The notes under the pieces were generated by a model. It made no database searches. It was given only the letters and a program-made list of their open reading frames with translations, and had not been told where the DNA came from. A stretch of DNA of 64,000 bases from Belliella pelovolcani (GTDB lineage: Bacteria; Bacteroidota; Bacteroidia; Cytophagales; Cyclobacteriaceae), in NCBI RefSeq assembly GCF_900156785.1, contig NZ_FTOP01000005.1:124001-188000 (forward strand), in the 5' to 3' direction. Within the stretch, counting starts at the first letter, position 1. Each line of letters starts with the position of its first letter. Shown one piece after another: positions 1 through 64,000 of the stretch. The translations under genes and the position numbers were made by a program.

Positions 1-217
1 ATATGGTTCCCTTTTGATCTAATAAAATTACAACGAAGTCTTTACTACCCCTTTCAAAAGCTATATATTGCTTTTTGATTGGATCATAATCCACAATCTC
101 TACTGAACTCAAAGAATTGATTTGAAACTCGCTAGTTTTCCGAAGTTTATACTGAGCAAAGGAATAGGTGGAGAAAAATGTCAGCATTAAGCATGTAGTA
201 ATGAAATTGATTTTCAT
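1..217 (-). CDS. Beta-propeller protein, copy A (3' part outside window)
   Basis: Only the first 72 codons lie in the window; the gene runs off the left edge. Translation from the ATG at 217 gives a type I signal peptide ending in SFA, then QYKLRKTSEFQINSLSSVE, nearly identical to the N-terminus of the complete gene at 611-1735. It is therefore the second copy of that 6-bladed beta-propeller gene. It lies 63 bp downstream of the small peptide gene at 281-529, on the same strand, and is probably co-transcribed with it. The mature protein should be exported. Its function is not known; the family assignment rests on copy B. Confidence 0.8.
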   Translation of the reverse strand, partial: MKINFITTCLMLTFFSTYSFAQYKLRKTSEFQINSLSSVEIVDYDPIKKQYIAFERGSKDFVVILLDQKGTI

Positions 218-322
218 AAGCCGATATATCATTTAGAATTTACAAATAAGCTGACCGTCAACAGTCAGCTTATATAAATATCAAAGTAGCTCTGGATCTT
301 CGCTTTCTCCACAGTTGCAGGT
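81..322. repeat. Tandem duplication, left copy (period 1,518 bp)
   Basis: This 242-bp stretch aligns without net gaps to 1599-1840, an offset of 1,518 bp. It covers the 3' end of the peptide gene, the intercistronic gap and the first ~45 codons of the propeller gene. The start codons (217 and 1735) and the peptide stop codons (281 and 1799) keep exactly the same offset, which points to a tandem unit duplication of peptide plus propeller followed by divergence. Confidence 0.85.
246..273 (-). promoter_or_regulatory. Intercistronic hairpin between peptide and propeller genes
   Basis: A perfect 10-bp inverted repeat (ATAAGCTGAC / GTCAGCTTAT) with an 8-nt loop lies just after the stop codon of the small peptide gene and before the propeller start. 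Read on the minus strand it is not followed by a clear T run, so it looks more like a partial terminator or an mRNA-stabilising hairpin than a full terminator. In the second copy (about 1764-1791) one arm is conserved and the other decayed. The regulatory role is inferred. Confidence 0.45.
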
Positions 323-529
323 TACATTTTCTTCGTCTGGGCAGTAAAATCTACGTGTACTTAAGGTACAATCATTTACAGTCATAGAGCGTTGCCAGCT
401 TTCATTACATCTAATTTCGCATGATCCAGCATTATCCAAAGAAGCTGATCCACTACCTACAATTGTTGCCAACTGACTTCTCTGGAGCATTTCTCCTGTA
501 GAAAGCCCCAATTTTTCTAAATTTATCAT
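281..529 (-). CDS. Small Cys-rich peptide with GG-type leader-like N-terminus
   Basis: 82 aa. It has no hydrophobic signal peptide. Residues 1-24 (MINLEKLGLSTGEMLQRSQL followed by ATIV) look like the hydrophilic leader of double-glycine-type Bacteroidota peptides, ending in GSGS at 25-28. The remaining part holds six cysteines (C37, C41, C54, C63, C71, C73) and an acidic tail GESEDPELL. This suggests a small exported peptide cleaved after the Gly-Ser segment, with cysteines for disulfides or modification. No transporter, peptidase or modifying enzyme is visible nearby in the window. It sits immediately upstream of the propeller gene at 1-217, and a decayed second copy sits upstream of the other propeller gene. 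No named family was recognised with certainty; the function is unknown. Confidence 0.6.
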   Translation of the reverse strand: MINLEKLGLSTGEMLQRSQLATIVGSGSASLDNAGSCEIRCNESWQRSMTVNDCTLSTRRFYCPDEENVTCNCGESEDPELL

Positions 530-610
530 AATTTTAATTGTTTTAATGATTGTTATGATATTCCGATCATTTTAAAGCATCCGGGATTTCTGCCTTTTTA
601 TTATTTGCAT

Positions 611-1735
611 TCATTTTGTAATCTGATAAACCCCATACCTCACAAAATCCTCTTCTTCATCTGGATTGATCAACTTTACCAGGATGGAATTATTGGGCAT
701 GGCTATTTTGATTTGTCCATGTGGGATTTCTAGGTCTTTGCTGAGCTGTTTCTCTTCGTCAAAGATGATGATGCGATGATAATTTGGGTCTTTGAAATGG
801 TGATAAAATGGATCTTCAGTGATTTTTTTCTCAAAAGTCCCGTATGGAATTTCTTTGACATAGTTCAAGATAATAAGTCCTCCATCTAGCTTTATGATTT
901 TCAAATTCAAAGAAGCTAACGTATGAGGAGGGTAGCTAGGTAAGGTTTTGATAGATATGGGTAATTTTTTGAAACTCCCAAAATCTCCATGGTTGATGTT
1001 AATTTTTGATATGGAATTACCTGTGAGTAGGTCTATTATAGTTATTTCATTATCTAGAGAAGCAGTGATATACAATTTGTTTTTTTCTTTATCCTGTGTG
1101 AATACAGGTCTATATAAGGACTTGATAGAATTGTCTAAGTCTTTAGATATTGGCCTGTTTCTTATCGGGACAAGAAAATAATTTTGGTTATTAGATAAGT
1201 CATGGAGTTCCATCAAATGTTGAGATCTTAAGTCTTTTACACTTGTAAATCTAGCGGTATTTGAAGGGTAGGTTCCAAAGACAAGTTCATTCTTGGACTT
1301 ATCCTTGTAAAAAAATATTGGAGATTCAGCTAATCTATATGTAAAAAATGCATTGCTATTGACATATTTAACAGCGGTTTTGAAATTCAAGTTTTTATCG
1401 AAAGTAAGCAATTGGTTTGGCGTGATTACCCAAATGTCTTTTTTATCAGAATATCCTAGGGCATTCATTGCTGAATTAAATTGACCAGGGCCCTGTCCCA
1501 TCAGATTTTTTTTCTGGAGGATGTTCCCTTTGTCATCAAGAATCAATACAACAAAACCCTTGCTTTCATTTTCATATCCCAAATACCGCTTATACACAGG
1601 ATCATAATCCACAATCTCTACTGAACTCAAAGAATTGATTTGAAACTCGCTAGTTTTCTGAAGTTTATACTGTGCAAAGCAATTGGTGGAGAAAAATGTG
1701 AGTATTAAGCATGTAGTAATGAAATTGATTTTCAT
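611..1735 (-). CDS. 6-bladed beta-propeller protein, copy B
   Basis: 374 aa. A type I signal peptide (residues 1-21, cleavage after CFA) is followed by repeated blade-like segments, including the motif GQGPGQF at 80-86, which is typical of NHL-like 6-bladed propeller proteins abundant in Cytophagales. The family is usually exported, and individual members are mostly of unknown function. It is the full-length partner of the truncated copy A at the window edge; the first ~45 residues are almost identical between copies and then diverge, so the blades may be under diversifying pressure. The upstream peptide gene of this copy is reduced to a fragment (1799-1912). Propeller call: good; function: unknown. 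Confidence 0.75.
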   Translation of the reverse strand: MKINFITTCLILTFFSTNCFAQYKLQKTSEFQINSLSSVEIVDYDPVYKRYLGYENESKGFVVLILDDKGNILQKKNLMGQGPGQFNSAMNALGYSDKKDIWVITPNQLLTFDKNLNFKTAVKYVNSNAFFTYRLAESPIFFYKDKSKNELVFGTYPSNTARFTSVKDLRSQHLMELHDLSNNQNYFLVPIRNRPISKDLDNSIKSLYRPVFTQDKEKNKLYITASLDNEITIIDLLTGNSISKININHGDFGSFKKLPISIKTLPSYPPHTLASLNLKIIKLDGGLIILNYVKEIPYGTFEKKITEDPFYHHFKDPNYHRIIIFDEEKQLSKDLEIPHGQIKIAMPNNSILVKLINPDEEEDFVRYGVYQITK

Positions 1736-1840
1736 AAGCCGATATATAATTTAGAATTTACAAATAAGCTGACCGTCAGTAGTTAGTATCCAAAAACATC
1801 AAACTAGCTCTGGATCTTCACTTTCTCCACAGTTGCAGGT
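1599..1840. repeat. Tandem duplication, right copy
   Basis: Partner of 81-322. Homology stops at about 1840, inside the peptide gene, where the left copy continues with a full coding sequence and this copy does not. The peptide part was therefore truncated or replaced after duplication. Confidence 0.85.
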
Positions 1841-1912
1841 ATTTCTGTTAAATCTAACTCTCTCAAAGTACGATTGCTTATAAGGCTTAGAATAGAAAGA
1901 CTTGTTTATTGA
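1799..1912 (-). pseudogene. Remnant of the small Cys-rich peptide gene
   Basis: The minus-strand frame ending at the TGA at 1799-1801 encodes TCNCGESEDPELV, matching TCNCGESEDPELL at the end of the intact peptide at 281-529. Going upstream, the frame stays open for 37 codons to a TAG at 1913-1915 but contains no ATG, GTG or TTG that would give the leader, and the sequence before the Cys pair no longer matches. It is read as a decayed 3' fragment left by the tandem duplication. The 280 bp further upstream (1916-2194) show no gene. Confidence 0.65.
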
Positions 1913-2194
1913 CTAGGATTGGGCACAAATCGGAAGTATTTCTTAGATTATCCAGAATAAATGAAGCTACTGTTATAAACGTAAAGATTAATACTATAAA
2001 AAGCAAGTTTAGTAGGAATTTTTGAGGTCGAGTTTAAGTAGGGCTTCTACTTCTACAAGGTGGTTAGGCGAAACAGTATCTTTCGAAATTAATCATGTAT
2101 TTTCACAATTTATCAAACTAGAAAAAGCCATCTAAAAAAAGGTTTTAGTCAAGTAAAGTTAAATAGAATATTATTTTAGATGTTTTTTATGCGG

Positions 2195-2431
2195 TTAATT
2201 TGAAAGATTATATTTTTGATATAACTCTTCCATCACCATACTATGAGTTCTTACTTTACCTTCTTGATAATCATTTACTCCCCTATTGATGGACTCTTTG
2301 GTATCCTCATCTAAGGAATTCCAAAAATCCATTTCATCTTCAAAAAGAAGATTTCTAATTTGATTTAAAATAATCTCATTTTCGGTTGCCATGATTTTTT
2401 CAATCAAGGTATATTTTAATAATTTGTCCAT
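2195..2431 (-). CDS. Small acidic protein resembling a toxin-antitoxin antitoxin
   Basis: 78 aa from the ATG at 2431; an internal ATG at 2392 would give a 65-aa protein starting MATENE, and may be the real start. The segment FWNSLDEDTKESINRGVNDY followed by QEGKVRTHSMVMEEL resembles the C-terminal part of small antitoxins of the addiction-module-component type, in which a phrase like IxRGxxxxxxGKxxxHxxVMxx is common. No RelE/ParE-like toxin follows it: downstream on the minus strand there are only about 280 bp without a gene and then the peptide remnant. It may be an orphan antitoxin. Family call is tentative. Confidence 0.5.
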   Translation of the reverse strand: MDKLLKYTLIEKIMATENEIILNQIRNLLFEDEMDFWNSLDEDTKESINRGVNDYQEGKVRTHSMVMEELYQKYNLSN

Positions 2432-2461
2432 GATGAAATTTACAATTATTTCCTAAATAAT

Positions 2462-2487
2462 AAAAGCTGCCCTTTCGGACAGCTTTC
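2462..2487 (-). terminator. Hairpin terminator after the DUF2911 gene
   Basis: The inverted repeat AAAGCTG / CAGCTTT with a GGGC-rich inner stem starts just after the stop codon of the minus-strand gene at 2492-3133 and is followed on the minus strand by TTTTATTATTT. Confidence 0.7.
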
Positions 2488-2491
2488 TGAT

Positions 2492-3133
2492 TTATTTGAT
2501 GCTGAATGGCATACTTACTTTGACCTGATCCCAGCTGAGGGAGATGGCACCTTCAGTGTCTGAGACTTTATCCACTTCGTAGGTTAGTCGCTGCACTTCA
2601 TTGTCTAGATCGTTTGGCTTGACGCTTACCCTTACCAAATCATCTGCTTCATCATATTCGTCTGCTAGATGCTGGTCATAATGCTTATTGATAATCAATG
2701 TCCATTCCTCTCTTCCAGGAATGGTAAAGAATCCATACATCCCAGCAGGTACTTCGACATCATTGATAACTACATCTTCTGAGAATGTCACTGCTGTGGC
2801 CCAGTGCGAACCACTGACCCATACTTGATCATAAGAAACCAAGCCATTCCAGATTACACGTCCCCTTTTTCCTGGAGAACCATAATTGATCGTGACAGTA
2901 GCATCACCAATGGAACGAATAGCTTCTCTTCTAGCACTGCCTTTGAATGTATCTTCTATCAAGCCAGCATTGACGCTGTCGGCATAAGCTACTTTCTCCA
3001 AGAGATGCTCTTTCTCCAAGTTAGAAAGCTCTTCAGCTTCTGCTTCAAGGGTGACTTCTGTAGTTTCCTTATTTGCACCACCACAAGAGAATAGTAAAGT
3101 GGCGGAAAGTATGGTGATTAGTATTTTTTTCAT
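2492..3133 (-). CDS. DUF2911 family lipoprotein
   Basis: 213 aa. The N-terminus MKKILITILSATLLFSCGG is a lipoprotein signal with the lipobox Cys at 17, so the protein is probably anchored in a membrane. The core from about residue 60 matches DUF2911: the segment around residues 83-112 contains YGSPGKRGRVIWNGLVSYDQ followed by VWVSGSHWAT, and residues 128-140 read VPAGMYGFFTIPG. The biochemical role of DUF2911 is not established. An acidic, probably disordered linker (residues 22-48, Glu-rich) separates the lipid anchor from the domain. It is monocistronic, with its own terminator. Confidence 0.88.
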   Translation of the reverse strand: MKKILITILSATLLFSCGGANKETTEVTLEAEAEELSNLEKEHLLEKVAYADSVNAGLIEDTFKGSARREAIRSIGDATVTINYGSPGKRGRVIWNGLVSYDQVWVSGSHWATAVTFSEDVVINDVEVPAGMYGFFTIPGREEWTLIINKHYDQHLADEYDEADDLVRVSVKPNDLDNEVQRLTYEVDKVSDTEGAISLSWDQVKVSMPFSIK

Positions 3134-3269
3134 GTTACTTTAAAATAGATGTGAGACGTTAGATATGAGACTCAAGACATAAGATTCAAGAAAATGATGG
3201 GGATTGTTTTTGTATCAAGTATGATGTACCAAGCAATAAAATTTGAAGAAGGCAAGATTTTATTTTTCA

Positions 3270-3455
3270 ATCAGACTTACCAATCTTCCACAGGCCAATC
3301 CCGATACTCGGGACAAGCTATTCCAACTTTCCAACTTTCCAACCTTCCAACAATTCCCCAATCATCCAATCTTGCAATCCGCCACGGCGGACAAGTTATT
3401 TCAATTTTTCAATCTTCCAATCTTCCAATCCGCCACGGCGGACAAGTTCTTCTAA
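3270..3455. repeat. TTCCAA-rich tract with palindromes
   Basis: The gene-free 327 bp between 3134 and 3460 are dominated by degenerate short repeats of CTTTCCAA / TTCCAATC type, interrupted by three small palindromes: TCCCGATACTCGGGA at 3299-3313 and TCCGCCACGGCGGA twice, at 3378-3391 and 3429-3442, each followed by ACAAG. The same CCGCCxxGGCGG palindrome recurs at 49012-49025. ORFs read through this tract are repeat artefacts. It looks like a dispersed intergenic repeat of Bacteroidota rather than a regulatory site of one gene. Confidence 0.7.
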
Positions 3456-3460
3456 TTCTA

Positions 3461-4276
3461 TCACTCCCCTGTCAATCCTTCCATCAAATCCTCAGAGATT
3501 CCAGTGAAGGAGTAACCCCCATCATGGAATAGGTTCTGCATGGTCACATATCTAGTCAAATCGGAGAACATGGTGATGATGTAATCAGCACAAGCTTCGG
3601 CAGAGGCATTGCCCAGCGGAGACATTTTGTCAGCGAAGTTGTAGAAGGTGTCAAAGCCTCCAATTCCTGTTCCAGCTGTTGTTTTGGTTGGAGATTGAGA
3701 GATGGTGTTGACTCTTACTTTTTTCAGCTTACCATATCTGTAGCCGTATCCTCTAGCGATGCTTTCCAAAAGTGCCTTGGCATCTGCCATATCTGTATAG
3801 AAAGGATATACTCTCTGTGCTGCGATATAAGATAGCCCCATGATAGAACCCCATTCGTTCATGATGTCCATCTTCTCAGCTACATGCATCATTTTATGAA
3901 AAGAAATAGCAGATACATCATAAGACTTCATGGCCCAATCATAATTTAGGTCACCATAAGATCTGCCTTTTCGGATATTAGGGGACATCCCGATAGAGTG
4001 TAATAAAAAGTCAAAATTCCCGCCCAAGTATTCCTTGGCTTCGGTATATAGTTTTTCTAAGTCTTCCAAAGAAGTGGCATCAGCAGGAATGACGATGGTG
4101 TTGCATTCTTGTGCAAGCTCATTGATGGCACCCATTCTCATGGCTATGGGAGCGTTGGTCAGGACAAACTTAGCGCCTTGTTCTTTGGCTTTGAGGGCTG
4201 TTTTCCAGGCGATTGAGTTTTCGTCCAAAGCTCCAGTGATGATACCGACTTTTCCTTTTAGTAAGTTCTCAGGCAT
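3461..4276 (-). CDS. fabI: Enoyl-[acyl-carrier-protein] reductase (NADH)
   Basis: 271 aa, the usual length of FabI. It performs the last reduction of each cycle of type II fatty acid elongation (trans-2-enoyl-ACP to acyl-ACP) in the cytoplasm. The N-terminal nucleotide-binding region reads GIITGALDENSIAWKTA (11-27), with the SIA signature that separates FabI from ordinary short-chain dehydrogenases. The catalytic residues correspond to Y150, Y160 and K167 (YxxxxxxK spacing kept). Substrate-binding helix region around 198-222 is present. It stands alone downstream of recN on the same strand, 107 bp away, so it may have its own promoter. The start ATG at 4276 fits the family. Confidence 0.95.
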   Translation of the reverse strand: MPENLLKGKVGIITGALDENSIAWKTALKAKEQGAKFVLTNAPIAMRMGAINELAQECNTIVIPADATSLEDLEKLYTEAKEYLGGNFDFLLHSIGMSPNIRKGRSYGDLNYDWAMKSYDVSAISFHKMMHVAEKMDIMNEWGSIMGLSYIAAQRVYPFYTDMADAKALLESIARGYGYRYGKLKKVRVNTISQSPTKTTAGTGIGGFDTFYNFADKMSPLGNASAEACADYIITMFSDLTRYVTMQNLFHDGGYSFTGISEDLMEGLTGE

Positions 4277-4383
4277 AGTATAGATGTGTTTTAGTTCAAT
4301 TTTGATGGGTAAAAATACAGAAAAAATTTAGATCATCGTGGATTTAGCCTTGCTAGCCCTATTTCTATGACCTCATTCAATGC

Positions 4384-6036
4384 TTAGATTTTCAATAAAT
4401 CCTTTGCACTTTCGATCGCACTATTGCTTGGATTGGCGCCAGCGATCATTTTGGCTATTTCTTGAATTCTTTCTTCTGCCGTAAGCAGCTTTACCTTGGA
4501 GATGGTTCTCGCAGTACTATTGTCTTTGTAGACAAAGTAATGTTGCTCTCCTTTGGCAGCTACTTGAGGGAGGTGGCTGATACAGATGACTTGGTGATTT
4601 TGGGAAATTTCCTGCATCATACGTACCATTTGCAAGGCTACTTCTCCTGATACTCCCGTGTCGATTTCGTCAAAAATCAACGTAGGCAAGGCCATTTTGT
4701 CCGCCATGATGTATTTGATGGCGAAGATCAATCTTGAGAATTCTCCTCCTGAGGCGACTTGCTTGAGGGCTTGGGGTTTTACTCCCTTATTTGCTGAGAA
4801 TAGTAAGTCCACCTGATCCATACCGCTTGGAGTAGGTGTGCTGCTCAGCTGAGATAATACGATGCTGGCGTTCTCCATGCCCAATTGCTGGAGAAGGCCA
4901 CTCAACTCTTTGGCGAATGGATCAAAAGCAGATTGCCTCTTGGCACTCAGTACCTTCCCTGCTGCCAATACTTCTTGGTAAAGTTGCGCTGATGTAGTGC
5001 GGAGTCGTTCTAATTCCTCGTCCAGGTGATCTAATTGGAAGGCCTTATCGGCCAGTGTTTTCTCCAGCTCCATCAATGCTTCCACTGAGTCTAAGGCATG
5101 CTTTTGTTGGAGTTGGTAGATTTTGCTGAGGCGCTCTCTGGTAGTTTCAAGTTTTTCGAAGTCAACTTCTATTTTGCTGTCTTCGTCCTCAAGTCCCTCA
5201 GCGATATCTTTGAGTTCGATCAAGGCTGTCTGGAAGCGCTCTCTATAAGTATCAAATTTTTGTGCAAGTCTACCTAGTTGTTGCAGAGCGCTATTGGCTT
5301 GGCTCAGTATATTGATTCCGCCAAACTGATCGTCTTGCAGTTGGTGGAGGATTTCATGGATTTTGCTTTTGATTTCCTCAGCATTTTCCAATATTTCTTG
5401 TTCAGACTCTAAGTCTTCTTGCTCTCCTGCTTGCAGGCCAAGGCTGGAGAGCTCCTCCAATTGAAACTGATTGAAGTCTGCTTCTTTTTTTAAGTCTTGT
5501 GCTTCTAGCAGGAGCTTTTCATAAGCCTTTTTGGCTTGCTGATGAGATTTGAATGCTTGGCGATACTGTGCAAGTTCTACTTGGGTGCCAGCATATGCAT
5601 CTATCAAGTTCAATTGATAGCCACCATCACCTAGCTGTAAGCTGTCATGCTGCGAATGCACATCCATCAAGGCTTTACCTAGCTCTTTGAGGTTTTCCAG
5701 CCTAACAGGGGTGTCATTGATAAATGCCCGGGATTTGCCATTGGGGCTGATTTCTCTTCGGATGATGCAATTCTCCTCGTAGTCTAAGTCTTCGGCTTCA
5801 AAAAACTGCTGCAAGCCGTAAGATTTGATGTTGAATTCCCCTTCGACGATACATTTTTTCTCTTCATCGAAGAGGGCTTTGGTGTCGGCTCGATTTCCCA
5901 GTAGCAACCCCACCGCCCCCAGCATGATGGACTTCCCTGCGCCAGTTTCCCCTGTGATCATATTGAGTGAGGAACAAGGCTTCATTTCCAAGCTTTGGAT
6001 CAAGGCATAATTGTTAATGCTAAGGGATTTGAGCAT
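4384..6036 (-). CDS. recN: DNA repair ATPase RecN
   Basis: 550 aa, normal size for RecN, an SMC-like ATPase acting in recombinational repair of double-strand breaks. The Walker A motif GETGAGKS is at 29-36 in a typical N-terminal AAA_23 half; the middle (about 150-370) is a Glu/Gln/Leu-rich coiled coil; the C-terminal half carries the ABC signature ASGGEFSRL and Walker B LPTLIFDEIDTGVSG, followed by the H-loop segment ISHLPQVAA. It ends the conserved block bamD - omega - coaBC - DUF4835 - recN, with only 44 bp to the upstream DUF4835 gene, so it is probably co-transcribed. Confidence 0.96.
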   Translation of the reverse strand: MLKSLSINNYALIQSLEMKPCSSLNMITGETGAGKSIMLGAVGLLLGNRADTKALFDEEKKCIVEGEFNIKSYGLQQFFEAEDLDYEENCIIRREISPNGKSRAFINDTPVRLENLKELGKALMDVHSQHDSLQLGDGGYQLNLIDAYAGTQVELAQYRQAFKSHQQAKKAYEKLLLEAQDLKKEADFNQFQLEELSSLGLQAGEQEDLESEQEILENAEEIKSKIHEILHQLQDDQFGGINILSQANSALQQLGRLAQKFDTYRERFQTALIELKDIAEGLEDEDSKIEVDFEKLETTRERLSKIYQLQQKHALDSVEALMELEKTLADKAFQLDHLDEELERLRTTSAQLYQEVLAAGKVLSAKRQSAFDPFAKELSGLLQQLGMENASIVLSQLSSTPTPSGMDQVDLLFSANKGVKPQALKQVASGGEFSRLIFAIKYIMADKMALPTLIFDEIDTGVSGEVALQMVRMMQEISQNHQVICISHLPQVAAKGEQHYFVYKDNSTARTISKVKLLTAEERIQEIAKMIAGANPSNSAIESAKDLLKI

Positions 6037-6080
6037 AGAAGTTGGTCTTTATTGAATCAGACAAATCTAAGAAAATGATC

Positions 6081-6983
6081 TTAACCTTTGAGCAGGTCAT
6101 TGTACTTTCTGGCGTTGTTGGGGTCTACTTTGAGAAGTAGTTCCACAGCCTCGGTCCTGATCTCTAGCGGTGCTTTTTTGAAGATTTTGCTGATCTCGTC
6201 TCCTTTGGCATCCATAAAAGAAATGGTGAAAATTCCGTTTGGTTGTGCTGTATTGGCATCTTCTACCTTTCGGATCGCTTCAAGCATATTTTTGAAAGCT
6301 TCTTCTGGATCTCTATTGAGTAGGTCCATGCCTTTTCTATGATAGAGGTATAGCGCTTCTCTGATGGGAGCAAAGACTGATGAAGTATAGATGTCATTGA
6401 TCAGCCAGTACCTATTTCTCCTATCGCTAGGGTTTTGATTCCATCCTGGTCTTTGGGATTGTTGCGCATTATTGACTATGGCATTGGCAATCTCAAAATA
6501 AGGATCTCCTCCTCTCAAAGAGAAAGAATCATAATCTAAACCCAAAGCCATGTAGGCATAGTAAGCTAGGAGTGAGGAGATGTTGTTCAAAAATGAAAAA
6601 CGATTGAATTCTAATGGCTGATTCTGAATGAATTCGAATGACCAGTTACGATCAATGAAATTGAAAACCATAGACTCGTAGTTTGTACCATAGATAGGGC
6701 GCACTACTTGTACCTGAACGGTTGCATTGTATAGTCCTACTTGGGGCATGTCATTGATGGTAATCAACATATTGCCCTTGATACGCTCCATGGGTTTAAA
6801 TTCCTCATTTGTCCAATTTCTACCGTTGAGAAACTGTTCAAATGTGTTTTTCATATTCTCAAAAACTTCCTTCTCTTGAGTTCGTGCTCTGTCAGAGTTG
6901 ATGATCACTTGGAAATTCAATTCTTGACTGAAACCGATCAGCGGGAGGAGGATGAGGGTGAATGCTGAAATAACTTTTTTCAT
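6081..6983 (-). CDS. DUF4835 family exported protein
   Basis: 300 aa with a type I signal peptide (MKKVISAFTLILLPLIGFSQ, cleavage near residue 19). The rest matches the DUF4835 family, found almost only in Bacteroidota and nearly always between coaBC and recN, as here (36 bp from coaBC, 44 bp to recN). Visible features are an aromatic-rich middle (RNWSFEFIQNQPLEFNRFSF) and a conserved-looking C-terminus with a KVDPNNARKYNDLL helix. A periplasmic or envelope role is likely from the signal peptide, but the molecular function is not known. No membrane segment beyond the signal is visible. Confidence 0.9.
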   Translation of the reverse strand: MKKVISAFTLILLPLIGFSQELNFQVIINSDRARTQEKEVFENMKNTFEQFLNGRNWTNEEFKPMERIKGNMLITINDMPQVGLYNATVQVQVVRPIYGTNYESMVFNFIDRNWSFEFIQNQPLEFNRFSFLNNISSLLAYYAYMALGLDYDSFSLRGGDPYFEIANAIVNNAQQSQRPGWNQNPSDRRNRYWLINDIYTSSVFAPIREALYLYHRKGMDLLNRDPEEAFKNMLEAIRKVEDANTAQPNGIFTISFMDAKGDEISKIFKKAPLEIRTEAVELLLKVDPNNARKYNDLLKG

Positions 6984-7019
6984 GGAAGGATGAAATTCAT
7001 TTCATTAAAGGTAAAAAAA

Positions 7020-8228
7020 TCAAACGGTTTTTTGGAGTTTTTTGATAGCCATTAAGATTAGCTTAGCAATGTCAGTCTTAGGCAATACTTCTGAATTTTC
7101 CACGGCTCCATTTTGATCAAAAATAGTCACTTTATTGGTGTCATGCTGAAATCCCGCGCCTGATTCTTTCATGGAATTGAGCACGATCAAATCGAAATTC
7201 TTTTTAGCGAGTTTTTCCTGAGCATTTACAGCTTCATTTTCTGTTTCTAAAGCAAAGCCTACATGGATTTGATGTGAATTTTTGAGTGCAGCCAGACTCT
7301 GGGCGATGTCTACATTTTTGATCAATTCAATGGTCATAGACTCACCAGCTTTTTTGATTTTCTGAGATGCTACATTTTTCGGAGCATAGTCGGCTACAGC
7401 TGCGGCAAAAATAGCAATGTCAACTTTCGGATGGATTAACTTGGAGGTTTCATACATCTCTTGCGCACTGACTACAGAATAGATTTTGATTTGGGGGTGA
7501 GTTGGTTGCATAGCACCCTTGCCAAGAACCAAATGTACTTCGGCACCTCTCTTGGCAAACTCCTCTGCAAGTGCAGCTCCCATTTTACCACTAGAGTGAT
7601 TGCTGATGAATCTTACTGGATCAATGGCTTCTTGGGTAGGGCCAGAGGTGAGCAGTATTTTTTTTCCTGTGAAGTCTTGCGTGCTTGCAAAGTGAAGGAG
7701 AACTTCTTCCAATATAAGCTCGGGTTCCATCATTCTTCCTTGTCCTGAAAGTCCAGAAGCTAGTTCTCCAGCTTCTGCATCTAGGATGATGTTACCGTAT
7801 TGACTGATTTTCTTGAGGTTTTCCCTTACACTAGGGTGCTGATACATATCTAGATCCATCGCTGGGGCCACCATGACGGGGCACCTAGCTGAAAGGTAGG
7901 TTGCTGTGAGTAAGTTATCACATATCCCATTGGCGAATTTAGCCAAGGTGTTGGCAGAGATAGGAGCTACTAAAAATAAATCCGCCCAAAGTCCCAGTTC
8001 CACATGGTTGTTCCATTCACCAGTTTCATTTTTGTAAAACTGATGATAGACGGGATTTTTGGAAAGGGTGGCTAATGTAAGCGGGGTAATAAAATCAAGA
8101 GCAGAGGCACTGGCGATCACCTGTACCTCTGCTCCTTCTTTGATCAGTAAACGTGTCAAATGGGCAGATTTATAAGCAGCAATACTGCCAGTCACACCCA
8201 AAAGGATTCGCTTACCCTGTAGTTTCAT
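7020..8228 (-). CDS. coaBC: Bifunctional phosphopantothenoylcysteine decarboxylase / phosphopantothenate-cysteine ligase
   Basis: 402 aa, the standard CoaBC length. It makes 4'-phosphopantetheine from phosphopantothenate, cysteine and CTP in coenzyme A synthesis. The N-terminal flavoprotein CoaC domain shows GVTGSIAAYKS (11-21), the catalytic His at H75 in NNHVELG, and KFANGICDNLL around 97-107. The usual PxMNxxMW motif reads PAMDLDMYQ (122-130), with Asp for Asn. The C-terminal CoaB domain (from about 186) begins ILLTSGPTQEAIDPVRFISN with the SSGKMG loop. Its start codon overlaps the stop of the upstream omega-like gene by one base (TAATG), indicating translational coupling. Confidence 0.95.
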   Translation of the reverse strand: MKLQGKRILLGVTGSIAAYKSAHLTRLLIKEGAEVQVIASASALDFITPLTLATLSKNPVYHQFYKNETGEWNNHVELGLWADLFLVAPISANTLAKFANGICDNLLTATYLSARCPVMVAPAMDLDMYQHPSVRENLKKISQYGNIILDAEAGELASGLSGQGRMMEPELILEEVLLHFASTQDFTGKKILLTSGPTQEAIDPVRFISNHSSGKMGAALAEEFAKRGAEVHLVLGKGAMQPTHPQIKIYSVVSAQEMYETSKLIHPKVDIAIFAAAVADYAPKNVASQKIKKAGESMTIELIKNVDIAQSLAALKNSHQIHVGFALETENEAVNAQEKLAKKNFDLIVLNSMKESGAGFQHDTNKVTIFDQNGAVENSEVLPKTDIAKLILMAIKKLQKTV

Positions 8229-8542
8229 TATCCTTCAATGTCAGTTTCTGGATGACGGGAATAAACCTTTCCTTCCATGAATTCTTCCATTGCCAAAGTA
8301 GATGGTTTTGGCATTCTTTCGTAGAACTTAGAGATTTCGATTTGCTCTTTGTTTTCGAAAACTTCTTCCAAGTTATCCACAGTAGAAGCAAATTCTGATA
8401 GTTTGCTGTTCAACTCTTCTTTTTGTGTAGAAGAAATTTGCTTTGCTCTCTGTCCGATGATGTGGATAGATTCGTAGATGTTACCAGTCGGCTCAGCGAC
8501 TTTGTCCAAATCTCTGGTGATGATGGATGGATTGATTGCCAT
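8228..8542 (-). CDS. RNA polymerase omega subunit-like protein (RpoZ/Rpb6 type)
   Basis: 104 aa. This is the Bacteroidota form of the omega subunit, recognised by the segment GNIYESIHIIGQRAKQI (20-36), which corresponds to the conserved omega helix that clamps the beta' C-terminus, and by its position between bamD and coaBC. The C-terminal half (FYERMPKPSTLAMEEFMEGK) is typical of this lineage. It presumably helps assemble the polymerase in the cytoplasm. The stop overlaps the coaBC start by one base, and bamD ends 8 bp upstream, so the three genes form one tight transcription unit. Confidence 0.88.
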   Translation of the reverse strand: MAINPSIITRDLDKVAEPTGNIYESIHIIGQRAKQISSTQKEELNSKLSEFASTVDNLEEVFENKEQIEISKFYERMPKPSTLAMEEFMEGKVYSRHPETDIEG

Positions 8543-8550
8543 ATCTTTGA

Positions 8551-9492
8551 TTAATTATTGTTTTCAGTAATTGGAATTGTTCTTACCGCCTCACCTTCAG
8601 GCGAGATGGCTTTATTGGCTTCTTGTTCGGCTTTTAGTTTAGCCAAGCGCTCTTCATAATCTTTCTTCATAACTATGAAGTTGTCATATTCCTTGGTTGT
8701 CTTGATCGCGTAGGTTTCTACTTGTCCAAGGTATTTGCTCTGAGGGTATTTTCTCTTGAATTGCTCTGCAAATCGCGCAGAATCTTTAAGTCTATCTTCT
8801 TTTTTATCGAAGACACTTCGCTCAGCATAATTGTAAGCTACTTCGACGAGTCTAAAGGATAACTCCTCGTTATGCTTGCTATCCGGATAGTTTTTAGCAA
8901 AGTTTTGGAAATTGATGATGCAAGCTTTATAAAACTCACCTGGGAAAAGCCCTTCTGTCAATCGATGATACATCATAGATTCTTGATAGGCTTTTTCTTC
9001 AAATCTCCTTTGGAGGTCATCGATCATTCCCATAGCTCTCTCGTAAGAGTCTGATTCCGGGAATTTATTGATGAAAATTTGAATGGCATTGACTGCGTCT
9101 CTGCTACTTTTCTGATCTAGATTGAAGTCAGGAGCATCTAAGTACAAGGAGTAGGCGTTCATAAACATGGCTTCTTCAGCCATCGGACTTCTACTGTATG
9201 TTTGGTAGAATGTATTGAAATAACCCGCTGCTTCTATGTATCTTTTGGTTCGGAAATGACTGTAAGCATAATTGAAATCCGCTAATTCAGCCCTTTCACT
9301 ACCTCTGATTACAGGCAATACTCTGTCATATAAGATAATGGCTTTATTGTATTCACCTTTTTCATAATAGCTGTTGGCAGCATCATACAATTCTTCCCAA
9401 TTAGTACTTTTTTCAAGTTTGTAAAACTTGCCACAAGCGCTAATGGATAGGATCAAAGAAAGCGTGAATATATAAAAGAGGGATTTTTTCAT
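8551..9492 (-). CDS. bamD: Outer membrane protein assembly factor BamD
   Basis: 313 aa from the ATG at 9492; three codons upstream a TTG could extend the frame, but the ATG puts the lipoprotein signal MKKSLFYIFTLSLILSISAC in its normal position with the lipobox Cys at 20. The mature protein is a string of TPR-like helical repeats (for example YYEKGEYNKAIILYDRVLP and FRTKRYIEAAGYFNTFYQ), as in BamD, the essential lipoprotein that works with BamA to insert beta-barrels in the outer membrane. The C-terminal tail is charged (AKLKAEQEANKA). It heads the bamD - omega - coaBC - DUF4835 - recN block. Confidence 0.92.
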   Translation of the reverse strand: MKKSLFYIFTLSLILSISACGKFYKLEKSTNWEELYDAANSYYEKGEYNKAIILYDRVLPVIRGSERAELADFNYAYSHFRTKRYIEAAGYFNTFYQTYSRSPMAEEAMFMNAYSLYLDAPDFNLDQKSSRDAVNAIQIFINKFPESDSYERAMGMIDDLQRRFEEKAYQESMMYHRLTEGLFPGEFYKACIINFQNFAKNYPDSKHNEELSFRLVEVAYNYAERSVFDKKEDRLKDSARFAEQFKRKYPQSKYLGQVETYAIKTTKEYDNFIVMKKDYEERLAKLKAEQEANKAISPEGEAVRTIPITENNN

Positions 9493-9564
9493 AATTTTCA
9501 AGGTGCAAATATAGGGGAATATTAATTTGTATCAAACTTAGTATGATAGGCTAAGTGGGGAGCT

Positions 9565-10275
9565 TTATTCGACAACGAGTTTCTTGGTGACTATATTTTT
9601 ATTGTCTACAAATAATGTATAAAAGTAAACGCCCGGCCTCAGGTCTTCTACATTCATGACTAATGTTCTTTGTCTTGGGTCTAATCTGTATTCAGCAATT
9701 GGATTTCCAATAAAGCTATTGATACTGATTTTGGCATTGGCATTCGGATTTTTGAAATTATAATCGATTTGGGCTATACGATTGCTTGGGTTAGGGTACA
9801 CACTGCCTATAGAAATGTCTTTGTGGTCAGTCTGGTCTGCATCTTTGGCTGGATTGGAGACATTATAAATGGCGTCAATTACAAATAAATCCCTGTTATT
9901 TTCAGGATTGATGAAATGCAATTCAAAGTTTCCTTTTGTCTCTACTATCCCAAAGTCAAATTCAAGATACAGGTCTGTCACAATTTCGCCAGGTTTCAAA
10001 CTTAGACGCACTTTTGCAAGATCTTTTCTCGGGTCAAAGCAATTGTCACCAATACAGATTTTGATATTTTGGGAAGTACCAATATTTCCTCTTAGAAACC
10101 TCAAGTTGTAATCCTTGCTGGAATTGCTTTCGTTTTGAATGATGAGGGATTTTCTTTGGGCTGTTCCAATTTTGCCGTTGAACTCTATGTTTTCTGATAA
10201 TACGCGCACCTGCGCTTCCGAATCATACGGAAAAAGCAAGATCAAACATGCACATATCAAAAGAAAGGATTTCAT
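9565..10275 (-). CDS. Small secreted protein with T9SS type A sorting domain
   Basis: 236 aa. A signal peptide (cleavage after SEA, near residue 21) is followed by a beta-rich domain with a Cys pair (C74, C79) and, from about residue 158, a C-terminal type IX secretion sorting domain: VYPNPSNRIAQIDYNF at 159-174, then a GVYFYTLFVDN segment and the end KKLVVE. Such tails direct proteins through the type IX machinery to the cell surface in Bacteroidota. The N-terminal domain is not recognised; the segment VRLSLKPGEIVTDLYLEFDF suggests an immunoglobulin-like or gliding/adhesion-associated fold, but this is a guess. It lies 72 bp upstream of bamD, same strand. Confidence 0.85.
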   Translation of the reverse strand: MKSFLLICACLILLFPYDSEAQVRVLSENIEFNGKIGTAQRKSLIIQNESNSSKDYNLRFLRGNIGTSQNIKICIGDNCFDPRKDLAKVRLSLKPGEIVTDLYLEFDFGIVETKGNFELHFINPENNRDLFVIDAIYNVSNPAKDADQTDHKDISIGSVYPNPSNRIAQIDYNFKNPNANAKISINSFIGNPIAEYRLDPRQRTLVMNVEDLRPGVYFYTLFVDNKNIVTKKLVVE

Positions 10276-10462
10276 GTAGAGTTTTTATTCAATAAGCCCG
10301 ACTAATTATCTGATTTACTTATACTAATACGTATAAAAATACCTAATTGGTTTCAGGTTAAAAAGATTTAGTGGTTAATTTTTGTTAACCTTTTATAAAA
10401 TTTTTTTTGCGCTTCTACGTTTTCACGGATTTATAAAAATAACAGGGTGCTTTTAATTTATT

Positions 10463-12082
10463 TTAACCCCCGGATTTAACCCGTTCATCTATTAAAATTT
10501 GTATTTCTTCATCAGTTGGGAGTGGAATTTCTACCTCAGGAATATCGAATAAATTTTCTTGATTTTTTCTTCTATTGATTGGATTTCTCCATGCTCTGAT
10601 GATTTCCATGTTCGGTTTTTCGTCTTCCCTCCATTTGAATCCATCCAAGATTTTCTGATCTTCCTTGAGCATATGGGGAGGAGTGAATTGACCTTCAGGT
10701 TTGACCAAGTAGTTGATCTTGCTCACATTTCCTTCTTTAAAAAACATGATGATGTTGGCACAAATATTTTTATTGACACCCCGTAATGTGCTATCATTGA
10801 GCAAATCAAAATACAATGACTCTCCATTGCCTGTGACATCGAGTCTTTGGATTTGAGATTCACTGAATAAGCCTACCATTTTTCTACCTTTTAGTTGATT
10901 GAAGTTGCCTAAGGTGTCCTTACTTACGGAGAATGCTTTTTGGGTAAGAAAGACTTTCTCGATTTCTTCATTGGCAATCAAAAACCTGATGCTATCGGCT
11001 GTAATTTGTGTTTTGTCGTTCCAGATCACGGGGTCATTGTACAAGTGAATGGTCGAGTCTGAATAGATATAAGCCAGAGAATCTGATCTGCCTGCCAGTT
11101 CTGATTTGATCATGCGGACATTGTGAAAGGCCTGCAAGAATCGCTCAGCTTCATCCTCACTATCCTGAGAAATCAAAGTGTCGGCAATCATATACATGGT
11201 ATCTTGCTCAAAATACTTCTTGACTAAGGCATTCCCATATACTTTAGAGTATTTCCTGTCTTCCCAGTACTTACCTTCTTCTCCAAAAATCTCTATATCT
11301 CGCTCCTTGTTATAAACGGCTACATCTCCCCTTCCTTCGTAATAAAGTTGATTTTCGTCGTAATACAGATTGTCGGCATAGACCCATGAAGTCTCTGTTT
11401 CAACATCGCCTTCATAGAATCTGAAAATTTTATTCTCAGTATCATAATAGCTTCCCTTTTGCGCATTCAATCTATTTCCTTCTGCTGAAACCACATTGGT
11501 AAGGCCTACCGTCTCGGCAGTTTTCGGGATTGTTCTGTAGATCAGGAAATTGGTTTTCAGCGTATAATCTGGGTTTACTAGAATCACATCATCTGTAAAG
11601 GTGATTTTTTCTATGGCGGTCTCATAGACACCATTTTTGCTCGTCAGCACATTGGTGGAGTCTACGACTTTTCCGTCATTGAAGTAATTGGCCACGCCTG
11701 TCTCTCTGTTGTAATCCAAAAACTCAGTATAGAGTGTGGTGGATTCATTTTTGAAAACTACGTTGGTTCTGAGCTTGGCGATCTTGGTGTTGCCATCATA
11801 CTCTGCATACCTACTTCTAGTGGTGACAGGGTCTTTTTGATCTACTATTCTCACGTTACCGAATAGTTTGGCTTTGTTTTCTGTTTCAAAAAAATGCGCT
11901 GAGTCACAATAGATCAAAGAGTTTTGGTGTTTCATCACTGCATTACCAAGCAATCTTTGGAATCCTCCGCTGCCGACCAGTCGATCAGCTTTTCTGATTT
12001 CCAAGAGATTGTCATTTTGGGCTAGTGCCAAAAAGGATAGGAATAAGAAAAATATGGAGGGAAAGAGTTTCTTTTTGATCAT
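10463..12082 (-). CDS. OstA-like envelope protein (LptA/LptD N-terminal type)
   Basis: 539 aa with a signal peptide (MIKKKLFPSIFFLFLSFLALAQ). The mature part consists of repeated OstA-type beta-taco segments: phrases such as VMKHQNSLIYCDSAHFFETE, then KLFGNVRIVDQKDPVTTRSR and YYEGRGDVAVYNKERDIEIF alternate as in LptA-family lipopolysaccharide transport proteins. In Bacteroidota such long OstA-like proteins are thought to take part in carrying LPS across the periplasm; this is family knowledge, not shown here. The end is charged and Pro-rich (IPEVEIPLPTDEE). It is transcribed away from tilS, from which it is separated by 50 bp. Confidence 0.85.
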   Translation of the reverse strand: MIKKKLFPSIFFLFLSFLALAQNDNLLEIRKADRLVGSGGFQRLLGNAVMKHQNSLIYCDSAHFFETENKAKLFGNVRIVDQKDPVTTRSRYAEYDGNTKIAKLRTNVVFKNESTTLYTEFLDYNRETGVANYFNDGKVVDSTNVLTSKNGVYETAIEKITFTDDVILVNPDYTLKTNFLIYRTIPKTAETVGLTNVVSAEGNRLNAQKGSYYDTENKIFRFYEGDVETETSWVYADNLYYDENQLYYEGRGDVAVYNKERDIEIFGEEGKYWEDRKYSKVYGNALVKKYFEQDTMYMIADTLISQDSEDEAERFLQAFHNVRMIKSELAGRSDSLAYIYSDSTIHLYNDPVIWNDKTQITADSIRFLIANEEIEKVFLTQKAFSVSKDTLGNFNQLKGRKMVGLFSESQIQRLDVTGNGESLYFDLLNDSTLRGVNKNICANIIMFFKEGNVSKINYLVKPEGQFTPPHMLKEDQKILDGFKWREDEKPNMEIIRAWRNPINRRKNQENLFDIPEVEIPLPTDEEIQILIDERVKSGG

Positions 12083-12132
12083 TTGATTCGAGAGTCGGCA
12101 ACAAAATTAAGCAAAAATGATATTTTTGGTCT

Positions 12133-13449
12133 ATGGTTGAACATTTTATCCAGCATATACGCACAAAAAATCTTTTTGATTTAGAAAAACGCTATTTATT
12201 GGCAATCAGTGGTGGTTTAGATAGTACATGTCTCGGGCATTTACTCAAGGCAGCTGGTGTCAAGTTTGCATTGGTTCATTATAATTTTGGTTTGAGAGGA
12301 GCAGAGAGTGATGAAGATGAAGCTTTTGTAAAAGAAATGGCTGACTTGTGGAAGGTTTCTATTTATTCTCAAAAGGCAACTCCAGGAGTATTTGATCAGA
12401 CTGGTAAGTCGATTCAGATGATTGCAAGAGAGTTGAGATACGCTTGGTTTGAAAGTATTTTGGAGACTAAAACTTATGCAGGGGTAGTCGTAGCGCACCA
12501 TCTCGAGGATCAATTGGAGACCATTTTCCTCAACTTACTCAGAGGTACGGGTATAGAAGGTATGTATGGCATGGCTGAAAAAAGAGATTACTTGATTAGG
12601 CCATTGTTGCCTTTCAAGAAATCAGATTTGCAAGACTATATGGTCAGTCAAAGACTTCCTTGGCGAATCGATAGCAGCAACGAAAAGAATATCTACAAAC
12701 GAAATTTCATTAGAAACGAAGTATTTCCACTGATTCAATCGGTATTCCCAGATGCGGTGACTACTTTAGAAGGGAGTTTTCAAAGGATCAAAGATACAGG
12801 CAAAGCATTTTTTCACCTTTACACACTATGGCGGCTTGAGCATGTCGTGGAAGAAGGGGGCTTCCAATATCTACCCATCAAAGCATTAGACAATCTTCCA
12901 GGTAAGCACTCTATGCTGTATTATTGGCTGAGAGATAGTGGGTTTGGGATGGCTGAAGTGGAAGAGGTATTTGCTGTTTTGGATCAAGGTGAATCTGGGA
13001 AGGTGTTTTTTTCAGGAAAGTATGTTCTCAATGTAGATCGAGCGTATTTGATCTTGGGTGAGCAGGATTTTTCTCAACCTGAAATCAAGATTGATAAGAC
13101 CGCAATTTCCTTGGTGCTCAATACCGCGAAATATGATATCTTGCATCTGCAAGCTCCATCAGAGTTAGACAAGAGTACAGACAATGCCATGCTGGATTTG
13201 GATAAGCTAGAATTTCCTCTTTCAGTCAGGAATTGGCAAATTGGGGATAGATTGGTGCCTTTGGGGATGAAGCAATATAAAAAAGTTTCAGACCTGCTGA
13301 TCGACCTGAAAGTCCCCGTCATTCATAAAAAAGGAGTTAGAGTATTGTGTTCCGGAGATGAAATTGTGTGGGTGATCGGGTATAGAGTGAGTGAATTATT
13401 CAAAGTAGACGTAAATACAAAGGCTATCCTGTATTTCAAAAAAAGATAA
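12133..13449 (+). CDS. tilS: tRNA(Ile)-lysidine synthetase
   Basis: 438 aa. TilS converts the wobble C of tRNA-Ile(CAU) to lysidine, using ATP and lysine. The N-terminal PP-loop ATPase motif SGGLDS is at 26-31, followed by the family phrase HYNFGLRGAESDEDE and VVAHHLEDQLETIFLNLLRG, where the HxxxDxxET segment is typical of TilS. RNFIRNEVFPLI is the tRNA-recognition region. A C-terminal substrate-binding TilS domain is present (RNWQIGDRLVPLGMKQYKKV). It is divergent from the OstA-like gene and 3 bp upstream of the cNMP-binding gene. Confidence 0.95.
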   Translation: MVEHFIQHIRTKNLFDLEKRYLLAISGGLDSTCLGHLLKAAGVKFALVHYNFGLRGAESDEDEAFVKEMADLWKVSIYSQKATPGVFDQTGKSIQMIARELRYAWFESILETKTYAGVVVAHHLEDQLETIFLNLLRGTGIEGMYGMAEKRDYLIRPLLPFKKSDLQDYMVSQRLPWRIDSSNEKNIYKRNFIRNEVFPLIQSVFPDAVTTLEGSFQRIKDTGKAFFHLYTLWRLEHVVEEGGFQYLPIKALDNLPGKHSMLYYWLRDSGFGMAEVEEVFAVLDQGESGKVFFSGKYVLNVDRAYLILGEQDFSQPEIKIDKTAISLVLNTAKYDILHLQAPSELDKSTDNAMLDLDKLEFPLSVRNWQIGDRLVPLGMKQYKKVSDLLIDLKVPVIHKKGVRVLCSGDEIVWVIGYRVSELFKVDVNTKAILYFKKR

Positions 13450-13452
13450 GTT

Positions 13453-13977
13453 ATGATAAATCCATTTTCTAAAACCTTCACTGCATCCGAGCACGCAGTA
13501 TTTGACTTTCTTTCTCAGGTTAAGTTTTTTGAGCGACTGAAGCATGGGGAGATGGCTAGGTTTTTACCTACCATTCATAATAGAAAGTATCAAAAGGACG
13601 AGGTGGTGTTTTTTAGAAATGATCCAAGTCAAGCATTATATGTAGTAAGAAGAGGAGCTATCAGATTGACTGTTGATATCAAAGAAAGCTTTGAGACAAT
13701 ACTGGAAGTTGGAAAAGGCGGAGCGTTTGGGGAGAATTCACTTTTGGAGAATACCAAGCGGATTTATACTGCTATTGTAGATTCGGAGGAAGCTGAATTG
13801 ATGGTGATACCGCATTTTTCGGTTCAGGAAATATTTGAAGCACACCCAAAAATCAAAGCTAAGATGATGACTTCACTTTCTGAATTTTACAATCAGAATA
13901 ATCAAAAGCTCTTCAAGTCCTATCAGAATTCCTTTGGCTTTTTCAATTTGGCGCAGATGTTTGACCATGAACAATAA
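13453..13977 (+). CDS. Cyclic nucleotide-binding domain protein without HTH
   Basis: 174 aa made almost entirely of one CRP/FNR-type cNMP-binding beta-roll (residues about 22-140). The phosphate-binding cassette reads GGAFGENSLLENTKR (89-103). Unlike CRP/FNR regulators there is no C-terminal helix-turn-helix; the last 35 residues (FYNQNNQKLFKSYQNSFGFF) are short and hydrophilic. It may sense a nucleotide and act through a protein partner, but the ligand is not predictable from the sequence. The gene starts 3 bp after tilS, so the two are co-transcribed. The 198 bp to mdh contain nothing recognised. Confidence 0.8.
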   Translation: MINPFSKTFTASEHAVFDFLSQVKFFERLKHGEMARFLPTIHNRKYQKDEVVFFRNDPSQALYVVRRGAIRLTVDIKESFETILEVGKGGAFGENSLLENTKRIYTAIVDSEEAELMVIPHFSVQEIFEAHPKIKAKMMTSLSEFYNQNNQKLFKSYQNSFGFFNLAQMFDHEQ

Positions 13978-14175
13978 CTAGACAGGCGACGACAACGTAT
14001 GGTCTAGGCAGCTTCCTTGACATTTACCATCAATTGCTTATCTATACCGATTAGCAAAACATTTTTTTCATTTTTGAAGTATTCCAAGCAGTGGCTTTAT
14101 AAAATGTGCTTTGTTTAATAACTTAGCGACACTTTTGAGAAAAATCATTTAAACTTAAATACAAACATATAAATC

Positions 14176-15114
14176 ATGGCAAAAGTAACCGTAGTTGGAG
14201 CTGGGAATGTAGGAGCAACCTGTGCTGATGTATTGGCATACAGAGAGATTGCTGAAGAGATCGTATTGGTAGATATCAAAGAAGGCGTGGCCGAAGGCAA
14301 AGCCCTAGATATCTGGCAAAAAGCTCCAATCAATCAATATGATAGCAGAACTGTAGGAAGCACCAATGACTACTCAAAGACCGCTAATTCTGATGTAGTA
14401 GTGATCACATCAGGTCTTCCAAGAAAACCAGGGATGACTAGAGATGATTTGATCGAAACCAACGCAGGTATCGTAAAGTCTGTGACTGAAAATGTGATCA
14501 AACATTCTCCAGATGCAATCATCATCGTGGTATCCAATCCACTAGATGTAATGACTTACCAAGCTCACATTACATCAAAATTGCCAAGAACCAAAGTAAT
14601 GGGAATGGCTGGAATCTTAGATACTGCTAGATATAGAGCATTTATCGCCGAGGAATTGAATATTTCTCCAAAGGAAATCCAAGCAATTCTAATGGGTGGA
14701 CATGGTGATACTATGGTGCCACTTCCAAGATATACTACTGTAGCCGGTATTCCAGTGACAGAATTGATCGACAAAGATACCCTAGATGCAATCATCGAAA
14801 GAACGAAGTTCGGTGGTGGTGAATTGGTGAAGTTGATGGGAACTTCAGCGTGGTATGCACCTGGTTCTGCAGCTGCACAAATGGTAGAAGCGATCTTAAA
14901 GAACCAAAAAAGAGTATTCCCAGTATGTATCAAGCTAGATGGTGAGTACGGAATCGATGACTGCTACTTAGGTGTACCAGTGATTTTGGGCAAAAATGGC
15001 ATCGAAAAAGTGATCGAACTAGATCTAAATGAAGAAGAAAAAGCACTCCTAGAAGTGTCTAGAGGCCACGTGAAAGAAGTAATGACTGTGTTGGACAAAA
15101 TCACCAACAAATAA
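14176..15114 (+). CDS. mdh: Malate dehydrogenase
   Basis: 312 aa, LDH-like type of malate dehydrogenase, which interconverts malate and oxaloacetate with NAD in the citric acid cycle. The NAD site is GAGNVGAT (8-15). Substrate arginines fall at R83 and R89 in LPRKPGMTRDDL, a signature that favours oxaloacetate over pyruvate, and R152 lies in LDTAR. The catalytic pair is D149 and H176 (GGHGDTMVP). It stands alone with a strong terminator 12 bp after its stop. Codon use is notably uniform compared with neighbours, consistent with high expression. Confidence 0.97.
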   Translation: MAKVTVVGAGNVGATCADVLAYREIAEEIVLVDIKEGVAEGKALDIWQKAPINQYDSRTVGSTNDYSKTANSDVVVITSGLPRKPGMTRDDLIETNAGIVKSVTENVIKHSPDAIIIVVSNPLDVMTYQAHITSKLPRTKVMGMAGILDTARYRAFIAEELNISPKEIQAILMGGHGDTMVPLPRYTTVAGIPVTELIDKDTLDAIIERTKFGGGELVKLMGTSAWYAPGSAAAQMVEAILKNQKRVFPVCIKLDGEYGIDDCYLGVPVILGKNGIEKVIELDLNEEEKALLEVSRGHVKEVMTVLDKITNK

Positions 15115-15126
15115 GAACACTTTGAG

Positions 15127-15167
15127 AAACCTAAAAATCCCGACAAACCATCGGGATTTTTAGGTTT
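15127..15167 (+). terminator. Strong terminator after mdh
   Basis: A perfect 17-bp stem (AAACCTAAAAATCCCGA and its complement) with a 7-nt loop, 12 bp after the mdh stop. The arms are A-rich and T-rich, so it could act in both directions. Confidence 0.9.
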
Positions 15168-15255
15168 CTAATTTTTTGAATTAGCTTCACAAGAATAATT
15201 AGTATTTTGAATTCGTTTCCTAAAAGTACTCTCAGAACCTTTCACCCAAATAAGC

Positions 15256-17979
15256 GTGCAGATTGTCAAAAAAGCCCTGATCTTTTTACTTGTAATTTCC
15301 CTTGCAGTGGCAGGATACTTCTTTTATAATAGTAGTTATTGGAAAGGAAGAATAAATGCACTAGAACTAGTAGCTGCAGATGCAATTTTTGTATTTGAGA
15401 CCAAGGAACCCGTGATGGCTTGGAATCAATTGGTGACTCAGCCAGTTTGGGAAAGGATTTCTGAATTACCATCTGTAAAGCAAGCTGAATCACAGCTTTT
15501 AGGCTTAGATAGCCTTGTAGGTAGATCTGGTAATTTGGATCGCTCGCTCAAAGGAAACCAGATGGTAGTTTCTCTTCACAGTGTTGGTAAGGAGGAATTT
15601 GACTTTTTGTTTACGCTTTCTTTTGCGTCCAAGGCTGACCGTTCTTTTATACAGTCCCTAGAAGATAATCTTCCAGAATTGTCTCAAATCAACACAAGGA
15701 ATTACAGTCAAATCCCTATCTACGAGTTTCAAAGTGTCAATCTGGAACGTAATCTGAGTTATGCCAAGATCAATAATGTATTGGTGGCAAGTTATTCTTC
15801 TTTTTTGGTAGAAGAAGCGATTCGATTACATCAGAATTCAAGTGTGCCAAATTTCAAGACAGCACATCCTGAGTTATTGAAATCATTGGAATCTCCTCAG
15901 GGCTTAGGGGTGTTTAGGTTGACTAGTGAAGGCCTTTCAAAATTACTAACAGGTATTAGTCGAAATGAGCAACTCGATTTGGTTCGTCAGTTTGCAGTCA
16001 ATCAGATGTCTGGGAATTTTGAGTTGAAATTTGCAGAAGGGAAGTTTCATTTGGAAGGAAAAACTTTTTTCAAAAAGGATGCAAGACCTGATTTCTCCAA
16101 AGGAACAGGAGATTTTAAAGTTTCTGCAAACCTGATTCCGAATAGAACCTCAGCTTTGTTTCGATATAATTTCAGGACTCCCGCCCAATTTGGAGAGCTA
16201 AAGAATCTGAATTTTCAGGCAAAGAGCACTTATAGAGGAGAAATTGAAAAGAAACTCATTGAGCAAGATTTCTTGAGGAAGTTAACAGGGAATGCTTTTC
16301 TAATCATGATGGAAACCCCAGCGAATCAACCACAAGATAAAGTGTTGTTATTAAAGACGGCAGAGGTAGATGCGCAGCTTGACTTATTGAAGACATTTGT
16401 GCTTTCAACAGAAAATGTAGGCAACGAGAGTTTGCCAACGGATTTTTATCAAGATCAGGAGATTTTTGTGATCAGTACAGAGGAGTTTCCAGCGCACTTG
16501 ATGGATGGGAAGTTTATAGGTTTTGAGGATACCTACATCACAAGTTTGGGAGAGTATTTGGTTTTTGCGAACAGTAGTAAATCTATAAAAGTGTTTTTGG
16601 ATGATTATAAGGCGGACAATACTTGGGGGAAAAGCCTTCAACAAAAACGATTTGTTGAGAGCTTGGATACAGACTCAGGATTTAGTTTTGTCTTGAATAT
16701 ACCGAGAGTTTGGAATGCGCTGCTAGATGTAAGTTCTCCAAATTGGAAGGTGTTTTTTGAAAAGTATGGGCCTCAGTTAAGGACTTTTGACCTTCTTGGC
16801 CTTAGTGTACGAGATGCTGATCGGGATTTGCAAGCAAAGATTGACTTATTGTACGCCATGGGTCCCATCAAGGCTGTACAAGGGATCACTTTGACTGAGA
16901 ATAGAAGCATCAATTTTAGTTATTTATTGACCTACGGACCCAAAAGTATTGAGAATTTCAATGATGGCAGTACAGAATTTGTGGTGCAAGATGAGCTCAA
17001 TCAGTTTCATTTAATTACAGGAGAAGGTGAGTTGGTATTCACACTTCCATTAGAGTCGCCCATCATATCAGATATTTATCAAATCGATTATTTCAAAAAT
17101 GGCAAACTCCAGATACTCTTTGCTACCGAGAATAGGTTGTATTTGGTAGACCGACTTGGTAATATGGTCAATGGCTATCCTTTAGAGGTGCCAGGCAGGA
17201 AGCTGACCCATTTAAATGTGGTTGATTATGACAATACTAGAGACTATAGATTTTTTATAGCCACGGATCAAGCCGAGCTTTTTCTTTTCAATAAGTCTGG
17301 CGATGCTTTAGAGGCTTGGGATCCCAAAACTGTCAGTGCAAACCTTGCTGTGAAGCCTGCTCATAGAAGAGTCGCAGGGGTTGGGGATCAAATGCTCGCG
17401 CTTACAAGGAGAGGTGATTTGTATTTCTTCAATAGGAGAGGAGAAGTGATGCTGGATTCGCCAGTTAATCTAGGAGCAGCAGTTAGTTCAGATTACATTG
17501 TTTTAGAACGAGGAAATGCGGTTTCCAGTAGGATTGTGACAGTCACAGAGGATGGTGAGGTGATCAGTGTCAATTTCCAAGGAGAGATAGCCTATCGTAA
17601 TCAGTTGCCTAGACCAGATATAGAAAGTAAGTTTTACCTGATTAGAGATCAGAAAGAAGACAACTACGTCTTTGCAGTCCATGAATTTAATAAGGTGACG
17701 ATTATGGATGCGGCGTATAAACCACTTTTTTCTTATAACCTAATAGCCGAGGAAGTTGAGTTGCAGCTTTTTTCTTTCGGCTTAGAGAGACAGATTTTGG
17801 TGCTTATTGACAAGACCCAAGAGTTTACCTATTTATTTGATCTTTCGGGGCAAATGCTCAATACGCTTCCGATCAGTACAAAGACTCCTTTAGATATCAA
17901 ATATTCAAGTAGTCAAAATGAATATAGGATTTTTGCCTCGTCGGGGAATTCTCTGTTAGAATACAGGTTGCCGCTCTAG
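15256..17979 (+). CDS. Large membrane-anchored protein with DUF3352-like N-part and propeller-like C-part
   Basis: 907 aa from a GTG start at 15256. One N-terminal membrane segment (about residues 6-24) anchors the protein, and the rest is extracytoplasmic. Residues 30-500 resemble DUF3352-type proteins: a segment VAADAIFVFETKEPVMAWNQ followed by a long mixed alpha/beta region. From about 580 to the end there are repeated beta-blade units (FHLITGEGELVFTLPLES, LYLVDRLGNMVNGYPLEVPG, LFNKSGDALEAWDPK, LYFFNRRGEVMLDSPVNLGA) as in PQQ/WD-like propellers. The function is unknown. It is separated from mdh by the terminator and lies 42 bp upstream of the MscS gene. Confidence 0.7.
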   Translation: MQIVKKALIFLLVISLAVAGYFFYNSSYWKGRINALELVAADAIFVFETKEPVMAWNQLVTQPVWERISELPSVKQAESQLLGLDSLVGRSGNLDRSLKGNQMVVSLHSVGKEEFDFLFTLSFASKADRSFIQSLEDNLPELSQINTRNYSQIPIYEFQSVNLERNLSYAKINNVLVASYSSFLVEEAIRLHQNSSVPNFKTAHPELLKSLESPQGLGVFRLTSEGLSKLLTGISRNEQLDLVRQFAVNQMSGNFELKFAEGKFHLEGKTFFKKDARPDFSKGTGDFKVSANLIPNRTSALFRYNFRTPAQFGELKNLNFQAKSTYRGEIEKKLIEQDFLRKLTGNAFLIMMETPANQPQDKVLLLKTAEVDAQLDLLKTFVLSTENVGNESLPTDFYQDQEIFVISTEEFPAHLMDGKFIGFEDTYITSLGEYLVFANSSKSIKVFLDDYKADNTWGKSLQQKRFVESLDTDSGFSFVLNIPRVWNALLDVSSPNWKVFFEKYGPQLRTFDLLGLSVRDADRDLQAKIDLLYAMGPIKAVQGITLTENRSINFSYLLTYGPKSIENFNDGSTEFVVQDELNQFHLITGEGELVFTLPLESPIISDIYQIDYFKNGKLQILFATENRLYLVDRLGNMVNGYPLEVPGRKLTHLNVVDYDNTRDYRFFIATDQAELFLFNKSGDALEAWDPKTVSANLAVKPAHRRVAGVGDQMLALTRRGDLYFFNRRGEVMLDSPVNLGAAVSSDYIVLERGNAVSSRIVTVTEDGEVISVNFQGEIAYRNQLPRPDIESKFYLIRDQKEDNYVFAVHEFNKVTIMDAAYKPLFSYNLIAEEVELQLFSFGLERQILVLIDKTQEFTYLFDLSGQMLNTLPISTKTPLDIKYSSSQNEYRIFASSGNSLLEYRLPL

Positions 17980-18021
17980 AATTTCTATCTTTGCAGGCTG
18001 AAATCCAATAATTCTATTCCA

Positions 18022-19686
18022 ATGAAATTTAGATTCCTGCTTTTATTCTCGTTTTTATTTGTCCAGTCGATATTAGCTCAAGTGATTTTGGACGAGAATC
18101 AAATTCCCATTGACCCTGAGCAGTACCATAGCTTGACTTCTCCCTATGCTACTACGCTTACTTTTTTCTATAATCTCAGAGAGGATAATTTTGAACCAGA
18201 AGAGGCTGCCAAAACGCTGAGACTTTCTGATCAGTCTGAAGTGGAAGCCAAAAAACTAGTAGTCAAGTTGAAGCAGATATTTGATGGCAATGGCGTCTAT
18301 GTCAAAATCAACGAGATCCCAAATGACCCGAACTACATCGATTCACTGCATAATAATCAGGCGAGATATTTCTTTGATACCAAAAGATTGCCAGGGGTTT
18401 ATTTGGAGAAAGTAGGCAATGACTGGAAATTCAGTGCATTCACCGTATCTCAGATCAATGAGCTGCATCAAGATACTTACCCCTATGGAACAGATAAATT
18501 GCTAAATGTTTTACCAAAACTGGGAAATGAGGTGTACCTAGGCCTTTATTTTTGGCAATTGGCAGGATTGTTTATATTGATTTTGCTATTATTTATCTCG
18601 CATAAAGTCATTACAATTATACTAGATAAGGGCCTACTTTATGCGCTGGAGCGATTTGGTTATGGATATATAGGAGAAAAGTACCTGCTTCCAGTAGCGA
18701 AAGTGATTAGTATTTTTGTAATCGTGCAGCTTTCTTCACTATTCATCCGAGTTTTACAACTTCCGATTGAGACAGTGTCTTGGATTCTATTGTTATTGAA
18801 TGCTGCTAAGCCATTTATTATTACGATAGTATTTTACAAAATCGTCGACATTGTTGCGATGTACTTTGCGAAGTTGGCGGAGAAAACAGAGTCGACCTTA
18901 GATGATCAATTGGTGCCTTTGCTGAGAAAAACGCTTAAAGCATTTGTGGTCATCGTCGGTACCTTGTACATTCTCAAAGAAGGACTTCAAGTTGATATCG
19001 TTCCCTTTTTGACTGGTCTTTCGATAGGTGGTTTGGCTTTTGCTTTGGCAGCTCAGGATACGATCAAAAACTTCTTTGGTTCTATAATGATATTTATTGA
19101 TAAGCCTTTTCAAGTTGGGGACTGGATTACCTCAGGAGATGTAGATGGGACGGTGGAGGAAGTTGGGTTTCGATCTACTAGGGTACGGACTTTCAGAAAT
19201 TCTGTGATGTATATTCCTAATGGGAAAATAGCAGATGCCACCATTGATAATCATGGCTTGAGGCAATACAGGAGGTTCTTTACTACTTTGACGATCACCT
19301 ATGACACACCTCCGCATTTGATACAGGCTTTCGTAGATGGTTTGAGAAAGATAGTTGAATCACATCCTGATACGCGGAAGGATTATTACAATATCTACTT
19401 CAATAACCTTTCTTCCTATAGCCAAGATGTGATGTTTTATGTGTTTTTTGAGGTGCCTAACTGGACTGAGGAGTTGAGAGCGCGTCATGAACTGTTGATT
19501 TCGATTATCACGCTAGCCAATCAGCTTGGAGTACGATTCGCCTTCCCTACACAGACTTTGCATATGGAAAGCTTCCCTGAAAAGAAAACATTGGTCCCAG
19601 AGTATCATCATGATGCAAAAGCCTATCAGGCGAAATTGCAGGATTTTGTATCCAAGGAGTTGAACAAGAAGCAAGATTTGAATTGA
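18022..19686 (+). CDS. Mechanosensitive ion channel, MscS family, with N-terminal extension
   Basis: 554 aa. A signal peptide (1-19, MKFRFLLLFSFLFVQSILA) and an extracytoplasmic domain of about 150 residues precede five hydrophobic segments (roughly 175-193, 222-245, 252-282, 303-320, 325-345). The pore helix and MscS core follow: GLSIGGLAFALAAQDTIKNF at 332-351, then FIDKPFQVGDWI and the beta domain GTVEEVGFRSTRVRTFRN. These large channels release solutes on osmotic downshock. The N-terminal domain is not recognised. A TATCTTTG element upstream of the start (17985-17992) could be a promoter -7 box, but no well-spaced TTG accompanies it. Confidence 0.9.
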   Translation: MKFRFLLLFSFLFVQSILAQVILDENQIPIDPEQYHSLTSPYATTLTFFYNLREDNFEPEEAAKTLRLSDQSEVEAKKLVVKLKQIFDGNGVYVKINEIPNDPNYIDSLHNNQARYFFDTKRLPGVYLEKVGNDWKFSAFTVSQINELHQDTYPYGTDKLLNVLPKLGNEVYLGLYFWQLAGLFILILLLFISHKVITIILDKGLLYALERFGYGYIGEKYLLPVAKVISIFVIVQLSSLFIRVLQLPIETVSWILLLLNAAKPFIITIVFYKIVDIVAMYFAKLAEKTESTLDDQLVPLLRKTLKAFVVIVGTLYILKEGLQVDIVPFLTGLSIGGLAFALAAQDTIKNFFGSIMIFIDKPFQVGDWITSGDVDGTVEEVGFRSTRVRTFRNSVMYIPNGKIADATIDNHGLRQYRRFFTTLTITYDTPPHLIQAFVDGLRKIVESHPDTRKDYYNIYFNNLSSYSQDVMFYVFFEVPNWTEELRARHELLISIITLANQLGVRFAFPTQTLHMESFPEKKTLVPEYHHDAKAYQAKLQDFVSKELNKKQDLN

Positions 19687-19716
19687 TTAAAATCACTGAA
19701 CTTTGTAAGCGAATAG

Positions 19717-19746
19717 AAGCCTCTAACATTCATGGAGGCTTTTTTA
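19717..19746 (+). terminator. Terminator after the MscS gene
   Basis: AAGCCTC / GAGGCTT stem with an 11-nt loop followed by TTTTTATT. It overlaps the last bases of the convergent transporter remnant at 19744. Confidence 0.75.
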
Positions 19747-20271
19747 TTGACCTAAAATCAAGGCATAAATCATCACAGCAACAAAGGCTAATACTGGCCC
19801 CAAGACAATCATCAAGAGGCCTCCGCTTCTAAAACTTTTTTGTTCGATCATGCCTGTTGAGAAAGCAATGGCATTGGATGGGGTAGAAACTGGCAGTAGC
19901 AATGCGCAGGAGCAACTCAAAGCTACGATCAAAGGCACTGTAAAACCCCAAATACCAGGAAGTGCAAGTCCTAAGGGGACTAGAATTGAGGATGCAGCTG
20001 TATTGCTCATGATGTTGGAAATCAGAACTGCAATGATAAAAATCCCTACAGCAAAGGGAGGAATGGCTTCAGTTACCCACAAGCCAATGGCTAAAACCGA
20101 AAGAAAAAACACATAGTTGATGTCATCTGCGTATCCGAGTTCCCGGAAAAAATAACCAATCAGTAAGGCTAAAAGAAAATTACCCGTGAAAGTAGATGTA
20201 TTGAAAATCCAGCCGAGTTTTAGTTTCCGGTATAGTCGGATAGCTGCTTGTCTTGAATCATTGTAGGCCAT
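19744..20271 (-). pseudogene. SLC13/DASS-type anion transporter with large in-frame internal deletion
   Basis: 175 aa, while SLC13 (DASS) transporters normally have about 450-500. The N-terminal part through residue 80 looks like the first membrane helices, including the family phrase LWVTEAIPPFAVG (64-76). It passes directly into a C-terminal-half signature, SNIMSNTAASSILVPLGL (85-102), followed by LPVSTPSNAIAFSTGMI (126-142) and a final helix. About 300 residues between the two halves are missing, without a frameshift. Both Na+/substrate SNT-type sites cannot be present, so transport activity is very unlikely. No other parts of the gene are seen nearby. It may be a stable small membrane protein, but a decaying gene is more probable. 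Confidence 0.7.
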
Positions 20272-20381
20272 TCAAACTGTCATTGGTAAAGTTTAAAGAT
20301 AAATAATCCCTGAGAGAACATAGGGCATGTTTTGAAAAGTTATAGTAAACTTTTGATTTTGTCATTTAATAAAAGCGCTAT

Positions 20382-20933
20382 CTAACAAAATAGCTCTAAA
20401 AAAGCTTCAAAATCTTTGTTTAGCAATCCCCACCTGAACTCATGGTTTGGGGTCAAGTAGTCATAGCCTTTGAAAGTGTTTTTTTTAACTACTGGTCTTT
20501 TTGCTATTTGTGCCCCTAAGGTCCAGCCGTAGAATCCGATTTCTTGGAGCTTCTGATCAATCCAGCCAATGACTACATAATCCTTTTGGTTAGGCTTTTG
20601 CTCTTGTGGATAGCCATAAGTCCAGCGATCATTGGGTGGATTTGTTGTGCTTTTTAGCGCTACTTTGATGTCAATCACTTTGCCTGAAATCAAGAAATCA
20701 TAATCATCGGTATTTCTTTCTAGAAAAGAGCGCTCGTCTTTTTGATATGTTACCCCGCGCTGATCCAACCAATGCGCAAATGCCAATTCTCCAAGGCAAC
20801 CCCAAAGCGCTTTTTCAACGCGCTGTTTGCTATTCAAGCTAAACCTCGAATAAAGCCCATTTTTGACCATACCATTGGCCAATTCCAAAGCCGTGGCTTT
20901 GGCCTCGTTGTAGTTAAAGTCTCGTACTATCAT
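20382..20933 (-). CDS. Putative PD-(D/E)XK-type restriction endonuclease partner of the methyltransferase
   Basis: 183 aa, no signal peptide. The protein shows the spacing of a PD-(D/E)XK nuclease: an N-terminal helix with GELAFAHWL (E49), then D79 in DYDFLISGKVIDIK and the core D88-x-K90. It has no recognisable DNA-binding domain and no close family that I can name. It starts 46 bp after the end of the adenine methyltransferase gene, same strand, which is the arrangement expected of a restriction enzyme following its modification enzyme. The nuclease call is inferred from the motif and the context, not from a recognised family. Confidence 0.45.
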   Translation of the reverse strand: MIVRDFNYNEAKATALELANGMVKNGLYSRFSLNSKQRVEKALWGCLGELAFAHWLDQRGVTYQKDERSFLERNTDDYDFLISGKVIDIKVALKSTTNPPNDRWTYGYPQEQKPNQKDYVVIGWIDQKLQEIGFYGWTLGAQIAKRPVVKKNTFKGYDYLTPNHEFRWGLLNKDFEAFLELFC

Positions 20934-20979
20934 GTCTAAAAAAGTTTATATTGATGATAAATGAAGATAATGCTATCTC

Positions 20980-22404
20980 TTACTTCAATTCGTAATAAAT
21001 AAAGCCAGCATCATTAACCTTTCCTTTGAGTAATTGGCTTACATTAGTCACCCTCTTGTGGGTGATTTCAGAGATTTTGCGATATCCTGCTGCATAGGCA
21101 GGGCTATTCTTTTTGATTTCTTCTGGCAGTTGTACGCATATGTATTTTCTATTGCCTCCATCTTTTTCATTCATTTCCAAGATAGCTTGTGCCGTGGCAC
21201 CTGAGCCTGCAAAGAAGTCCATAAATACACCATTTGGATCATCAGAAAACCCGAACAGGTATTTGATCAAACTTGGGGGCTTAGGGAAATCAAACACTTT
21301 GGCTCCGAGTAGCTCAGTTAAAGATTTGCTCGCTGATTCGTTGGTTTCTACTCCGACTTTTGTGTTGATCAAGTTGGGCGGTACTTCTTCATCATAAGCT
21401 GTCTTTTCATAAGAGGGGCTGAGTTTGATGGTGGGGATATGTATGGTCGTTCCCTTTTGGATTTCAGTGTCTAGCTTGGGTTGTGTCCATTTGAATTTAC
21501 CCCTAAGTATGACCTCCTTGACGAAGACGCCATTATGTACTTCGGTATCCTCAAGGAGTTCTAGCGTGTATTTGTCTGTTTGGTAAGTGCCTTTTGGTAT
21601 CACCCTGTCTGGGATTTTAGTTTTTACCAGATTTTTAGGGAAAATTAATGTGTTGATTGCATTGCTCTGGTTGAGCAGTCCATTGCTACTAGGGCTGGTT
21701 TTTTTGATTCCCTTGAATTTTATCTTGTCTTTTACTTTCTGATAGCACAGGACATACTCTAAGACTTTCTTGCTTTTCCTTGAAAGATTGGCGGGGGTTT
21801 CGGTCTTTGCCCAAGAGAAGATGTCAATGAAGTTCTCCTCTCCATAGATTTCATCAAGTAGTAGCTTCAGATTAGCAAGTTCATTTTCATCTATGCTGAC
21901 AAAAATGACCCCATCATCTCGGAGAAATTCTCTACTCAAAATCAATCTGGGGTAGATCATTGATAGCCAATTGCCATGTAAAGTATCGAATGGATTATTG
22001 ACCTTTTTGTTTTTTTGAGCAGCAAACTTATCCGCATAGACAAAGCTCTCTGATCCAGTATTATAAGGAGGGTCTATATAGATGGCTTTTATGCTTTTGG
22101 AATAATGTTCTAGAAGCAATTTAAGGGCGTCTAAGTTATCGCCTTCAATGAAAATATTCTTGGATATGTCAGCATCAATTGATTTTTCAGCATTTAAAAG
22201 ATATTTAAATTCAGATCGGGTGTATGCCTGTTTTTTGGAGTTTTCTTTTCCCGTCCAATGTAATCCTGATTTTTCTCGGTTTTTGGTCTCTAAAATCTGT
22301 TTTAACTTTTTCAGATCTATTTCATTATTTAAAAATACCTCAGGATGATATTTTCTAATGATTTCCATAAGGCTTTCCATATTTTCAAAAGTAAACTGGA
22401 TCAT
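20980..22404 (-). CDS. Type III Mod-like DNA N6-adenine methyltransferase
   Basis: 474 aa. It is a beta-class N6-adenine methyltransferase: catalytic motif IV DPPYNTG at 111-117 precedes the SAM-binding FAGSG at 398-402. The N-terminus (LHWTGKENSKKQAYTRSEFK) and GDNLDALKLLLEHY resemble type III Mod subunits, which modify one strand of an asymmetric site. At 474 aa it is shorter than typical Mod proteins (about 600-700), and no Res helicase-nuclease subunit lies next to it; instead a 183-aa nuclease-like gene follows. The specificity region between the motifs (about 225-370) is the likely target-recognition part. It is not followed by a terminator before the nuclease gene. Confidence 0.88.
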   Translation of the reverse strand: MIQFTFENMESLMEIIRKYHPEVFLNNEIDLKKLKQILETKNREKSGLHWTGKENSKKQAYTRSEFKYLLNAEKSIDADISKNIFIEGDNLDALKLLLEHYSKSIKAIYIDPPYNTGSESFVYADKFAAQKNKKVNNPFDTLHGNWLSMIYPRLILSREFLRDDGVIFVSIDENELANLKLLLDEIYGEENFIDIFSWAKTETPANLSRKSKKVLEYVLCYQKVKDKIKFKGIKKTSPSSNGLLNQSNAINTLIFPKNLVKTKIPDRVIPKGTYQTDKYTLELLEDTEVHNGVFVKEVILRGKFKWTQPKLDTEIQKGTTIHIPTIKLSPSYEKTAYDEEVPPNLINTKVGVETNESASKSLTELLGAKVFDFPKPPSLIKYLFGFSDDPNGVFMDFFAGSGATAQAILEMNEKDGGNRKYICVQLPEEIKKNSPAYAAGYRKISEITHKRVTNVSQLLKGKVNDAGFIYYELK

Positions 22405-22587
22405 TTTGATGCTTAAGTATTTTTAGAAATGAGCAATTTGAAAATGTAGTTTAAAATTGCGGGAAATGAAATAGTATGTTTTTTTAAGTAGGAAACAATT
22501 AAGATGATATCTCGGTATTTTTTTGCTAAAGCCTGAATCCTAATAGCAACTAGATAATATGCGTAAAGGAACTAGGCTTTAGCTAAT

Positions 22588-23775
22588 TTATAAATTTTGT
22601 ATCATCTTCAAAAAGGCAATCAAACCAATTACTTCCGTATCGCCCTTTATTGGAAACTGATCGGTGCCAGAGTATACTACAAATTTCTTTTTAGCTTTTA
22701 TATCTTCAGCAGCTGTGTGAAAGCCTGAACTGATACTTGGAGCAAGTGATTTTTTGATTTCTATTGCCCATACCGCATCTTCCGGCCCTTCCAATACCAG
22801 ATCAATTTCATTTTTATTGCTTGAGCGATAGTAGGATGCTTTCCAAGTAGATGGGAGCTGATTGAGGATGTTTTCTATCACAAAACCTTCCCAGCTTGAA
22901 CCGACGACAGGATTTCCAAGAAGTTGATCGAAGTTCGAAATATTCAGCAAACTATGCAGCAGCCCCGAGTCACGGATATAGACTTTAGGAGATTTGACCA
23001 ATCTCTTTTTTGTATTTCCTGACCATGGCTGGAGTTGACGAACCATAAAAAAATCTTGCAGTGTATCAAGATATGTTCTGATGGTAGTGTGACTCACTTC
23101 AAGACTTTTTCCTATTTCGCTTAGCACGGCTTGCTGACCATGATAATGTGCCAGCATTGTCCAAAACCGCTTCATTCTTGCGGCAGGGACTTGTGGACCA
23201 AATAGTGGGATGTCTTTTTCTACATAAGTAGTAATAAAGTCATAGCGCCAATCCCAGCTGTTACTGTCACTTTCAGCCAAATAGCTATCAGGGAAACCTC
23301 CTCTAAACCATAATTTTTCAAAATTGAACCCCAAAGAATCATCTTGATACAATTCCCAAGCGGTGAAAGGAGTGAGTTCTAAATACCTGATTCTACCAGC
23401 CAAAGTTTCTGAGGATTGCTGTAGGAGATCTTTTGATGCAGAACCAATCAGAAGGAAATGCCCTACTTTCTCGCCAGCTCTTTTGCGAATATCAATTAAT
23501 CCTCGTAGTGTCTTAAATAACTCTGGTTTTCTTTGAACTTCATCGATAATCAAAAGCTGATTTTCAAATCGTCTTAAATAGCTTTCAGCGTCATCCAGTT
23601 TGGCCAAGTCAGAATCTAGTTCTAGATCTAAATAATGAATCGGCTTGTCAATTGACTCACGTGAAAGCTCCAGCGCCAAAGTAGTTTTCCCGACTTGCCT
23701 TGGCCCAAGAATCACAGCAACTGGCATAGATATTAAGGCATGTTTTAGCTTGTTTTCAAGATCTCTCTTTTTCAT
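22588..23775 (-). CDS. AAA-family ATPase with DUF4143 C-terminal domain
   Basis: 395 aa from the ATG at 23775; a TTG four codons upstream would extend it, but overlaps a repeat element. Walker A GPRQVGKT is at 24-31 and Walker B LLIIDEVQ at 74-81. A winged-helix-like region at about 215-245 (VLSEIGKSLEVSHTTIRTYL) is followed by DUF4143, which carries a nuclease-like pattern E323-x-D325 and E339-x-K341 in NEIDLVLEG and WAIEIKKS. Proteins of this build are common, often duplicated, and of unknown function; links to toxin-antitoxin-like or mobile regions are often suggested. It is 183 bp from the methyltransferase gene and is preceded by a palindromic repeat cluster. Confidence 0.88.
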   Translation of the reverse strand: MKKRDLENKLKHALISMPVAVILGPRQVGKTTLALELSRESIDKPIHYLDLELDSDLAKLDDAESYLRRFENQLLIIDEVQRKPELFKTLRGLIDIRKRAGEKVGHFLLIGSASKDLLQQSSETLAGRIRYLELTPFTAWELYQDDSLGFNFEKLWFRGGFPDSYLAESDSNSWDWRYDFITTYVEKDIPLFGPQVPAARMKRFWTMLAHYHGQQAVLSEIGKSLEVSHTTIRTYLDTLQDFFMVRQLQPWSGNTKKRLVKSPKVYIRDSGLLHSLLNISNFDQLLGNPVVGSSWEGFVIENILNQLPSTWKASYYRSSNKNEIDLVLEGPEDAVWAIEIKKSLAPSISSGFHTAAEDIKAKKKFVVYSGTDQFPIKGDTEVIGLIAFLKMIQNL

Positions 23776-23780
23776 TTTGG

Positions 23781-23845
23781 CTTTCAATTTGCATCAAAAA
23801 TAAATAAATAATATGCAAATTGAAAGTTAGACTTTCAATTTGCAT
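23781..23845. promoter_or_regulatory. Operator-like cluster of ATGCAAATTGAAAG elements
   Basis: The perfect 15-bp inverted repeat ATGCAAATTGAAAGT / ACTTTCAATTTGCAT at 23813-23845 is separated by 3 bp. A third copy of the 14-bp element lies at 23781-23794, directly before the ATPase start codon, and a partial one (AATTTGAAAGTAA) at about 23868-23880. The elements sit upstream of the minus-strand ATPase gene and between it and the plus-strand DUF2237 gene. The position and symmetry suggest a binding site for a regulator, possibly the ATPase itself through its winged-helix region. Confidence 0.6.
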
Positions 23846-23983
23846 AAATTATTGCTTATAATTATGTAATTTGAAAGTAATTTGATTTTAGGATTATGGG
23901 TTTTTATTATTGAAATATAGACTTTATTATAAAAATCAATCAGTAAGACTTTCAGTTATATTAGTGTGCAATTAAAAATTTGA

Positions 23984-24346
23984 ATGATGGCAAAGAATGT
24001 ATTTGGTGAAGAGTTGATGATTTGTAGTACAGAGCCATTGACGGGGTATTACAGAAATGGCTGCTGTGAAACTGGCGAAGATGATTTGGGGACACATACA
24101 GTCTGTGCAGTGATGACTGATGAATTTCTGCGCTTCAGTTATAATAGAGGGAATGATTTGATTACACCAAGACCAGAATATTCCTTCCAAGGATTGAAAG
24201 CTGGAGATAAGTGGTGTCTTTGTGCATCAAGATGGATAGAAGCTTACAAAGCAGGTTGCGCCCCAAAAGTGATACTCGAAGCCTCTAATGAAAAGACCCT
24301 TCAATATATTTCTTTGGAGGAGCTAGTGGGTTTTGCGTATGTTTAG
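23984..24346 (+). CDS. DUF2237 family protein
   Basis: 120 aa from the ATG at 23984, or 119 aa from the next codon. It matches DUF2237: MTDEFLRFS, then GNDLITPRPEYSFQGLKAGD and KWCLCASRWIEAYKAG are the conserved stretches. Seven cysteines (C14, C27, C28, C41, C78, C80, C92) suggest metal or redox chemistry, but no function is established for the family. It is cytoplasmic, as no signal is visible. It is a single gene, divergent from the ATPase, with a repeat-rich gap after it. Confidence 0.85.
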   Translation: MMAKNVFGEELMICSTEPLTGYYRNGCCETGEDDLGTHTVCAVMTDEFLRFSYNRGNDLITPRPEYSFQGLKAGDKWCLCASRWIEAYKAGCAPKVILEASNEKTLQYISLEELVGFAYV

Positions 24347-24446
24347 CGCTGTCTGGATAAATAAAGGAAAATTTTATTTAAAAAAGCATCTCAAAATTCA
24401 ATATGAATTTGGCATTTATTCATTTCGTATTTCTAGGGAAAACCTT

Positions 24447-24574
24447 CAATAGGAATGTGGCTTTAACCTAATCTATAGAGATGTGGTTATGATTGTCAAG
24501 GATAATTCAATAGGAATGCGGCTTCAGCCCATTCAATAATAGGAATTCATAGACAAGCACAGGCTTTAGCCGAA
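24447..24574. repeat. Degenerate AATAGGAATG...GGCTTTAGCC repeats
   Basis: Two direct copies of a ~22-bp unit are seen (CAATAGGAATGTGGCTTTAA at 24447-24466 and CAATAGGAATGCGGCTTCAG at 24508-24527), with a third stretched copy ending GGCTTTAGCC at 24564-24573. The interval 24347-24745 otherwise holds no gene apart from terminators and a tRNA 3'-end copy. Confidence 0.6.
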
Positions 24575-24601
24575 AAATCCGCAAAGACCTACCAAAAAAT
24601 C

Positions 24602-24637
24602 AAAAACTCCCCTTCAAAATTGCTTTTGAAGGGGTTT
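24602..24637. terminator. Bidirectional hairpin terminator
   Basis: CCCCTTCAAAA / TTTTGAAGGGG stem (24609-24619 and 24624-24634) with A and T runs on its sides. It may serve the DUF2237 gene (plus strand), although about 260 bp away. Confidence 0.6.
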
Positions 24638-24640
24638 GTT

Positions 24641-24657
24641 GTACCCAGGGCCGGAGT
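24641..24657. repeat. 17-bp copy of the tRNA-Leu 3' end
   Basis: GTACCCAGGGCCGGAGT is identical to 24745-24761, the 3' end of the tRNA-Leu gene, and has the same orientation 104 bp away. It may be a remnant of integration at the tRNA 3' end. The bases beyond the 17 bp differ and form a small palindrome (TCCCGATAGTCATCGGGA). Confidence 0.7.
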
Positions 24658-24703
24658 TCCCGATAGTCATCGGGATAAACTTCTCCTCTGGCCTATGTCA
24701 TAA

Positions 24704-24737
24704 AAAAAGCTCCAACTTGTGAAAGAAGGAGCTTTTT
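24704..24737 (-). terminator. Terminator after tRNA-Leu
   Basis: AAAAAGCTCC / GGAGCTTTTT stem located 8 bp past the 3' end of the minus-strand tRNA gene; followed on the minus strand by T-rich sequence. Confidence 0.85.
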
Positions 24738-24745
24738 GCTTTAAG

Positions 24746-24827
24746 TACCCAGGGCCGGAGTCGAACCGGCACGCCCGAGGGCATTGGTGTTTGAGACCAA
24801 CGCGTCTACCAATTCCGCCACCTGGGC
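24746..24827 (-). tRNA. tRNA-Leu (anticodon CAA)
   Basis: 82 nt, class II tRNA. On the minus strand the acceptor stem is GCCCAGG / CCTGGGT with a G-T closing pair and discriminator A; the D arm contains GGCGGAATTGGTAGACGC, the anticodon arm TTGGT-CTCAAAC-ACCAA gives anticodon CAA (reads UUG), a long variable arm (TGCCCTCGGGCGT) follows, and the T arm is GCCGGTTCGACTCCGGC. The CCA end is not encoded. No other tRNA was found in the window. Confidence 0.97.
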
Positions 24828-24896
24828 AGGTGAACTAACCGTTCCTTGCTGAACGGGATGCAAATATGATTACTATTTTTTTTCTGTGCAAGCCAC

Positions 24897-25193
24897 TCAA
24901 GGGAGTTCAACCATTTTTTTTGCACTAAAAGCACTCGGTTTCTCTGCAAAAAGAGGCTTTGTTACAGCCCATACGGACTTAAATAATTCAGAATCACGAT
25001 ATTGATTTAAGGCGGCCTCATCGTCCCAAAAGCTATATGTCATGAAAATATTTTTAAAATTTTCATCTTGCCACAATTCCAAATGATGACAGCCAGGGAA
25101 ATTGCGTATCTTTTCTTTGTTTGCATGAAAGTTTTCTAGAAATTCTTCCACTTTATCTTCCTGAAAAGTCATTCTTACAACTCTTGTCAGCAT
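24897..25193 (-). CDS. Antibiotic biosynthesis monooxygenase (ABM)-like protein
   Basis: 98 aa from the ATG at 25193; an upstream in-frame start would overlap the preceding gene. The stop of the SAM hydrolase-like gene lies 1 base before this ATG, so the two are probably translated from one message. The sequence has the ABM ferredoxin-like fold pattern: RVVRMTFQEDKVEEFLENFH at the N-terminus, then CHHLELWQDENFKNIFMTYS and FWDDEAALNQYRDSELFKSV. Members act as small dimeric oxygenases or as putative heme or quinone-degrading enzymes; the substrate is unknown here. Confidence 0.8.
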   Translation of the reverse strand: MLTRVVRMTFQEDKVEEFLENFHANKEKIRNFPGCHHLELWQDENFKNIFMTYSFWDDEAALNQYRDSELFKSVWAVTKPLFAEKPSAFSAKKMVELP

Positions 25194-25194
25194 T

Positions 25195-25971
25195 TTATTC
25201 AGCAGTTTCAAAATTGATGTAAATAGGCGTATCCAGTCTTAGACCTAGTAATTCAGATCCATTGCCATGATTGATTCCAATTTCAAGTAATTCCAGACTA
25301 TTGAAGAAGGCAAAGCAATCTCCTGCTTCTACATTGTCATAGGACTTATTGATACGGGTCAGGACTTCCCTGCTAAACTCTATGGTGAATTTGCCTGGAT
25401 TGAGTTTTTCGAATACCTCTTTGGTGATGTTGGTGATCAAATTACCGTAATTGTCTACCCTCACCACATGTCCTACGATTTGTTTTTTGGTGGCTTTGAA
25501 TTGTCGCGACATCATTTTTTTCATCTGCATCAGTGGTCCTCCGAAGTCATGAATGGCTGCTCCTGAAGCTACTTTGGCTGCTATTGGGGCAAGGACATCT
25601 TTGGCTGGGAAGGTGCTATCCTTGAGATGGATATCTGCAAACTGTACAATGATGCCAGGATCATAATCTGCCAAAAGGCTCAAAACTCCATTGTTGGGGC
25701 CGATGAAAATATGTTCTTCTAGTTTTATTCCAATGAATCCATCAGTCATATTGCTCGTACCATTGATGGCCACTAAGTGTACAGTGCCTTTGGGGAAATC
25801 CCTGAAAACTGATCTCAGGATAAACCCTGCATGAGCAATGTCATAGGTATTGATTTGATGCGATATATCTACAATATTCAGTTGCGGGTTGATAGATAAC
25901 ATTTTCGCCTTCACTGCAGGTACATAATAGTCCCCTTCCCCAAAATCTGAAATGAATGTTACCAGTGCCAT
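25195..25971 (-). CDS. SAM hydrolase / chlorinase-fluorinase family protein (DUF62)
   Basis: 258 aa, the usual length of this family. It probably hydrolyses S-adenosylmethionine to adenosine and methionine with a hydroxide, the activity shown for most bacterial members; fluorinases and chlorinases are rare relatives. The N-terminus FISDFGEGDYYVPAVKA contains the ribose-binding Asp (D9). The N-terminal domain includes VHLVAINGTSNMTDGFIGIK and the IGPNNGVLSLL segment; the C-terminal barrel starts near GHVVRVDNYGNLITNI. No halogenase-specific loop insertion is seen, so hydrolysis is the better guess. It is co-transcribed with the ABM gene. Confidence 0.88.
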   Translation of the reverse strand: MALVTFISDFGEGDYYVPAVKAKMLSINPQLNIVDISHQINTYDIAHAGFILRSVFRDFPKGTVHLVAINGTSNMTDGFIGIKLEEHIFIGPNNGVLSLLADYDPGIIVQFADIHLKDSTFPAKDVLAPIAAKVASGAAIHDFGGPLMQMKKMMSRQFKATKKQIVGHVVRVDNYGNLITNITKEVFEKLNPGKFTIEFSREVLTRINKSYDNVEAGDCFAFFNSLELLEIGINHGNGSELLGLRLDTPIYINFETAE

Positions 25972-26074
25972 ATAAGCAAGTCTATTAAAATTTTATATTT
26001 TTGTAGTAGGTGTGAACAAAAATAGGGATTTTATCCTTACACCTTAAACAAACTCTAAAATCAAATTCAATAGA

Positions 26075-27076
26075 TTGGTAGAAAAAGTAATTACTTTAGA
26101 AAATATCTTACTGCTGGACTTTTTGGGCTCTGGAAATGAGAATATACGCCAGATTGCAGCCGCATTCCCGCAAAGTAAAATTGTATCCCGAGGAAATGAA
26201 ATAAGGATTCAAGGTCGTGCACCAGAGATCCTCAGGATCAATGATGTCATCAATATGCTATTGCAGCATTTCAATAGGTTTGGTCATATTACCCCCGATC
26301 ATGTCAAAGAATATATTTCCTTGGAGGGTGTTCCCTTTGAGGAAAATCAAAAAAATGACGTTATCGTCTATGGAAACAAAGGACTTGTAGTAAAGCCTAA
26401 ATCTCCTAATCAGAGAAAATTGGTGGAGGCCTGCTTCAAAAATGACTTAGTCTTTGCTTTGGGGCCTGCGGGAACAGGGAAAACATACATTGCTGTAGCT
26501 TTGGCGGTGCGTGCGCTTAAAAACAGAGAGGTGAAAAGAATTATAATTACCAGACCTGCTGTAGAGGCTGGAGAGAATTTAGGTTTTCTTCCTGGAGATC
26601 TGCAAGAAAAACTAGACCCCTACTTGAGACCAATCTATGACGCTCTCAGCGATATGGTTCCTTCAGAGAAGTTGAAGTTTTATCAAGAAACTAGAGTGAT
26701 TGAAATTGCTCCGCTTGCATATATGAGAGGTCGGACTTTGCATGATGCCTTTGTGCTTTTGGACGAGGCACAGAACACCACCAGTGAGCAAATCAAAATG
26801 TTTCTTACGAGGATGGGACCCAACTCAAAAGTGATCATCACAGGCGATCAATCACAAGTAGATTTACCCAAAAGACAGAAATCTGGCCTTTCGGAGTCAC
26901 TCAAAGTATTGAAAGATGTAAAAGGTATAGGCGTGGTCAATTTGAGTGGGAAGGATGTCATCAGGCATAAATTGGTCAAGTCCATCATAGAAGCCTACGA
27001 AAAATCAGAAGCAGAGAAAAAGCAAGAAAGAGATGAATATATCCGTAGAAAAGGTAAAGACGAAGGAACAGCTTGA
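26075..27076 (+). CDS. PhoH family ATPase
   Basis: 333 aa from a TTG start at 26075 (MVEKVITLEN), which fits the family's N-terminus; no ATG gives a better start. Walker A GPAGTGKT is at 130-137 and Walker B VLLDEAQNTT at 227-236. PhoH proteins are cytoplasmic ATPases, related to helicase folds, linked to RNA metabolism and phosphate starvation in some species. An N-terminal KH-like segment (FPQSKIVSRGNEIRIQGRAP) precedes the ATPase core. The gene's end overlaps the downstream acetyltransferase start by 44 bp. Confidence 0.92.
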   Translation: MVEKVITLENILLLDFLGSGNENIRQIAAAFPQSKIVSRGNEIRIQGRAPEILRINDVINMLLQHFNRFGHITPDHVKEYISLEGVPFEENQKNDVIVYGNKGLVVKPKSPNQRKLVEACFKNDLVFALGPAGTGKTYIAVALAVRALKNREVKRIIITRPAVEAGENLGFLPGDLQEKLDPYLRPIYDALSDMVPSEKLKFYQETRVIEIAPLAYMRGRTLHDAFVLLDEAQNTTSEQIKMFLTRMGPNSKVIITGDQSQVDLPKRQKSGLSESLKVLKDVKGIGVVNLSGKDVIRHKLVKSIIEAYEKSEAEKKQERDEYIRRKGKDEGTA

Positions 27077-27470
27077 TACGATTTTCAAAATCAGAGAAAT
27101 CGTCTTTGTCATTGAGCAGGAAGTTGATCCAGCAGAAGAATATGATGAATTTGAAGCGAGTTCTACACATTTCTTGGCTACAGTCGAAGGTGAACCTGCG
27201 GGCACAGCCAGATGGAGATTTACCAAAAACGGCGTCAAACTTGAGCGCTTTGCGGTATTGAAAGAAATGCGAGGTAAAGGCGTAGGTCAAGCCTTGGTTC
27301 AGGCAGTTATAGATGATATTGCTGAATCTGAACAAGCTAAAGATAAGTTGCTTTACATGCACGCCCAACTACCAGCCATGTCACTTTATGCAAAGTTTGG
27401 GTTTGAAAAAGTTGGCGAGATGTTTGAAGAGTGTAATATTATGCATTATCAAATGGAAAGATATTTGTAG
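27033..27470 (+). CDS. GNAT family N-acetyltransferase
   Basis: 145 aa. The GNAT core is clear: FAVLKEMRGKGVGQALVQAV (residues about 74-93) is the acetyl-CoA pyrophosphate loop with the R/Q-x-x-G-x-G/A motif, and HAQLPAMSLYAKFGFEKVGE completes the fold. The substrate is not predictable. The ATG at 27033 lies inside phoH, giving a 44-bp overlap in a different frame; this start is supported because the conserved beta strand (FKIREIVFVIEQEVDPAE) needs it. A later start would truncate the fold. Confidence 0.88.
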   Translation: MNISVEKVKTKEQLDTIFKIREIVFVIEQEVDPAEEYDEFEASSTHFLATVEGEPAGTARWRFTKNGVKLERFAVLKEMRGKGVGQALVQAVIDDIAESEQAKDKLLYMHAQLPAMSLYAKFGFEKVGEMFEECNIMHYQMERYL

Positions 27471-27509
27471 TTTTGAATCGTTTTCGCACAATAAATAAAT
27501 TTTAAGATC

Positions 27510-28055
27510 ATGAAAAAATTATTACTAGCAGCTTTTGCGCTTTCTTTTTTTGCTTCCACATCTTTTGCACAGGAAGAAAGAGCACACAGTATTGGTGAAG
27601 TGAAATTGAACTTCTTAAATACAATTCTTCTTGGTTCGATAGAATTGGGTTATGAACATTTTCTTGGTAAAGATCAATCTATTGCCGTAGAAGCGCATTT
27701 CAATGATAGGTTTGCTTACATCTCAACTCCTGATGGAAGAGATTTCAACGCTACATCACTTCAGGTTTCTTACAATTTTTACTTTGATAGTGAAACTGAC
27801 GGCCAGGTATATATATTCCCTTATTTCAAATATAGATTTGGAGATTTCTCAGAATCAGTAGATCAATCTCAACCGCTCATCACGAGTATGAATAGTGCGA
27901 TTCTAGGTCTGGGCGCAGGATATAAGTGGGTATTCAATGATCAATTTGCCATGGGACCATACGTTTCGATAGCTAGGGGATTCAGTGAAGAGGTAAATGA
28001 TCGTTTCTCAGCGATTGAATTCAAGGCAGGATTCTCTATTGGCTATCGGTTCTAA
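27510..28055 (+). CDS. Outer membrane beta-barrel protein
   Basis: 181 aa with a signal peptide (MKKLLLAAFALSFFASTSFAQ, cleavage near residue 20). The rest alternates hydrophobic and polar residues as in an 8-strand barrel, with a C-terminal strand ending IGYRF, the aromatic end typical of outer membrane proteins. It resembles DUF3575-type small barrels, but I am not sure of the family. Its own terminator (28087-28112) follows, so it is a single-gene unit. Confidence 0.75.
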   Translation: MKKLLLAAFALSFFASTSFAQEERAHSIGEVKLNFLNTILLGSIELGYEHFLGKDQSIAVEAHFNDRFAYISTPDGRDFNATSLQVSYNFYFDSETDGQVYIFPYFKYRFGDFSESVDQSQPLITSMNSAILGLGAGYKWVFNDQFAMGPYVSIARGFSEEVNDRFSAIEFKAGFSIGYRF

Positions 28056-28086
28056 GAATCAAATTAGTCGACTAAAAATACATGAT

Positions 28087-28112
28087 AGGGAGCTTCAGGC
28101 TCCCTTTTTTTA
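28087..28112 (+). terminator. Terminator after the beta-barrel gene
   Basis: AGGGAGC / GCTCCCT stem with a 5-nt loop followed by TTTTTTTATTTT. The hairpin lies inside the first codons of the longest comEC reading frame, which argues that comEC starts further down, at 28148. Confidence 0.88.
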
Positions 28113-28147
28113 TTTTATTGCTTAATTTAAAGCAAAGCTTTAGTCGG

Positions 28148-30097
28148 ATGATTTTTAGTGAGTTTCCTTTTTTACGGTACACCCTTTTTTTGATTTTAGG
28201 GATATTACTCTACCAAGTTTTGGGGAGTCAATACTTCATATTGTCTGTTGTCTTGTTGACTTCTTTCTATTTTTTATATGCTGTTTTAGTGATCTGGAAT
28301 AGATTGAAAAAGCAGTATGGCTACCAAATATTGATCCCGCTTATTGCTTACATTCAATTGATTTTGCTAGGGTATGTGGTTACTTATTTGAAGGATTTTA
28401 AAAACGACCCCGATCACTTGATCCATCAAAAACAAGAAATCAAAGGTTATATAGCGGTTGTACTTGGAAATGATGAAGTCAAACCAAATTCAATTGCCAA
28501 TAGACTTCGGATGATTGAGCTCATTGATGAAAGTTTGAATCCAATCGCTGTTACAGGAGAGGTTTTGATTTATCATCGATTAGAGCATGGCTTGAAATCA
28601 GGCGATTTGGTTTTTGTGGCGGGGGAACCTGAGTTGCTAACTCCCCCAACCAATCCAGCTGAATTTCATTATCAAAGATTCATGCAAAGGCAGCAGCTTG
28701 CACATAGGCATTTTATCGGAGAAAAGGTTTTCAAAATTGGTTACCGCAGTTCACAACCAATAGAAGATTTCTTCTTGAAGATTAGGTCTGCAATCATTTC
28801 CAATATAGATGCTAAATTTCAAGATAATCAAGCCAAACAAGTCGCTCAAGCACTTTTGCTCGGGCAAAAGAAGAATTTGGAAAAGGAAGTAAGCGAAGCT
28901 TATGTGACAGCAGGAGCCATGCATGTGCTTGCAGTGTCGGGATTGCATGTTGGGATCATTTATGGATTCTTTTTCCTTTTTTTCAAACCATACCGAATGA
29001 AACAGGGAGCGAGGATTGTCTATCTCAGTATCATCATTCTTATCATCTGGGCTTATGCAATGTTGACCGGAATGTCACCTTCAGTGATGCGGGCAGCGAC
29101 CATGTTTTCTCTGATGGCACTGGCTCAGATGAAATCTAGAAGCCCCTCTGTTTTCAATGCGATTGCACTATCAGCATTACTTTTGCTGATTTTTGATCCT
29201 TTTTTAATTTATTCAGTGGGTTTCCAGCTGTCCTACCTGGCATTGTTTGGAATTATTTTGATTCAGCCCATTTTGGTTTCTATTTGGATACCAAAGTGGA
29301 GGGTAGTGGAATATATTTGGCAAATCAGCATGGTGGGATTAGCGGCTCAGTTGATGACATTTCCCATTTCGACTTATTATTTTCACGTCTTTCCTACTTA
29401 TTTTCTAATCTCCAATCTGGTGGCAATTCCTGGCGCATTCTTGATCATGTCTGTCGGTATTCCGATGATGTTATGTTTTCAGGTTCCGATTTTAGGACAA
29501 TCACTTGCTTGGATGACAGAGCAACTCATCTCTTTTGTCAATTTTCTGATTTTTGGAATTCAATCCATTCCTTATTCGAGAATAGCTCATATTAACCTCA
29601 GCTCGGAATTCATGATCTTTTATTGGTTTATCCTCGCTTTAGTAATTTCCCTCTTTATCAATCGTAAAAAATGGATGCTTTATGCTGGGTTCACTACTCT
29701 TTTAATTTTTGGAGGCTTTCAAGTGATTCGTGCTTTTGTGAAAAATGAAAAGGCCTTGACCATTTACGCAGTAAGTGACGGAATTGCTTTGGATTTTGAT
29801 CATAGTTTTTACTTAGATTTTGGTGTGCCGGAGTCTGAATTATCCTTTAAAGTTTTCCCGAATAGATCTGCAAATCTGAGGAGAGCAGAACCTTTGCCAA
29901 TACTTTTGAGGGGAGATTCTTTGATAATCCCGCTTCCAGAATTAAAGCAGCCGCTGTACTTTTATCATGGGGAATGGATGAATCAATCCGAATTCACAAT
30001 GTATCAATATGCTTGGAATGGAGATGCTTGGCAGGAAATCAACGATGAAGCAATGCAACCTAAAATCTCAACTGCTAGGAAATTGGTATTTAAATAG
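28148..30097 (+). CDS. comEC: ComEC/Rec2 family DNA uptake channel
   Basis: 649 aa from the ATG at 28148. A longer frame opens at 28082, but a clear terminator hairpin sits in it, so the downstream ATG is preferred. ComEC forms the inner-membrane channel for uptake of single-stranded DNA in competence. The N-terminal membrane helices and a DUF4131-like soluble part come first; the competence core contains AMHVLAVSGLHVGIIYGF and several membrane segments (for example MRAATMFSLMALAQMKSRSP and FQLSYLALFGIILIQPILVS). The metallo-beta-lactamase domain of many ComEC proteins is not present; a short C-terminal part of about 120 residues follows the last helix, as in other Bacteroidota. Confidence 0.88.
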   Translation: MIFSEFPFLRYTLFLILGILLYQVLGSQYFILSVVLLTSFYFLYAVLVIWNRLKKQYGYQILIPLIAYIQLILLGYVVTYLKDFKNDPDHLIHQKQEIKGYIAVVLGNDEVKPNSIANRLRMIELIDESLNPIAVTGEVLIYHRLEHGLKSGDLVFVAGEPELLTPPTNPAEFHYQRFMQRQQLAHRHFIGEKVFKIGYRSSQPIEDFFLKIRSAIISNIDAKFQDNQAKQVAQALLLGQKKNLEKEVSEAYVTAGAMHVLAVSGLHVGIIYGFFFLFFKPYRMKQGARIVYLSIIILIIWAYAMLTGMSPSVMRAATMFSLMALAQMKSRSPSVFNAIALSALLLLIFDPFLIYSVGFQLSYLALFGIILIQPILVSIWIPKWRVVEYIWQISMVGLAAQLMTFPISTYYFHVFPTYFLISNLVAIPGAFLIMSVGIPMMLCFQVPILGQSLAWMTEQLISFVNFLIFGIQSIPYSRIAHINLSSEFMIFYWFILALVISLFINRKKWMLYAGFTTLLIFGGFQVIRAFVKNEKALTIYAVSDGIALDFDHSFYLDFGVPESELSFKVFPNRSANLRRAEPLPILLRGDSLIIPLPELKQPLYFYHGEWMNQSEFTMYQYAWNGDAWQEINDEAMQPKISTARKLVFK

Positions 30098-30179
30098 GCC
30101 TTACTTTGCACAAGCCAAAGTTCTGCTCTATATTTCCAATAAGTGTATTTTGACATAAACCCGAAAGAATTTAGATACC

Positions 30180-30956
30180 ATGAATCAACCCATCCATCAA
30201 ATTGTCAAAGAAAGGGTAGGATACTTAATCCTCAATCGACCGGATAAGCGAAATGCTCTCAATGCAGATATGGTCACAGCAATGAAAGCTGTATTGACAG
30301 ATCTTGAGAATAATCCTGAAGTAAAAGTGATTGTGATCAAAGCGGAAGGGAAGGTGTTTTGTTCTGGTGCTGACCTCGCTTCTTTGCAACAACTTCAAAG
30401 CAATACTTTTGAGGAGAATCTCCAGGACAGTAGACATCTCAAAGAGTTGTTTTATCAGATTTATACCTCTCCAAAAGTGATCATCGCTCAAGTTCAAGGG
30501 CATGCTTTAGCGGGGGGGTGTGGACTGGCTACTGTATGTGATTTTGCATTTGCCGCGTCTGAAGCTAAGTTTGGTTATACAGAAGTGAAAATCGGTTTTG
30601 TTCCGGCTATAGTTAAGGTCTTTTTGATCAGAAAAATTGGAGAGGGGAAAGCCAAGCAGCTTTTGTTGGATGCTGACTTGATTACGTCAGAAGTGGCAAA
30701 GGCATTTGGGTTGATCAACTGGGTGGTGGTAGCAGAAGACTTGGAAGATCAAGTTTTTGCCTATGCGCAGAAGCTAGCCAATCAAAATTCAGGAATAGCC
30801 ATGGGGCTTACCAAAGAGATGATCGGCCGTGTACAGGAAAAGTCCCTAGAAGATGGCTTAGAATACGCTGCAAGTATGAATGCCAAAGCACGTGGGTCTG
30901 CTGATTGCAAAAAAGGAATTGCTGCATTTTTGAACAAAGAGCCATTGAGCTGGTAG
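30180..30956 (+). CDS. Enoyl-CoA hydratase/isomerase family protein, methylglutaconyl-CoA hydratase-like
   Basis: 258 aa, one crotonase domain. The oxyanion-hole signature is AGGCGLATVCD (111-121), and FGYTEVKIGFVPA (131-143) carries the single acidic catalytic residue E135. The first catalytic Glu of classical hydratases is replaced by G115, as in LiuC-type methylglutaconyl-CoA hydratases of leucine degradation, which also have the phrase EVKIGF-like before a PA. This makes leucine breakdown the best guess; an isomerase is possible. The gene ends in TAG immediately followed by the ATG of the helicase gene (30957), so they share a message although the functions differ. Confidence 0.82.
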   Translation: MNQPIHQIVKERVGYLILNRPDKRNALNADMVTAMKAVLTDLENNPEVKVIVIKAEGKVFCSGADLASLQQLQSNTFEENLQDSRHLKELFYQIYTSPKVIIAQVQGHALAGGCGLATVCDFAFAASEAKFGYTEVKIGFVPAIVKVFLIRKIGEGKAKQLLLDADLITSEVAKAFGLINWVVVAEDLEDQVFAYAQKLANQNSGIAMGLTKEMIGRVQEKSLEDGLEYAASMNAKARGSADCKKGIAAFLNKEPLSW

Positions 30957-32864
30957 ATGAAAACTCAAGCGATACAGACACTTCAGAAGTTTTTTGGTTA
31001 TCAGGATTTTCGTCCTGCACAGCTGGATATTGTCTTGACTGCAATGGCTGGAAAAGACTGTGTTGCATTGTTGCCTACAGGTGGAGGGAAATCTATTTGT
31101 TTTCAAGTGCCTGCTTTGGCACAAGAGGGAGTATGTCTAGTGGTTAGCCCCTTAGTTGCACTCATGAAAGATCAAGTGGATAATCTGCGCAAAAGAGGCG
31201 TATTGGCAGCGGCTGTTTATTCTGGTATGAGTAAGCGTGAGATTGATACCACACTGGATAATTGTGTCTATGGGAATTATAAGTTCCTATATGTATCTCC
31301 GGAAAGGTTGAAGACAGAGATTTTCATTGAGCGATTCAAGCGCATGAATGTATGCTTGATCGCTGTCGATGAAGCACATTGTATCTCGCAATGGGGCTAT
31401 GATTTCAGACCTCCCTATCTGGAAATCGCAAATATCAGAGCTTATCATCCTGAGGTTCCCTGTTTGGCACTCACAGCCTCAGCTACCCTCAAAGTAAAGC
31501 AAGATATCATCGATAAACTGGAATTGAAGGATCCAGCGGTTTATGTGAGGTCTTTTTCGAGGAAAAACCTGAGCTATGCTGTTCGGATGGTGGAAAATAA
31601 AATAGAGAAGGCCGTCGAAATATTGAATAGAATACCTGGGTCTGCCATCATTTACACTAGAAATAGAAAGGGGACAAAACAAATCGCTCAGGAATTACAC
31701 AGATTAGGCTACTCAGCTACTTTTTATCATGCAGGACTAGATGTCGCTACGAGAGAACTCAGGCAACAAGAGTGGAAAAAAAACCACATACGCATCATGG
31801 TCGCTACCAATGCTTTTGGGATGGGGATTGACAAACCTGATGTCAGGCTGGTGATCCACCTTGATCTTCCAGAGAATTTGGAAAACTACTACCAAGAGGC
31901 AGGAAGAGCAGGGAGAGATGAGTTGAAAGCCTATGGGGTTTTGTTGACCAATGAGCAAGATATGGAAACATTGATTCAAAGAGCAGAGATTGCTTATCCT
32001 CCTCTTGATTTTCTCAAAAGAGTCTATCAATCCCTAGCCAACCAATATAGAATAGCAGTAGGCAGTAGCTTGTTTGTCAGCTATGATTTTGATCTAGGAG
32101 ATTTTTGTAATACTTATCAGTTGGATTTGCTGATGACTTACAATGCTTTGAAGGTTTTGCAGGAAGAGGGTTTTATTGAGCTAAATGAAAGTTTCTTTGC
32201 TCCTTCTAGCATTCATTTTTTGGTGGATCAATCCAAATTGTATGAATTTCAGATAGCCAATGCCAAACTTGATCCTTTGATCAAAGCTTTGCTTAGGACT
32301 TATGGAGGGGAGCTATTTGTGGAATACATCAAGATTCAGGAGGCGAAATTAGCGAAGCAGCTTCAGCTTCCAGAATCAGATTTGGTCAGACAGCTTGAGC
32401 TTCTTGATCAATTCAATGTTTTGGCTTATAACAAACGTAAGGATAGTCCACAGGTCACTTTTCTGACGCCACGCTATGATGCTGGTAAATTACCATTGAA
32501 CACCAAAAGAATTGCCGAGCGTAGAGATAATGCAAAGTCCAAAGCAGCTTCAATGATTGCTTATATTGAAAATTCGCAACTTTGCCGAGCCAATCAGATT
32601 TCTACATATTTTGGAGAAGAAACGGATCATTTTTGTGGTATTTGTGATGTCTGTGTAGAGCGTCGTAAGACTACATCAGATAGAGATGATCAGCTCAAAT
32701 CTAAGATTATCCAAACTTTAAAGGATGGAAAAGAGTTTTCTATACAATCACTACCACATGTTGGGCTCAAAGATGATCAAGAGACGGTGGACTTACTCAG
32801 GAATTTGGAAGATGAGGGGAGGATCGTGTCAGAGCCCAATGGAATATACAAATTGAAAGAATAA
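30957..32864 (+). CDS. RecQ-family helicase, short form
   Basis: 635 aa. The helicase core is complete: GGGKS at 42-46, DEAH at 138-141 in AVDEAHCISQWGYDFRP, and the C-terminal half with GRAGRDELKAYG. A zinc-binding RQC start is visible (CRANQISTYFGEETDHFCGICDVC has the Cys pattern at 16-20 spacing), but there is no HRDC domain. The gene therefore differs from the longer RecQ at 57028-59160 in the same window. Both are expected in repair and replication restart. It begins at the base after the preceding stop, and the next gene overlaps its stop by one base. Confidence 0.92.
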   Translation: MKTQAIQTLQKFFGYQDFRPAQLDIVLTAMAGKDCVALLPTGGGKSICFQVPALAQEGVCLVVSPLVALMKDQVDNLRKRGVLAAAVYSGMSKREIDTTLDNCVYGNYKFLYVSPERLKTEIFIERFKRMNVCLIAVDEAHCISQWGYDFRPPYLEIANIRAYHPEVPCLALTASATLKVKQDIIDKLELKDPAVYVRSFSRKNLSYAVRMVENKIEKAVEILNRIPGSAIIYTRNRKGTKQIAQELHRLGYSATFYHAGLDVATRELRQQEWKKNHIRIMVATNAFGMGIDKPDVRLVIHLDLPENLENYYQEAGRAGRDELKAYGVLLTNEQDMETLIQRAEIAYPPLDFLKRVYQSLANQYRIAVGSSLFVSYDFDLGDFCNTYQLDLLMTYNALKVLQEEGFIELNESFFAPSSIHFLVDQSKLYEFQIANAKLDPLIKALLRTYGGELFVEYIKIQEAKLAKQLQLPESDLVRQLELLDQFNVLAYNKRKDSPQVTFLTPRYDAGKLPLNTKRIAERRDNAKSKAASMIAYIENSQLCRANQISTYFGEETDHFCGICDVCVERRKTTSDRDDQLKSKIIQTLKDGKEFSIQSLPHVGLKDDQETVDLLRNLEDEGRIVSEPNGIYKLKE

Positions 32865-33451
32865 TGGCTTCATTTATAGATGATTTGCTGGGGAAATTGT
32901 TTCCCAAAAAAAGCACTTCGATCAAGCATAAGGAGAATTTTACCCAGACGGAAGAGGCAATCGCTGATGTCACAGCTTGGGCTCAATCTACTGAGGGAAA
33001 GAATTTACTCAACTTGGTGAAGAAAAATTACCACTTCAAAACATCTGGCATGAATGCGAGCCCAGAGGTTCATATACTCAAATCTCCATATGCCAATGGT
33101 TTTGCAGTGAGCTTCGATAGGCCATTTGATGCGAAAAGTTTTTCAAAACTTTTCTTTGCTTTTGGCCAACGAATGTTAGATTTGGGATATCAAAAAATCA
33201 GTTTAGACCGCAAATTCGAGGAAATCAATGAAGCGGTGAAAACGACTGAGAAGCAATATTTCAAGCCTCCTTTGAGCAATGCTGATTTCAATGAAAAAAT
33301 AGATCAGCTTTTTGGAAATGTGAGTATAGAAAAAATCAGTGTCAACGATCAACCCAGCTATTTGAAAGTTCTCGTAATGGTCTATTCGGATTCCTTGTAC
33401 AAGGATGCGAGGCCTTTTGAGGACTTTATGGACGATTTATTTGAAAATTAA
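32864..33451 (+). CDS. Uncharacterised cytoplasmic protein
   Basis: 195 aa, no signal peptide or membrane segment. I do not recognise a family. It has a short N-terminal amphipathic stretch (MASFIDDLLGKLFPKKS), a phrase SPYANGFAVSFDRPFDAKSF and an acidic C-terminus ending FEDFMDDLFEN. The start codon overlaps the stop of the helicase (TAATG), and a NUDIX hydrolase gene follows 6 bp later, so it belongs to a transcription unit. It appears to be a lineage-specific protein. Confidence 0.75.
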   Translation: MASFIDDLLGKLFPKKSTSIKHKENFTQTEEAIADVTAWAQSTEGKNLLNLVKKNYHFKTSGMNASPEVHILKSPYANGFAVSFDRPFDAKSFSKLFFAFGQRMLDLGYQKISLDRKFEEINEAVKTTEKQYFKPPLSNADFNEKIDQLFGNVSIEKISVNDQPSYLKVLVMVYSDSLYKDARPFEDFMDDLFEN

Positions 33452-33457
33452 TATCCA

Positions 33458-34009
33458 ATGGATAGAACATTACTGAGACAAAGTCTCGAGAAATACAGAA
33501 CGCCCTTTGAAGAGGAGTCAGCTTTTGCACCAGAGTTCATCGCATTGACTTTTGAGGAGGATGCTTTTCTTCGCTCTAGGTTGAGCGGACATTTTACTGC
33601 CTCTGCATGGGTAGTCAATAAAAGAAGGACACATACCTTGCTCACCCTTCATCGAAAACTCAACCGTTGGCTTCAATTGGGAGGTCATGCTGATGGTGAA
33701 GAGAATCTTCTGGAAGTAGCTATGAAGGAAGCGCAAGAAGAAAGCGGTTTAACTTCTCTGAGGTTTGTGGGGAATGGGATTTTTGATATTGATAAGCATA
33801 TTATTCCTCAAAAAGGTGACGTCCCAGAGCACTATCATTATGATGTGCGATACCTGATAGAAGCAGAGCTCAACGAGCCCTTGACCTTGAGTAATGAGAG
33901 TATGGATTTGGCTTGGGTGCCATTTGACACAGTCGAAGATGTAGTGGGGTACAATCCATCGATTTTGAGGATGTTAGAAAAAACAAGTAGGTCAGAATAC
34001 GTAATTTAA
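33458..34009 (+). CDS. NUDIX hydrolase
   Basis: 183 aa. The Nudix box lies at 76-98: GHADGEENLLEVAMKEAQEE then SGL, giving G-x5-E-x7-K-E-x2-E-E-x-G with Lys in place of the usual Arg, so metal-binding Glu residues (E91, E94, E95) are kept. The substrate cannot be told. The N-terminal extension before the fold (about 45 residues) contains EKYRTPFEEESAFAPEFIAL. It is probably co-transcribed with the uncharacterised gene before it and lies 5 bp before the thioesterase gene. Confidence 0.88.
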   Translation: MDRTLLRQSLEKYRTPFEEESAFAPEFIALTFEEDAFLRSRLSGHFTASAWVVNKRRTHTLLTLHRKLNRWLQLGGHADGEENLLEVAMKEAQEESGLTSLRFVGNGIFDIDKHIIPQKGDVPEHYHYDVRYLIEAELNEPLTLSNESMDLAWVPFDTVEDVVGYNPSILRMLEKTSRSEYVI

Positions 34010-34014
34010 AATAG

Positions 34015-34455
34015 ATGCACATAACTAATTTTGAGGAGGTTAAGGCCTCCTTTGCTTTTTCTGAACCTATACAGATCCGTTTTTCGGACATTGATGGATA
34101 CCTTCATGTCAATAATGGTATTTATTTCAATTACTTTGAGCATGCCAGAGCGATGTATCTCTATAAGGCTTGCAATTGGGATATCATGACCATCGGCACT
34201 GTAGTGGCCAATGTAAATATTGATTATAAGCGACCCATACATTTTGGAGATCAGGTAGAGGCCTTTGTGCGCTGTGTCAAAGTGGGCAATTCATCATTTG
34301 TATTAGAGCAGGTGATAGGAGGGACTACCCTTCAGGGTGAGCAGGTCATCTTTGCAACGGCACATACGACTATGGTAGCTGTAGACATGAAGACCATGAA
34401 GCCAGTACCTGTACCAGAAGACTATGTTTCAAAGTTGAAAAATGCGACTGCCTAG
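34015..34455 (+). CDS. Acyl-CoA thioesterase, 4-hydroxybenzoyl-CoA thioesterase-like hotdog
   Basis: 146 aa. The hotdog fold signature is SDIDGYLHVNNGIYFNYFEH (24-43); D25 or D27 and H31 with N33-N34 form the usual active-site pattern RxxDxDxxGHVNNxxYxxYFExAR. It probably cleaves short or aromatic acyl-CoA thioesters in the cytoplasm. It is 5 bp downstream of the NUDIX gene and 39 bp upstream of the TPR lipoprotein gene. Confidence 0.88.
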   Translation: MHITNFEEVKASFAFSEPIQIRFSDIDGYLHVNNGIYFNYFEHARAMYLYKACNWDIMTIGTVVANVNIDYKRPIHFGDQVEAFVRCVKVGNSSFVLEQVIGGTTLQGEQVIFATAHTTMVAVDMKTMKPVPVPEDYVSKLKNATA

Positions 34456-34494
34456 CAGGATAATTCCTTATCTTTGCCAAAAAATCTAAAAGAC

Positions 34495-35205
34495 GTGAAG
34501 CATTTATTGATAGGATTGTTAATTCTGACCGTTATGGGAGCATGTGGTGCAAGTGAGCAGGAGTTGTTTGATCAGGGTGTCGCCCAATTGGAAGCTAGTG
34601 AGTATAGCAAAGCCATTGGTTATTTTGATAGGGTGATTGAGAAAAATGAGTCCAATACCTCAGCCCATAATGCAAAGGGAGTTGCATATTTTCAACAAGG
34701 GAAATTTGATGAAGCTATAGTCGCTTTTACTACATCGATCAGATTAGACTCTAGCTCTTACAAGCCATTTTTTAACAGGGGCAACGCCTACTTGGAGAAA
34801 AAAGCATACAAAGAAGCGATTAGAGATTATAATTTCGCCAACGGCCTAGATCCCCAGCAATTGGATATTTATTACAATCGTGGCCTGGCACTTTTGGCAT
34901 TAGAAGAATATGAAGATGCCATCATGGATTTTGATATATCCCTACAAGCCAATCCAAACCAAGCTTTGGTGCAATTCAATAGAGGAAAAGCACAGCTTGG
35001 AAACAATGATCCGCTGGGTGGAATGGAGTCTTTGATCAATGCGATCAATTTGGATAGCAATAATGGACCAGCATACTACTTGTTGGGTGTGACGCAAATG
35101 AGTGCCTTGGGTCAGAAAGAAGAAGGATGTGCCAATCTGAAAATGGCCCTAAGCCTTGGATACGAAGAAGCTCAAACCTGGGTAGATGACTTTTGTCAAG
35201 ACTAA
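34495..35205 (+). CDS. TPR-repeat lipoprotein
   Basis: 236 aa from a GTG start at 34495, which gives a correct lipoprotein signal MKHLLIGLLILTVMGAC with Cys at 17; a TTG 7 codons upstream would add a hydrophilic stretch unlike a signal. The rest is at least five tetratricopeptide repeats (AKGVAYFQQGKFDEAIVAFT, NRGNAYLEKKAYKEAIRDYN, YNRGLALLALEEYEDAIMDF and others). It is a scaffold for other proteins, probably in the envelope; a role in outer-membrane or gliding complexes is only a possibility. The stop codon overlaps the next start (TAATG). Confidence 0.85.
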   Translation: MKHLLIGLLILTVMGACGASEQELFDQGVAQLEASEYSKAIGYFDRVIEKNESNTSAHNAKGVAYFQQGKFDEAIVAFTTSIRLDSSSYKPFFNRGNAYLEKKAYKEAIRDYNFANGLDPQQLDIYYNRGLALLALEEYEDAIMDFDISLQANPNQALVQFNRGKAQLGNNDPLGGMESLINAINLDSNNGPAYYLLGVTQMSALGQKEEGCANLKMALSLGYEEAQTWVDDFCQD

Positions 35206-36170
35206 TGGCTGAGATTGGGAAAGATATCATCAAAGCCAAAGCAATTTTAGATGCAGGCGAACTGGTGGGGATTCCTACAGAGACAGTCTATGGCCTGGCG
35301 GGCAATGCCCTACAATCAGATGCAGTAGCCAAAATCTTTGAAACCAAAAATAGGCCGAGCTTTGATCCATTGATTCTTCATACTTCTAGTTTGGATAAGG
35401 TCTATGATTTCGTGTTAGATGTTCCCGAAGTTCTCAGGGAGCTAGCAGATGCTTTTTGGCCTGGTCCATTGACTTTATTGTTGCCAAGAAAGTCAAACGT
35501 ACCTGATTTGGTGACGAGTGGGTTGGAGACTGTAGCCGTACGGATTCCTTCTCATCCATTGACTAGGTCCTTGTTGACTTCTTTAGACTATCCACTTGCT
35601 GCCCCTAGCGCCAATCCCTTTGGCTACATCAGCCCAACCCAAGCATCACATGTCAATGATCAATTGGGAAAGAAAATACAATACATCTTGGATGGGGGGC
35701 TTTGTGAAGTAGGTTTGGAAAGTACCATTGTTGGCTTAGAGGAGGGTGAGGTGACTGTATTTAGATTGGGAGGGTTAGATTTGGCTCTGATCGAGCATAT
35801 CGTAGGCCCAGTACAAGTCATGTCCCATTCATCTAGCAACCCTAAAGCTCCAGGCTTATTGAAAAGTCACTATGCGCCAAGCAAACCTTTTATTCTTGGA
35901 GATATAGAGGAGTTGGTTGAGCGCTATCAGCAGAAAGGACTAGATTTTGCGATCATGACTTTCCAGCAAGATCTCTCCCAAGTAGCGGAAAGAAATAAAA
36001 TTATCCTCAGCCCAAGAGGAGATATGAAAGAAGCTGCTAAAAATCTATTCTCAGCCATGCGAATTTTGGATAGCATGGATGTTTCCGTAATTTTATCAGA
36101 GCTTATGCCCAACGAAGGATTGGGTAAAGCCATCAATGACCGACTCAAAAGAGCTTCGGTACAAGCATAG
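35205..36170 (+). CDS. L-threonylcarbamoyladenylate synthase, Sua5 type
   Basis: 321 aa from the ATG at 35205, which is coupled (TAATG) to the preceding gene; an upstream in-frame TTG at 35193 is less likely. The YrdC-like core [20 protein letters not shown] is followed by [12 protein letters not shown] and a [16 protein letters not shown] segment. A second domain begins after the linker [15 protein letters not shown], which is the mark of Sua5-type enzymes. It makes threonylcarbamoyl-AMP for the t6A37 modification of tRNAs that read ANN codons. No partner genes (tsaB, tsaD, tsaE) are in the window. Confidence 0.93.
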
Positions 36171-36207
36171 AACTCAAAATCTAAAAAACCTTATAAAACC
36201 ATTAATC

Positions 36208-37407
36208 ATGAACAAAAGAATAAAAAGCGTAGATAACCTAGATTTTTCAGGAAAAAGAGCCTTAATCAGAGTGGATTTCAATGTGCCTTTGGATGAACAT
36301 CAAAATGTATCAGATGCAACGAGGATCTCAGCAGCTATACCTACCATTCAAAAGATCCTAAAGGACGGTGGATCTGTAATTTTGATGTCGCACTTGGGTA
36401 GACCTAAAGATGGTCCAACAGATAAGTATTCTCTTCGCCACGTAATTTCTGAATTACAAAAACTGTCTGGAACTTCTGTGAAATTTGCTCCAGACTGTAT
36501 TGGGCAGGAAGCACAGCAGCTCGCTGCAGGTTTGAAGCCAGGTGAGATTTTATTGTTAGAGAACCTTAGGTTTTATAAAGAAGAAGAAAAAGGAGACGAG
36601 GATTTTGCTAAAAAGCTAGCTTCCCTGGGTGATGTATATGTCAATGACGCATTTGGAACGGCTCATAGAGCCCATGCTTCAACTGCGGTGATTGCCAAGT
36701 TTTTTGATACCAAAGTAAGTGGGTATTTGTTGAAGTCAGAATTGGAAAATGCGGATAAAGTGATGGAAGAGCCGCAAAGACCCTATACTGCCATCATGGG
36801 TGGAGCGAAGATCTCTGACAAAATTTTGATCATTGAGAGGCTTTTGGATAAAGTGGACAACCTAATCATCGGAGGAGGTATGTCTTACACTTTTGCCAAG
36901 GCACAGGGAGGGCAAATTGGTGATTCCTTATGTGAAGCCGATAAGTTAGATTATGTATTGGAACTGATGAATAAGGCCAAATCCAAAGGAGTGAATTTAA
37001 TTCTTCCAGTGGACACAGTTACTTCTAAAGCTTTTGCTAATGATGCTGAGCAGGGACTGGCTGTGAGCGGTGAGATTCCTGATGGTTGGATGGGCTTGGA
37101 TATCGGGCCTGAGACCAGAAAGCAGTTTGCAGAAGTTGTCAAAAATTCCAAAACCATTCTTTGGAATGGGCCAATGGGTGTATTTGAGATGAGCAGCTTT
37201 GTGCACGGTACTGTAGCTATTGCAGAGGCAGTTGCCGAGGCTACTCAAAATGGCGCTTTCTCTTTGATCGGTGGTGGGGATTCTGCCGCAGCTGTAAATA
37301 AGTTTGGCTTTACTGATAAAGTATCCTATGTTTCTACAGGTGGAGGCGCCTTATTGGAGCACATGGAGGGAAAGGTGTTACCTGGCGTGGCAGCACTAGA
37401 GCCATAA
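36208..37407 (+). CDS. pgk: Phosphoglycerate kinase
   Basis: 399 aa from the ATG at 36208 ([20 protein letters not shown]), the usual length; upstream in-frame codons reach into the preceding gene and are not likely to be coding. The N-terminal substrate domain shows VDFNVPLDE, then [16 protein letters not shown] and the basic patch. The C-terminal nucleotide domain carries [15 protein letters not shown] and NGPMGVFE with a GGGDSAAAV loop. It catalyses 1,3-bisphosphoglycerate to 3-phosphoglycerate with ATP formation. It ends the plus-strand run with a terminator. Confidence 0.97.
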
Positions 37408-37451
37408 TATAAAAAGCAAAATCAAATCAAGAAGTAGCAATAATAGAATAC

Positions 37452-37487
37452 AAAACACCGTCTAGAGAGATCACTAGGCGGTGTTTT
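37452..37487 (+). terminator. Terminator after pgk
   Basis: AAAACACCGTCTAG / CTAGGCGGTGTTTT stem with one G-T mismatch and an 8-nt loop, 44 bp past the pgk stop. Confidence 0.85.
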
Positions 37488-37570
37488 ATGTTTTATAGGC
37501 TAAGAAAATTCAAATTCTAATTGATTTTCAAGGCAATTTTCTAATTTTGAAAGAGTTAAGTAAGGGGAAA

Positions 37571-37930
37571 ATGAAAAGAGTAATAATTTTTGCATTATGG
37601 GTTTTGTTCGTGAGTGCTTGTACCGAGTTTGAAAGCTTGGATGGGCCATGCACTGTTTTTTTGAAAGAGACCGATGAATTTGGGAATCAGCTTTCGTATG
37701 TAATAGATCAAGACGTAAGGAGAAATAAGAAAACTGGGGTTTTTACTTATAGGGAGTTGCTGGAAGATGGCAGGACTAGACTTTGGTCTATTATGAGAGA
37801 GGCCGAACCAGATGATGAGGGTGTCTATCGGTATTTTTCAAAAAGTCAGGAAGGTGGTGTCAAGGAAGTTGATTTTGTACAATGTGGAGATGTATTTTAT
37901 TTACTTCCGGAGGAAGATGATGAAGATTGA
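37571..37930 (+). CDS. Small uncharacterised lipoprotein
   Basis: 119 aa from the ATG at 37571; a TTG eight codons upstream would add a charged stretch before the signal. MKRVIIFALWVLFVSAC is a lipoprotein signal with Cys at 17. The mature part has three cysteines including the lipidated one (CTEF, GPCTVF, VQCGDVF) and an acidic end EEDDED. No family was recognised. It is a single gene with a convergent neighbour and a shared terminator. Confidence 0.75.
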   Translation: MKRVIIFALWVLFVSACTEFESLDGPCTVFLKETDEFGNQLSYVIDQDVRRNKKTGVFTYRELLEDGRTRLWSIMREAEPDDEGVYRYFSKSQEGGVKEVDFVQCGDVFYLLPEEDDED

Positions 37931-38010
37931 ATCTGAGATATTGACCTAAAGAAATCAAAAAAACGAAGAAATTGAATTTTTTGTGATTAGGCATGATTAC
38001 AAAACTATTT

Positions 38011-38041
38011 AACCTTTGGGGTTTCAAAAACCCCAAAGGTT
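38011..38041. terminator. Bidirectional terminator between convergent genes
   Basis: AACCTTTGGGGTTT / AAACCCCAAAGGTT perfect 14-bp stem with a 3-nt loop, between the plus-strand lipoprotein gene and the minus-strand hydrolase gene. Confidence 0.9.
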
Positions 38042-38057
38042 TGTTGCTTTTTGAGAT

Positions 38058-39101
38058 TTACTTACCTCTAGAGTCTACATCTTTAATGAACTTGATTAGC
38101 CCCTCGAAGAATACTTTTTGATCATCATACTGAGCTAAATGACTACCATCTGGACAAAACAAGTATTTCCCATCCTGGACTTCTGTAGCCATCCATTCCA
38201 TGTGCTTGGGGTCCATGGTGTCATGGCCTGCACCTATGACTAGGGTAGGTACTGAGATGTTTTTGAGATCTGCTCTTCTATCCCAACCTTTGAGCGTTGC
38301 TCCTGCTGTGATGCCAAATTCAGAATGTCCCTGCATATACACGTAGATGTTTGGGTTTACATGGGTGAGTGACCTGATGACAGCTTCTGGCCATTCATCA
38401 AGTGGCATGCGCAATACGTGGTATTGGTAATGATGCTCCATTAGAAGTGCTTCGTAGTTTGGATTATCAAAATCTTCTTCTTCTTCTATTCTTAAGATTT
38501 CCTGAAAAACTTCTTTTGGCATTTGAGGCCCGAGCACTTCTTTGGCGTATTTTTCATATTCATCTAGACTAGCCATCATATTGGAAATGATCAGCCCTTT
38601 GAGTTTGTCTTGGTGCTTGAGTGCATATTCCATAGCGAGCATACCTCCCCAAGATTGACCAAAAAGGTAGAAATTATCCTGGTTCAATCCCAGCGCGGCT
38701 CTTACTTGATCGACTTCATCCACAAATCGGTCTATGGTCCATAATTCTTGGTCTTCAGGTTGATCAGAATAATAAGAGCCTAATTGGTCGTAATAGATGA
38801 ATTCTATTCCCTCAGCAGGGAAATATCCATCGAAGCAGGAGTACAATTCATGCGTCATTCCAGGGCCTCCATGAAGTAAAAGTACTTTCATTTTTGGGTT
38901 GTTACCAACCCGTTTTGTCCATACTTTGAATTTACCCTTGGGTGTGGTGATAGGGATCATTTTTATTCCTCCTTCAAACTGATCGTCACGATTGGAGAAG
39001 TCTAGGTAAGCATCGGTTGATATTCTTTCATTTTGCGTTGTTGTTGTACATTGCAAAAGGAAAATGGACAGAACCAGAAGTGTAATCGATGATTTTTTCA
39101 T
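38058..39101 (-). CDS. Proline iminopeptidase-like alpha/beta hydrolase
   Basis: 347 aa. A signal-like N-terminus (MKKSSITLLVLSIFLLQCTT, possible lipobox Cys at 18) precedes an alpha/beta hydrolase. HGGPG at 77-81 forms the oxyanion site, and GQSWGG at 148-153 places the nucleophile at S150. An Asp in AGHDTMDPKH and His in GSHLAQYD complete the triad. The family removes N-terminal proline residues or hydrolyses related amides; the export signal points to peptide degradation outside the cytoplasm. The lid region is acidic (RIEEEEDFDNPN). Confidence 0.88.
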   Translation of the reverse strand: MKKSSITLLVLSIFLLQCTTTTQNERISTDAYLDFSNRDDQFEGGIKMIPITTPKGKFKVWTKRVGNNPKMKVLLLHGGPGMTHELYSCFDGYFPAEGIEFIYYDQLGSYYSDQPEDQELWTIDRFVDEVDQVRAALGLNQDNFYLFGQSWGGMLAMEYALKHQDKLKGLIISNMMASLDEYEKYAKEVLGPQMPKEVFQEILRIEEEEDFDNPNYEALLMEHHYQYHVLRMPLDEWPEAVIRSLTHVNPNIYVYMQGHSEFGITAGATLKGWDRRADLKNISVPTLVIGAGHDTMDPKHMEWMATEVQDGKYLFCPDGSHLAQYDDQKVFFEGLIKFIKDVDSRGK

Positions 39102-39191
39102 AGGGTTTGTTGGTAGGGTGGAGAATTGTATTGATATTCAATAATAAGAACTGAATGTACTCAAAATCGTGCTTTTATCCAATGTCAAATC

Positions 39192-39305
39192 TGGCATGCA
39201 GGAATTCAGTTGTTGGGGCGTATGTTTGACGAGCCTACCTTGATCAAAGCCAGTTTTGCTTATGAACAAGCTACCAAGCATAGGAAATCACCAGAATTTA
39301 AATAA
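39192..39305 (+). pseudogene. C-terminal remnant of an amidase (amidase signature family)
   Basis: The plus-strand frame ending at TAA 39303-39305 reads [20 protein letters not shown] and then [17 protein letters not shown]. This matches the C-terminal end of amidase-signature enzymes (…GIQLLGRxFDExTLxxAxxAYEQA…). No catalytic Ser-Ser-Lys region is present upstream, where the sequence reads into 39102-39191 without similarity. It is a gene fragment left by deletion between the hydrolase gene and the propeller lipoprotein genes. The rest of the interval 39102-39393 holds nothing else recognised. Confidence 0.65.
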
Positions 39306-39393
39306 TCATTCTAAAGAGAATTATGGATAGGGATAAAATTTTAGCTTATTATTTTAATAGAATAGACGACAAAAGTTTCGAATTGGATCAAGT

Positions 39394-40506
39394 TTAAAAA
39401 GTAAGCCTTACGTACGCTTCTCTGTCATCAGATGCTTGATTTTGGAGCTTGAGGTAGAAGCCTGAAGGTGAAGCGAAACCCCTCGGAGCAAAATCAGCAG
39501 TAGAAAAATCTAGTTCTCCTAAGTATTCCAAGTCGAGATTCAGCAGGATAAAACTATTTTTGGAATTGAATTGCTTCTCAACGACTTCCTGAGAGATGAT
39601 CAGATGGCGTAAAATCAGTTTTTGGTAATTATCCACCATCAGGGACTTGTATCGGCTAGTTTCATTGGATGGTTGGAATACTGTATATTCTCCTCTGCTT
39701 TCAGTTTTTCCTTTCTGAAAGATCAATGGGTGTCTGCTTCCTGCATAGACCCAAGATTGCTTACCGTTTTTGGATATTAGGAGTGAATCTGTGACAGGAA
39801 AACCTATCAAATGTTGATCAGAGCTTGAATCGTAAGTATGATAGTATACCCCTAACTCGGGGTCATCCAAATGATCTTGGTATGTTTTAGGGAAGTTGAA
39901 CTTCACGATAGGCTCAGCGCTATTTTCCTTAAAATCAAACGTCCAAACCCAATCTTTGTAGGCGAGTAAAGGTTCTTTTAAAACAAATGGGACATCTGTC
40001 ACGATCAATCTTTTATTTGCTTCATTCCAATGCATCAGGCTAGAGAAAGCATTGAAGTTAGCTGCCATTCTATCACTAGGAAGATCTGGAAGTGGGATTT
40101 TTTGAATCACTTTTCCACTCAAGTCTGTTTGAATGATTTGCTTCTGATCTGAAATAAAAAATATACCATCTTTTGTGATCAAGTTGCCTGCGATAAATCT
40201 ACCTATCCCATCTGGACCTTCTTTTTCAAAAGTAACTTTCTCTACCAATGCTCCTGAGCTGTAGTCATATTTCAGCAAGCTGCTGCCCACAAACCCCAAT
40301 AAAAATTCAGCAGCTCCACTTTTTTGGTAGGTGAATAGTTGAGGTAAGGATTTGGTTTCAAGGTCTTTTTCCAAATACAGCGTGTCTTGGATGTAAGCTT
40401 TTAGTTCCCCTTGGTAAGACATGGTCATGTCTGTACTTTTTTGAGTACAAGAGAAAGCAACTGCGCCTATCAATACAAGCCGAAAGGATAGAAGACTGTA
40501 TTTCAT
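39394..40506 (-). CDS. Propeller-like lipoprotein, DUF4221-type
   Basis: 370 aa. MKYSLLSFRLVLIGAVAFSC is a lipoprotein signal with Cys at 20. Repeated blade-like segments follow (LLGFVGSSLLKYDYSSGALV, then FISDQKQIIQTDLSGKVIQK), with EGPDGIG at about 95-101 typical of DUF4221 / 6-bladed propeller lipoproteins of Cytophagales. Its start overlaps the stop of the upstream 393-aa gene by 4 bp, so both are translated together. Function is unknown; related proteins are often found in clusters with secreted peptides, but no peptide gene was found here. Confidence 0.7.
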   Translation of the reverse strand: MKYSLLSFRLVLIGAVAFSCTQKSTDMTMSYQGELKAYIQDTLYLEKDLETKSLPQLFTYQKSGAAEFLLGFVGSSLLKYDYSSGALVEKVTFEKEGPDGIGRFIAGNLITKDGIFFISDQKQIIQTDLSGKVIQKIPLPDLPSDRMAANFNAFSSLMHWNEANKRLIVTDVPFVLKEPLLAYKDWVWTFDFKENSAEPIVKFNFPKTYQDHLDDPELGVYYHTYDSSSDQHLIGFPVTDSLLISKNGKQSWVYAGSRHPLIFQKGKTESRGEYTVFQPSNETSRYKSLMVDNYQKLILRHLIISQEVVEKQFNSKNSFILLNLDLEYLGELDFSTADFAPRGFASPSGFYLKLQNQASDDREAYVRLTF

Positions 40507-41684
40507 GGTTTGATCTTGTATTTCAACAGGATAGGGTCTTCCTCATCATTGAGTTGTCCAATTGCAGCTTCGAGTTTATCGTTATATTTCCCAAAAATTT
40601 TCGACTTTACTGCAGCTTCAACAGCTTCAGGATAGAGTACCTCATAATAGTAACCATCTTTGCTATACCCTTTTCCATTGATTGAGGAACCGAAGGCATT
40701 GGCCAAGTGATATTTCATACTTGGGTAATGGATGTATAAATTATAAATCGGGAAGCTAGATAAATCATCTTCGTCAATTGCTTCATTCTTTTTGATGCCA
40801 AAAATCAATATTCTAATCATGTCTCCTGCGGTCGTAAGCGCCCCCACGTTGAAGCTGAATTTTTGATTGGTGATCACTGTTTCAAAAAATTCATCAGCGT
40901 CTGATCGGATGGAGACGGGGAGGTTGTTGTCGGCTAGATTGAGCGCAACCAAAGGTCTGATGCTATCTTGAAAGTGGTATATAGTATCTGATGCACCAAA
41001 ATTTAGCGCAAAGGAGTTATCAGATAGTGCTCCTATTTGTCCCTCAACCAAGTTGGATGTCACCTCCCATGCTTTTGGATAAAGCGCCTCTTTTTCTTTG
41101 TTGGCCTCGTTGAACAGGTAGAATGGATGATACTGATTGTTTGCATCGTTTTCATACCCTAGATCAGAGACAATCAGCCATCGATCTTGATCGATTTTTT
41201 TGAAGTCAGGGATAAAGGGGATTTCTAAGCCCTCCATTGTTTTGGTTCCCATAAACTCAAAAGTCTCTTTGTCATACAGCTTGGCAGATCCTCTTTGGTC
41301 CCAAATGGCGATTTTGCCATCATACCAATCCAAGCCATTGAGAAATGGATACTCTTCAGGTCCATTGCCTTGCTTTATGAATGTTTTGAGGTACTTGCCA
41401 CTCTTATCAAATACGTGAATAGAAGCATCCTGATAGTCACCCGTAGAAAAGTAAAGGTGCTCATCTTCTAGTATGAATGCTTGATTATAGGAAAGTTTCA
41501 GTGGGTTTTCATCTGGAATGATAAAGGGGATAAACTCTATAGCTTCAATGATTTCATCCATGGGTTTGATTTCCGCAGCTGTGATATTGAGAGTTTGGAA
41601 AGTCGTAGTGGCGTCTTTGTCACTGCTACATGCTGTTAGGATGGTCAAAGTAATCACCCACGCGAAAGTTAAATTCTGATTCAT
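40503..41684 (-). CDS. 6-bladed beta-propeller lipoprotein
   Basis: 393 aa. Lipoprotein signal MNQNLTFAWVITLTILTACS with Cys at 19. Blade-like repeats include IHVFDKSGKYLKTFIKQGNG (the GNGPEEYP turn is typical of NHL-like propellers) and KIAIWDQRGSAKLYDKETFE. It overlaps the next gene by 4 bp (ATGA) and is therefore coupled to it. It is similar in architecture to the proteins at 611-1735 and 39394-40506, but the sequences are far apart, so the cluster is not a recent duplication. Confidence 0.75.
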   Translation of the reverse strand: MNQNLTFAWVITLTILTACSSDKDATTTFQTLNITAAEIKPMDEIIEAIEFIPFIIPDENPLKLSYNQAFILEDEHLYFSTGDYQDASIHVFDKSGKYLKTFIKQGNGPEEYPFLNGLDWYDGKIAIWDQRGSAKLYDKETFEFMGTKTMEGLEIPFIPDFKKIDQDRWLIVSDLGYENDANNQYHPFYLFNEANKEKEALYPKAWEVTSNLVEGQIGALSDNSFALNFGASDTIYHFQDSIRPLVALNLADNNLPVSIRSDADEFFETVITNQKFSFNVGALTTAGDMIRILIFGIKKNEAIDEDDLSSFPIYNLYIHYPSMKYHLANAFGSSINGKGYSKDGYYYEVLYPEAVEAAVKSKIFGKYNDKLEAAIGQLNDEEDPILLKYKIKP

Positions 41685-41760
41685 CTTGATTAAAAGTAAG
41701 TTGAGAAAACTAAAAATACTTACCTAGATGGTTTAAGCAAAATTTTTCCTTGTTTTTTTA

Positions 41761-42912
41761 TTATTTAAAAACTCTATTAAGATTATATTTCATTAATACA
41801 TATTCGTCTTCGGATTTTTGATTGGGTTGATTAATGTAAAATATACCATCATCAACAAAACAGCTTTCCAAAGAATTATCATTTGGTATCTTAAAATCTA
41901 AAATGGCTTCTAAAGTCCAATTTATATCATAAATCAAAATTTGATAGTCTTTTTCTAGCTTAGAAGAATTTCTGACATCCATAGCTTGGAGTTCATCCTC
42001 ACTCAAATTCTTTGGCAGTCCAACTATTCGGAGATATTTTTCAATGTTGTTATCGTATAAAAGCTTAATGTTTCTATGACTTTTTGGGTTTGGATTCCAT
42101 TGTGCACTCATTCCATTTCTTTTAACCAAGTCTGGAAAATAAGTGAAGTTTTGTCCATTATTCACTTTGATTTTTTGAACAACCTTACAGTCTTTGATTT
42201 GATAAATTGAATCAGATAAAGCAAACATATACCAGAACTCTTTATTTTGAGTGTTCTCAACCCCTAGAGAAAGTGTAGCCGTTGGGCTATCAGAATAACT
42301 CTCGTCAAAAGGTGACTTAAGGTCTGAAATGCATTGGATTCCATTTTCTAAATCCAATTCCACGACCCAAGACCGAAAATCTATATTAAATCCACCTTTT
42401 ACGGTCATCAATTCAAAAGGGTTAAAGATTATTTGATAAGTGCCTTTTCCAGTTTGTATTAGATTTCCAGATTCTTTTGAGATTTGAATAAATTTATCAT
42501 TGGAAATTTCTGATATGGGTATTTTTTGAGAATGATGTAATTTCCCATTTTCATAAAGATGAAAATATCCGGATTGGTTAAACACGGCATAAGTACTTGA
42601 AGAAAGAACTGATGAACCATTCATTCCACCTTTCATGGCTTCAGGACCATCATTTGGAATTTGGTAAGAAAACGTTCTTTGACCTGATTCGAAATCAAAT
42701 AGCTCGTATTTGTTGATTAACTCATTGACAAAAAATTTATTTCTGTTATCATTTACTGTTTTATTAATTTTTAGAATATTGCTGTCATTTGGTTTGAAAA
42801 TAACCACATACCCATTTTCAAGTTCTGATAGATTTGCAGTCTTTATCAAGGATTCTTTCTCGGAACAAAATGAAAATAGAATAAGCATTGAGAGGAAAAT
42901 GAGTTTTTTCAT
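41761..42912 (-). CDS. Propeller-like lipoprotein, DUF4221-type
   Basis: 383 aa. MKKLIFLSMLILFSFC provides a lipobox Cys at 16. The body has beta-rich repeats (GYFHLYENGKLHHSQKIPIS; GIQCISDLKSPFDESYSDSP) and a C-terminal region IFYINQPNQKSEDEYVLMKY. It lies 76 bp upstream of the coupled pair and may head the same unit. Lower GC and more A-rich codons than its neighbours suggest a different history, but I cannot quantify this here. The propeller/DUF4221 label is tentative; function unknown. Confidence 0.65.
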   Translation of the reverse strand: MKKLIFLSMLILFSFCSEKESLIKTANLSELENGYVVIFKPNDSNILKINKTVNDNRNKFFVNELINKYELFDFESGQRTFSYQIPNDGPEAMKGGMNGSSVLSSSTYAVFNQSGYFHLYENGKLHHSQKIPISEISNDKFIQISKESGNLIQTGKGTYQIIFNPFELMTVKGGFNIDFRSWVVELDLENGIQCISDLKSPFDESYSDSPTATLSLGVENTQNKEFWYMFALSDSIYQIKDCKVVQKIKVNNGQNFTYFPDLVKRNGMSAQWNPNPKSHRNIKLLYDNNIEKYLRIVGLPKNLSEDELQAMDVRNSSKLEKDYQILIYDINWTLEAILDFKIPNDNSLESCFVDDGIFYINQPNQKSEDEYVLMKYNLNRVFK

Positions 42913-42974
42913 GGCTGAGTGGTATTAAGTAAAAATAATTTTTAAATATATAGTTTTAAAAACAAACGCACAAA

Positions 42975-43008
42975 AAAACACCCTAAGATTTATTTCTTAG
43001 GGTGTTTT
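42975..43008. terminator. Hairpin terminator upstream of the lipoprotein cluster
   Basis: AAAACACCCTAAGA / TCTTAGGGTGTTTT 14-bp stem with a 6-nt loop in the gap between two minus-strand genes. It separates pruA (43323-44960) from the lipoprotein genes. Confidence 0.85.
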
Positions 43009-43052
43009 GTTTTTATTGATATTGCTTTTGGTTACTAACCGATATTTAGTTC

Positions 43053-43146
43053 AACCCCATTCGGGGTTGTCCTATCCATCTCTTACTTTGATCCCCGGGT
43101 AGCAACCCGGGGCTAATTAAGGTTTAACCCTGCCTACAGCAGGCGG
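43053..43146. repeat. Composite palindromic repeat, copy 1
   Basis: In order: AACCCCATTCGGGGTT (43053-43068), CCCCGGGTAGCAACCCGGGG (43093-43112), GGTTTAACC, and CCTGCCTACAGCAGGCGG (43129-43146). Copies of the same design, with the same spacers (about 24 bp, then about 15 bp including TTTAACCC), occur at 59426-59514 and 48960-49088. The whole gap 42913-43322 (410 bp) contains this element, the terminator and otherwise no gene. Confidence 0.8.
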
Positions 43147-43322
43147 GCACTTCGTGGTTGTTATTCTTAGATTCAAGATTTAAGATAACCTGTTTTTAAG
43201 ATTAAGCTTTATTTTTACCTGCACCCAAATATATCGCCGAAGGCTTATATCTATGTATATCGCGCAGTATATATCACTCTCTACCTCTCAAGATCTCGCG
43301 ATGACAAAAACTTATCAGCTAT

Positions 43323-44960
43323 CTATTTATCTTCACCAAGGAATGGATATTTGTAATCCACTGGAGATACGAAAGTTTCTTTGATTGTTCTAGGAGAAAC
43401 CCATCTGAGCAAGTTGATCATGGAGCCTGCTTTGTCATTAGTTCCTGAAGCTCTTGCTCCTCCAAATGGCTGTTGACCTACCACAGCACCTGTTGGTTTG
43501 TCATTGATGTAGAAGTTGCCCGCTGCATTTCTCAATTTTTGAGTAGCCAATTCAATAGCATACCTGTCTGTTGAGAAAATTGCGCCAGTCAAGGCATAAG
43601 GAGAAGTTTGATCTACCAATTCCAATGCTTCTTCGAAATGCTCAGCATTGTACACATAGATCGTCAATACTGGACCGAAGATTTCTTCTTGCATGGTCGT
43701 GTACATCGGGTCTGTTACCACCAAGACAGTAGGTTCGATGAAGTAACCTTTAGATTTGTCGAAGTTTCCACCGGCGATCACTTCTACACCATCTGCTGCT
43801 TTGGCATCGGTGATGTATTTGGAGATCTTATCAAAAGCTTTCTCGTCAATGACTGCATTGATGAAGTTGGTAAAGTCTTCTGTTGGCCCCATTTTCATGG
43901 AAGCGAGGTCTTCAAGCAAGTATTTTTTTACATCACCCCATAGGTTGCTTGGAATGTAAGCTCTTGAAGCTGCCGAACACTTCTGTCCTTGGAACTCGAA
44001 GGCTCCTCTGGAAAGTCCCACGGCTACAGCTTTTGGATTGGCGGACTTGTGTGCGATTACAAAGTCTTTTCCACCTGTTTCTCCGACGATTCTTGGGTAT
44101 GATTTGTATTTATAGATATTGTTACCGATGGTTTTCCAGATATTTTGGAATACGCCGGTGGAGCCTGTAAAGTGGATTCCCGCAAAATCAGGGTGATTGA
44201 ATATCACTTCCCCAGTGGTAGGGCCATCTACATAGATCAAGTTGATCACACCATCAGGTACACCGGCTTCCTTGAATACATCCATCAAGACTTTGGCTGA
44301 GTAGATTTGCGTATAGGCAGGTTTCCAAACTACTGTATTGCCCATCATGGCAGCTGAAGTAGGTAGATTACCTGCGATGGCAGTAAAGTTGAATGGAGTC
44401 AATGCGAACACAAAACCTTCTAAAGGTCTTTGTTCTACTCTGTTCCATACTCCATCACCAGATACAGGTGGTTGCTGCCCATAGATCTCTGTCATGTATT
44501 TGACGTTGAATCTAAGGAAGTCGATAAACTCACAAGCTGAATCAATTTCTGCCTGGAAGGCATTTTTTGACTGCCCAAGCATGGTTGCTGCATTGATTTT
44601 TGCTCTGTAAGGACCAGCTAGTAGGTCAGCAGCTTTTAAGAAGATGGCGGCTCTTTGTTCCCATTCCATGGATTCCCAGGCTTCTTTTGCTCCCAAAGCA
44701 GCATTGATCGCTTGTTCTACATGAGATCTGTCACCTTCGTGAAAGTAACCCAGTACGTGCTGATGGTCGTGTGGGGGAGACATGGGCTTCTTTTTGCCTG
44801 TTCTCACTTCCTCAGAACCGATATACATCGGAACATCTACTTGCTGAGCTCTGAATTCTTTGAGTGTTTTTTGAAGTTCTATTCTTTCCGGTGAGCCCGG
44901 CGCATAAGATTTTACCGGTTCATTTTTAGGTTCCGGTACATTGAAAAAACCTTTAAGCAT
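43323..44960 (-). CDS. pruA: L-glutamate gamma-semialdehyde dehydrogenase (1-pyrroline-5-carboxylate dehydrogenase)
   Basis: 545 aa from the ATG at 44960 (MLKGFFNVPEPKNEP); the frame extends 15 codons upstream without family support. It oxidises glutamate semialdehyde to glutamate with NAD, the second step of proline breakdown. Catalytic residues are E294 in GETGGKDF and C328 in GQKCSAASRAYIPS. The overall length and the N-terminal extension before the ALDH fold fit the single-domain group found in Bacteroidota. No proline dehydrogenase gene is next to it. Confidence 0.95.
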   Translation of the reverse strand: MLKGFFNVPEPKNEPVKSYAPGSPERIELQKTLKEFRAQQVDVPMYIGSEEVRTGKKKPMSPPHDHQHVLGYFHEGDRSHVEQAINAALGAKEAWESMEWEQRAAIFLKAADLLAGPYRAKINAATMLGQSKNAFQAEIDSACEFIDFLRFNVKYMTEIYGQQPPVSGDGVWNRVEQRPLEGFVFALTPFNFTAIAGNLPTSAAMMGNTVVWKPAYTQIYSAKVLMDVFKEAGVPDGVINLIYVDGPTTGEVIFNHPDFAGIHFTGSTGVFQNIWKTIGNNIYKYKSYPRIVGETGGKDFVIAHKSANPKAVAVGLSRGAFEFQGQKCSAASRAYIPSNLWGDVKKYLLEDLASMKMGPTEDFTNFINAVIDEKAFDKISKYITDAKAADGVEVIAGGNFDKSKGYFIEPTVLVVTDPMYTTMQEEIFGPVLTIYVYNAEHFEEALELVDQTSPYALTGAIFSTDRYAIELATQKLRNAAGNFYINDKPTGAVVGQQPFGGARASGTNDKAGSMINLLRWVSPRTIKETFVSPVDYKYPFLGEDK

Positions 44961-45160
44961 ATGATTTGAGTTTATGTGATTTCTGAATGTGACAAATATA
45001 AGCAATGTGGCTTGGAATGCCTTTTTTATAGGGTTCTTTTATCTCGCTTGTAAATTCTATGAAATAGACGGTCATGTTTTATAATTAACTCTTTGACATA
45101 AAACATGAATTTATCAGAAATAGGAGGGAGTTTGTAGAATATTTATTTAGTTTTACTCCC

Positions 45161-45661
45161 ATGTATTTAAGGAAGGTTTTATTGTTAGTCTCGGTTTTTA
45201 TTTTTTCATGGCCATTGTCTGGAATCAGTCAAAATGACTCGAAAAGAGAGGCGATTTATCTAGAAGGGTTGGGGTCTGGAATTATTTACTCTTTCAACTA
45301 TGATTGGAGATTCAAAGATCAAGCTAATGGATTAGGAGCTAAAGTTGGCTTGGGATATACCGCGATAGATGGTGTAAGGGTTACTACAATTCCTTTTGCG
45401 GCCAATTATTTACTAGGAAAGCGAAAGGGCTTTTTGGAACTTGGCTTAGGTGCCACTGTGGTTTTATTGGCACAAACCAATGCATCTGCCGCAAGTTCAG
45501 ACCCTCGATTTTCAGGCAGTGGATTGATTTTCAATGGAATTGTTGGATTTAGAAGGGTAAGCTCTTCTGGTTTTTTGTGGAGAGCAGGTTTTACTCCGTT
45601 TTTTACTGGCGATCCTGCCGAACTTTTCGTTCCACAGATTTCGATTGGATATGCATTTTAG
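45161..45661 (+). CDS. Small outer membrane beta-barrel protein
   Basis: 166 aa with a signal peptide (MYLRKVLLLVSVFIFSWPLSGISQ, cleavage near residue 24). The mature part has alternating strands (LEGLGSGIIYSFNYDWRF, ANGLGAKVGLGYTAIDGVRV) and a terminal aromatic strand ISIGYAF, as for an 8-strand barrel. Function is unknown. It converges with the barrel gene at 45658, the stops overlapping by 4 bp. Confidence 0.7.
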   Translation: MYLRKVLLLVSVFIFSWPLSGISQNDSKREAIYLEGLGSGIIYSFNYDWRFKDQANGLGAKVGLGYTAIDGVRVTTIPFAANYLLGKRKGFLELGLGATVVLLAQTNASAASSDPRFSGSGLIFNGIVGFRRVSSSGFLWRAGFTPFFTGDPAELFVPQISIGYAF

Positions 45662-46266
45662 AGAAAAATACCAGCTTTCGGGCCAATAAAAATTCCTCTT
45701 GTATTGAGCTTGCTATCTAAAAAGAGACCTCCCTCTATGCCTAGATGGACTTTATTGGCCAAGATTTTCTTTATACTGTAGGTTACTGGGAAATGAAGAC
45801 CCACTTTGGTATCTCTTACCCAAGATAACCCAGTGTAAAGTCCTCTTTCTTCATCAAAATTTTGTGCTGCATAATATTCGTCTTTTTCTACAAACCCACC
45901 AAGTCCAAGTCCAACACTTCCTTCTAATTTTAGAGGGAGCTTTACTTTTCTTCTAAATGTAAAATATAGATGGTCAGTAATCACTGTTGCAGAGGTGATA
46001 AAGTTTCCAAAAGAAAGTGGTGTATTTGCTAAAGATGCTTTTTCATAGTTAAATACCGAATGATTGATGGCTGTGCCCATTTCCCAATTGTCATTTATTT
46101 GAAATAACATACCAAAATTCATATTGAAGCCCATTTTTGGTAGTTCATATTCAACTTGGTTTGGTACTCTGTAACTCCCAAAACCAAGACTCAAATCTAA
46201 ATTTTGAGCTGAACTACTTATCATCACGGCCTGGAATAAAAGGAAACATAAAAGATATTTTTTCAT
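45658..46266 (-). CDS. Small outer membrane beta-barrel protein
   Basis: 202 aa. A signal peptide (MKKYLLCFLLFQAVMISSSAQ, cleavage near residue 20) is followed by barrel-like strands rich in Tyr, Phe and Gly (MGFNMNFGMLFQINDNWEMG). It starts with the same MKKYL as the neighbour at 46279-46857, which also has this general pattern, so the two may be distant paralogs; they are 12 bp apart and probably form one unit. Function is unknown. Confidence 0.7.
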   Translation of the reverse strand: MKKYLLCFLLFQAVMISSSAQNLDLSLGFGSYRVPNQVEYELPKMGFNMNFGMLFQINDNWEMGTAINHSVFNYEKASLANTPLSFGNFITSATVITDHLYFTFRRKVKLPLKLEGSVGLGLGGFVEKDEYYAAQNFDEERGLYTGLSWVRDTKVGLHFPVTYSIKKILANKVHLGIEGGLFLDSKLNTRGIFIGPKAGIFL

Positions 46267-46278
46267 AGGAGGTAAAAT

Positions 46279-46857
46279 TTAAAATCTAAAGCTAAACTCT
46301 GGGCCTACATGGAACCCCCCAAAAGTATAAAAAGGTGTAAGAAATGCACCTGTTTTTATCCCAATGATGATTTGGTCATTCAAAGGTTTGTTAAGATTCA
46401 ATTCCAGAGGCATGGTGAAATCTCTTTTGAAATCTTTTTTTCCAGATAAATAATTCTTTTCTCCTTCCCAGTGCTCCAAGAAGTAACCGATACCAGTTCC
46501 TGCATGAAACTCCCATTTATTTTTCAATTTGAATTTCCTTAAAAAAATAAAAGAAACGGCATTGAAGCTCACTCGAGACTTTTCCTTTCCGAAACGTTGA
46601 CCATTGATTCTTTCCTCTGCTCCAGCTGGTGAAAAGTGAAATTTACCATGGAGATAATTTGAGGATAGGGAAAGTTTTTCATTGAAGTGGTAATTGAATT
46701 TGATTCCGGTGCTAGCTCCTACCTCTCCATCTACATAATACCAAAAATCTATTGGTGTAAAAACACCCCCATGGATTCCGATATCGTAGTGTTGGCTATA
46801 TGCTGAAAAGGAAGTAAAAGAGAATAATAAAAATAGAACAATTAAATATTTTTTCAT
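46279..46857 (-). CDS. Small outer membrane beta-barrel protein
   Basis: 192 aa with signal peptide (MKKYLIVLFLLFSFTSFSAY, cleavage near residue 21). Barrel-type strands include GIHGGVFTPIDFWYYVDGEV and FLTPFYTFGGFHVGPEFSF, ending in FRF, a typical outer-membrane terminal strand. It lies upstream of the second barrel gene at 45658-46266 on the same strand. The two proteins share a similar plan but limited identity. Function is unknown. Confidence 0.7.
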   Translation of the reverse strand: MKKYLIVLFLLFSFTSFSAYSQHYDIGIHGGVFTPIDFWYYVDGEVGASTGIKFNYHFNEKLSLSSNYLHGKFHFSPAGAEERINGQRFGKEKSRVSFNAVSFIFLRKFKLKNKWEFHAGTGIGYFLEHWEGEKNYLSGKKDFKRDFTMPLELNLNKPLNDQIIIGIKTGAFLTPFYTFGGFHVGPEFSFRF

Positions 46858-46904
46858 GTATTTGAACTTTATTGCTCTAAAACTAATGTAATTTTAGTTT
46901 TTTA

Positions 46905-47600
46905 TCACAATAATTTCTCCAATTCTTTCAAATGCTTGATCGTATGAGTTGGCTTCATGTCAATTCCTTTGCCATGTGGGTCAAAATATACTTGATCAAT
47001 ATTTGCATTGATGGCACCGAGAATATCTGAATTAGGATTGTCTCCGATCATGATGACATCCTGATTATTGATTCCCAAGTTGTCTAGCGCATATTGGAAG
47101 ATTCTCGGGTCAGGCTTTTTGTGACCCGTAGTCTCTGAAGTGACGATCAGCTCAAAGTAAGGGCTCAGTCCAGATGCATTCAATTTTTTGGATTGGCTTT
47201 CATTGAAGCCATTGGTAATGATGTGCATGGGATATTTTGGCTTGAGGTAGTCCAAAATCTCCAAAGCATATGGGAAAAGGTATTGCTTGGTAGACGTCCT
47301 ATGCATGAAGTCAGGCTCAAGCCCAACAGGTACTGAGTCGGGGTCTACACCAGCATTCTCGAAGACCAGCTTGAACCTCGTGGCTCTAAGTCCCTCTTTG
47401 TCGATCTTACCGACATCATAGAGTGCCCAAAGTTTGAAGTTGACATTGTAGAAGGCTTGAATAAAATCTTGCGGACCAGCGATGCCCAACTTTGCCAATT
47501 GGAATACATCATAGAGTTCAGAAAGTGATTCTTGGACATTGCGGTCATAGTCCCAGAGCGTATGGTCTAGGTCGAAGAAGATGTGTTGGTATTTTTTCAC
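46905..47600 (-). CDS. yjjG: HAD-family noncanonical pyrimidine nucleotidase, YjjG type
   Basis: 231 aa. HAD motif I is FFDLDHTLWDYDRN, with the nucleophile and acid pair at D10 and D12. HIITNGFNESQSKKL is motif II, TGHKKPDPRIF contains the motif III Lys, and MIGDNPNSDILGAINANID is motif IV. YjjG-type enzymes dephosphorylate pyrimidine nucleoside monophosphates, including non-standard ones, and protect against mutagenic nucleotides. The gene starts 5 bp after the regulator gene, so the two form a unit. Confidence 0.9.
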   Translation of the reverse strand: MKKYQHIFFDLDHTLWDYDRNVQESLSELYDVFQLAKLGIAGPQDFIQAFYNVNFKLWALYDVGKIDKEGLRATRFKLVFENAGVDPDSVPVGLEPDFMHRTSTKQYLFPYALEILDYLKPKYPMHIITNGFNESQSKKLNASGLSPYFELIVTSETTGHKKPDPRIFQYALDNLGINNQDVIMIGDNPNSDILGAINANIDQVYFDPHGKGIDMKPTHTIKHLKELEKLL

Positions 47601-47605
47601 TGGAT

Positions 47606-47989
47606 TTACTTGCGGTAGGGATTGTTTTGGATCTTGTTGATGGCCAACTCCCGGTTTGAAAATAGGATATGATACACTTCCTGATCTTTGATCAGGTTGA
47701 TGTCTTTTTGTATAAACTTAAAAACTTGCTGAATGATTTCTATGGCTTCGTCTAAGATGTAATAAAAAGTCCACTGGTCTACTCTTCGGCTGCCGACTAG
47801 ACCTGCATTTTTGAGGTATATCAAGTGGCGGCTGGTTTTGGTTTGGGTAAAATCAAGGATATGCTCCAAATCAGAGATTGAAAGCTCTTTGTTTTGCATT
47901 AGCAAATGGAGTATTCTCACCCTAGGCTCTTCCGAGAGTGCCTTGAAAATCCGCATCCCGTAGCTCAAGCTGATATTCTTAAGTCTCAT
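47606..47989 (-). CDS. ArsR-type winged-helix transcriptional regulator
   Basis: 127 aa. The wHTH covers about residues 14-85: LSEEPRVRILHLLMQNKELS, then ISDLEHILDFTQTKTSRHLI and YYILDEA. No clear metal-binding Cys-x-Cys motif is visible, so a metal-sensing role is not supported. Residues 86-127 are mostly helical. It is divergent from the CarboxypepD_reg gene at 48112; the inverted repeat at 48040-48081 between the two could be its operator. It is followed by the yjjG gene. Confidence 0.85.
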   Translation of the reverse strand: MRLKNISLSYGMRIFKALSEEPRVRILHLLMQNKELSISDLEHILDFTQTKTSRHLIYLKNAGLVGSRRVDQWTFYYILDEAIEIIQQVFKFIQKDINLIKDQEVYHILFSNRELAINKIQNNPYRK

Positions 47990-48039
47990 TAATAACTTTT
48001 AACAGAGAAATTCGGTTTGAAATTAAGTAAATCAGCCGA

Positions 48040-48081
48040 AAATAGGCTAATATTATACCGTGGTTTAAACTTAGCCTATTT
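48040..48081. promoter_or_regulatory. Inverted repeat in the divergent promoter region
   Basis: AAATAGGCTAA (48040-48050) and TTAGCCTATTT (48071-48081) form perfect 11-bp arms with a 20-bp spacer, between the regulator start (47989) and the TTG start of the plus-strand gene (48112). The position suits an operator for the adjacent ArsR-type protein. Confidence 0.5.
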
Positions 48082-48111
48082 CAGGTCGTAAATAAAATAA
48101 AACGATAAAAT

Positions 48112-48765
48112 TTGGACTCAATTATAAAAAATATAGCCTCTTTTCTTATTTTGTTTTGTTTGGTCTTAGTATTCAAGCCTACCCAAGCGCAAGACCAACA
48201 GGAGAGAAAAGTCATCCAACTGTCTGGAATCATCCTCAATGCCGATAGTACCGACGCAGTACCCGGAGTCAATGTTTATGTGCCCAAAAAGGGTAGAGGA
48301 ACAAGTTCTGGTCGATTTGGGTATTTCTCCATGCCAGTATTAGAAGGTGATTCAGTGGTTTTTAGTTTTATAGGTTTGAAAAGACAGGTATTCAGTGTGC
48401 CAGATAATGTAGCAGATGACAAAATCAGTTTGATCGTCACCATGCAAGAAGACGAAATTGCCCTTGCTGAAATCGAGGTCATGCCCTATCCATCCGAGGA
48501 TGAATTCAAAAGAGCGATATTGGCGATGAATTATGATGCGCCGATGACTGTAGATACCAGGGGAAGCTTGAGTCCAGAGACCTTGCTTCGCTATGCAGAG
48601 AATATGCCAGCATCGGGTAATGAAAACTTCCGTGGATTCCAACAAGGTCAAATTATGCAAATCCAAGACCGGTACGGCCCTAGACCTTTCAGGTTGCTAG
48701 ATCCATTTGCTTGGTCACAGTTTATTCAGTCGATCAAGAGAGGGGATTTGAAGAAAAAGGATTGA
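48112..48765 (+). CDS. Secreted CarboxypepD_reg-like domain protein
   Basis: 217 aa from a TTG start at 48112. A signal peptide (residues about 5-27, FLILFCLVLVFKPTQAQ) precedes a carboxypeptidase regulatory-like beta-sandwich: SGIILNADSTDAVPGVNVYV then GTSSGRFGYFSMPVLEGDSV and FSFIGLKRQVF. This domain is common at the N-terminus of TonB-dependent receptors and in other surface proteins, but no barrel follows here. The C-terminal part (EDEFKRAILAMNYD, FRGFQQGQIMQIQDRYGPRP) is not recognised. Confidence 0.75.
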   Translation: MDSIIKNIASFLILFCLVLVFKPTQAQDQQERKVIQLSGIILNADSTDAVPGVNVYVPKKGRGTSSGRFGYFSMPVLEGDSVVFSFIGLKRQVFSVPDNVADDKISLIVTMQEDEIALAEIEVMPYPSEDEFKRAILAMNYDAPMTVDTRGSLSPETLLRYAENMPASGNENFRGFQQGQIMQIQDRYGPRPFRLLDPFAWSQFIQSIKRGDLKKKD

Positions 48766-48959
48766 GGAAAGGATGATTGAGGAATTTAAAGGATGAGGGA
48801 TGAAGGATGAAAAGGTGGGATTGTAAATTTTAGATTGAAGAGATGATGCAATCAGCTCCGAAGTACCTGTCTACTGCAGGTAAGGTTGAATCTTGAATAA
48901 CTTGCTGTGGTGGAGAGCTGGGCTTCAACTTGGAGGTGAAGTTTGATGACGTTGACAAT

Positions 48960-49088
48960 AACCCCGAATGGGCCTGCCTGGCGTCAGACAGGGTTAAACT
49001 TTCAATACTTGTCCGCCGTGGCGGAGCCCCGTATGAAATGCGGGGAATAAAGATAGTAGGTGTAAATACAACAACCCCGAAGGGGTTG
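48960..49088. repeat. Composite palindromic repeat, copy 2
   Basis: Contains AACCCCGAATGGG (48960-), CCTGCCTGGCGTCAGACAGG (about 48973-48992), GGGTTAAAC, TCCGCCGTGGCGGA (49012-49025), CCCCGTATGAAATGCGGGG (49027-49045) and CAACCCCGAAGGGGTTG (49072-49088). The palindromes use the same kinds of blocks as at 43053-43146 and 59426-59514 in a different order. The 546-bp gap 48766-49311 holds this element, a terminator and no gene; an ORF across it is a repeat artefact. Confidence 0.75.
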
Positions 49089-49185
49089 AACTTCTTAATT
49101 TCAAAAAGAAAAGTATTAACTATTATTAGGTGACAAGGATGAAGGAGGGTGATTGAGCTTTTTGAATATCATTAATATTAGATTA

Positions 49186-49221
49186 AAAAAACCGCTGAAT
49201 GATTAAGATTCAGCGGTTTTT
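49186..49221. terminator. Bidirectional terminator
   Basis: AAAAAACCGCTGAAT / ATTCAGCGGTTTTT stem of about 13 bp with a 7-nt loop, 91 bp past the stop of the aminopeptidase gene on the minus strand (stop at 49312), with A and T runs on both sides. Confidence 0.88.
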
Positions 49222-49311
49222 GTTTTTATGCAGGGTAGCAACTAGCACTTGACTCAGATGGAAGATTTTATCCAAACTAAATCTGGGTAATCTGCGAAAT
49301 CTGTGAGCTAT

Positions 49312-50721
49312 TTACTCCATTGACTTCATTAGCTTCTGCAAAATCCCTTCTTCTTGCATGACCTTCTCAATATCAGCTACGCTGCGAGGAACAAATTCAC
49401 TTAAGTTTTCATGGCCATTCTCGGTGATCAGGATATTGTCTTCGATTCGAATACCTATTCCCCACCATTTCGGATCGCAATCGGAGCCTTCGGGGATGTA
49501 GATGCCTGGCTCAATTGTGAATACCATGCCAGGTTCTAGTGGGCCATAGCCACCACGGTCATGCACATCTAGCCCCAAATGATGACTTACTCCATGCGGG
49601 AGATATCTGTGGTTTTGTCCTTTTTTGATAATGCCTAGGTCAGCAAGTCCTGCATCGATGATTTCCTTTGATATCTGACCTAAAGTCCTGAAATCAGCAC
49701 CGGGCTTGCTGGCTTTGGTGGATTCTTCTAGTGCCTTGAGGACGATTTCATATATGGCTTTTTCTTCAGGAGAGAATTTGCCTTTTACTGGGACTGTTCG
49801 GGTGATATCACCGGAGTAGCCTCTGTACTCTGCCCCAATGTCCATCAGGATTACACCTTCTTGCAAGTCTCTTACGCTATTGTACACATAATGGAGGATA
49901 GTAGAATTATTGCCAGCTCCAGCGATGGAACCATAGCCAACGTATTCTGCTCCCATGGCTTTGTGTACAAATTCATGCACACCTTGGATAGCTCTTTCGG
50001 AAACTCCCGGTTTGATGGATTTAAAGGATTCGATGTGGCCATGGCCTGAAATGGCTACTGCTTTCCTTAAGATTTCAATTTCTTCGGCAGTTTTGATGCC
50101 GCGCATTTGATTCATGATTTGACTCAAAATCTGGTCTGCAGGTCTAGCAGGGCTTGGGTTTACTGCTTTGAAAGCATCCACCATTGCCCTGAGCGTGGCA
50201 TTGTGTCTACCACCTTCTATCTCAGGTAGATTGAAAGAAAGTGTCTGTGAAAACTTGTCAAAATCTACCGCTGGTTTTTTCAAAAAGTCTGTATTCAAAT
50301 AGGTGTGTTTGATTTTGAGTTTGTCTTTTACACCTTCGATACCCAAGCGCTCTCCGTCCCATTGCTCTCTACTGGGATCTCTTGGTTGTACAAAGATCAT
50401 TTCAGAAACCATTTCCCCAGCGATATTTTGAGGGGTTTTGAAAATAATCAAAGCAGCATTTGGCTCTCTGAAACCTGTCAAGTAATAGAAGTCAGAATTG
50501 GGTCTGTATTCAAATTCAGTGTCGTTTGACCTGTTCTTGACAGGATTGTTGAAAAATACTGCTACAGCATTTTCAGGCATCTTTTCGCGAAGCAAGTCTC
50601 TTCGACCTTGATGGAATTCAGGGCTCAGTCCATCATCAAACCAAGATTGTGCGAAGCTTGGTATAGAGAAAGCCAGAGAAATCAGGATGCAAAATGATAA
50701 ATAAAGCGTATTTCGTTTCAT
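49312..50721 (-). CDS. Xaa-Pro aminopeptidase, secreted
   Basis: 469 aa. A signal peptide (MKRNTLYLSFCILISLAFSI, cleavage near residue 24) precedes an N-terminal creatinase-like domain and the M24 pita-bread metallopeptidase domain. Metal ligands lie in MDIGAEYRGYSGDITRTVPV (two Asp), HHLGLDVHD (His), FTIEPGIYIP (Glu) and GIRIEDNILIT (Glu). It removes N-terminal residues before proline from peptides, presumably in the periplasm or outside. It is a single gene with its own terminator. Confidence 0.93.
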   Translation of the reverse strand: MKRNTLYLSFCILISLAFSIPSFAQSWFDDGLSPEFHQGRRDLLREKMPENAVAVFFNNPVKNRSNDTEFEYRPNSDFYYLTGFREPNAALIIFKTPQNIAGEMVSEMIFVQPRDPSREQWDGERLGIEGVKDKLKIKHTYLNTDFLKKPAVDFDKFSQTLSFNLPEIEGGRHNATLRAMVDAFKAVNPSPARPADQILSQIMNQMRGIKTAEEIEILRKAVAISGHGHIESFKSIKPGVSERAIQGVHEFVHKAMGAEYVGYGSIAGAGNNSTILHYVYNSVRDLQEGVILMDIGAEYRGYSGDITRTVPVKGKFSPEEKAIYEIVLKALEESTKASKPGADFRTLGQISKEIIDAGLADLGIIKKGQNHRYLPHGVSHHLGLDVHDRGGYGPLEPGMVFTIEPGIYIPEGSDCDPKWWGIGIRIEDNILITENGHENLSEFVPRSVADIEKVMQEEGILQKLMKSME

Positions 50722-50788
50722 TTTTTGGTTTTTAGCTATAATGGAAATGAAATATACGCTTGATTTATCAAAAAGAGGAAGCCACTGG

Positions 50789-52534
50789 TCAAAAATTGAG
50801 TTTAGGCTCCGAATTCTTGAAAATATTCACACTTATTTTTTCTTCATTTCTAGTTAATGTAGTAGGTACAAAAGGACCTTCTATATGATGAGGGCCAGAC
50901 TTGTACTCTTTTTTTTCATGAAGTAAAAGTCCTTGTAAGATTAGTTCACTGAATAATTCTGTTTCATTCGGGAAATGTTTTACTTCTTTTGAGTTAACTG
51001 AAAATGAGGCTTTTCTCATAAAATAAAAGATATTCAAATTGTCTCCAGATGGATAATCCGCTTGTATGGTATTTAATTCTTTTTTCACCTCAATATATTT
51101 TTTCTGGTAATAATCGTGTGTGGTAAGTTTTACGAGGTACTCTGGCTTTTTCAATAATCCTTTAGATTCGATCTCTATGACTTGATAGAGAGCAAAGTCC
51201 TCTTTTGAATAGTTTCCTATCTCAGAGCCGATTTCAACATCATCAATTTCATAATCTATTTTTTTGCTTTCTTGCCAATAGTCCCAAACTTCTGCTTTGA
51301 TGGATTTCTTAGTGATAGGTCTACTATAGTGAAAGGTAACATTAATTTTATCCGATGCCTGATATAGTTCCATAAGCTTTGGAAATGTTTCGGGACTTAG
51401 AAATGGAAATTCACTGACATTTTCTCTTTCTTCCTCACTCATTTGATCATAAGCTGATTTCAAGTTTTGAATATCTAGGTTTTTCAATTCCAGTACATAA
51501 GGGTCATTATATTTCAAAGCCTCTTTTATTGTGCGCTCGTATTTTTCAGAAGAGGGGTCAAACGTCAGCATATGGGACATTTGAAAACTTGGCACTGAAG
51601 AGGTAAAGCAAAGAAGCACAATCATGCTCAAGGCAGCAGTGCAGGATCTGAGAAAAATGGATTTTACTTTATCTGTTTTGATAGTCATCATTTTCAATCT
51701 GTTTTTGGTGATGGAATAATTGATATAACTGCTCAAACTGAATGCAGTTGACTGCTGGGCTATTTTGGAGAGCAGAAGCAATTGATAGGAATTTTCATTG
51801 TTTAATTGATCATTCACTGCTTTGTCAGCAAGGTATTCATGATTCAGTTGTATGACCTTTTTGTAAAGCCAAATGGCAGGATTAAACCAAAAGACGATTT
51901 TTAGCGCCTCAACAAACAGTATATCAAGACTGTGTTTTTGTTTGATATGAGCCATTTCATGGATATAGATTTCCTTTTCCAAAGTCTTTTCTTGAAAAGT
52001 CTTTTTAGGAACAAAGAAATAGTTTAAAAAGACAAAGGGAAGTGTATCCTTTTCTAGTAAAACATAATTTAAGCCTTTTTCTTTGATGTGTTCATTGGAT
52101 TGGATAAGCCGTGATAAGCTTAAGATTTTGATCAGAAAAATTAAGAAGAAAATGGAGGCGCCTGTGAAATAGCTAAGCTTTAAAATGCTTGTTAAGCTGA
52201 AATAGGATTTTTTATTAAGTTGAGTGGGGGCGCTTTGCTTGGTTGTATTTGGCGCGGCTTTATCGAGGGTTAATGATTCGGTTTTGGCTGAGACTATGGC
52301 TTCATCCAAAAGGCCCTGTTCTGATTGAAATATTTTCTCGAGGTTCTTATTGATATCTGGAAGCTTGAGGATATTTATTGGCAGTATGATAATTGATGCA
52401 GTCAAAGAGAAAACAAGACTCAACAATAAATAAAACCTATTGAACTGGAAAGTATTAATCTTGGCAAGGAACAGCTGGTATATCATTAGGAAAAGCGTCA
52501 TCAATACCGCTGCTTTGATGAGGTAGAGCATCAT
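50789..52534 (-). CDS. M56 family metallopeptidase, BlaR1-like sensor
   Basis: 581 aa. It has three to four N-terminal membrane helices (about 7-24, 35-55, 118-142, 285-300) around a cytoplasmic zinc protease domain: HEMAH at 192-196 with a third ligand Glu at 233 in NHEYLADKAV. The C-terminal 280 residues are extracytoplasmic and do not show a penicillin-binding domain, so the ligand is unknown. M56 proteases of this type cleave the paired BlaI-type repressor, and here the repressor gene lies directly upstream with a 4-bp overlap. No beta-lactamase gene is seen nearby. Confidence 0.9.
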   Translation of the reverse strand: MMLYLIKAAVLMTLFLMIYQLFLAKINTFQFNRFYLLLSLVFSLTASIIILPINILKLPDINKNLEKIFQSEQGLLDEAIVSAKTESLTLDKAAPNTTKQSAPTQLNKKSYFSLTSILKLSYFTGASIFFLIFLIKILSLSRLIQSNEHIKEKGLNYVLLEKDTLPFVFLNYFFVPKKTFQEKTLEKEIYIHEMAHIKQKHSLDILFVEALKIVFWFNPAIWLYKKVIQLNHEYLADKAVNDQLNNENSYQLLLLSKIAQQSTAFSLSSYINYSITKNRLKMMTIKTDKVKSIFLRSCTAALSMIVLLCFTSSVPSFQMSHMLTFDPSSEKYERTIKEALKYNDPYVLELKNLDIQNLKSAYDQMSEEERENVSEFPFLSPETFPKLMELYQASDKINVTFHYSRPITKKSIKAEVWDYWQESKKIDYEIDDVEIGSEIGNYSKEDFALYQVIEIESKGLLKKPEYLVKLTTHDYYQKKYIEVKKELNTIQADYPSGDNLNIFYFMRKASFSVNSKEVKHFPNETELFSELILQGLLLHEKKEYKSGPHHIEGPFVPTTLTRNEEKISVNIFKNSEPKLNF

Positions 52535-52902
52535 GATTTCTTGGATTTAATTTGTTCATCAATGATTGATTTGAGCGACTCCAATTGTTTCTCCGAAAGA
52601 TTAGTTTCTGTGGTAAAAAACGATGCAAATTGCGATGGGGAGTCATTGAAAAAGTTTTTTATTAACAAGTTTAATTTGGAGCCAAAATAATCTGATTTGG
52701 CAATCAAAGGATAATATTCCCTAGAATTGCCAAACACTTTGAATGCGATAGCTTGTTTTTCTTGCAACCTTTTGAGCAGGGTGGCAATGGTCGTATTGGC
52801 CGGCTTCGGTTCATCATAAGCTTCTAAAATATCCTTCATAAATACTTTTTCTTTTTGCCAGATGATATTCATAAGCTGTTCTTCTGCATTTGATAGGTTC
52901 AT
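52531..52902 (-). CDS. BlaI/MecI/CopY-family transcriptional repressor
   Basis: 123 aa. Winged-helix N-terminus: NLSNAEEQLMNIIWQKEKVF (2-21) then DILEAYDEPKPANTTIATLL, followed by KRLQEKQAIAFKVFGNSREY, the wing. The C-terminal half is the dimerisation part. Repressors of this family are cut by the partner M56 protease, releasing their targets; the overlapping stop and start (4 bp) mark the two genes as a regulatory pair. Its targets are not visible in the window apart from its own operon. Confidence 0.93.
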   Translation of the reverse strand: MNLSNAEEQLMNIIWQKEKVFMKDILEAYDEPKPANTTIATLLKRLQEKQAIAFKVFGNSREYYPLIAKSDYFGSKLNLLIKNFFNDSPSQFASFFTTETNLSEKQLESLKSIIDEQIKSKKS

Positions 52903-53042
52903 ATTCTGTATGTGTAGAGGTTATTCTACAAATATAGAAGCATTATTTGAATATCAAAAGATTAGGTGATTATATTATTTAGTTTAAGACTTTTATTAAT
53001 ACCAATAATCCAGTATTTCCTTTATTTAATAAAATGGTGACT

Positions 53043-53070
53043 TTGACTTCATATTGAATCCTTATCTTTG
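53043..53070 (+). promoter_or_regulatory. Bacteroidota-type promoter of the PafA-like gene
   Basis: TTG at 53043-53045 and TATCTTTG at 53063-53070 are 17 bp apart, matching the -33 TTG and -7 TAnnTTTG consensus of Bacteroidota sigma factor. The ATG at 53099 lies about 28 bp after. Confidence 0.55.
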
Positions 53071-53098
53071 CATCTGGAATAATCAAAATCAAATCATC

Positions 53099-54733
53099 AT
53101 GTTAAAAAATTTGCTCGTAGCGATCCTAAGTTTTCTGTTTTTAATGCCTGTACAGGCTCAAGTATCCTCCAAAGAGAATAAGCCAAAGCTGGTTGTAGGT
53201 ATTGTAGTGGATCAGATGCGTCAGGAGTATTTTTATAAATTCCAAGAAAGGTACACTGAGGGAGGATTTAAGCGCTTGATGAATGATGGTTTCATGATGA
53301 CCAATGGTCATTATAATTATATTCCTACTTACACTGGCCCAGGGCATGCGTCTGTTTATACAGGAGCAACTCCAGCGACACATGGCATCATCGCAAACAA
53401 TTGGTATGTGAGGAGTTTGGGGAGAAGTATCTATTGTGCGGAGGACAGCACTGTGACTGCGGTAGGCGGTACAGCAGGTAATGGCAAGATCTCCCCTAGA
53501 AACATGTACTCCACTACCATTACAGATGAGCTCAGATTTGCCACCAATAAAAGATCCAAGGTAGTGGGTATTGCAATCAAGGATAGAGGTGCTTCGCTTC
53601 CAGCGGGACATTTGGGCGATGCTTATTGGTTTGATAGTAAGGTTGGGGAGTTTATGACATCGAGTTATTATTATGAAGAACTCCCAGCTTGGGTCAAGGC
53701 TTTCAATGCTAAAAAATTGGCGGAGAAGTATCTTTCAGGTACATGGGAGCCACTTTTCCCAATAGAGACGTATGTGCAAAGTATTGCAGATGACAATGAT
53801 TTTGAAGGGCCTTTTATAGGAAAGGATAATACGGCTTTTCCTTATGACCTGAAGGCATTGATGGAAAATAATGGGGAGTATGGCCTGATTTCTACTACTC
53901 CATTTGGCAACACGCTCACATTAGACATGGCTTATGCGGCCATTGAGGGAGAACAGTTGGGCAAAAGAGGGGAGACAGACTTCCTGGCCGTGAGTTTTTC
54001 ATCTCCAGATTACATTGGTCATAGATTTGGCCCTACAGCAGTAGAGTTGGAAGATAACTACCTCAGGTTGGATAGAGAGTTGGAGGCTTTTTTTAAGTAT
54101 TTAGATGAGGAATATGGAATTGGTGAATATTTGGTGTTTTTGACAGCAGACCATGCGGTGGCAGATATTGTGGATTATATGAAATCTGAGCAAGTACCTG
54201 CTGGAAATTTCAACAACAGATTTATCCTGACGCAGATGCGAGGTTTTACTTCACAGAAGTTTGGAGAGGGCAATTGGATCTCCAGCTTTTCCAACGAGCA
54301 AGTATTTATCAACCATGAATTGGCCAAGGAGAAAGGAGTAAGTGTAGAAGTGATCCAAAGAGCATTGGCTGACTTCTTACTTGGTTTTGAAGGAATCAAG
54401 GAAGTGTATACCGCTACAGATATGAGGATTCATGAATACACCCAAGGCAAAAAGTCACTTCTCCAGATGGGCTACAATCATAAGGCTTCCGGAGACTTGC
54501 TTTTGATCTTGGAACCAGCTTGGTTGAGCAGTTCCTACAAAGGAACCACCCATGGTACAGGCTACACATATGATACCCACGTGCCGATTGTGTTTATGGG
54601 CTGGAATATCAAGCCAGGCAAAAGTTCAAGATATGCGACCGTCACAGATATCGCGCCTACACTTTCCATCATGCTCGGCACTCGACTTCCAAATGGCGCC
54701 ACAGGTCAGCCGATAGGGGAGATTTTGGATTAA
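53099..54733 (+). CDS. Alkaline phosphatase, PafA-like
   Basis: 544 aa from the ATG at 53099, which is preferred over an upstream in-frame start because it gives a proper signal peptide (MLKNLLVAILSFLFLMPVQA). The active-site pattern fits the PafA-type phosphate monoesterases of Bacteroidota: nucleophile T79 in TYTGPGHAS, N100 in IANNWY, and K161 with R163 in AIKDRGA (PafA has K162 and R164). Metal-binding His/Asp groups appear in VSFSSPDYIGHRFGP and TADHAV. It releases phosphate from organic esters in the periplasm or outside. The upstream promoter (53043-53070) fits phosphate regulation only as a guess. Confidence 0.88.
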   Translation: MLKNLLVAILSFLFLMPVQAQVSSKENKPKLVVGIVVDQMRQEYFYKFQERYTEGGFKRLMNDGFMMTNGHYNYIPTYTGPGHASVYTGATPATHGIIANNWYVRSLGRSIYCAEDSTVTAVGGTAGNGKISPRNMYSTTITDELRFATNKRSKVVGIAIKDRGASLPAGHLGDAYWFDSKVGEFMTSSYYYEELPAWVKAFNAKKLAEKYLSGTWEPLFPIETYVQSIADDNDFEGPFIGKDNTAFPYDLKALMENNGEYGLISTTPFGNTLTLDMAYAAIEGEQLGKRGETDFLAVSFSSPDYIGHRFGPTAVELEDNYLRLDRELEAFFKYLDEEYGIGEYLVFLTADHAVADIVDYMKSEQVPAGNFNNRFILTQMRGFTSQKFGEGNWISSFSNEQVFINHELAKEKGVSVEVIQRALADFLLGFEGIKEVYTATDMRIHEYTQGKKSLLQMGYNHKASGDLLLILEPAWLSSSYKGTTHGTGYTYDTHVPIVFMGWNIKPGKSSRYATVTDIAPTLSIMLGTRLPNGATGQPIGEILD

Positions 54734-54867
54734 GAGGTTAGTTATTTGTTGATTGAGTTAATTGGGGGATAAGAGAGAGAAGAGTTTATGATTGGCTATT
54801 GTGGTAAATGAGAAGAGCGTAAGAATCAAGAGAAAAGAGTCAAGAACAAAGTGAAGAAAATAATCAG

Positions 54868-54899
54868 AAACCGTTTTTCCTTAGGGATGAGCGGTTTTT
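54868..54899 (+). terminator. Possible terminator downstream of the PafA-like gene
   Basis: AAACCG / CGGTTT arms around a loop containing TCCTTAGGGA, followed by a T run. It is 135 bp after the stop codon. Confidence 0.45.
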
Positions 54900-55194
54900 T
54901 GTTGGAGATGATTTTTGCAATTGTAATGCGATACCATTAGGCTTTATAGCTTGTATGGGATCTTTAGGGAATACTTGAAGTATTACACTAGTCTTAAGTC
55001 TTTTAGTACTCATATTTTTACTAGATTAAGTATGGATTTGACATGTATCTGATATGGATTAGATACGGAGTTGATGTTTGTTTATTATCAATAATAACCA
55101 GTCCAACCTGTTTTATTCGATCTAATTAGATACTCTCCTAAAATTCAAGATAATTCGAACAACTTATCTAATCCTTTCAAATACCCATAAAAAA

Positions 55195-55225
55195 TTGAGC
55201 CGATTAAAAGAATTAATCGGCTCAA
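55195..55225 (-). terminator. Terminator after hmgA
   Basis: TTGAGCCGATTAA / TTAATCGGCTCAA perfect 13-bp stem with a short loop, 17 bp after the hmgA stop; on the minus strand followed by TTTTTTATGGG. Confidence 0.9.
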
Positions 55226-55241
55226 ATGCATTGTTGAAATT

Positions 55242-56405
55242 TTACTCTGTCCAGCTCATTGGGTAATTTGGATCGACGAATTCTAGACCTTGGGTGGTGA
55301 CAAACATGGGTTTAAAGGTATCTAGCATGACGGCTAATTCTTCAGTAGCTTTTGCTCCGATTGATTTTTCGACGGTGCCCGGATGTGGCCCATGTGGTAA
55401 TCCTCCCATGTGAAGTGTAAATGAACCTCTATCGATTCCTTTTCTACTCATAAATTCACCTTCTGCATAATACAAGATCTCGTCAGAGTCTATATTGCTA
55501 TGATTGTATGGGGCTGGAATGGCCAATGGATGGTAGTCAAACAACCTAGGAACAAAAGAACAAATCACAAATCCCCAAGCTTGGAAGGTCTGATGTACTG
55601 GCGGTGGCTGATGAATCCTTCCCGTAATCGGTTCGAAGTCATGTATCGAAAGGGCATAAGGATAAAGGTATCCATCCCATCCTACGATGTCCAATGGGCT
55701 GTGGCCATAAGTATAGGGATGCAACATGCCCTGTTTTTTGATCTGAACGAGGTATTCTCCCTTCTCACTCTCCGTATACATTTCGTGGGGAGGGCGGATA
55801 TCTCGCTCGCAATATGGAGAATGCTCTAGCAGCTGTCCCACTTCATTTCTGTATCTTTTGACAGTCTCGATCGGGCCTTTGGACTCTATGACCAAGAGTC
55901 TTATTGGGCCTTCTTCTTTGAATTCAAATCTATAAATAGTAGTTCTCGGAATCACAATGTAGTCTCCCTGCCTCACTTCCAGTTTTCCAAATTGGGAATA
56001 CATCACACCTTCTCCATCGTGGATGTAAAGCAACTCATCTCCATCAGCATTTTTGAAAAAGTAATCCATCTTTCTTTGTTCTGGAGAGCAAATGCCCATC
56101 ATGACATCATTGTTCATCATCAGCATTTTTCTGGCGCTCAGATAGTCTTTGCCAGTAGTGCTTACACCTGCTGTCTTGAGATGGGTTTGGTTGAGCCCAT
56201 GTTCTTTGGCGATTTTCCAGTCATAAGGAGTGGGTTTGCCGATCTTCTGAACATTATTGGGATTGTGGATATGGTATAAATTGGAGTAGATGCCTGAAAA
56301 ACCCTTCGAGCTGACCAATTCTTCTTTGTAGAGGCTACCGTCTGGCTGCCTGAATTGTGTGTGCCTTTTTGGAGGGATATTTCCAAGTCTATGATAATAT
56401 GCCAT
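55242..56405 (-). CDS. hmgA: Homogentisate 1,2-dioxygenase
   Basis: 387 aa, of the shorter type common in Bacteroidota. It opens the ring of homogentisate with oxygen and Fe(II) in tyrosine and phenylalanine breakdown. Putative iron ligands are H302 and E309 in NHSNIDSDEILYYAEG and H338 in GLPHGPHPG. MAYYHRLGNIPPKRHTQFRQ and the HDGEGVMYSQFG cupin strand are also typical. No other catabolic gene (hpd, fahA) is adjacent. It has its own terminator. Confidence 0.93.
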   Translation of the reverse strand: MAYYHRLGNIPPKRHTQFRQPDGSLYKEELVSSKGFSGIYSNLYHIHNPNNVQKIGKPTPYDWKIAKEHGLNQTHLKTAGVSTTGKDYLSARKMLMMNNDVMMGICSPEQRKMDYFFKNADGDELLYIHDGEGVMYSQFGKLEVRQGDYIVIPRTTIYRFEFKEEGPIRLLVIESKGPIETVKRYRNEVGQLLEHSPYCERDIRPPHEMYTESEKGEYLVQIKKQGMLHPYTYGHSPLDIVGWDGYLYPYALSIHDFEPITGRIHQPPPVHQTFQAWGFVICSFVPRLFDYHPLAIPAPYNHSNIDSDEILYYAEGEFMSRKGIDRGSFTLHMGGLPHGPHPGTVEKSIGAKATEELAVMLDTFKPMFVTTQGLEFVDPNYPMSWTE

Positions 56406-56612
56406 TTTTTCTTGGGTTTATATTTGTATCCAAATTTAAGGAAATATGCTTAGGAGAGGTTATGGTGTTGGTTGAAATTTTGATTTGGGGGTGTAGTTAT
56501 AAGGTCGTGAAGGTTGAAAAGTTTTAAAGTTGTTGGACACAGAGGCTTTTTTGATTTTCGATTTGATTTTCCTTTGTTGCTTTGTGAATTGAAATTGATG
56601 CATCAGTCGGAA

Positions 56613-56644
56613 AAAAATAGGCCCAGTTTTACTGGGCTTATTTT
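56613..56644. terminator. Terminator after the CsbD gene
   Basis: AATAGGCCCAGT / ACTGGGCTTATT stem with a 3-nt loop (one G-T pair) located at the stop codon of the minus-strand csbD-type gene. Confidence 0.85.
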
Positions 56645-56870
56645 ATTGTTTTATCTGATCCTTTTCGGATTCTTCTTCTTTTTCTTTGCCAAAGAGCATT
56701 TTGGTTAGTTCTTCTTTGGCTGCACCAGTTTTTTGCTGGATTTTACCGAGTAATTGATCTTCTTGCCCTTCTGCATAAGCCAAATCATCATCGGTCAATT
56801 CCCCATATCTTTCCTTCAATTTACCTTTCAACTCATTCCAGTTTCCTTTGATTTTCAATTCTAAAGACAT
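56643..56870 (-). CDS. CsbD family stress protein
   Basis: 75 aa. It matches Csb[21 protein letters not shown] then [20 protein letters not shown]. These small hydrophilic proteins are induced by stress in several bacteria; the molecular role is not known. The tail is Glu/Lys-rich ([13 protein letters not shown]). It is a single gene. Confidence 0.92.
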
Positions 56871-57027
56871 AACAATTTATTGGTTTTAGTTTAAAATATA
56901 TTTCGGCTTAATAGGAGCAAGGACCATTCCAAAGACCCGGTAGTTAGAATTTAATTGCTTAAAAAGTCGATTAACTGTGTTTGGGGAGCATCATTTATTA
57001 AATTTGTTTTCATTTTTATCATAAGTC

Positions 57028-59160
57028 ATGAACAATACCACTTTCATCAACCCTTCTGAGGTTTTAACGCAGTTTTTCGGCTACTCAGCCTTTAGGGGCA
57101 ATCAGCAGGCTATCATTGACTCGGTACTCAATAAGAAAGATACCATCGTCTTGATGCCAACAGGTGGAGGAAAATCTGTATGTTATCAGGTGCCTGCGAT
57201 GATGTACGAGGGCTTGACTTTGGTGATTTCTCCATTGATTTCCCTGATGAAGGATCAAGTGGATGCCTTGAATGCGAATGGTATTCCTGCTGCATTTCTC
57301 AATTCATCCCAAAGTCAGAGTGAACAGCGATTTATTTCTTCCCAAATTGAATCGGGGAAAATCAAGCTATTATACATTGCCCCTGAGCGCTTGTATAGAG
57401 GGGATTATCCTTTGATCGATTTTTTGAAGACGGTGAACTTATCCTTAGTTGCCATCGATGAAGCCCACTGCGTTTCCCAGTGGGGTCATGATTTCCGGCC
57501 TGAGTATTTGAAAATTGGCGAATTGAGAAAATCATTTCCTCAGATACCCTTTATCGCCTTGACAGCTACAGCAGACAAGTTGACGAGAAAGGATATCGCT
57601 GATAAATTGGGTTTGAAATCGTATCAGTGGTTTATTTCATCTTTTGATAGGAGTAATATTACTTATCGGGTTACCGCGAAGCGAGATGCGATGGGCAAAT
57701 TACTGGAGTTTCTTGATTTTCATAAGAAAGACTCAGGAGTGATCTATTGTCTTTCTAGGAAAAATGTAGAGGAAACTGCTGCCGAATTGCAAGCAAGAGG
57801 TTTGTCTGCATTGCCTTATCATGCTGGATTGCCCAGGGAAGAGCGGGAGAAAAATCAAGAGCTTTTTATCAAAGATGAAGTCAAGATCATGGTGGCTACC
57901 ATAGCTTTTGGAATGGGGATAGATAAGTCCAATGTTCGCTTTGTGGTTCACATGAATATGCCTCAGAATATCGAAGGCTATTACCAAGAGACTGGCAGGG
58001 CAGGTCGTGATGGATTGCCCAGTGATGCATTGTTGTTTTATTCGGCACAGGATGCCATCACATTGGGAAGAATGCTCGATCAAGCCGAAAATCAGCAGTT
58101 TGTCGATGTGATGCAAGACAAGTTGGAGAAAATGAAAGCTTTCTGTCAGACCAGAGTCTGTAGAAGGAAGTATTTGCTCAACTATTTTGGGGAAAACCAT
58201 TCCGGGGATTGTGGCAATTGTGATATTTGCTTCCAGAAAGGCAAGCGTCAGGATATGACGATTCCAGCGCAGATGTTGCTCTCGGCTATTGTGAGACTCA
58301 AAGAGAATTATGGTATTGGCCATGTACTATTGGTACTCCGTGGCTCAAAGTCTAGTAAGCTGACTGAAGAGCATCAGGCACTCAGTGTATATGGGATAGG
58401 CAAGGATAGACCAGAGGCGTTTTGGAAAAACCTTTGCGATAAATTGATTCAAGAAGGATACTTGGCTGAGGCTGGTACACAGTTTCCTACGCTCAAGTTG
58501 ACAGAATTTGCTTGGCAAAAGCTCAAATCCAAAGAGAAGATTCTGCTACCTATGGAAGAGTCTCTATCCGAGGTGTCCAATAAGCCACAAGCACATCATG
58601 AAGGCTTGCTGGATGAGTTGAAAGCCTTGCGGTTTGCCATAGCACAGAAGAGCGGAGTGCCTCCTTACGTGGTTTTTGCAGATAATGCCCTGCTAGAAAT
58701 GGCTACCTATCTTCCAATGGACGAGCCATCATTCTTGACCATATCAGGGGTGGGTCATGTCAAGGCGCAGAGTTATGGAGATGACTTTATGAAGGTCATC
58801 AAAGCATATACTGCTGAGCATAAGTTGACACCTCAGAGAAAAATTCAAACCAGCAGGGTCAAGCCAGCGAGGAGTTCGGCCTCGGAATCCATTACACTGA
58901 AACTGTTCAAGGAAGGAAGAAACATCTTTCAAATCGCCAATGAAAGAGGGATGACCCCTCAGACCGTGGAGGAGCACTTGGTCAATATGGTGAAGAAAAA
59001 GCAAGTAGAGGCAGAAGCATTTTTGTCCAAGGATGATGTCCTTAATATACGACTGGCCTATAGGCGCCAAGATTCACATTTTCTCAAGCCTCTGAAAGAA
59101 CATTTTGGTGAGCGATACTCTTATTTCCAATTGAAGGTAGCCTTGGCAGAGGAGAGGTAG
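57028..59160 (+). CDS. recQ: ATP-dependent DNA helicase RecQ (full length)
   Basis: 710 aa. GGGKS at 46-50, DEAH at 144-147 (AIDEAHCVSQWGHDFRPEY), then the C-terminal helicase half with YYQETGRAGRDGLPSDALLF. A Zn-binding RQC region follows (CRRKYLLNYFGENHSGDCGN), then HRDC (from about 525, LLDELKALRFAIAQKSGVPP). An extra C-terminal winged-helix-like part (RNIFQIANERGMTPQTVEEH) is present. It resolves abnormal DNA structures in recombination and repair. A shorter RecQ-like gene lies at 30957-32864. Confidence 0.95.
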   Translation: MNNTTFINPSEVLTQFFGYSAFRGNQQAIIDSVLNKKDTIVLMPTGGGKSVCYQVPAMMYEGLTLVISPLISLMKDQVDALNANGIPAAFLNSSQSQSEQRFISSQIESGKIKLLYIAPERLYRGDYPLIDFLKTVNLSLVAIDEAHCVSQWGHDFRPEYLKIGELRKSFPQIPFIALTATADKLTRKDIADKLGLKSYQWFISSFDRSNITYRVTAKRDAMGKLLEFLDFHKKDSGVIYCLSRKNVEETAAELQARGLSALPYHAGLPREEREKNQELFIKDEVKIMVATIAFGMGIDKSNVRFVVHMNMPQNIEGYYQETGRAGRDGLPSDALLFYSAQDAITLGRMLDQAENQQFVDVMQDKLEKMKAFCQTRVCRRKYLLNYFGENHSGDCGNCDICFQKGKRQDMTIPAQMLLSAIVRLKENYGIGHVLLVLRGSKSSKLTEEHQALSVYGIGKDRPEAFWKNLCDKLIQEGYLAEAGTQFPTLKLTEFAWQKLKSKEKILLPMEESLSEVSNKPQAHHEGLLDELKALRFAIAQKSGVPPYVVFADNALLEMATYLPMDEPSFLTISGVGHVKAQSYGDDFMKVIKAYTAEHKLTPQRKIQTSRVKPARSSASESITLKLFKEGRNIFQIANERGMTPQTVEEHLVNMVKKKQVEAEAFLSKDDVLNIRLAYRRQDSHFLKPLKEHFGERYSYFQLKVALAEER

Positions 59161-59425
59161 GGGGATTATAATATTGAAAAATTTAAGAGTGGAAGATTAG
59201 TAATTGCAAAGCTCAAGATTTTAGATTTTTATTTGAGATGGAATTATAGCATTCTTCCGAAGTACCCTTAAGCTTACGGTTTATTAGAGCTGTTTCTTTT
59301 TCTGAAAGCTTATGATTCAAAGCCAAAATCTATAATTCTACGATGCTACCTAAAGTAATCTAAAGTCTAAATTCTATGTCTCGTCCTGAAAATACTTGAC
59401 ACTTTTCCTATTGATTAAAGAAGTT

Positions 59426-59514
59426 CAACCCACTTCGGGGTTGTTGTCTCCTGTATCATCATTAATCCCCGGGTTGCGACCCGGGGCTATTTAAAGTTTA
59501 ACCCCATTGGGGTT
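59426..59514. repeat. Composite palindromic repeat, copy 3
   Basis: CAACCCACTTCGGGGTTG (59426-59443), then CCCCGGGTTGCGACCCGGGG (59467-59486), then GTTTAACC and AACCCCATTGGGGTT (59500-59514). The design matches copies at 43053-43146 and, in another order, 48960-49088. The 458-bp gap 59161-59618 contains nothing else recognised. Confidence 0.8.
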
Positions 59515-59618
59515 AATGCATTTAAATTCTACAATCTGAAATCTGAAATCTAAAATCACCTTCCTTCTTCCAATGCCAAATTCTTGTCTTATTTTTACGT
59601 TGTAATCCAACCACATAC

Positions 59619-60476
59619 ATGGCGCAATCATTTTCTTTTTGGAGTTTGTTCAAAATCAGCCGTCCGGCTAATTTGATCATTGTTGCTTTTGCGCAACTCA
59701 TGACCGCGTATTTTTTGGTAGAGACAAGTAGGCAGGGTTTGCCTGTGCTTCAGGATATCAATTTATATTTATTGGTTTTGTCTACGGTGATCATTACCGC
59801 CTCTGGCTATATGATCAATGATTACTATGATGTAAAAATTGATTATATCAATAAGCCAAATGAAGTGATTATCGGAAAGGGTATGAAGCGACGGATGGTG
59901 ATTTTTTTTCACACGGTATTGAATTTCACTGGTATTGGGATTGCTTGGTATGTAAGTCCTCGGGTAGGAGTGATTACTTTTGTTTCGGCTTTCCTACTTT
60001 GGCTTTATAGCAATCAGCTGAAGCGTTTGCCATTTATAGGCAATTTTGTGGTGGCATTATTGACAGGTGTAGCGATTTGGATTGTGGGGTATTACTATCA
60101 GCAATCAGAATTGCTTGTGTTGACCTATGCGATTTTTGCTTTTTTTATCAACTTGATTCGTGAGATTATCAAGGATATAGAAGATAGGCAAGGAGATAGG
60201 AAGCATGGTTGTAAGACATTACCTATTGTGCTTGGGTTTCGGAATACCAAAAGGGTGATTTTTGTGATCGCTGTAGCTTTTGTTTGTGCTATTCTTACGG
60301 TCACTTTCAAGATCAACAATGCTTCCCTATTCTATTATTTTGGAGGGCTAAGTTTCTTATTCTTTTTGTTTATGTATAAGATTTACATTGCTGATCGCAA
60401 GGAGCACTTTACACAGTTGAGTATTTTGTCAAAGCTGCTGATGCTGACGGGGATTATCAGCATGGGGCTTTTATAG
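59619..60476 (+). CDS. UbiA-family prenyltransferase, geranylgeranylglycerol-phosphate synthase-like
   Basis: 285 aa with about eight membrane helices. The first Asp-rich motif NDYYDVKID is at 67-75 (N67, D68, D71, D75); a second (KDIEDRQGDRKHGCKTLP) lies further on. It joins an isoprenoid diphosphate to an aromatic or glycerol-phosphate acceptor in the membrane. Sequence resembles the Bacteroidota members annotated as geranylgeranylglycerol-phosphate geranylgeranyltransferase, although menaquinone or heme prenylation cannot be excluded. It is a single gene. Confidence 0.85.
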   Translation: MAQSFSFWSLFKISRPANLIIVAFAQLMTAYFLVETSRQGLPVLQDINLYLLVLSTVIITASGYMINDYYDVKIDYINKPNEVIIGKGMKRRMVIFFHTVLNFTGIGIAWYVSPRVGVITFVSAFLLWLYSNQLKRLPFIGNFVVALLTGVAIWIVGYYYQQSELLVLTYAIFAFFINLIREIIKDIEDRQGDRKHGCKTLPIVLGFRNTKRVIFVIAVAFVCAILTVTFKINNASLFYYFGGLSFLFFLFMYKIYIADRKEHFTQLSILSKLLMLTGIISMGLL

Positions 60477-60508
60477 TACGCTTTTTCAGTTGATGGAACG
60501 ATGTTAGA

Positions 60509-60544
60509 ACGCGGATGACGCGGATTGGGCGGATGGTCGCGGAT
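60509..60544. repeat. GCGGAT-type dispersed repeat, left copy
   Basis: ACGCGGATGACGCGGATTGG followed by GCGGATGGTCGCGGAT. The same core occurs at 60948-60983 (ACACGGATGACGCGTATTTG followed by GCGGATGGTCGCGGAT), with a partial inverted copy (CATCCGCGTTCTATC) at 61026-61040. This repeat type is found in intergenic regions of many Bacteroidota. Confidence 0.75.
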
Positions 60545-60613
60545 GTTTTGGGGTAAAAGGAAGGAGATTAATTAGCTAAGTGCTTACATTTTTGACTTTG
60601 TTAGGATAGTTGA

Positions 60614-60793
60614 TTAAAACCATTTTTCAATTTCCTTGTCTAAATCATTTTCAGAAATGACATTTTCATTTTTTGAGTCATCAATCCCTGCTTCAATTTT
60701 TTGGATGATTATTAATTGACCGACTAGGTCATCTAAAGTAAATTCTTCTGGAAGGTTCTCTAGTTGTTTTTTTACCTGAGTTTTAGTGAGCAT
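60614..60793 (-). CDS. Small antitoxin-like protein (59 aa)
   Basis: 59 aa, ATG at 60793, stop TAA at 60614-60616, too short for most gene finders. It reads MLTKTQVKKQLENLPEEFTL at the start, continues DDLVGQLIIIQKIEAGIDDS, and ends ENDLDKEIEKWF. The amphipathic N-terminal part and the DKEIEKWF end resemble the antitoxins of ParE/RelE-type modules in Bacteroidota, where a toxin gene follows. Here no toxin follows: the sequence below 60614 is a repeat and then the end of the UbiA-family gene. It is flanked by GCGGAT repeats. Whether it is expressed is unknown. Confidence 0.55.
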   Translation of the reverse strand: MLTKTQVKKQLENLPEEFTLDDLVGQLIIIQKIEAGIDDSKNENVISENDLDKEIEKWF

Positions 60794-60936
60794 GATGAGT
60801 TTTTTTGTTTCAATTTACAACTATTTTAAAAAGAAAGGGACTCTCACTCTTTTTAATTTTATTGATAAGTAGTGCTGAATTGAGATTAATTGGTTTGTTG
60901 CAATAAAACGCTGAAGCTGTCCCAAGCATCGGAATT

Positions 60937-61040
60937 ACGTGGATGGAACACGGATGACGCGTATTTGGCGGATGGTCGCGGATAGAGATTGATTTTAAAT
61001 CTGTGGCTATCCGTCAGACCTGCGACATCCGCGTTCTATC
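60937..61040. repeat. GCGGAT-type repeat, right copy with inverted part
   Basis: The element contains ACACGGATGACG (60948-), GCGGATGGTCGCGGAT (60968-60983) and then CTATCCGTCAG and CATCCGCGTTCTATC in inverted orientation, so that 60937-61040 can fold into a long imperfect hairpin. It lies between the antitoxin-like gene and the SPFH gene, about 10 bp before the latter's stop codon. Confidence 0.7.
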
Positions 61041-61049
61041 AGAAATGTC

Positions 61050-61826
61050 CTAATCCTTTTGAGAATTGATCAGATAAGGGGTCTTTCCATCTGTGATGAT
61101 AATTTTGGTATTGGGTGAGTTGGCTAGTTCACGGAAAGCCTCTATACTTCTGAGTTCGATGATTTCTCTCACTAGTCCTTCGGCCAAGATCATCTGGGCG
61201 TTACGTGTTCCTTCTGCTTCTATGCGTCTTCTTTCAGCCTCCTGTCTTTCCCTGTCTAATACATATTGCATTTGTTGTGCCTCTTGCTCAGCTTGTAGCT
61301 TTCGCTCAATGGCACGACTCAATTCCAGCGGGAGTTGGATGCTTTTCATCAGTACCCTTTCGATCACAAAACCTCTTTCTAGTAGAGATTCGTCCATACG
61401 TTCTTTGATTTCATTTTCGATCTTACTTCGCATACCAGAGTGCATGTCTTTGGCCATGTATTGGGCGGTGACATCTGCTGCGGCAGATCGGAATACATTC
61501 ATGATCAACACTCGCTCGTAGTTTTCTCCTATGTCTTCGAGGATGAATGGTACTTTATTTTTCTGTATGTTATAAAGAATGGAAATTTCAGATTCGATGG
61601 TCAATCCCTCTTTGCTCGGGAGATTGAGTTTGACTTCTTGATTGACTGTTTGAATAGGAACTTTTATTACCCTTGTTGTAAATGGGTTGAAGCCAACTAG
61701 ACCTGCATCGGCGATATTTTCGTTGAGTTTACCAAATTTTCGTTTGACACCTACTTCACCTTGGCGAACGACGGTACAAGAGCTGATTAGAATCGCTAGA
61801 ATGGATAAAAACAGAATATTTCTCAT
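61050..61826 (-). CDS. SPFH/prohibitin-family lipoprotein
   Basis: 258 aa. MRNILFLSILAILISSCTVV is a lipoprotein signal with Cys at 17, unlike the usual membrane helix of prohibitins. The SPFH domain starts at about 22 (GEVGVKRKFGKLNENIADAG) and is followed by a helical coiled-coil segment (ERKLQAEQEAQQMQYVLDRE) with an E/R/Q-rich pattern typical of stomatin-like proteins, ending with ITDGKTPYLIN. Such proteins form rings on membranes and control proteases or membrane domains. Which leaflet this one is on cannot be seen; the lipobox points to the inner or outer membrane surface. Confidence 0.85.
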   Translation of the reverse strand: MRNILFLSILAILISSCTVVRQGEVGVKRKFGKLNENIADAGLVGFNPFTTRVIKVPIQTVNQEVKLNLPSKEGLTIESEISILYNIQKNKVPFILEDIGENYERVLIMNVFRSAAADVTAQYMAKDMHSGMRSKIENEIKERMDESLLERGFVIERVLMKSIQLPLELSRAIERKLQAEQEAQQMQYVLDRERQEAERRRIEAEGTRNAQMILAEGLVREIIELRSIEAFRELANSPNTKIIITDGKTPYLINSQKD

Positions 61827-61899
61827 ATATTTTTGGATTAGTTTCAGCTAACTTAACGAGAGAATACTTACCTAAGGTTGTCTATTCAAGGGCTTATCA

Positions 61900-61931
61900 T
61901 TGAAATTCTTTTTAATAAATCAGTATTTTTG
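61900..61931 (+). promoter_or_regulatory. Possible promoter of purN
   Basis: TTG at 61900-61902 and TATTTTTG at 61924-61931, 21 bp apart, match the Bacteroidota promoter pattern in spacing and position (27 bp before the start). Confidence 0.4.
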
Positions 61932-61957
61932 GATTCTCAAATAAACAGCCCCCTCAA

Positions 61958-62515
61958 TTGAAGAATATAGCCATACTTGCATCAGGAAGCGGTAGCAATG
62001 CCGAGAAAATCATGGAGTACTTCAAAGGATCTGCCAAAGCCCGAGTGGTCTTGGTAGCCTCAAACAAAACGGATGCTTTTGTACTACGAAGAGCCAGCAA
62101 GTTTGGTGTTCCTACTTTTACTTTTTCTAAATCTGACTTGACAGCAGGAGTTTTGACTGAAAAACTTAAAGTGCTGCATGTCGATTTGGTAGTGCTTGCT
62201 GGATTTTTGTTGAAGATTCCAGACAATTTGATCCAAGCTTTTCCCGAGCGGATTGTAAATATTCATCCTGCTTTGCTTCCTAAATATGGGGGTAAGGGGA
62301 TGTATGGCATGCATGTGCATCAGGCCGTGAAAGATGCGGGAGATCAAGAAACTGGCATCACCATCCACTTAGTCAACGAGAATTATGACGAGGGCAAGAT
62401 TATTTTTCAAGCCGCAGTAGCAGTAGCTTCGACGGATAGTCCTGAAGCAATTGCGCAAAAAGTCCATTCACTAGAGCATAAATACTTCCCAAATGTGATA
62501 GAAAGCCTGCTTTAA
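61958..62515 (+). CDS. purN: Phosphoribosylglycinamide formyltransferase
   Basis: 185 aa from a TTG start at 61958. It transfers the formyl group of 10-formyl-tetrahydrofolate to GAR in purine synthesis. GSGSNAEKI is at 10-18. The catalytic triad is N101, H103 (NIHPALLP) and D144 in NENYDEGKI. The family start with MKNIAILASGSG confirms the TTG. The purine gene purH follows 113 bp downstream. Confidence 0.95.
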   Translation: MKNIAILASGSGSNAEKIMEYFKGSAKARVVLVASNKTDAFVLRRASKFGVPTFTFSKSDLTAGVLTEKLKVLHVDLVVLAGFLLKIPDNLIQAFPERIVNIHPALLPKYGGKGMYGMHVHQAVKDAGDQETGITIHLVNENYDEGKIIFQAAVAVASTDSPEAIAQKVHSLEHKYFPNVIESLL

Positions 62516-62628
62516 TCCCTTGGTTTTCCTACCTTTGCAACTTGAAAAATTATTCACCAAAATATAGCCACAGAAAGACAGCTAGTTCCTTGGTGTATTA
62601 GCTTCTCTCGTGGCAGTCACAAAAAAAC

Positions 62629-64000
62629 ATGGCTACCAAAAAAATCCAATCAGCTTTAATTTCAGTCTTTTACAAGGACAATCTCGAATCGATCATTGCT
62701 CAGCTCAAAGCGCAAGGCGTAACAATCTACTCTACAGGTGGAACCCAACAGTTTATTGAAGAGCAAGGAGCCGCAGTTGTTCCCGTGGAGGAATTGACTG
62801 GTTATCCTTCTATCTTTGGAGGGAGAGTAAAGACTTTACATCCAAAAATTTTTGGTGGAATTCTTCATAGAAGAGACCATGAAGGGGATATTTCACAAGC
62901 TAGAGAATTTGATATCCCTGCGATTGATTTAGTGATTGTTGATTTGTATCCATTTGAAGAGACTGTGGCATCTGGCGCTTCAGAGGCTGATGTGATTGAG
63001 AAAATTGATATTGGGGGCATTTCCTTGATCAGGGCAGCAGCCAAGAACTTCAAGGATGTAGTGATCATCGCATCCAAGGATCAATATGGAGAGTTGGAGG
63101 AGAGGTTGAAATCACAAGATGGCGCGACTACCCTGGAAGATAGAAGATATTTTGCTGCACAGGCCTTCCAAGTATCTTCCAATTATGATACCCATATTTT
63201 CAATTACTTCAATCAGACAGCAAATATCCCAGCATTGAAGGTGTCTGAAAACAAAGCCAAGGCCTTGAGGTATGGTGAAAACCCTCATCAGGCGGCTCAT
63301 TTCTACGGAGATCTTGAGGCGCTTTTTGATCAATTGAATGGGAAAGAGCTTTCGTACAATAATTTGGTGGATGTAGATGCAGCAGTAGCCCTAATTGCTG
63401 AATTCAAAGGAGAGACAGCATTTGCGATCTTGAAGCATACCAATGCTTGTGGAGTAGCGATCGCTTCAAGTGTAAAGGAGGCATACCAAAAGGCCTTTGA
63501 AGCAGATACGACTTCTGCATTTGGAGGTGTATTGGTCACCAATCAAAACGTAGATTTGGCTGCTGCTGAGGAGATGAACAGTCTGTTCTTTGAAGTATTG
63601 ATAGCGCCATCTTTTGATGCCGATGCGCTAGATTTATTGAAGGGAAAGAAAAACAGGATCCTCTTGAAGCAAAAAATGGATCTTCCTGGTACCAAGCAGA
63701 TCAAAACTTTGCTCAATGGCATCATTGAGCAAGACAAGGATTTGCAAACCGAATCAAAAGCGGACTTTAAGGTAGCCACCAAAGTTGCACCTTCTGAGAT
63801 GGAAATGGATGCTTTGGTTTTTGCAGCCAAGGTGTGCAAGCATACCAAATCTAATACGATCATATTGAGTAATAGCAATCAATTGTTTGCTTCGGGTGTG
63901 GGACAGACTTCAAGGGTTGATGCTTTGAGACAAGCGATAGAAAAAGCAAAGTCTTTTGGTTTTGACTTAAAAGGAGCTGTAATGGCTTCGGATGCGTTTT
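62629..64000 (+). CDS. purH: Bifunctional AICAR transformylase / IMP cyclohydrolase (3' end outside window)
   Basis: 457 codons lie in the window (about 90 percent of the usual ~510), continuing to the right edge without a stop. It makes the last two steps of purine synthesis. The IMP cyclohydrolase half starts MATKKIQSALISVFYKDNLE, with STGGTQQFIEE, KTLHPKIFGGILHRRD and IVDLYPFEETV. The AICAR transformylase half begins about residue 200 (KALRYGENPHQAAHFYGD) and contains LNGKELSYNNLVDVDAA and ILKHTNACGVAIA. It follows purN, likely co-regulated. Confidence 0.96.
   Translation, partial: MATKKIQSALISVFYKDNLESIIAQLKAQGVTIYSTGGTQQFIEEQGAAVVPVEELTGYPSIFGGRVKTLHPKIFGGILHRRDHEGDISQAREFDIPAIDLVIVDLYPFEETVASGASEADVIEKIDIGGISLIRAAAKNFKDVVIIASKDQYGELEERLKSQDGATTLEDRRYFAAQAFQVSSNYDTHIFNYFNQTANIPALKVSENKAKALRYGENPHQAAHFYGDLEALFDQLNGKELSYNNLVDVDAAVALIAEFKGETAFAILKHTNACGVAIASSVKEAYQKAFEADTTSAFGGVLVTNQNVDLAAAEEMNSLFFEVLIAPSFDADALDLLKGKKNRILLKQKMDLPGTKQIKTLLNGIIEQDKDLQTESKADFKVATKVAPSEMEMDALVFAAKVCKHTKSNTIILSNSNQLFASGVGQTSRVDALRQAIEKAKSFGFDLKGAVMASDAF

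Follow-up and report, generated by a model that had tools for sequence, protein, structure and literature searches.

A shortened Type III-like Mod methyltransferase paired with a small predicted PD-(D/E)XK nuclease in Belliella: a candidate two-gene restriction–modification system

The window analysed here is a 64 000-nucleotide stretch of the Belliella pelovolcani genome (contig NZ_FTOP01000005.1). On its minus strand it carries a gene for a Mod-type DNA methyltransferase, followed 46 bp downstream by an open reading frame (ORF) of 183 amino acids. The features of the pair, in coordinates of the window, are the following.

20980..22404, minus strand: Mod-type beta-class DNA methyltransferase, 474 aa, ATG start, identified with PADLOC and phmmer
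21307..21825, minus strand: target-recognition domain (TRD) of Mod, residues 194-366, with limits set in this analysis from the alignment
20934..20979, minus strand: 46-bp intergenic gap between two genes on the same strand, probable two-gene operon
20382..20933, minus strand: small PD-(D/E)XK nuclease, 183 aa, ATG start, putative restriction endonuclease (E49, D79, D88, K90)

The positions, lengths and gap agree with the preliminary description of this DNA, which reported a Mod-like methyltransferase of 474 aa and a 183-aa protein after 46 bp. Mod and the small gene probably form an operon; the 12 nuclease/Mod pairs that are adjacent differ in spacing, the closest overlapping by 4 bp and the widest being about 108 bp apart.

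The surroundings of the pair show several features of their own. At 19744-20271 the window codes for an SLC13-type transporter of 175 aa, compared with 474 aa in the relative L009, which corresponds to an internal, in-frame deletion of about 299 residues. A PAS histidine-kinase gene is missing at 20271-20382; in each of the five Belliella relatives this gene adjoins the nuclease, and in four of them it lies between transporter and nuclease. The search for PAS-kinase neighbours returned paralogues only. Upstream of Mod, at 22588-23787, there is a DUF4143/AAA_14 ATPase gene (PADLOC candidate PDC-S01), which is also found nearby in five of the six Belliella loci.

The window Mod carries the motifs DPPYNTG (residues 111-117) and DFFAGSG (residues 396-402), with the TRD between them. 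It matches the PADLOC profile MTase_III with an E value of 2.4e-116, against 1.5e-32 for the best MTase_II profile, and phmmer against proteins of known structure finds 6k0w (E 4.2e-54) and 4zcf, the EcoP15I structure (E 1.3e-45). By these matches the protein qualifies as a putative Type III Mod methyltransferase subunit. In EcoP15I, as described in PMC4490356, recognition is carried out by Mod. Its NTD spans residues 14-60, the MTase domain 62-262 together with 390-516, the TRD 263-384 and the CTD 539-644; through its CTD, one Mod subunit makes extensive contacts with Res. The alignment of the window Mod covers the NTD and the MTase domain and stops at EcoP15I residue 512 of 644, so the CTD used for docking Res is missing.

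Thirteen of the 14 Mods that accompany a nuclease homologue are 448-489 aa long and, by length, too short for a CTD; the remaining one, at locus L053, has 608 aa and keeps the extra length. There are 25 other Mods in our trees, and 24 of them have 540-707 aa. The last one (L089:1474-2802, genome G390) has 442 aa and sits on a long branch. Neither a nuclease nor a Res is recognised in its flanks of about 1.5 kb, and it is possibly an orphan or associated with a different partner system. When a Mod profile was run against 291 genomes of the order, the seven best matches (678-737 bits) were all members of pairs, and the next match scored 385 bits. The comparison Mods in the trees are among the loci listed in this search.

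Pfam, NCBIfam and PADLOC give no match for the 183-aa protein at E <= 1, and none was seen among the PDB sequences, where the nuclease profile gave the same result. In PHROGs the protein matches weakly phrog_13389, a phage family of unknown function (E 0.0014). The earlier remark that it belongs to no recognised family is thus borne out. Searches with the 14 members of the nuclease family gave one weak REase_II match in PADLOC (one member, E 0.025) and one match at chance level in NCBIfam, and no further Pfam or NCBIfam domain is seen in the nucleases scanned. At sequence level nothing was found for the window protein among plasmids and phages, or for the L053 nuclease among plasmids. The residues first proposed as the active site (E49, D79 and D88-x-K90) lie where they had been placed, and all 14 homologues contain the catalytic Glu, Asp and [D/E]xK; the spacing from Asp to [D/E] is eight residues in 10 of them and 11 or 12 in the other four. 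The MAFFT alignment places the [D/E]xK of Belliella a few columns off, as four relatives carry three or four extra residues before the motif.

Structures were predicted with AlphaFold for the window nuclease (seven sequences; pLDDT 71.5, pTM 0.75) and for the L053 nuclease, a divergent member of the family (14 sequences; pLDDT 88.7, pTM 0.87). In the window model, E49 lies in helix 35-58, D79 before strand 80-82, and D88 and K90 in strand 85-93. Compared by VIA-align, the window nuclease has I-Ssp6803I as its top row (Z 9.6, rmsd 3.2, 116 aligned residues), with NhoI (Z 7.8), Hjc (7.5) and DpnI (7.3) in further rows, and the L053 nuclease is closest to I-Ssp6803I (8.0), DpnI (7.2) and Eco15I (7.0), with DXO1 and Rep15 lower down; these Z values are middling, and those below 8 may reflect a common arrangement only. 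Almost all rows shown are PD-(D/E)XK enzymes. Foldseek against the PDB gives no match at E <= 0.001 for either model; the best values are 9.7e-3 (NhoI) and 6.2e-2 (EcoRV), and the long lists for both also contain unrelated proteins. Families that do not appear in these structural lists may be similar as well. The 183-aa protein is predicted to be a nuclease of the PD-(D/E)XK fold, with an alpha-beta core and the residues on the expected helix and strands. The nuclease fold suspected in the preliminary description is upheld by the models of two divergent members, whose best structural matches in the PDB are known nucleases, at middling Z values and Foldseek E values above 0.001. As modelled, the pair would include what is typical of a Type II system, namely a separate endonuclease with a nuclease fold and an active site, and without an ATPase.

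Among the eight Belliella genomes drawn, six carry the pair, adjacent and in the same order, and the Belliella pairs occupy one common chromosomal site. That G108 and G143 lack the pair is little informative, the neighbouring MscS orthologue being missing there too. When 390 genomes of the order were searched with a profile, 15 gave matches at E <= 0.01. Confident relatives in the order occur in a second genus of the same family (four genomes), in another family (G441 and G393) and in G532. Mod lies just upstream on the same strand in all seven except G393, where about 4.2 kb holding other genes separates the nuclease from Mod.

The profile search of 395 genomes of the phylum added only G728. 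Its nuclease has no adjoining Mod and stands behind a mutS2-like gene. G728 was considered as a counterexample, a nuclease without Mod, and dropped when a search of the genome found a short Mod on another contig; this Mod has 473 aa and belongs to the group of eight TRDs discussed below. The assembly consists of 100 contigs and is rated 1% contaminated, and a foreign contig could conceivably still lie behind the unlinked pair. At the nuclease locus itself (L091:8196-13489), the start of the nuclease gene overlaps the end of the mutS2-like gene, and an apparent DpnII-type gene set, recognised by eye, follows.

In total, a confident nuclease homologue is present in 14 genomes, and all of them have a Mod: in 12 it adjoins the nuclease gene, in G393 it lies at a distance of about 4.2 kb, and in G728 it is on another contig. 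The pair is real, recurrent and partly unlinked. It had been allowed at the outset that the small protein might occur mostly without the methyltransferase; this is not the case in the 14 genomes, and the relatives found without an adjoining Mod are the more distant ones, on five phage contigs (L045-L049). Both genes of the pair are intact and under purifying selection: where dS can be estimated (one pair is near saturation), the Belliella pairs give dN/dS values of 0.07-0.12 for nuclease and Mod, compared with 0.02-0.03 for the neighbouring MscS gene. As these values go together with the recurrence of the pairing in distant genomes, the association is more than chance.

Four weak profile hits (G108, G513, G655 and G689) were removed before the count of 14. 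The hit in G108 is a frame with stops, antisense inside a lysS-like ORF, and that in G513 covers 52 residues within an 823-aa frame. Those in G655 and G689, of value as leads only, are nuclease-like ORFs beside other methyltransferases (hhalign E 1.4e-4 with a probability of 53%, and 6e-4 with 28%). Weak relatives of the nuclease are seen beside N6_Mtase-type genes at L056:8175-8720 and L057:8292-9014, the one in L057 overlapping a TaqI-like methyltransferase ORF. Going by the sequences of these two loci, the nuclease may be a more general restriction–modification (R-M) module.

Matches to the Pfam family ResIII are found in all 14 genomes with the pair and also in all 14 control genomes, because the family covers many helicases. 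In 10 of the 14 pair genomes, none of the matches listed (E to about 1.2e-8) is on the contig of the pair. The nearest listed match in G166 is about 8.3 kb from Mod, beside an apparent Type I hsdM gene, and on the large contigs of G205, G441 and G393 it is more than 40 kb from the pair. Methylases of the Mod kind are usually partnered by a large motor-nuclease, and the neighbours of other Mods, outside the pairs, match ResIII in five of the six scanned. The window pair appears to have neither of two attributes of a Type III system, a Res gene with Mod and a Res-docking CTD, though a Res from elsewhere in the genome could still be used in trans.

Upstream of the L053 Mod, in G532, lies an ORF that is cut by the start of the contig (L053:1-1137). 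It matches PADLOC mad8 (E 1.7e-36), the mad8/HerA-like ATPase of MADS, and reaches 19.2 bits with ResIII, below the cut-off of 22.5. Given this neighbour, the L053 locus may be part of a larger defence cluster. The ORF brings to mind the additional ATPase that PMC8259958 describes 5' of some Type III mod genes. The genome of the window has a further Mod locus (G000:C44:28402-32844; L024, L027), where a Mod of canonical length (673-674 aa) is followed by an HEC-01A-like ATPase and, further downstream, by a ResIII match in an 888-aa frame. This locus is probably a Type III system of the usual kind to which an ATPase has been added.

The TRD and the rest of Mod, here called the scaffold, were compared separately. 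Eight Mods (L014, L050-L055 and L104) constitute one TRD group. The TRD of L053 is 56-62% identical to six TRDs of the group, compared with 45-49% for the scaffolds of the same six; with L104 the two values are 53% and 52%. The L053 scaffold is nearest to Mods without a nuclease (54-57%), whose TRDs are only 19-30% identical to that of L053. In the TRD tree, the eight Mods lie on one side of a branch with an SH-aLRT value of 92, below the mark at which the tool stars a branch. The scaffold columns reject the eight-Mod grouping with an AU p of 0.001, a value that is indicative, as the group was picked after the identities had been seen and the result rests mainly on one scaffold change, that of L053. 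In the scaffold tree two longer Mods, L084 and L086, are interspersed with seven of the eight; ResIII follows L086. A single origin of the 13 nuclease-partnered Mods in the tree was considered and rejected: the whole-Mod tree has three label changes for nuclease partners, and one clade has an AU p of 0.03. Another Mod, that of L085, is not included in the trees, as its sequence is divided between two ORFs.

On these comparisons, TRD and nuclease seem to travel together in one TRD group. Since the type of nuclease seems to follow the TRD while the scaffold is exchanged, these data are most simply explained by a nuclease that fits the target sequence and not the Mod scaffold; indirectly, they favour a specificity common to REase and methyltransferase. 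Belliella is so unlike this group (TRD at most 20% alike, nuclease 18-24%) that a specificity of its own for the window nuclease is an extrapolation.

Relatives of the TRDs also occur in Type III loci. Outside Belliella, a profile of the Belliella TRD matched only G421 among 231 genomes of the order (E 1.5e-46). The G421 Mod, from an assembly that is 84% complete with 6% contamination, is interrupted by an assembly gap and a stop, and is 48% identical to the window Mod over window residues 162-460, TRD included. It is followed by a 978-aa ORF that PADLOC assigns to the Type III REases (1083 bits), and the contig shows no convincing homologue of the nuclease. A relative of the Belliella TRD is thus found in what, by sequence, is a Type III Mod-Res locus. 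More distant relatives of the eight-Mod-group TRDs occur on plasmids, 26-38% identical among the best 20 of 25 records, and in each of the four plasmid loci read, a gene annotated as a DEAD/DEAH helicase adjoins Mod. In 257 genomes of the phylum, the profile of this TRD group gave one strong match (G728) and eight weak ones. Two of the weak matches were read: one runs into a Res-like ORF, recognised by eye and cut by the contig end, and beside the other Mod neither nuclease nor Res was recognised. No relative of these TRDs was confirmed in viral contigs.

We consider it likely that the pair is a compact R-M system that works without a helicase, and in which a Type III modification subunit serves a Type II function. 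The preliminary description had proposed just such a two-gene system, with Type II-like architecture and a Type III-like modification subunit, and the predicted fold, the pairing and the truncated Mod argue for it. Mod would act as a dimer (Mod2) and mark one base, probably as m6A, in the sequence that it recognises. The cognate endonuclease would be the small PD-(D/E)XK protein, reading the same sequence by itself in the manner of Type II enzymes and cutting DNA that lacks the mark, with neither ATP nor helicase. We infer the dimer, the methylation chemistry, the cleavage and the nuclease's own specificity, as well as protection against phages.

If the mark is placed on one strand, as in the Mod-Res locus, an unmethylated daughter duplex would be open to plain Type II cutting. 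The same problem has been noted for the MmeI enzymes, and pairs of oppositely oriented sites have been suggested as an answer (PMC4081073). The window pair may likewise need paired sites, may rely on Mod for recognition, or may act at a site that carries the mark on both strands. The pair might then be a helicase-free descendant of Type III systems with a one-strand mark, in which the nuclease has replaced Res and cuts without ATP, and the daughter duplex is spared through two sites or through a complex of Mod and nuclease. We give this more specific proposal a minor chance; if true, it would represent a kind of R-M system intermediate between II and III that seems to have been put together repeatedly, on differing Mod scaffolds.

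Parts of the evidence can be read differently. A nuclease without specificity of its own could dock on the Mod dimer in a helicase-free Type III-like complex, and two such complexes would have to meet for cleavage. Such an arrangement would suit a nuclease of only 183 aa whose gene adjoins Mod in 12 of 14 genomes, as well as the relative of the Belliella TRD in a Mod-Res locus and the recognition by Mod in EcoP15I (PMC4490356). However, if recognition were due to Mod only, the TRD could vary freely under a constant nuclease, whereas the nuclease type tracks the TRD; moreover, the CTD, the known docking site of Res, is missing, and one pair is unlinked. We regard this complex as unlikely.

The presence of Mod in all 14 genomes, which represent four families and differing neighbourhoods, and the co-segregation of the nuclease with the TRD, that is, with sequence specificity, speak against a structure-specific or repair nuclease, similar to Holliday junction resolvases, that merely stands beside a solitary regulatory methyltransferase. 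The Hjc and RecU resolvases are indeed among the structural matches and similar phage proteins have no adjoining Mod, yet this explanation is very improbable. NhoI and Eco15I, methylated-DNA enzymes by their entry titles, are among the best structural matches together with DpnI, which acts on methylated DNA, and they bring to mind a modification-dependent (Type IV/IIM-like) nuclease that cuts DNA bearing the Mod mark. To cut the mark of its own stable neighbour would be suicidal, but both genes are intact and under purifying selection, and the nucleases scanned contain no further Pfam or NCBIfam domain; we find this possibility hardly credible.

A compact two-gene system of Type II function would suggest that Type III modification subunits may shed the helicase through loss of the Res-docking domain and take a small nuclease as partner, which would link Types III and II in evolution. 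With related TRDs in a Mod-Res locus and in this pair, the sparing of new DNA under one-strand marking becomes testable with two small proteins. The putative endonuclease family would be overlooked with the libraries used here, and such searches would report a lone Type III methyltransferase. Within the full-text literature searched, REBASE and most subscription papers lying outside this scope, no publication was recognised as describing Mod with such a nuclease. The parts are known; the combination and the nuclease family are apparently uncatalogued.

Among known proteins, the phage PD-(D/E)XK-like proteins (phrog_13389; L045-L049) have a similar fold and weak sequence similarity to the nuclease but, unlike it, no Mod beside them in the five loci. 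The pair resembles Type III R-M systems such as EcoP15I and EcoP1I (Mod2Res1) in the sequence of Mod, in the position of the TRD between motifs IV and X/I and in the occurrence of a relative of its TRD in a Mod-Res locus. It differs from them in that there is no adjoining Res, Mod has no CTD and a small stand-alone nuclease takes the place of Res. HinfI and RsrI are Type II R-M systems with a beta-class methyltransferase and a separate REase. The window pair is like such systems in having two genes, a separate small nuclease of PD-(D/E)XK type and no helicase, whereas its methyltransferase is a Type III Mod by profile and its nuclease falls in no curated family searched. Enzymes of the MmeI family (Type IIL/IIG) would share the problem of one-strand protection if the mark of the window Mod is asymmetric; in these enzymes, as described in PMC4081073, both activities reside in one polypeptide, whereas in the window pair they would be divided between two ORFs.
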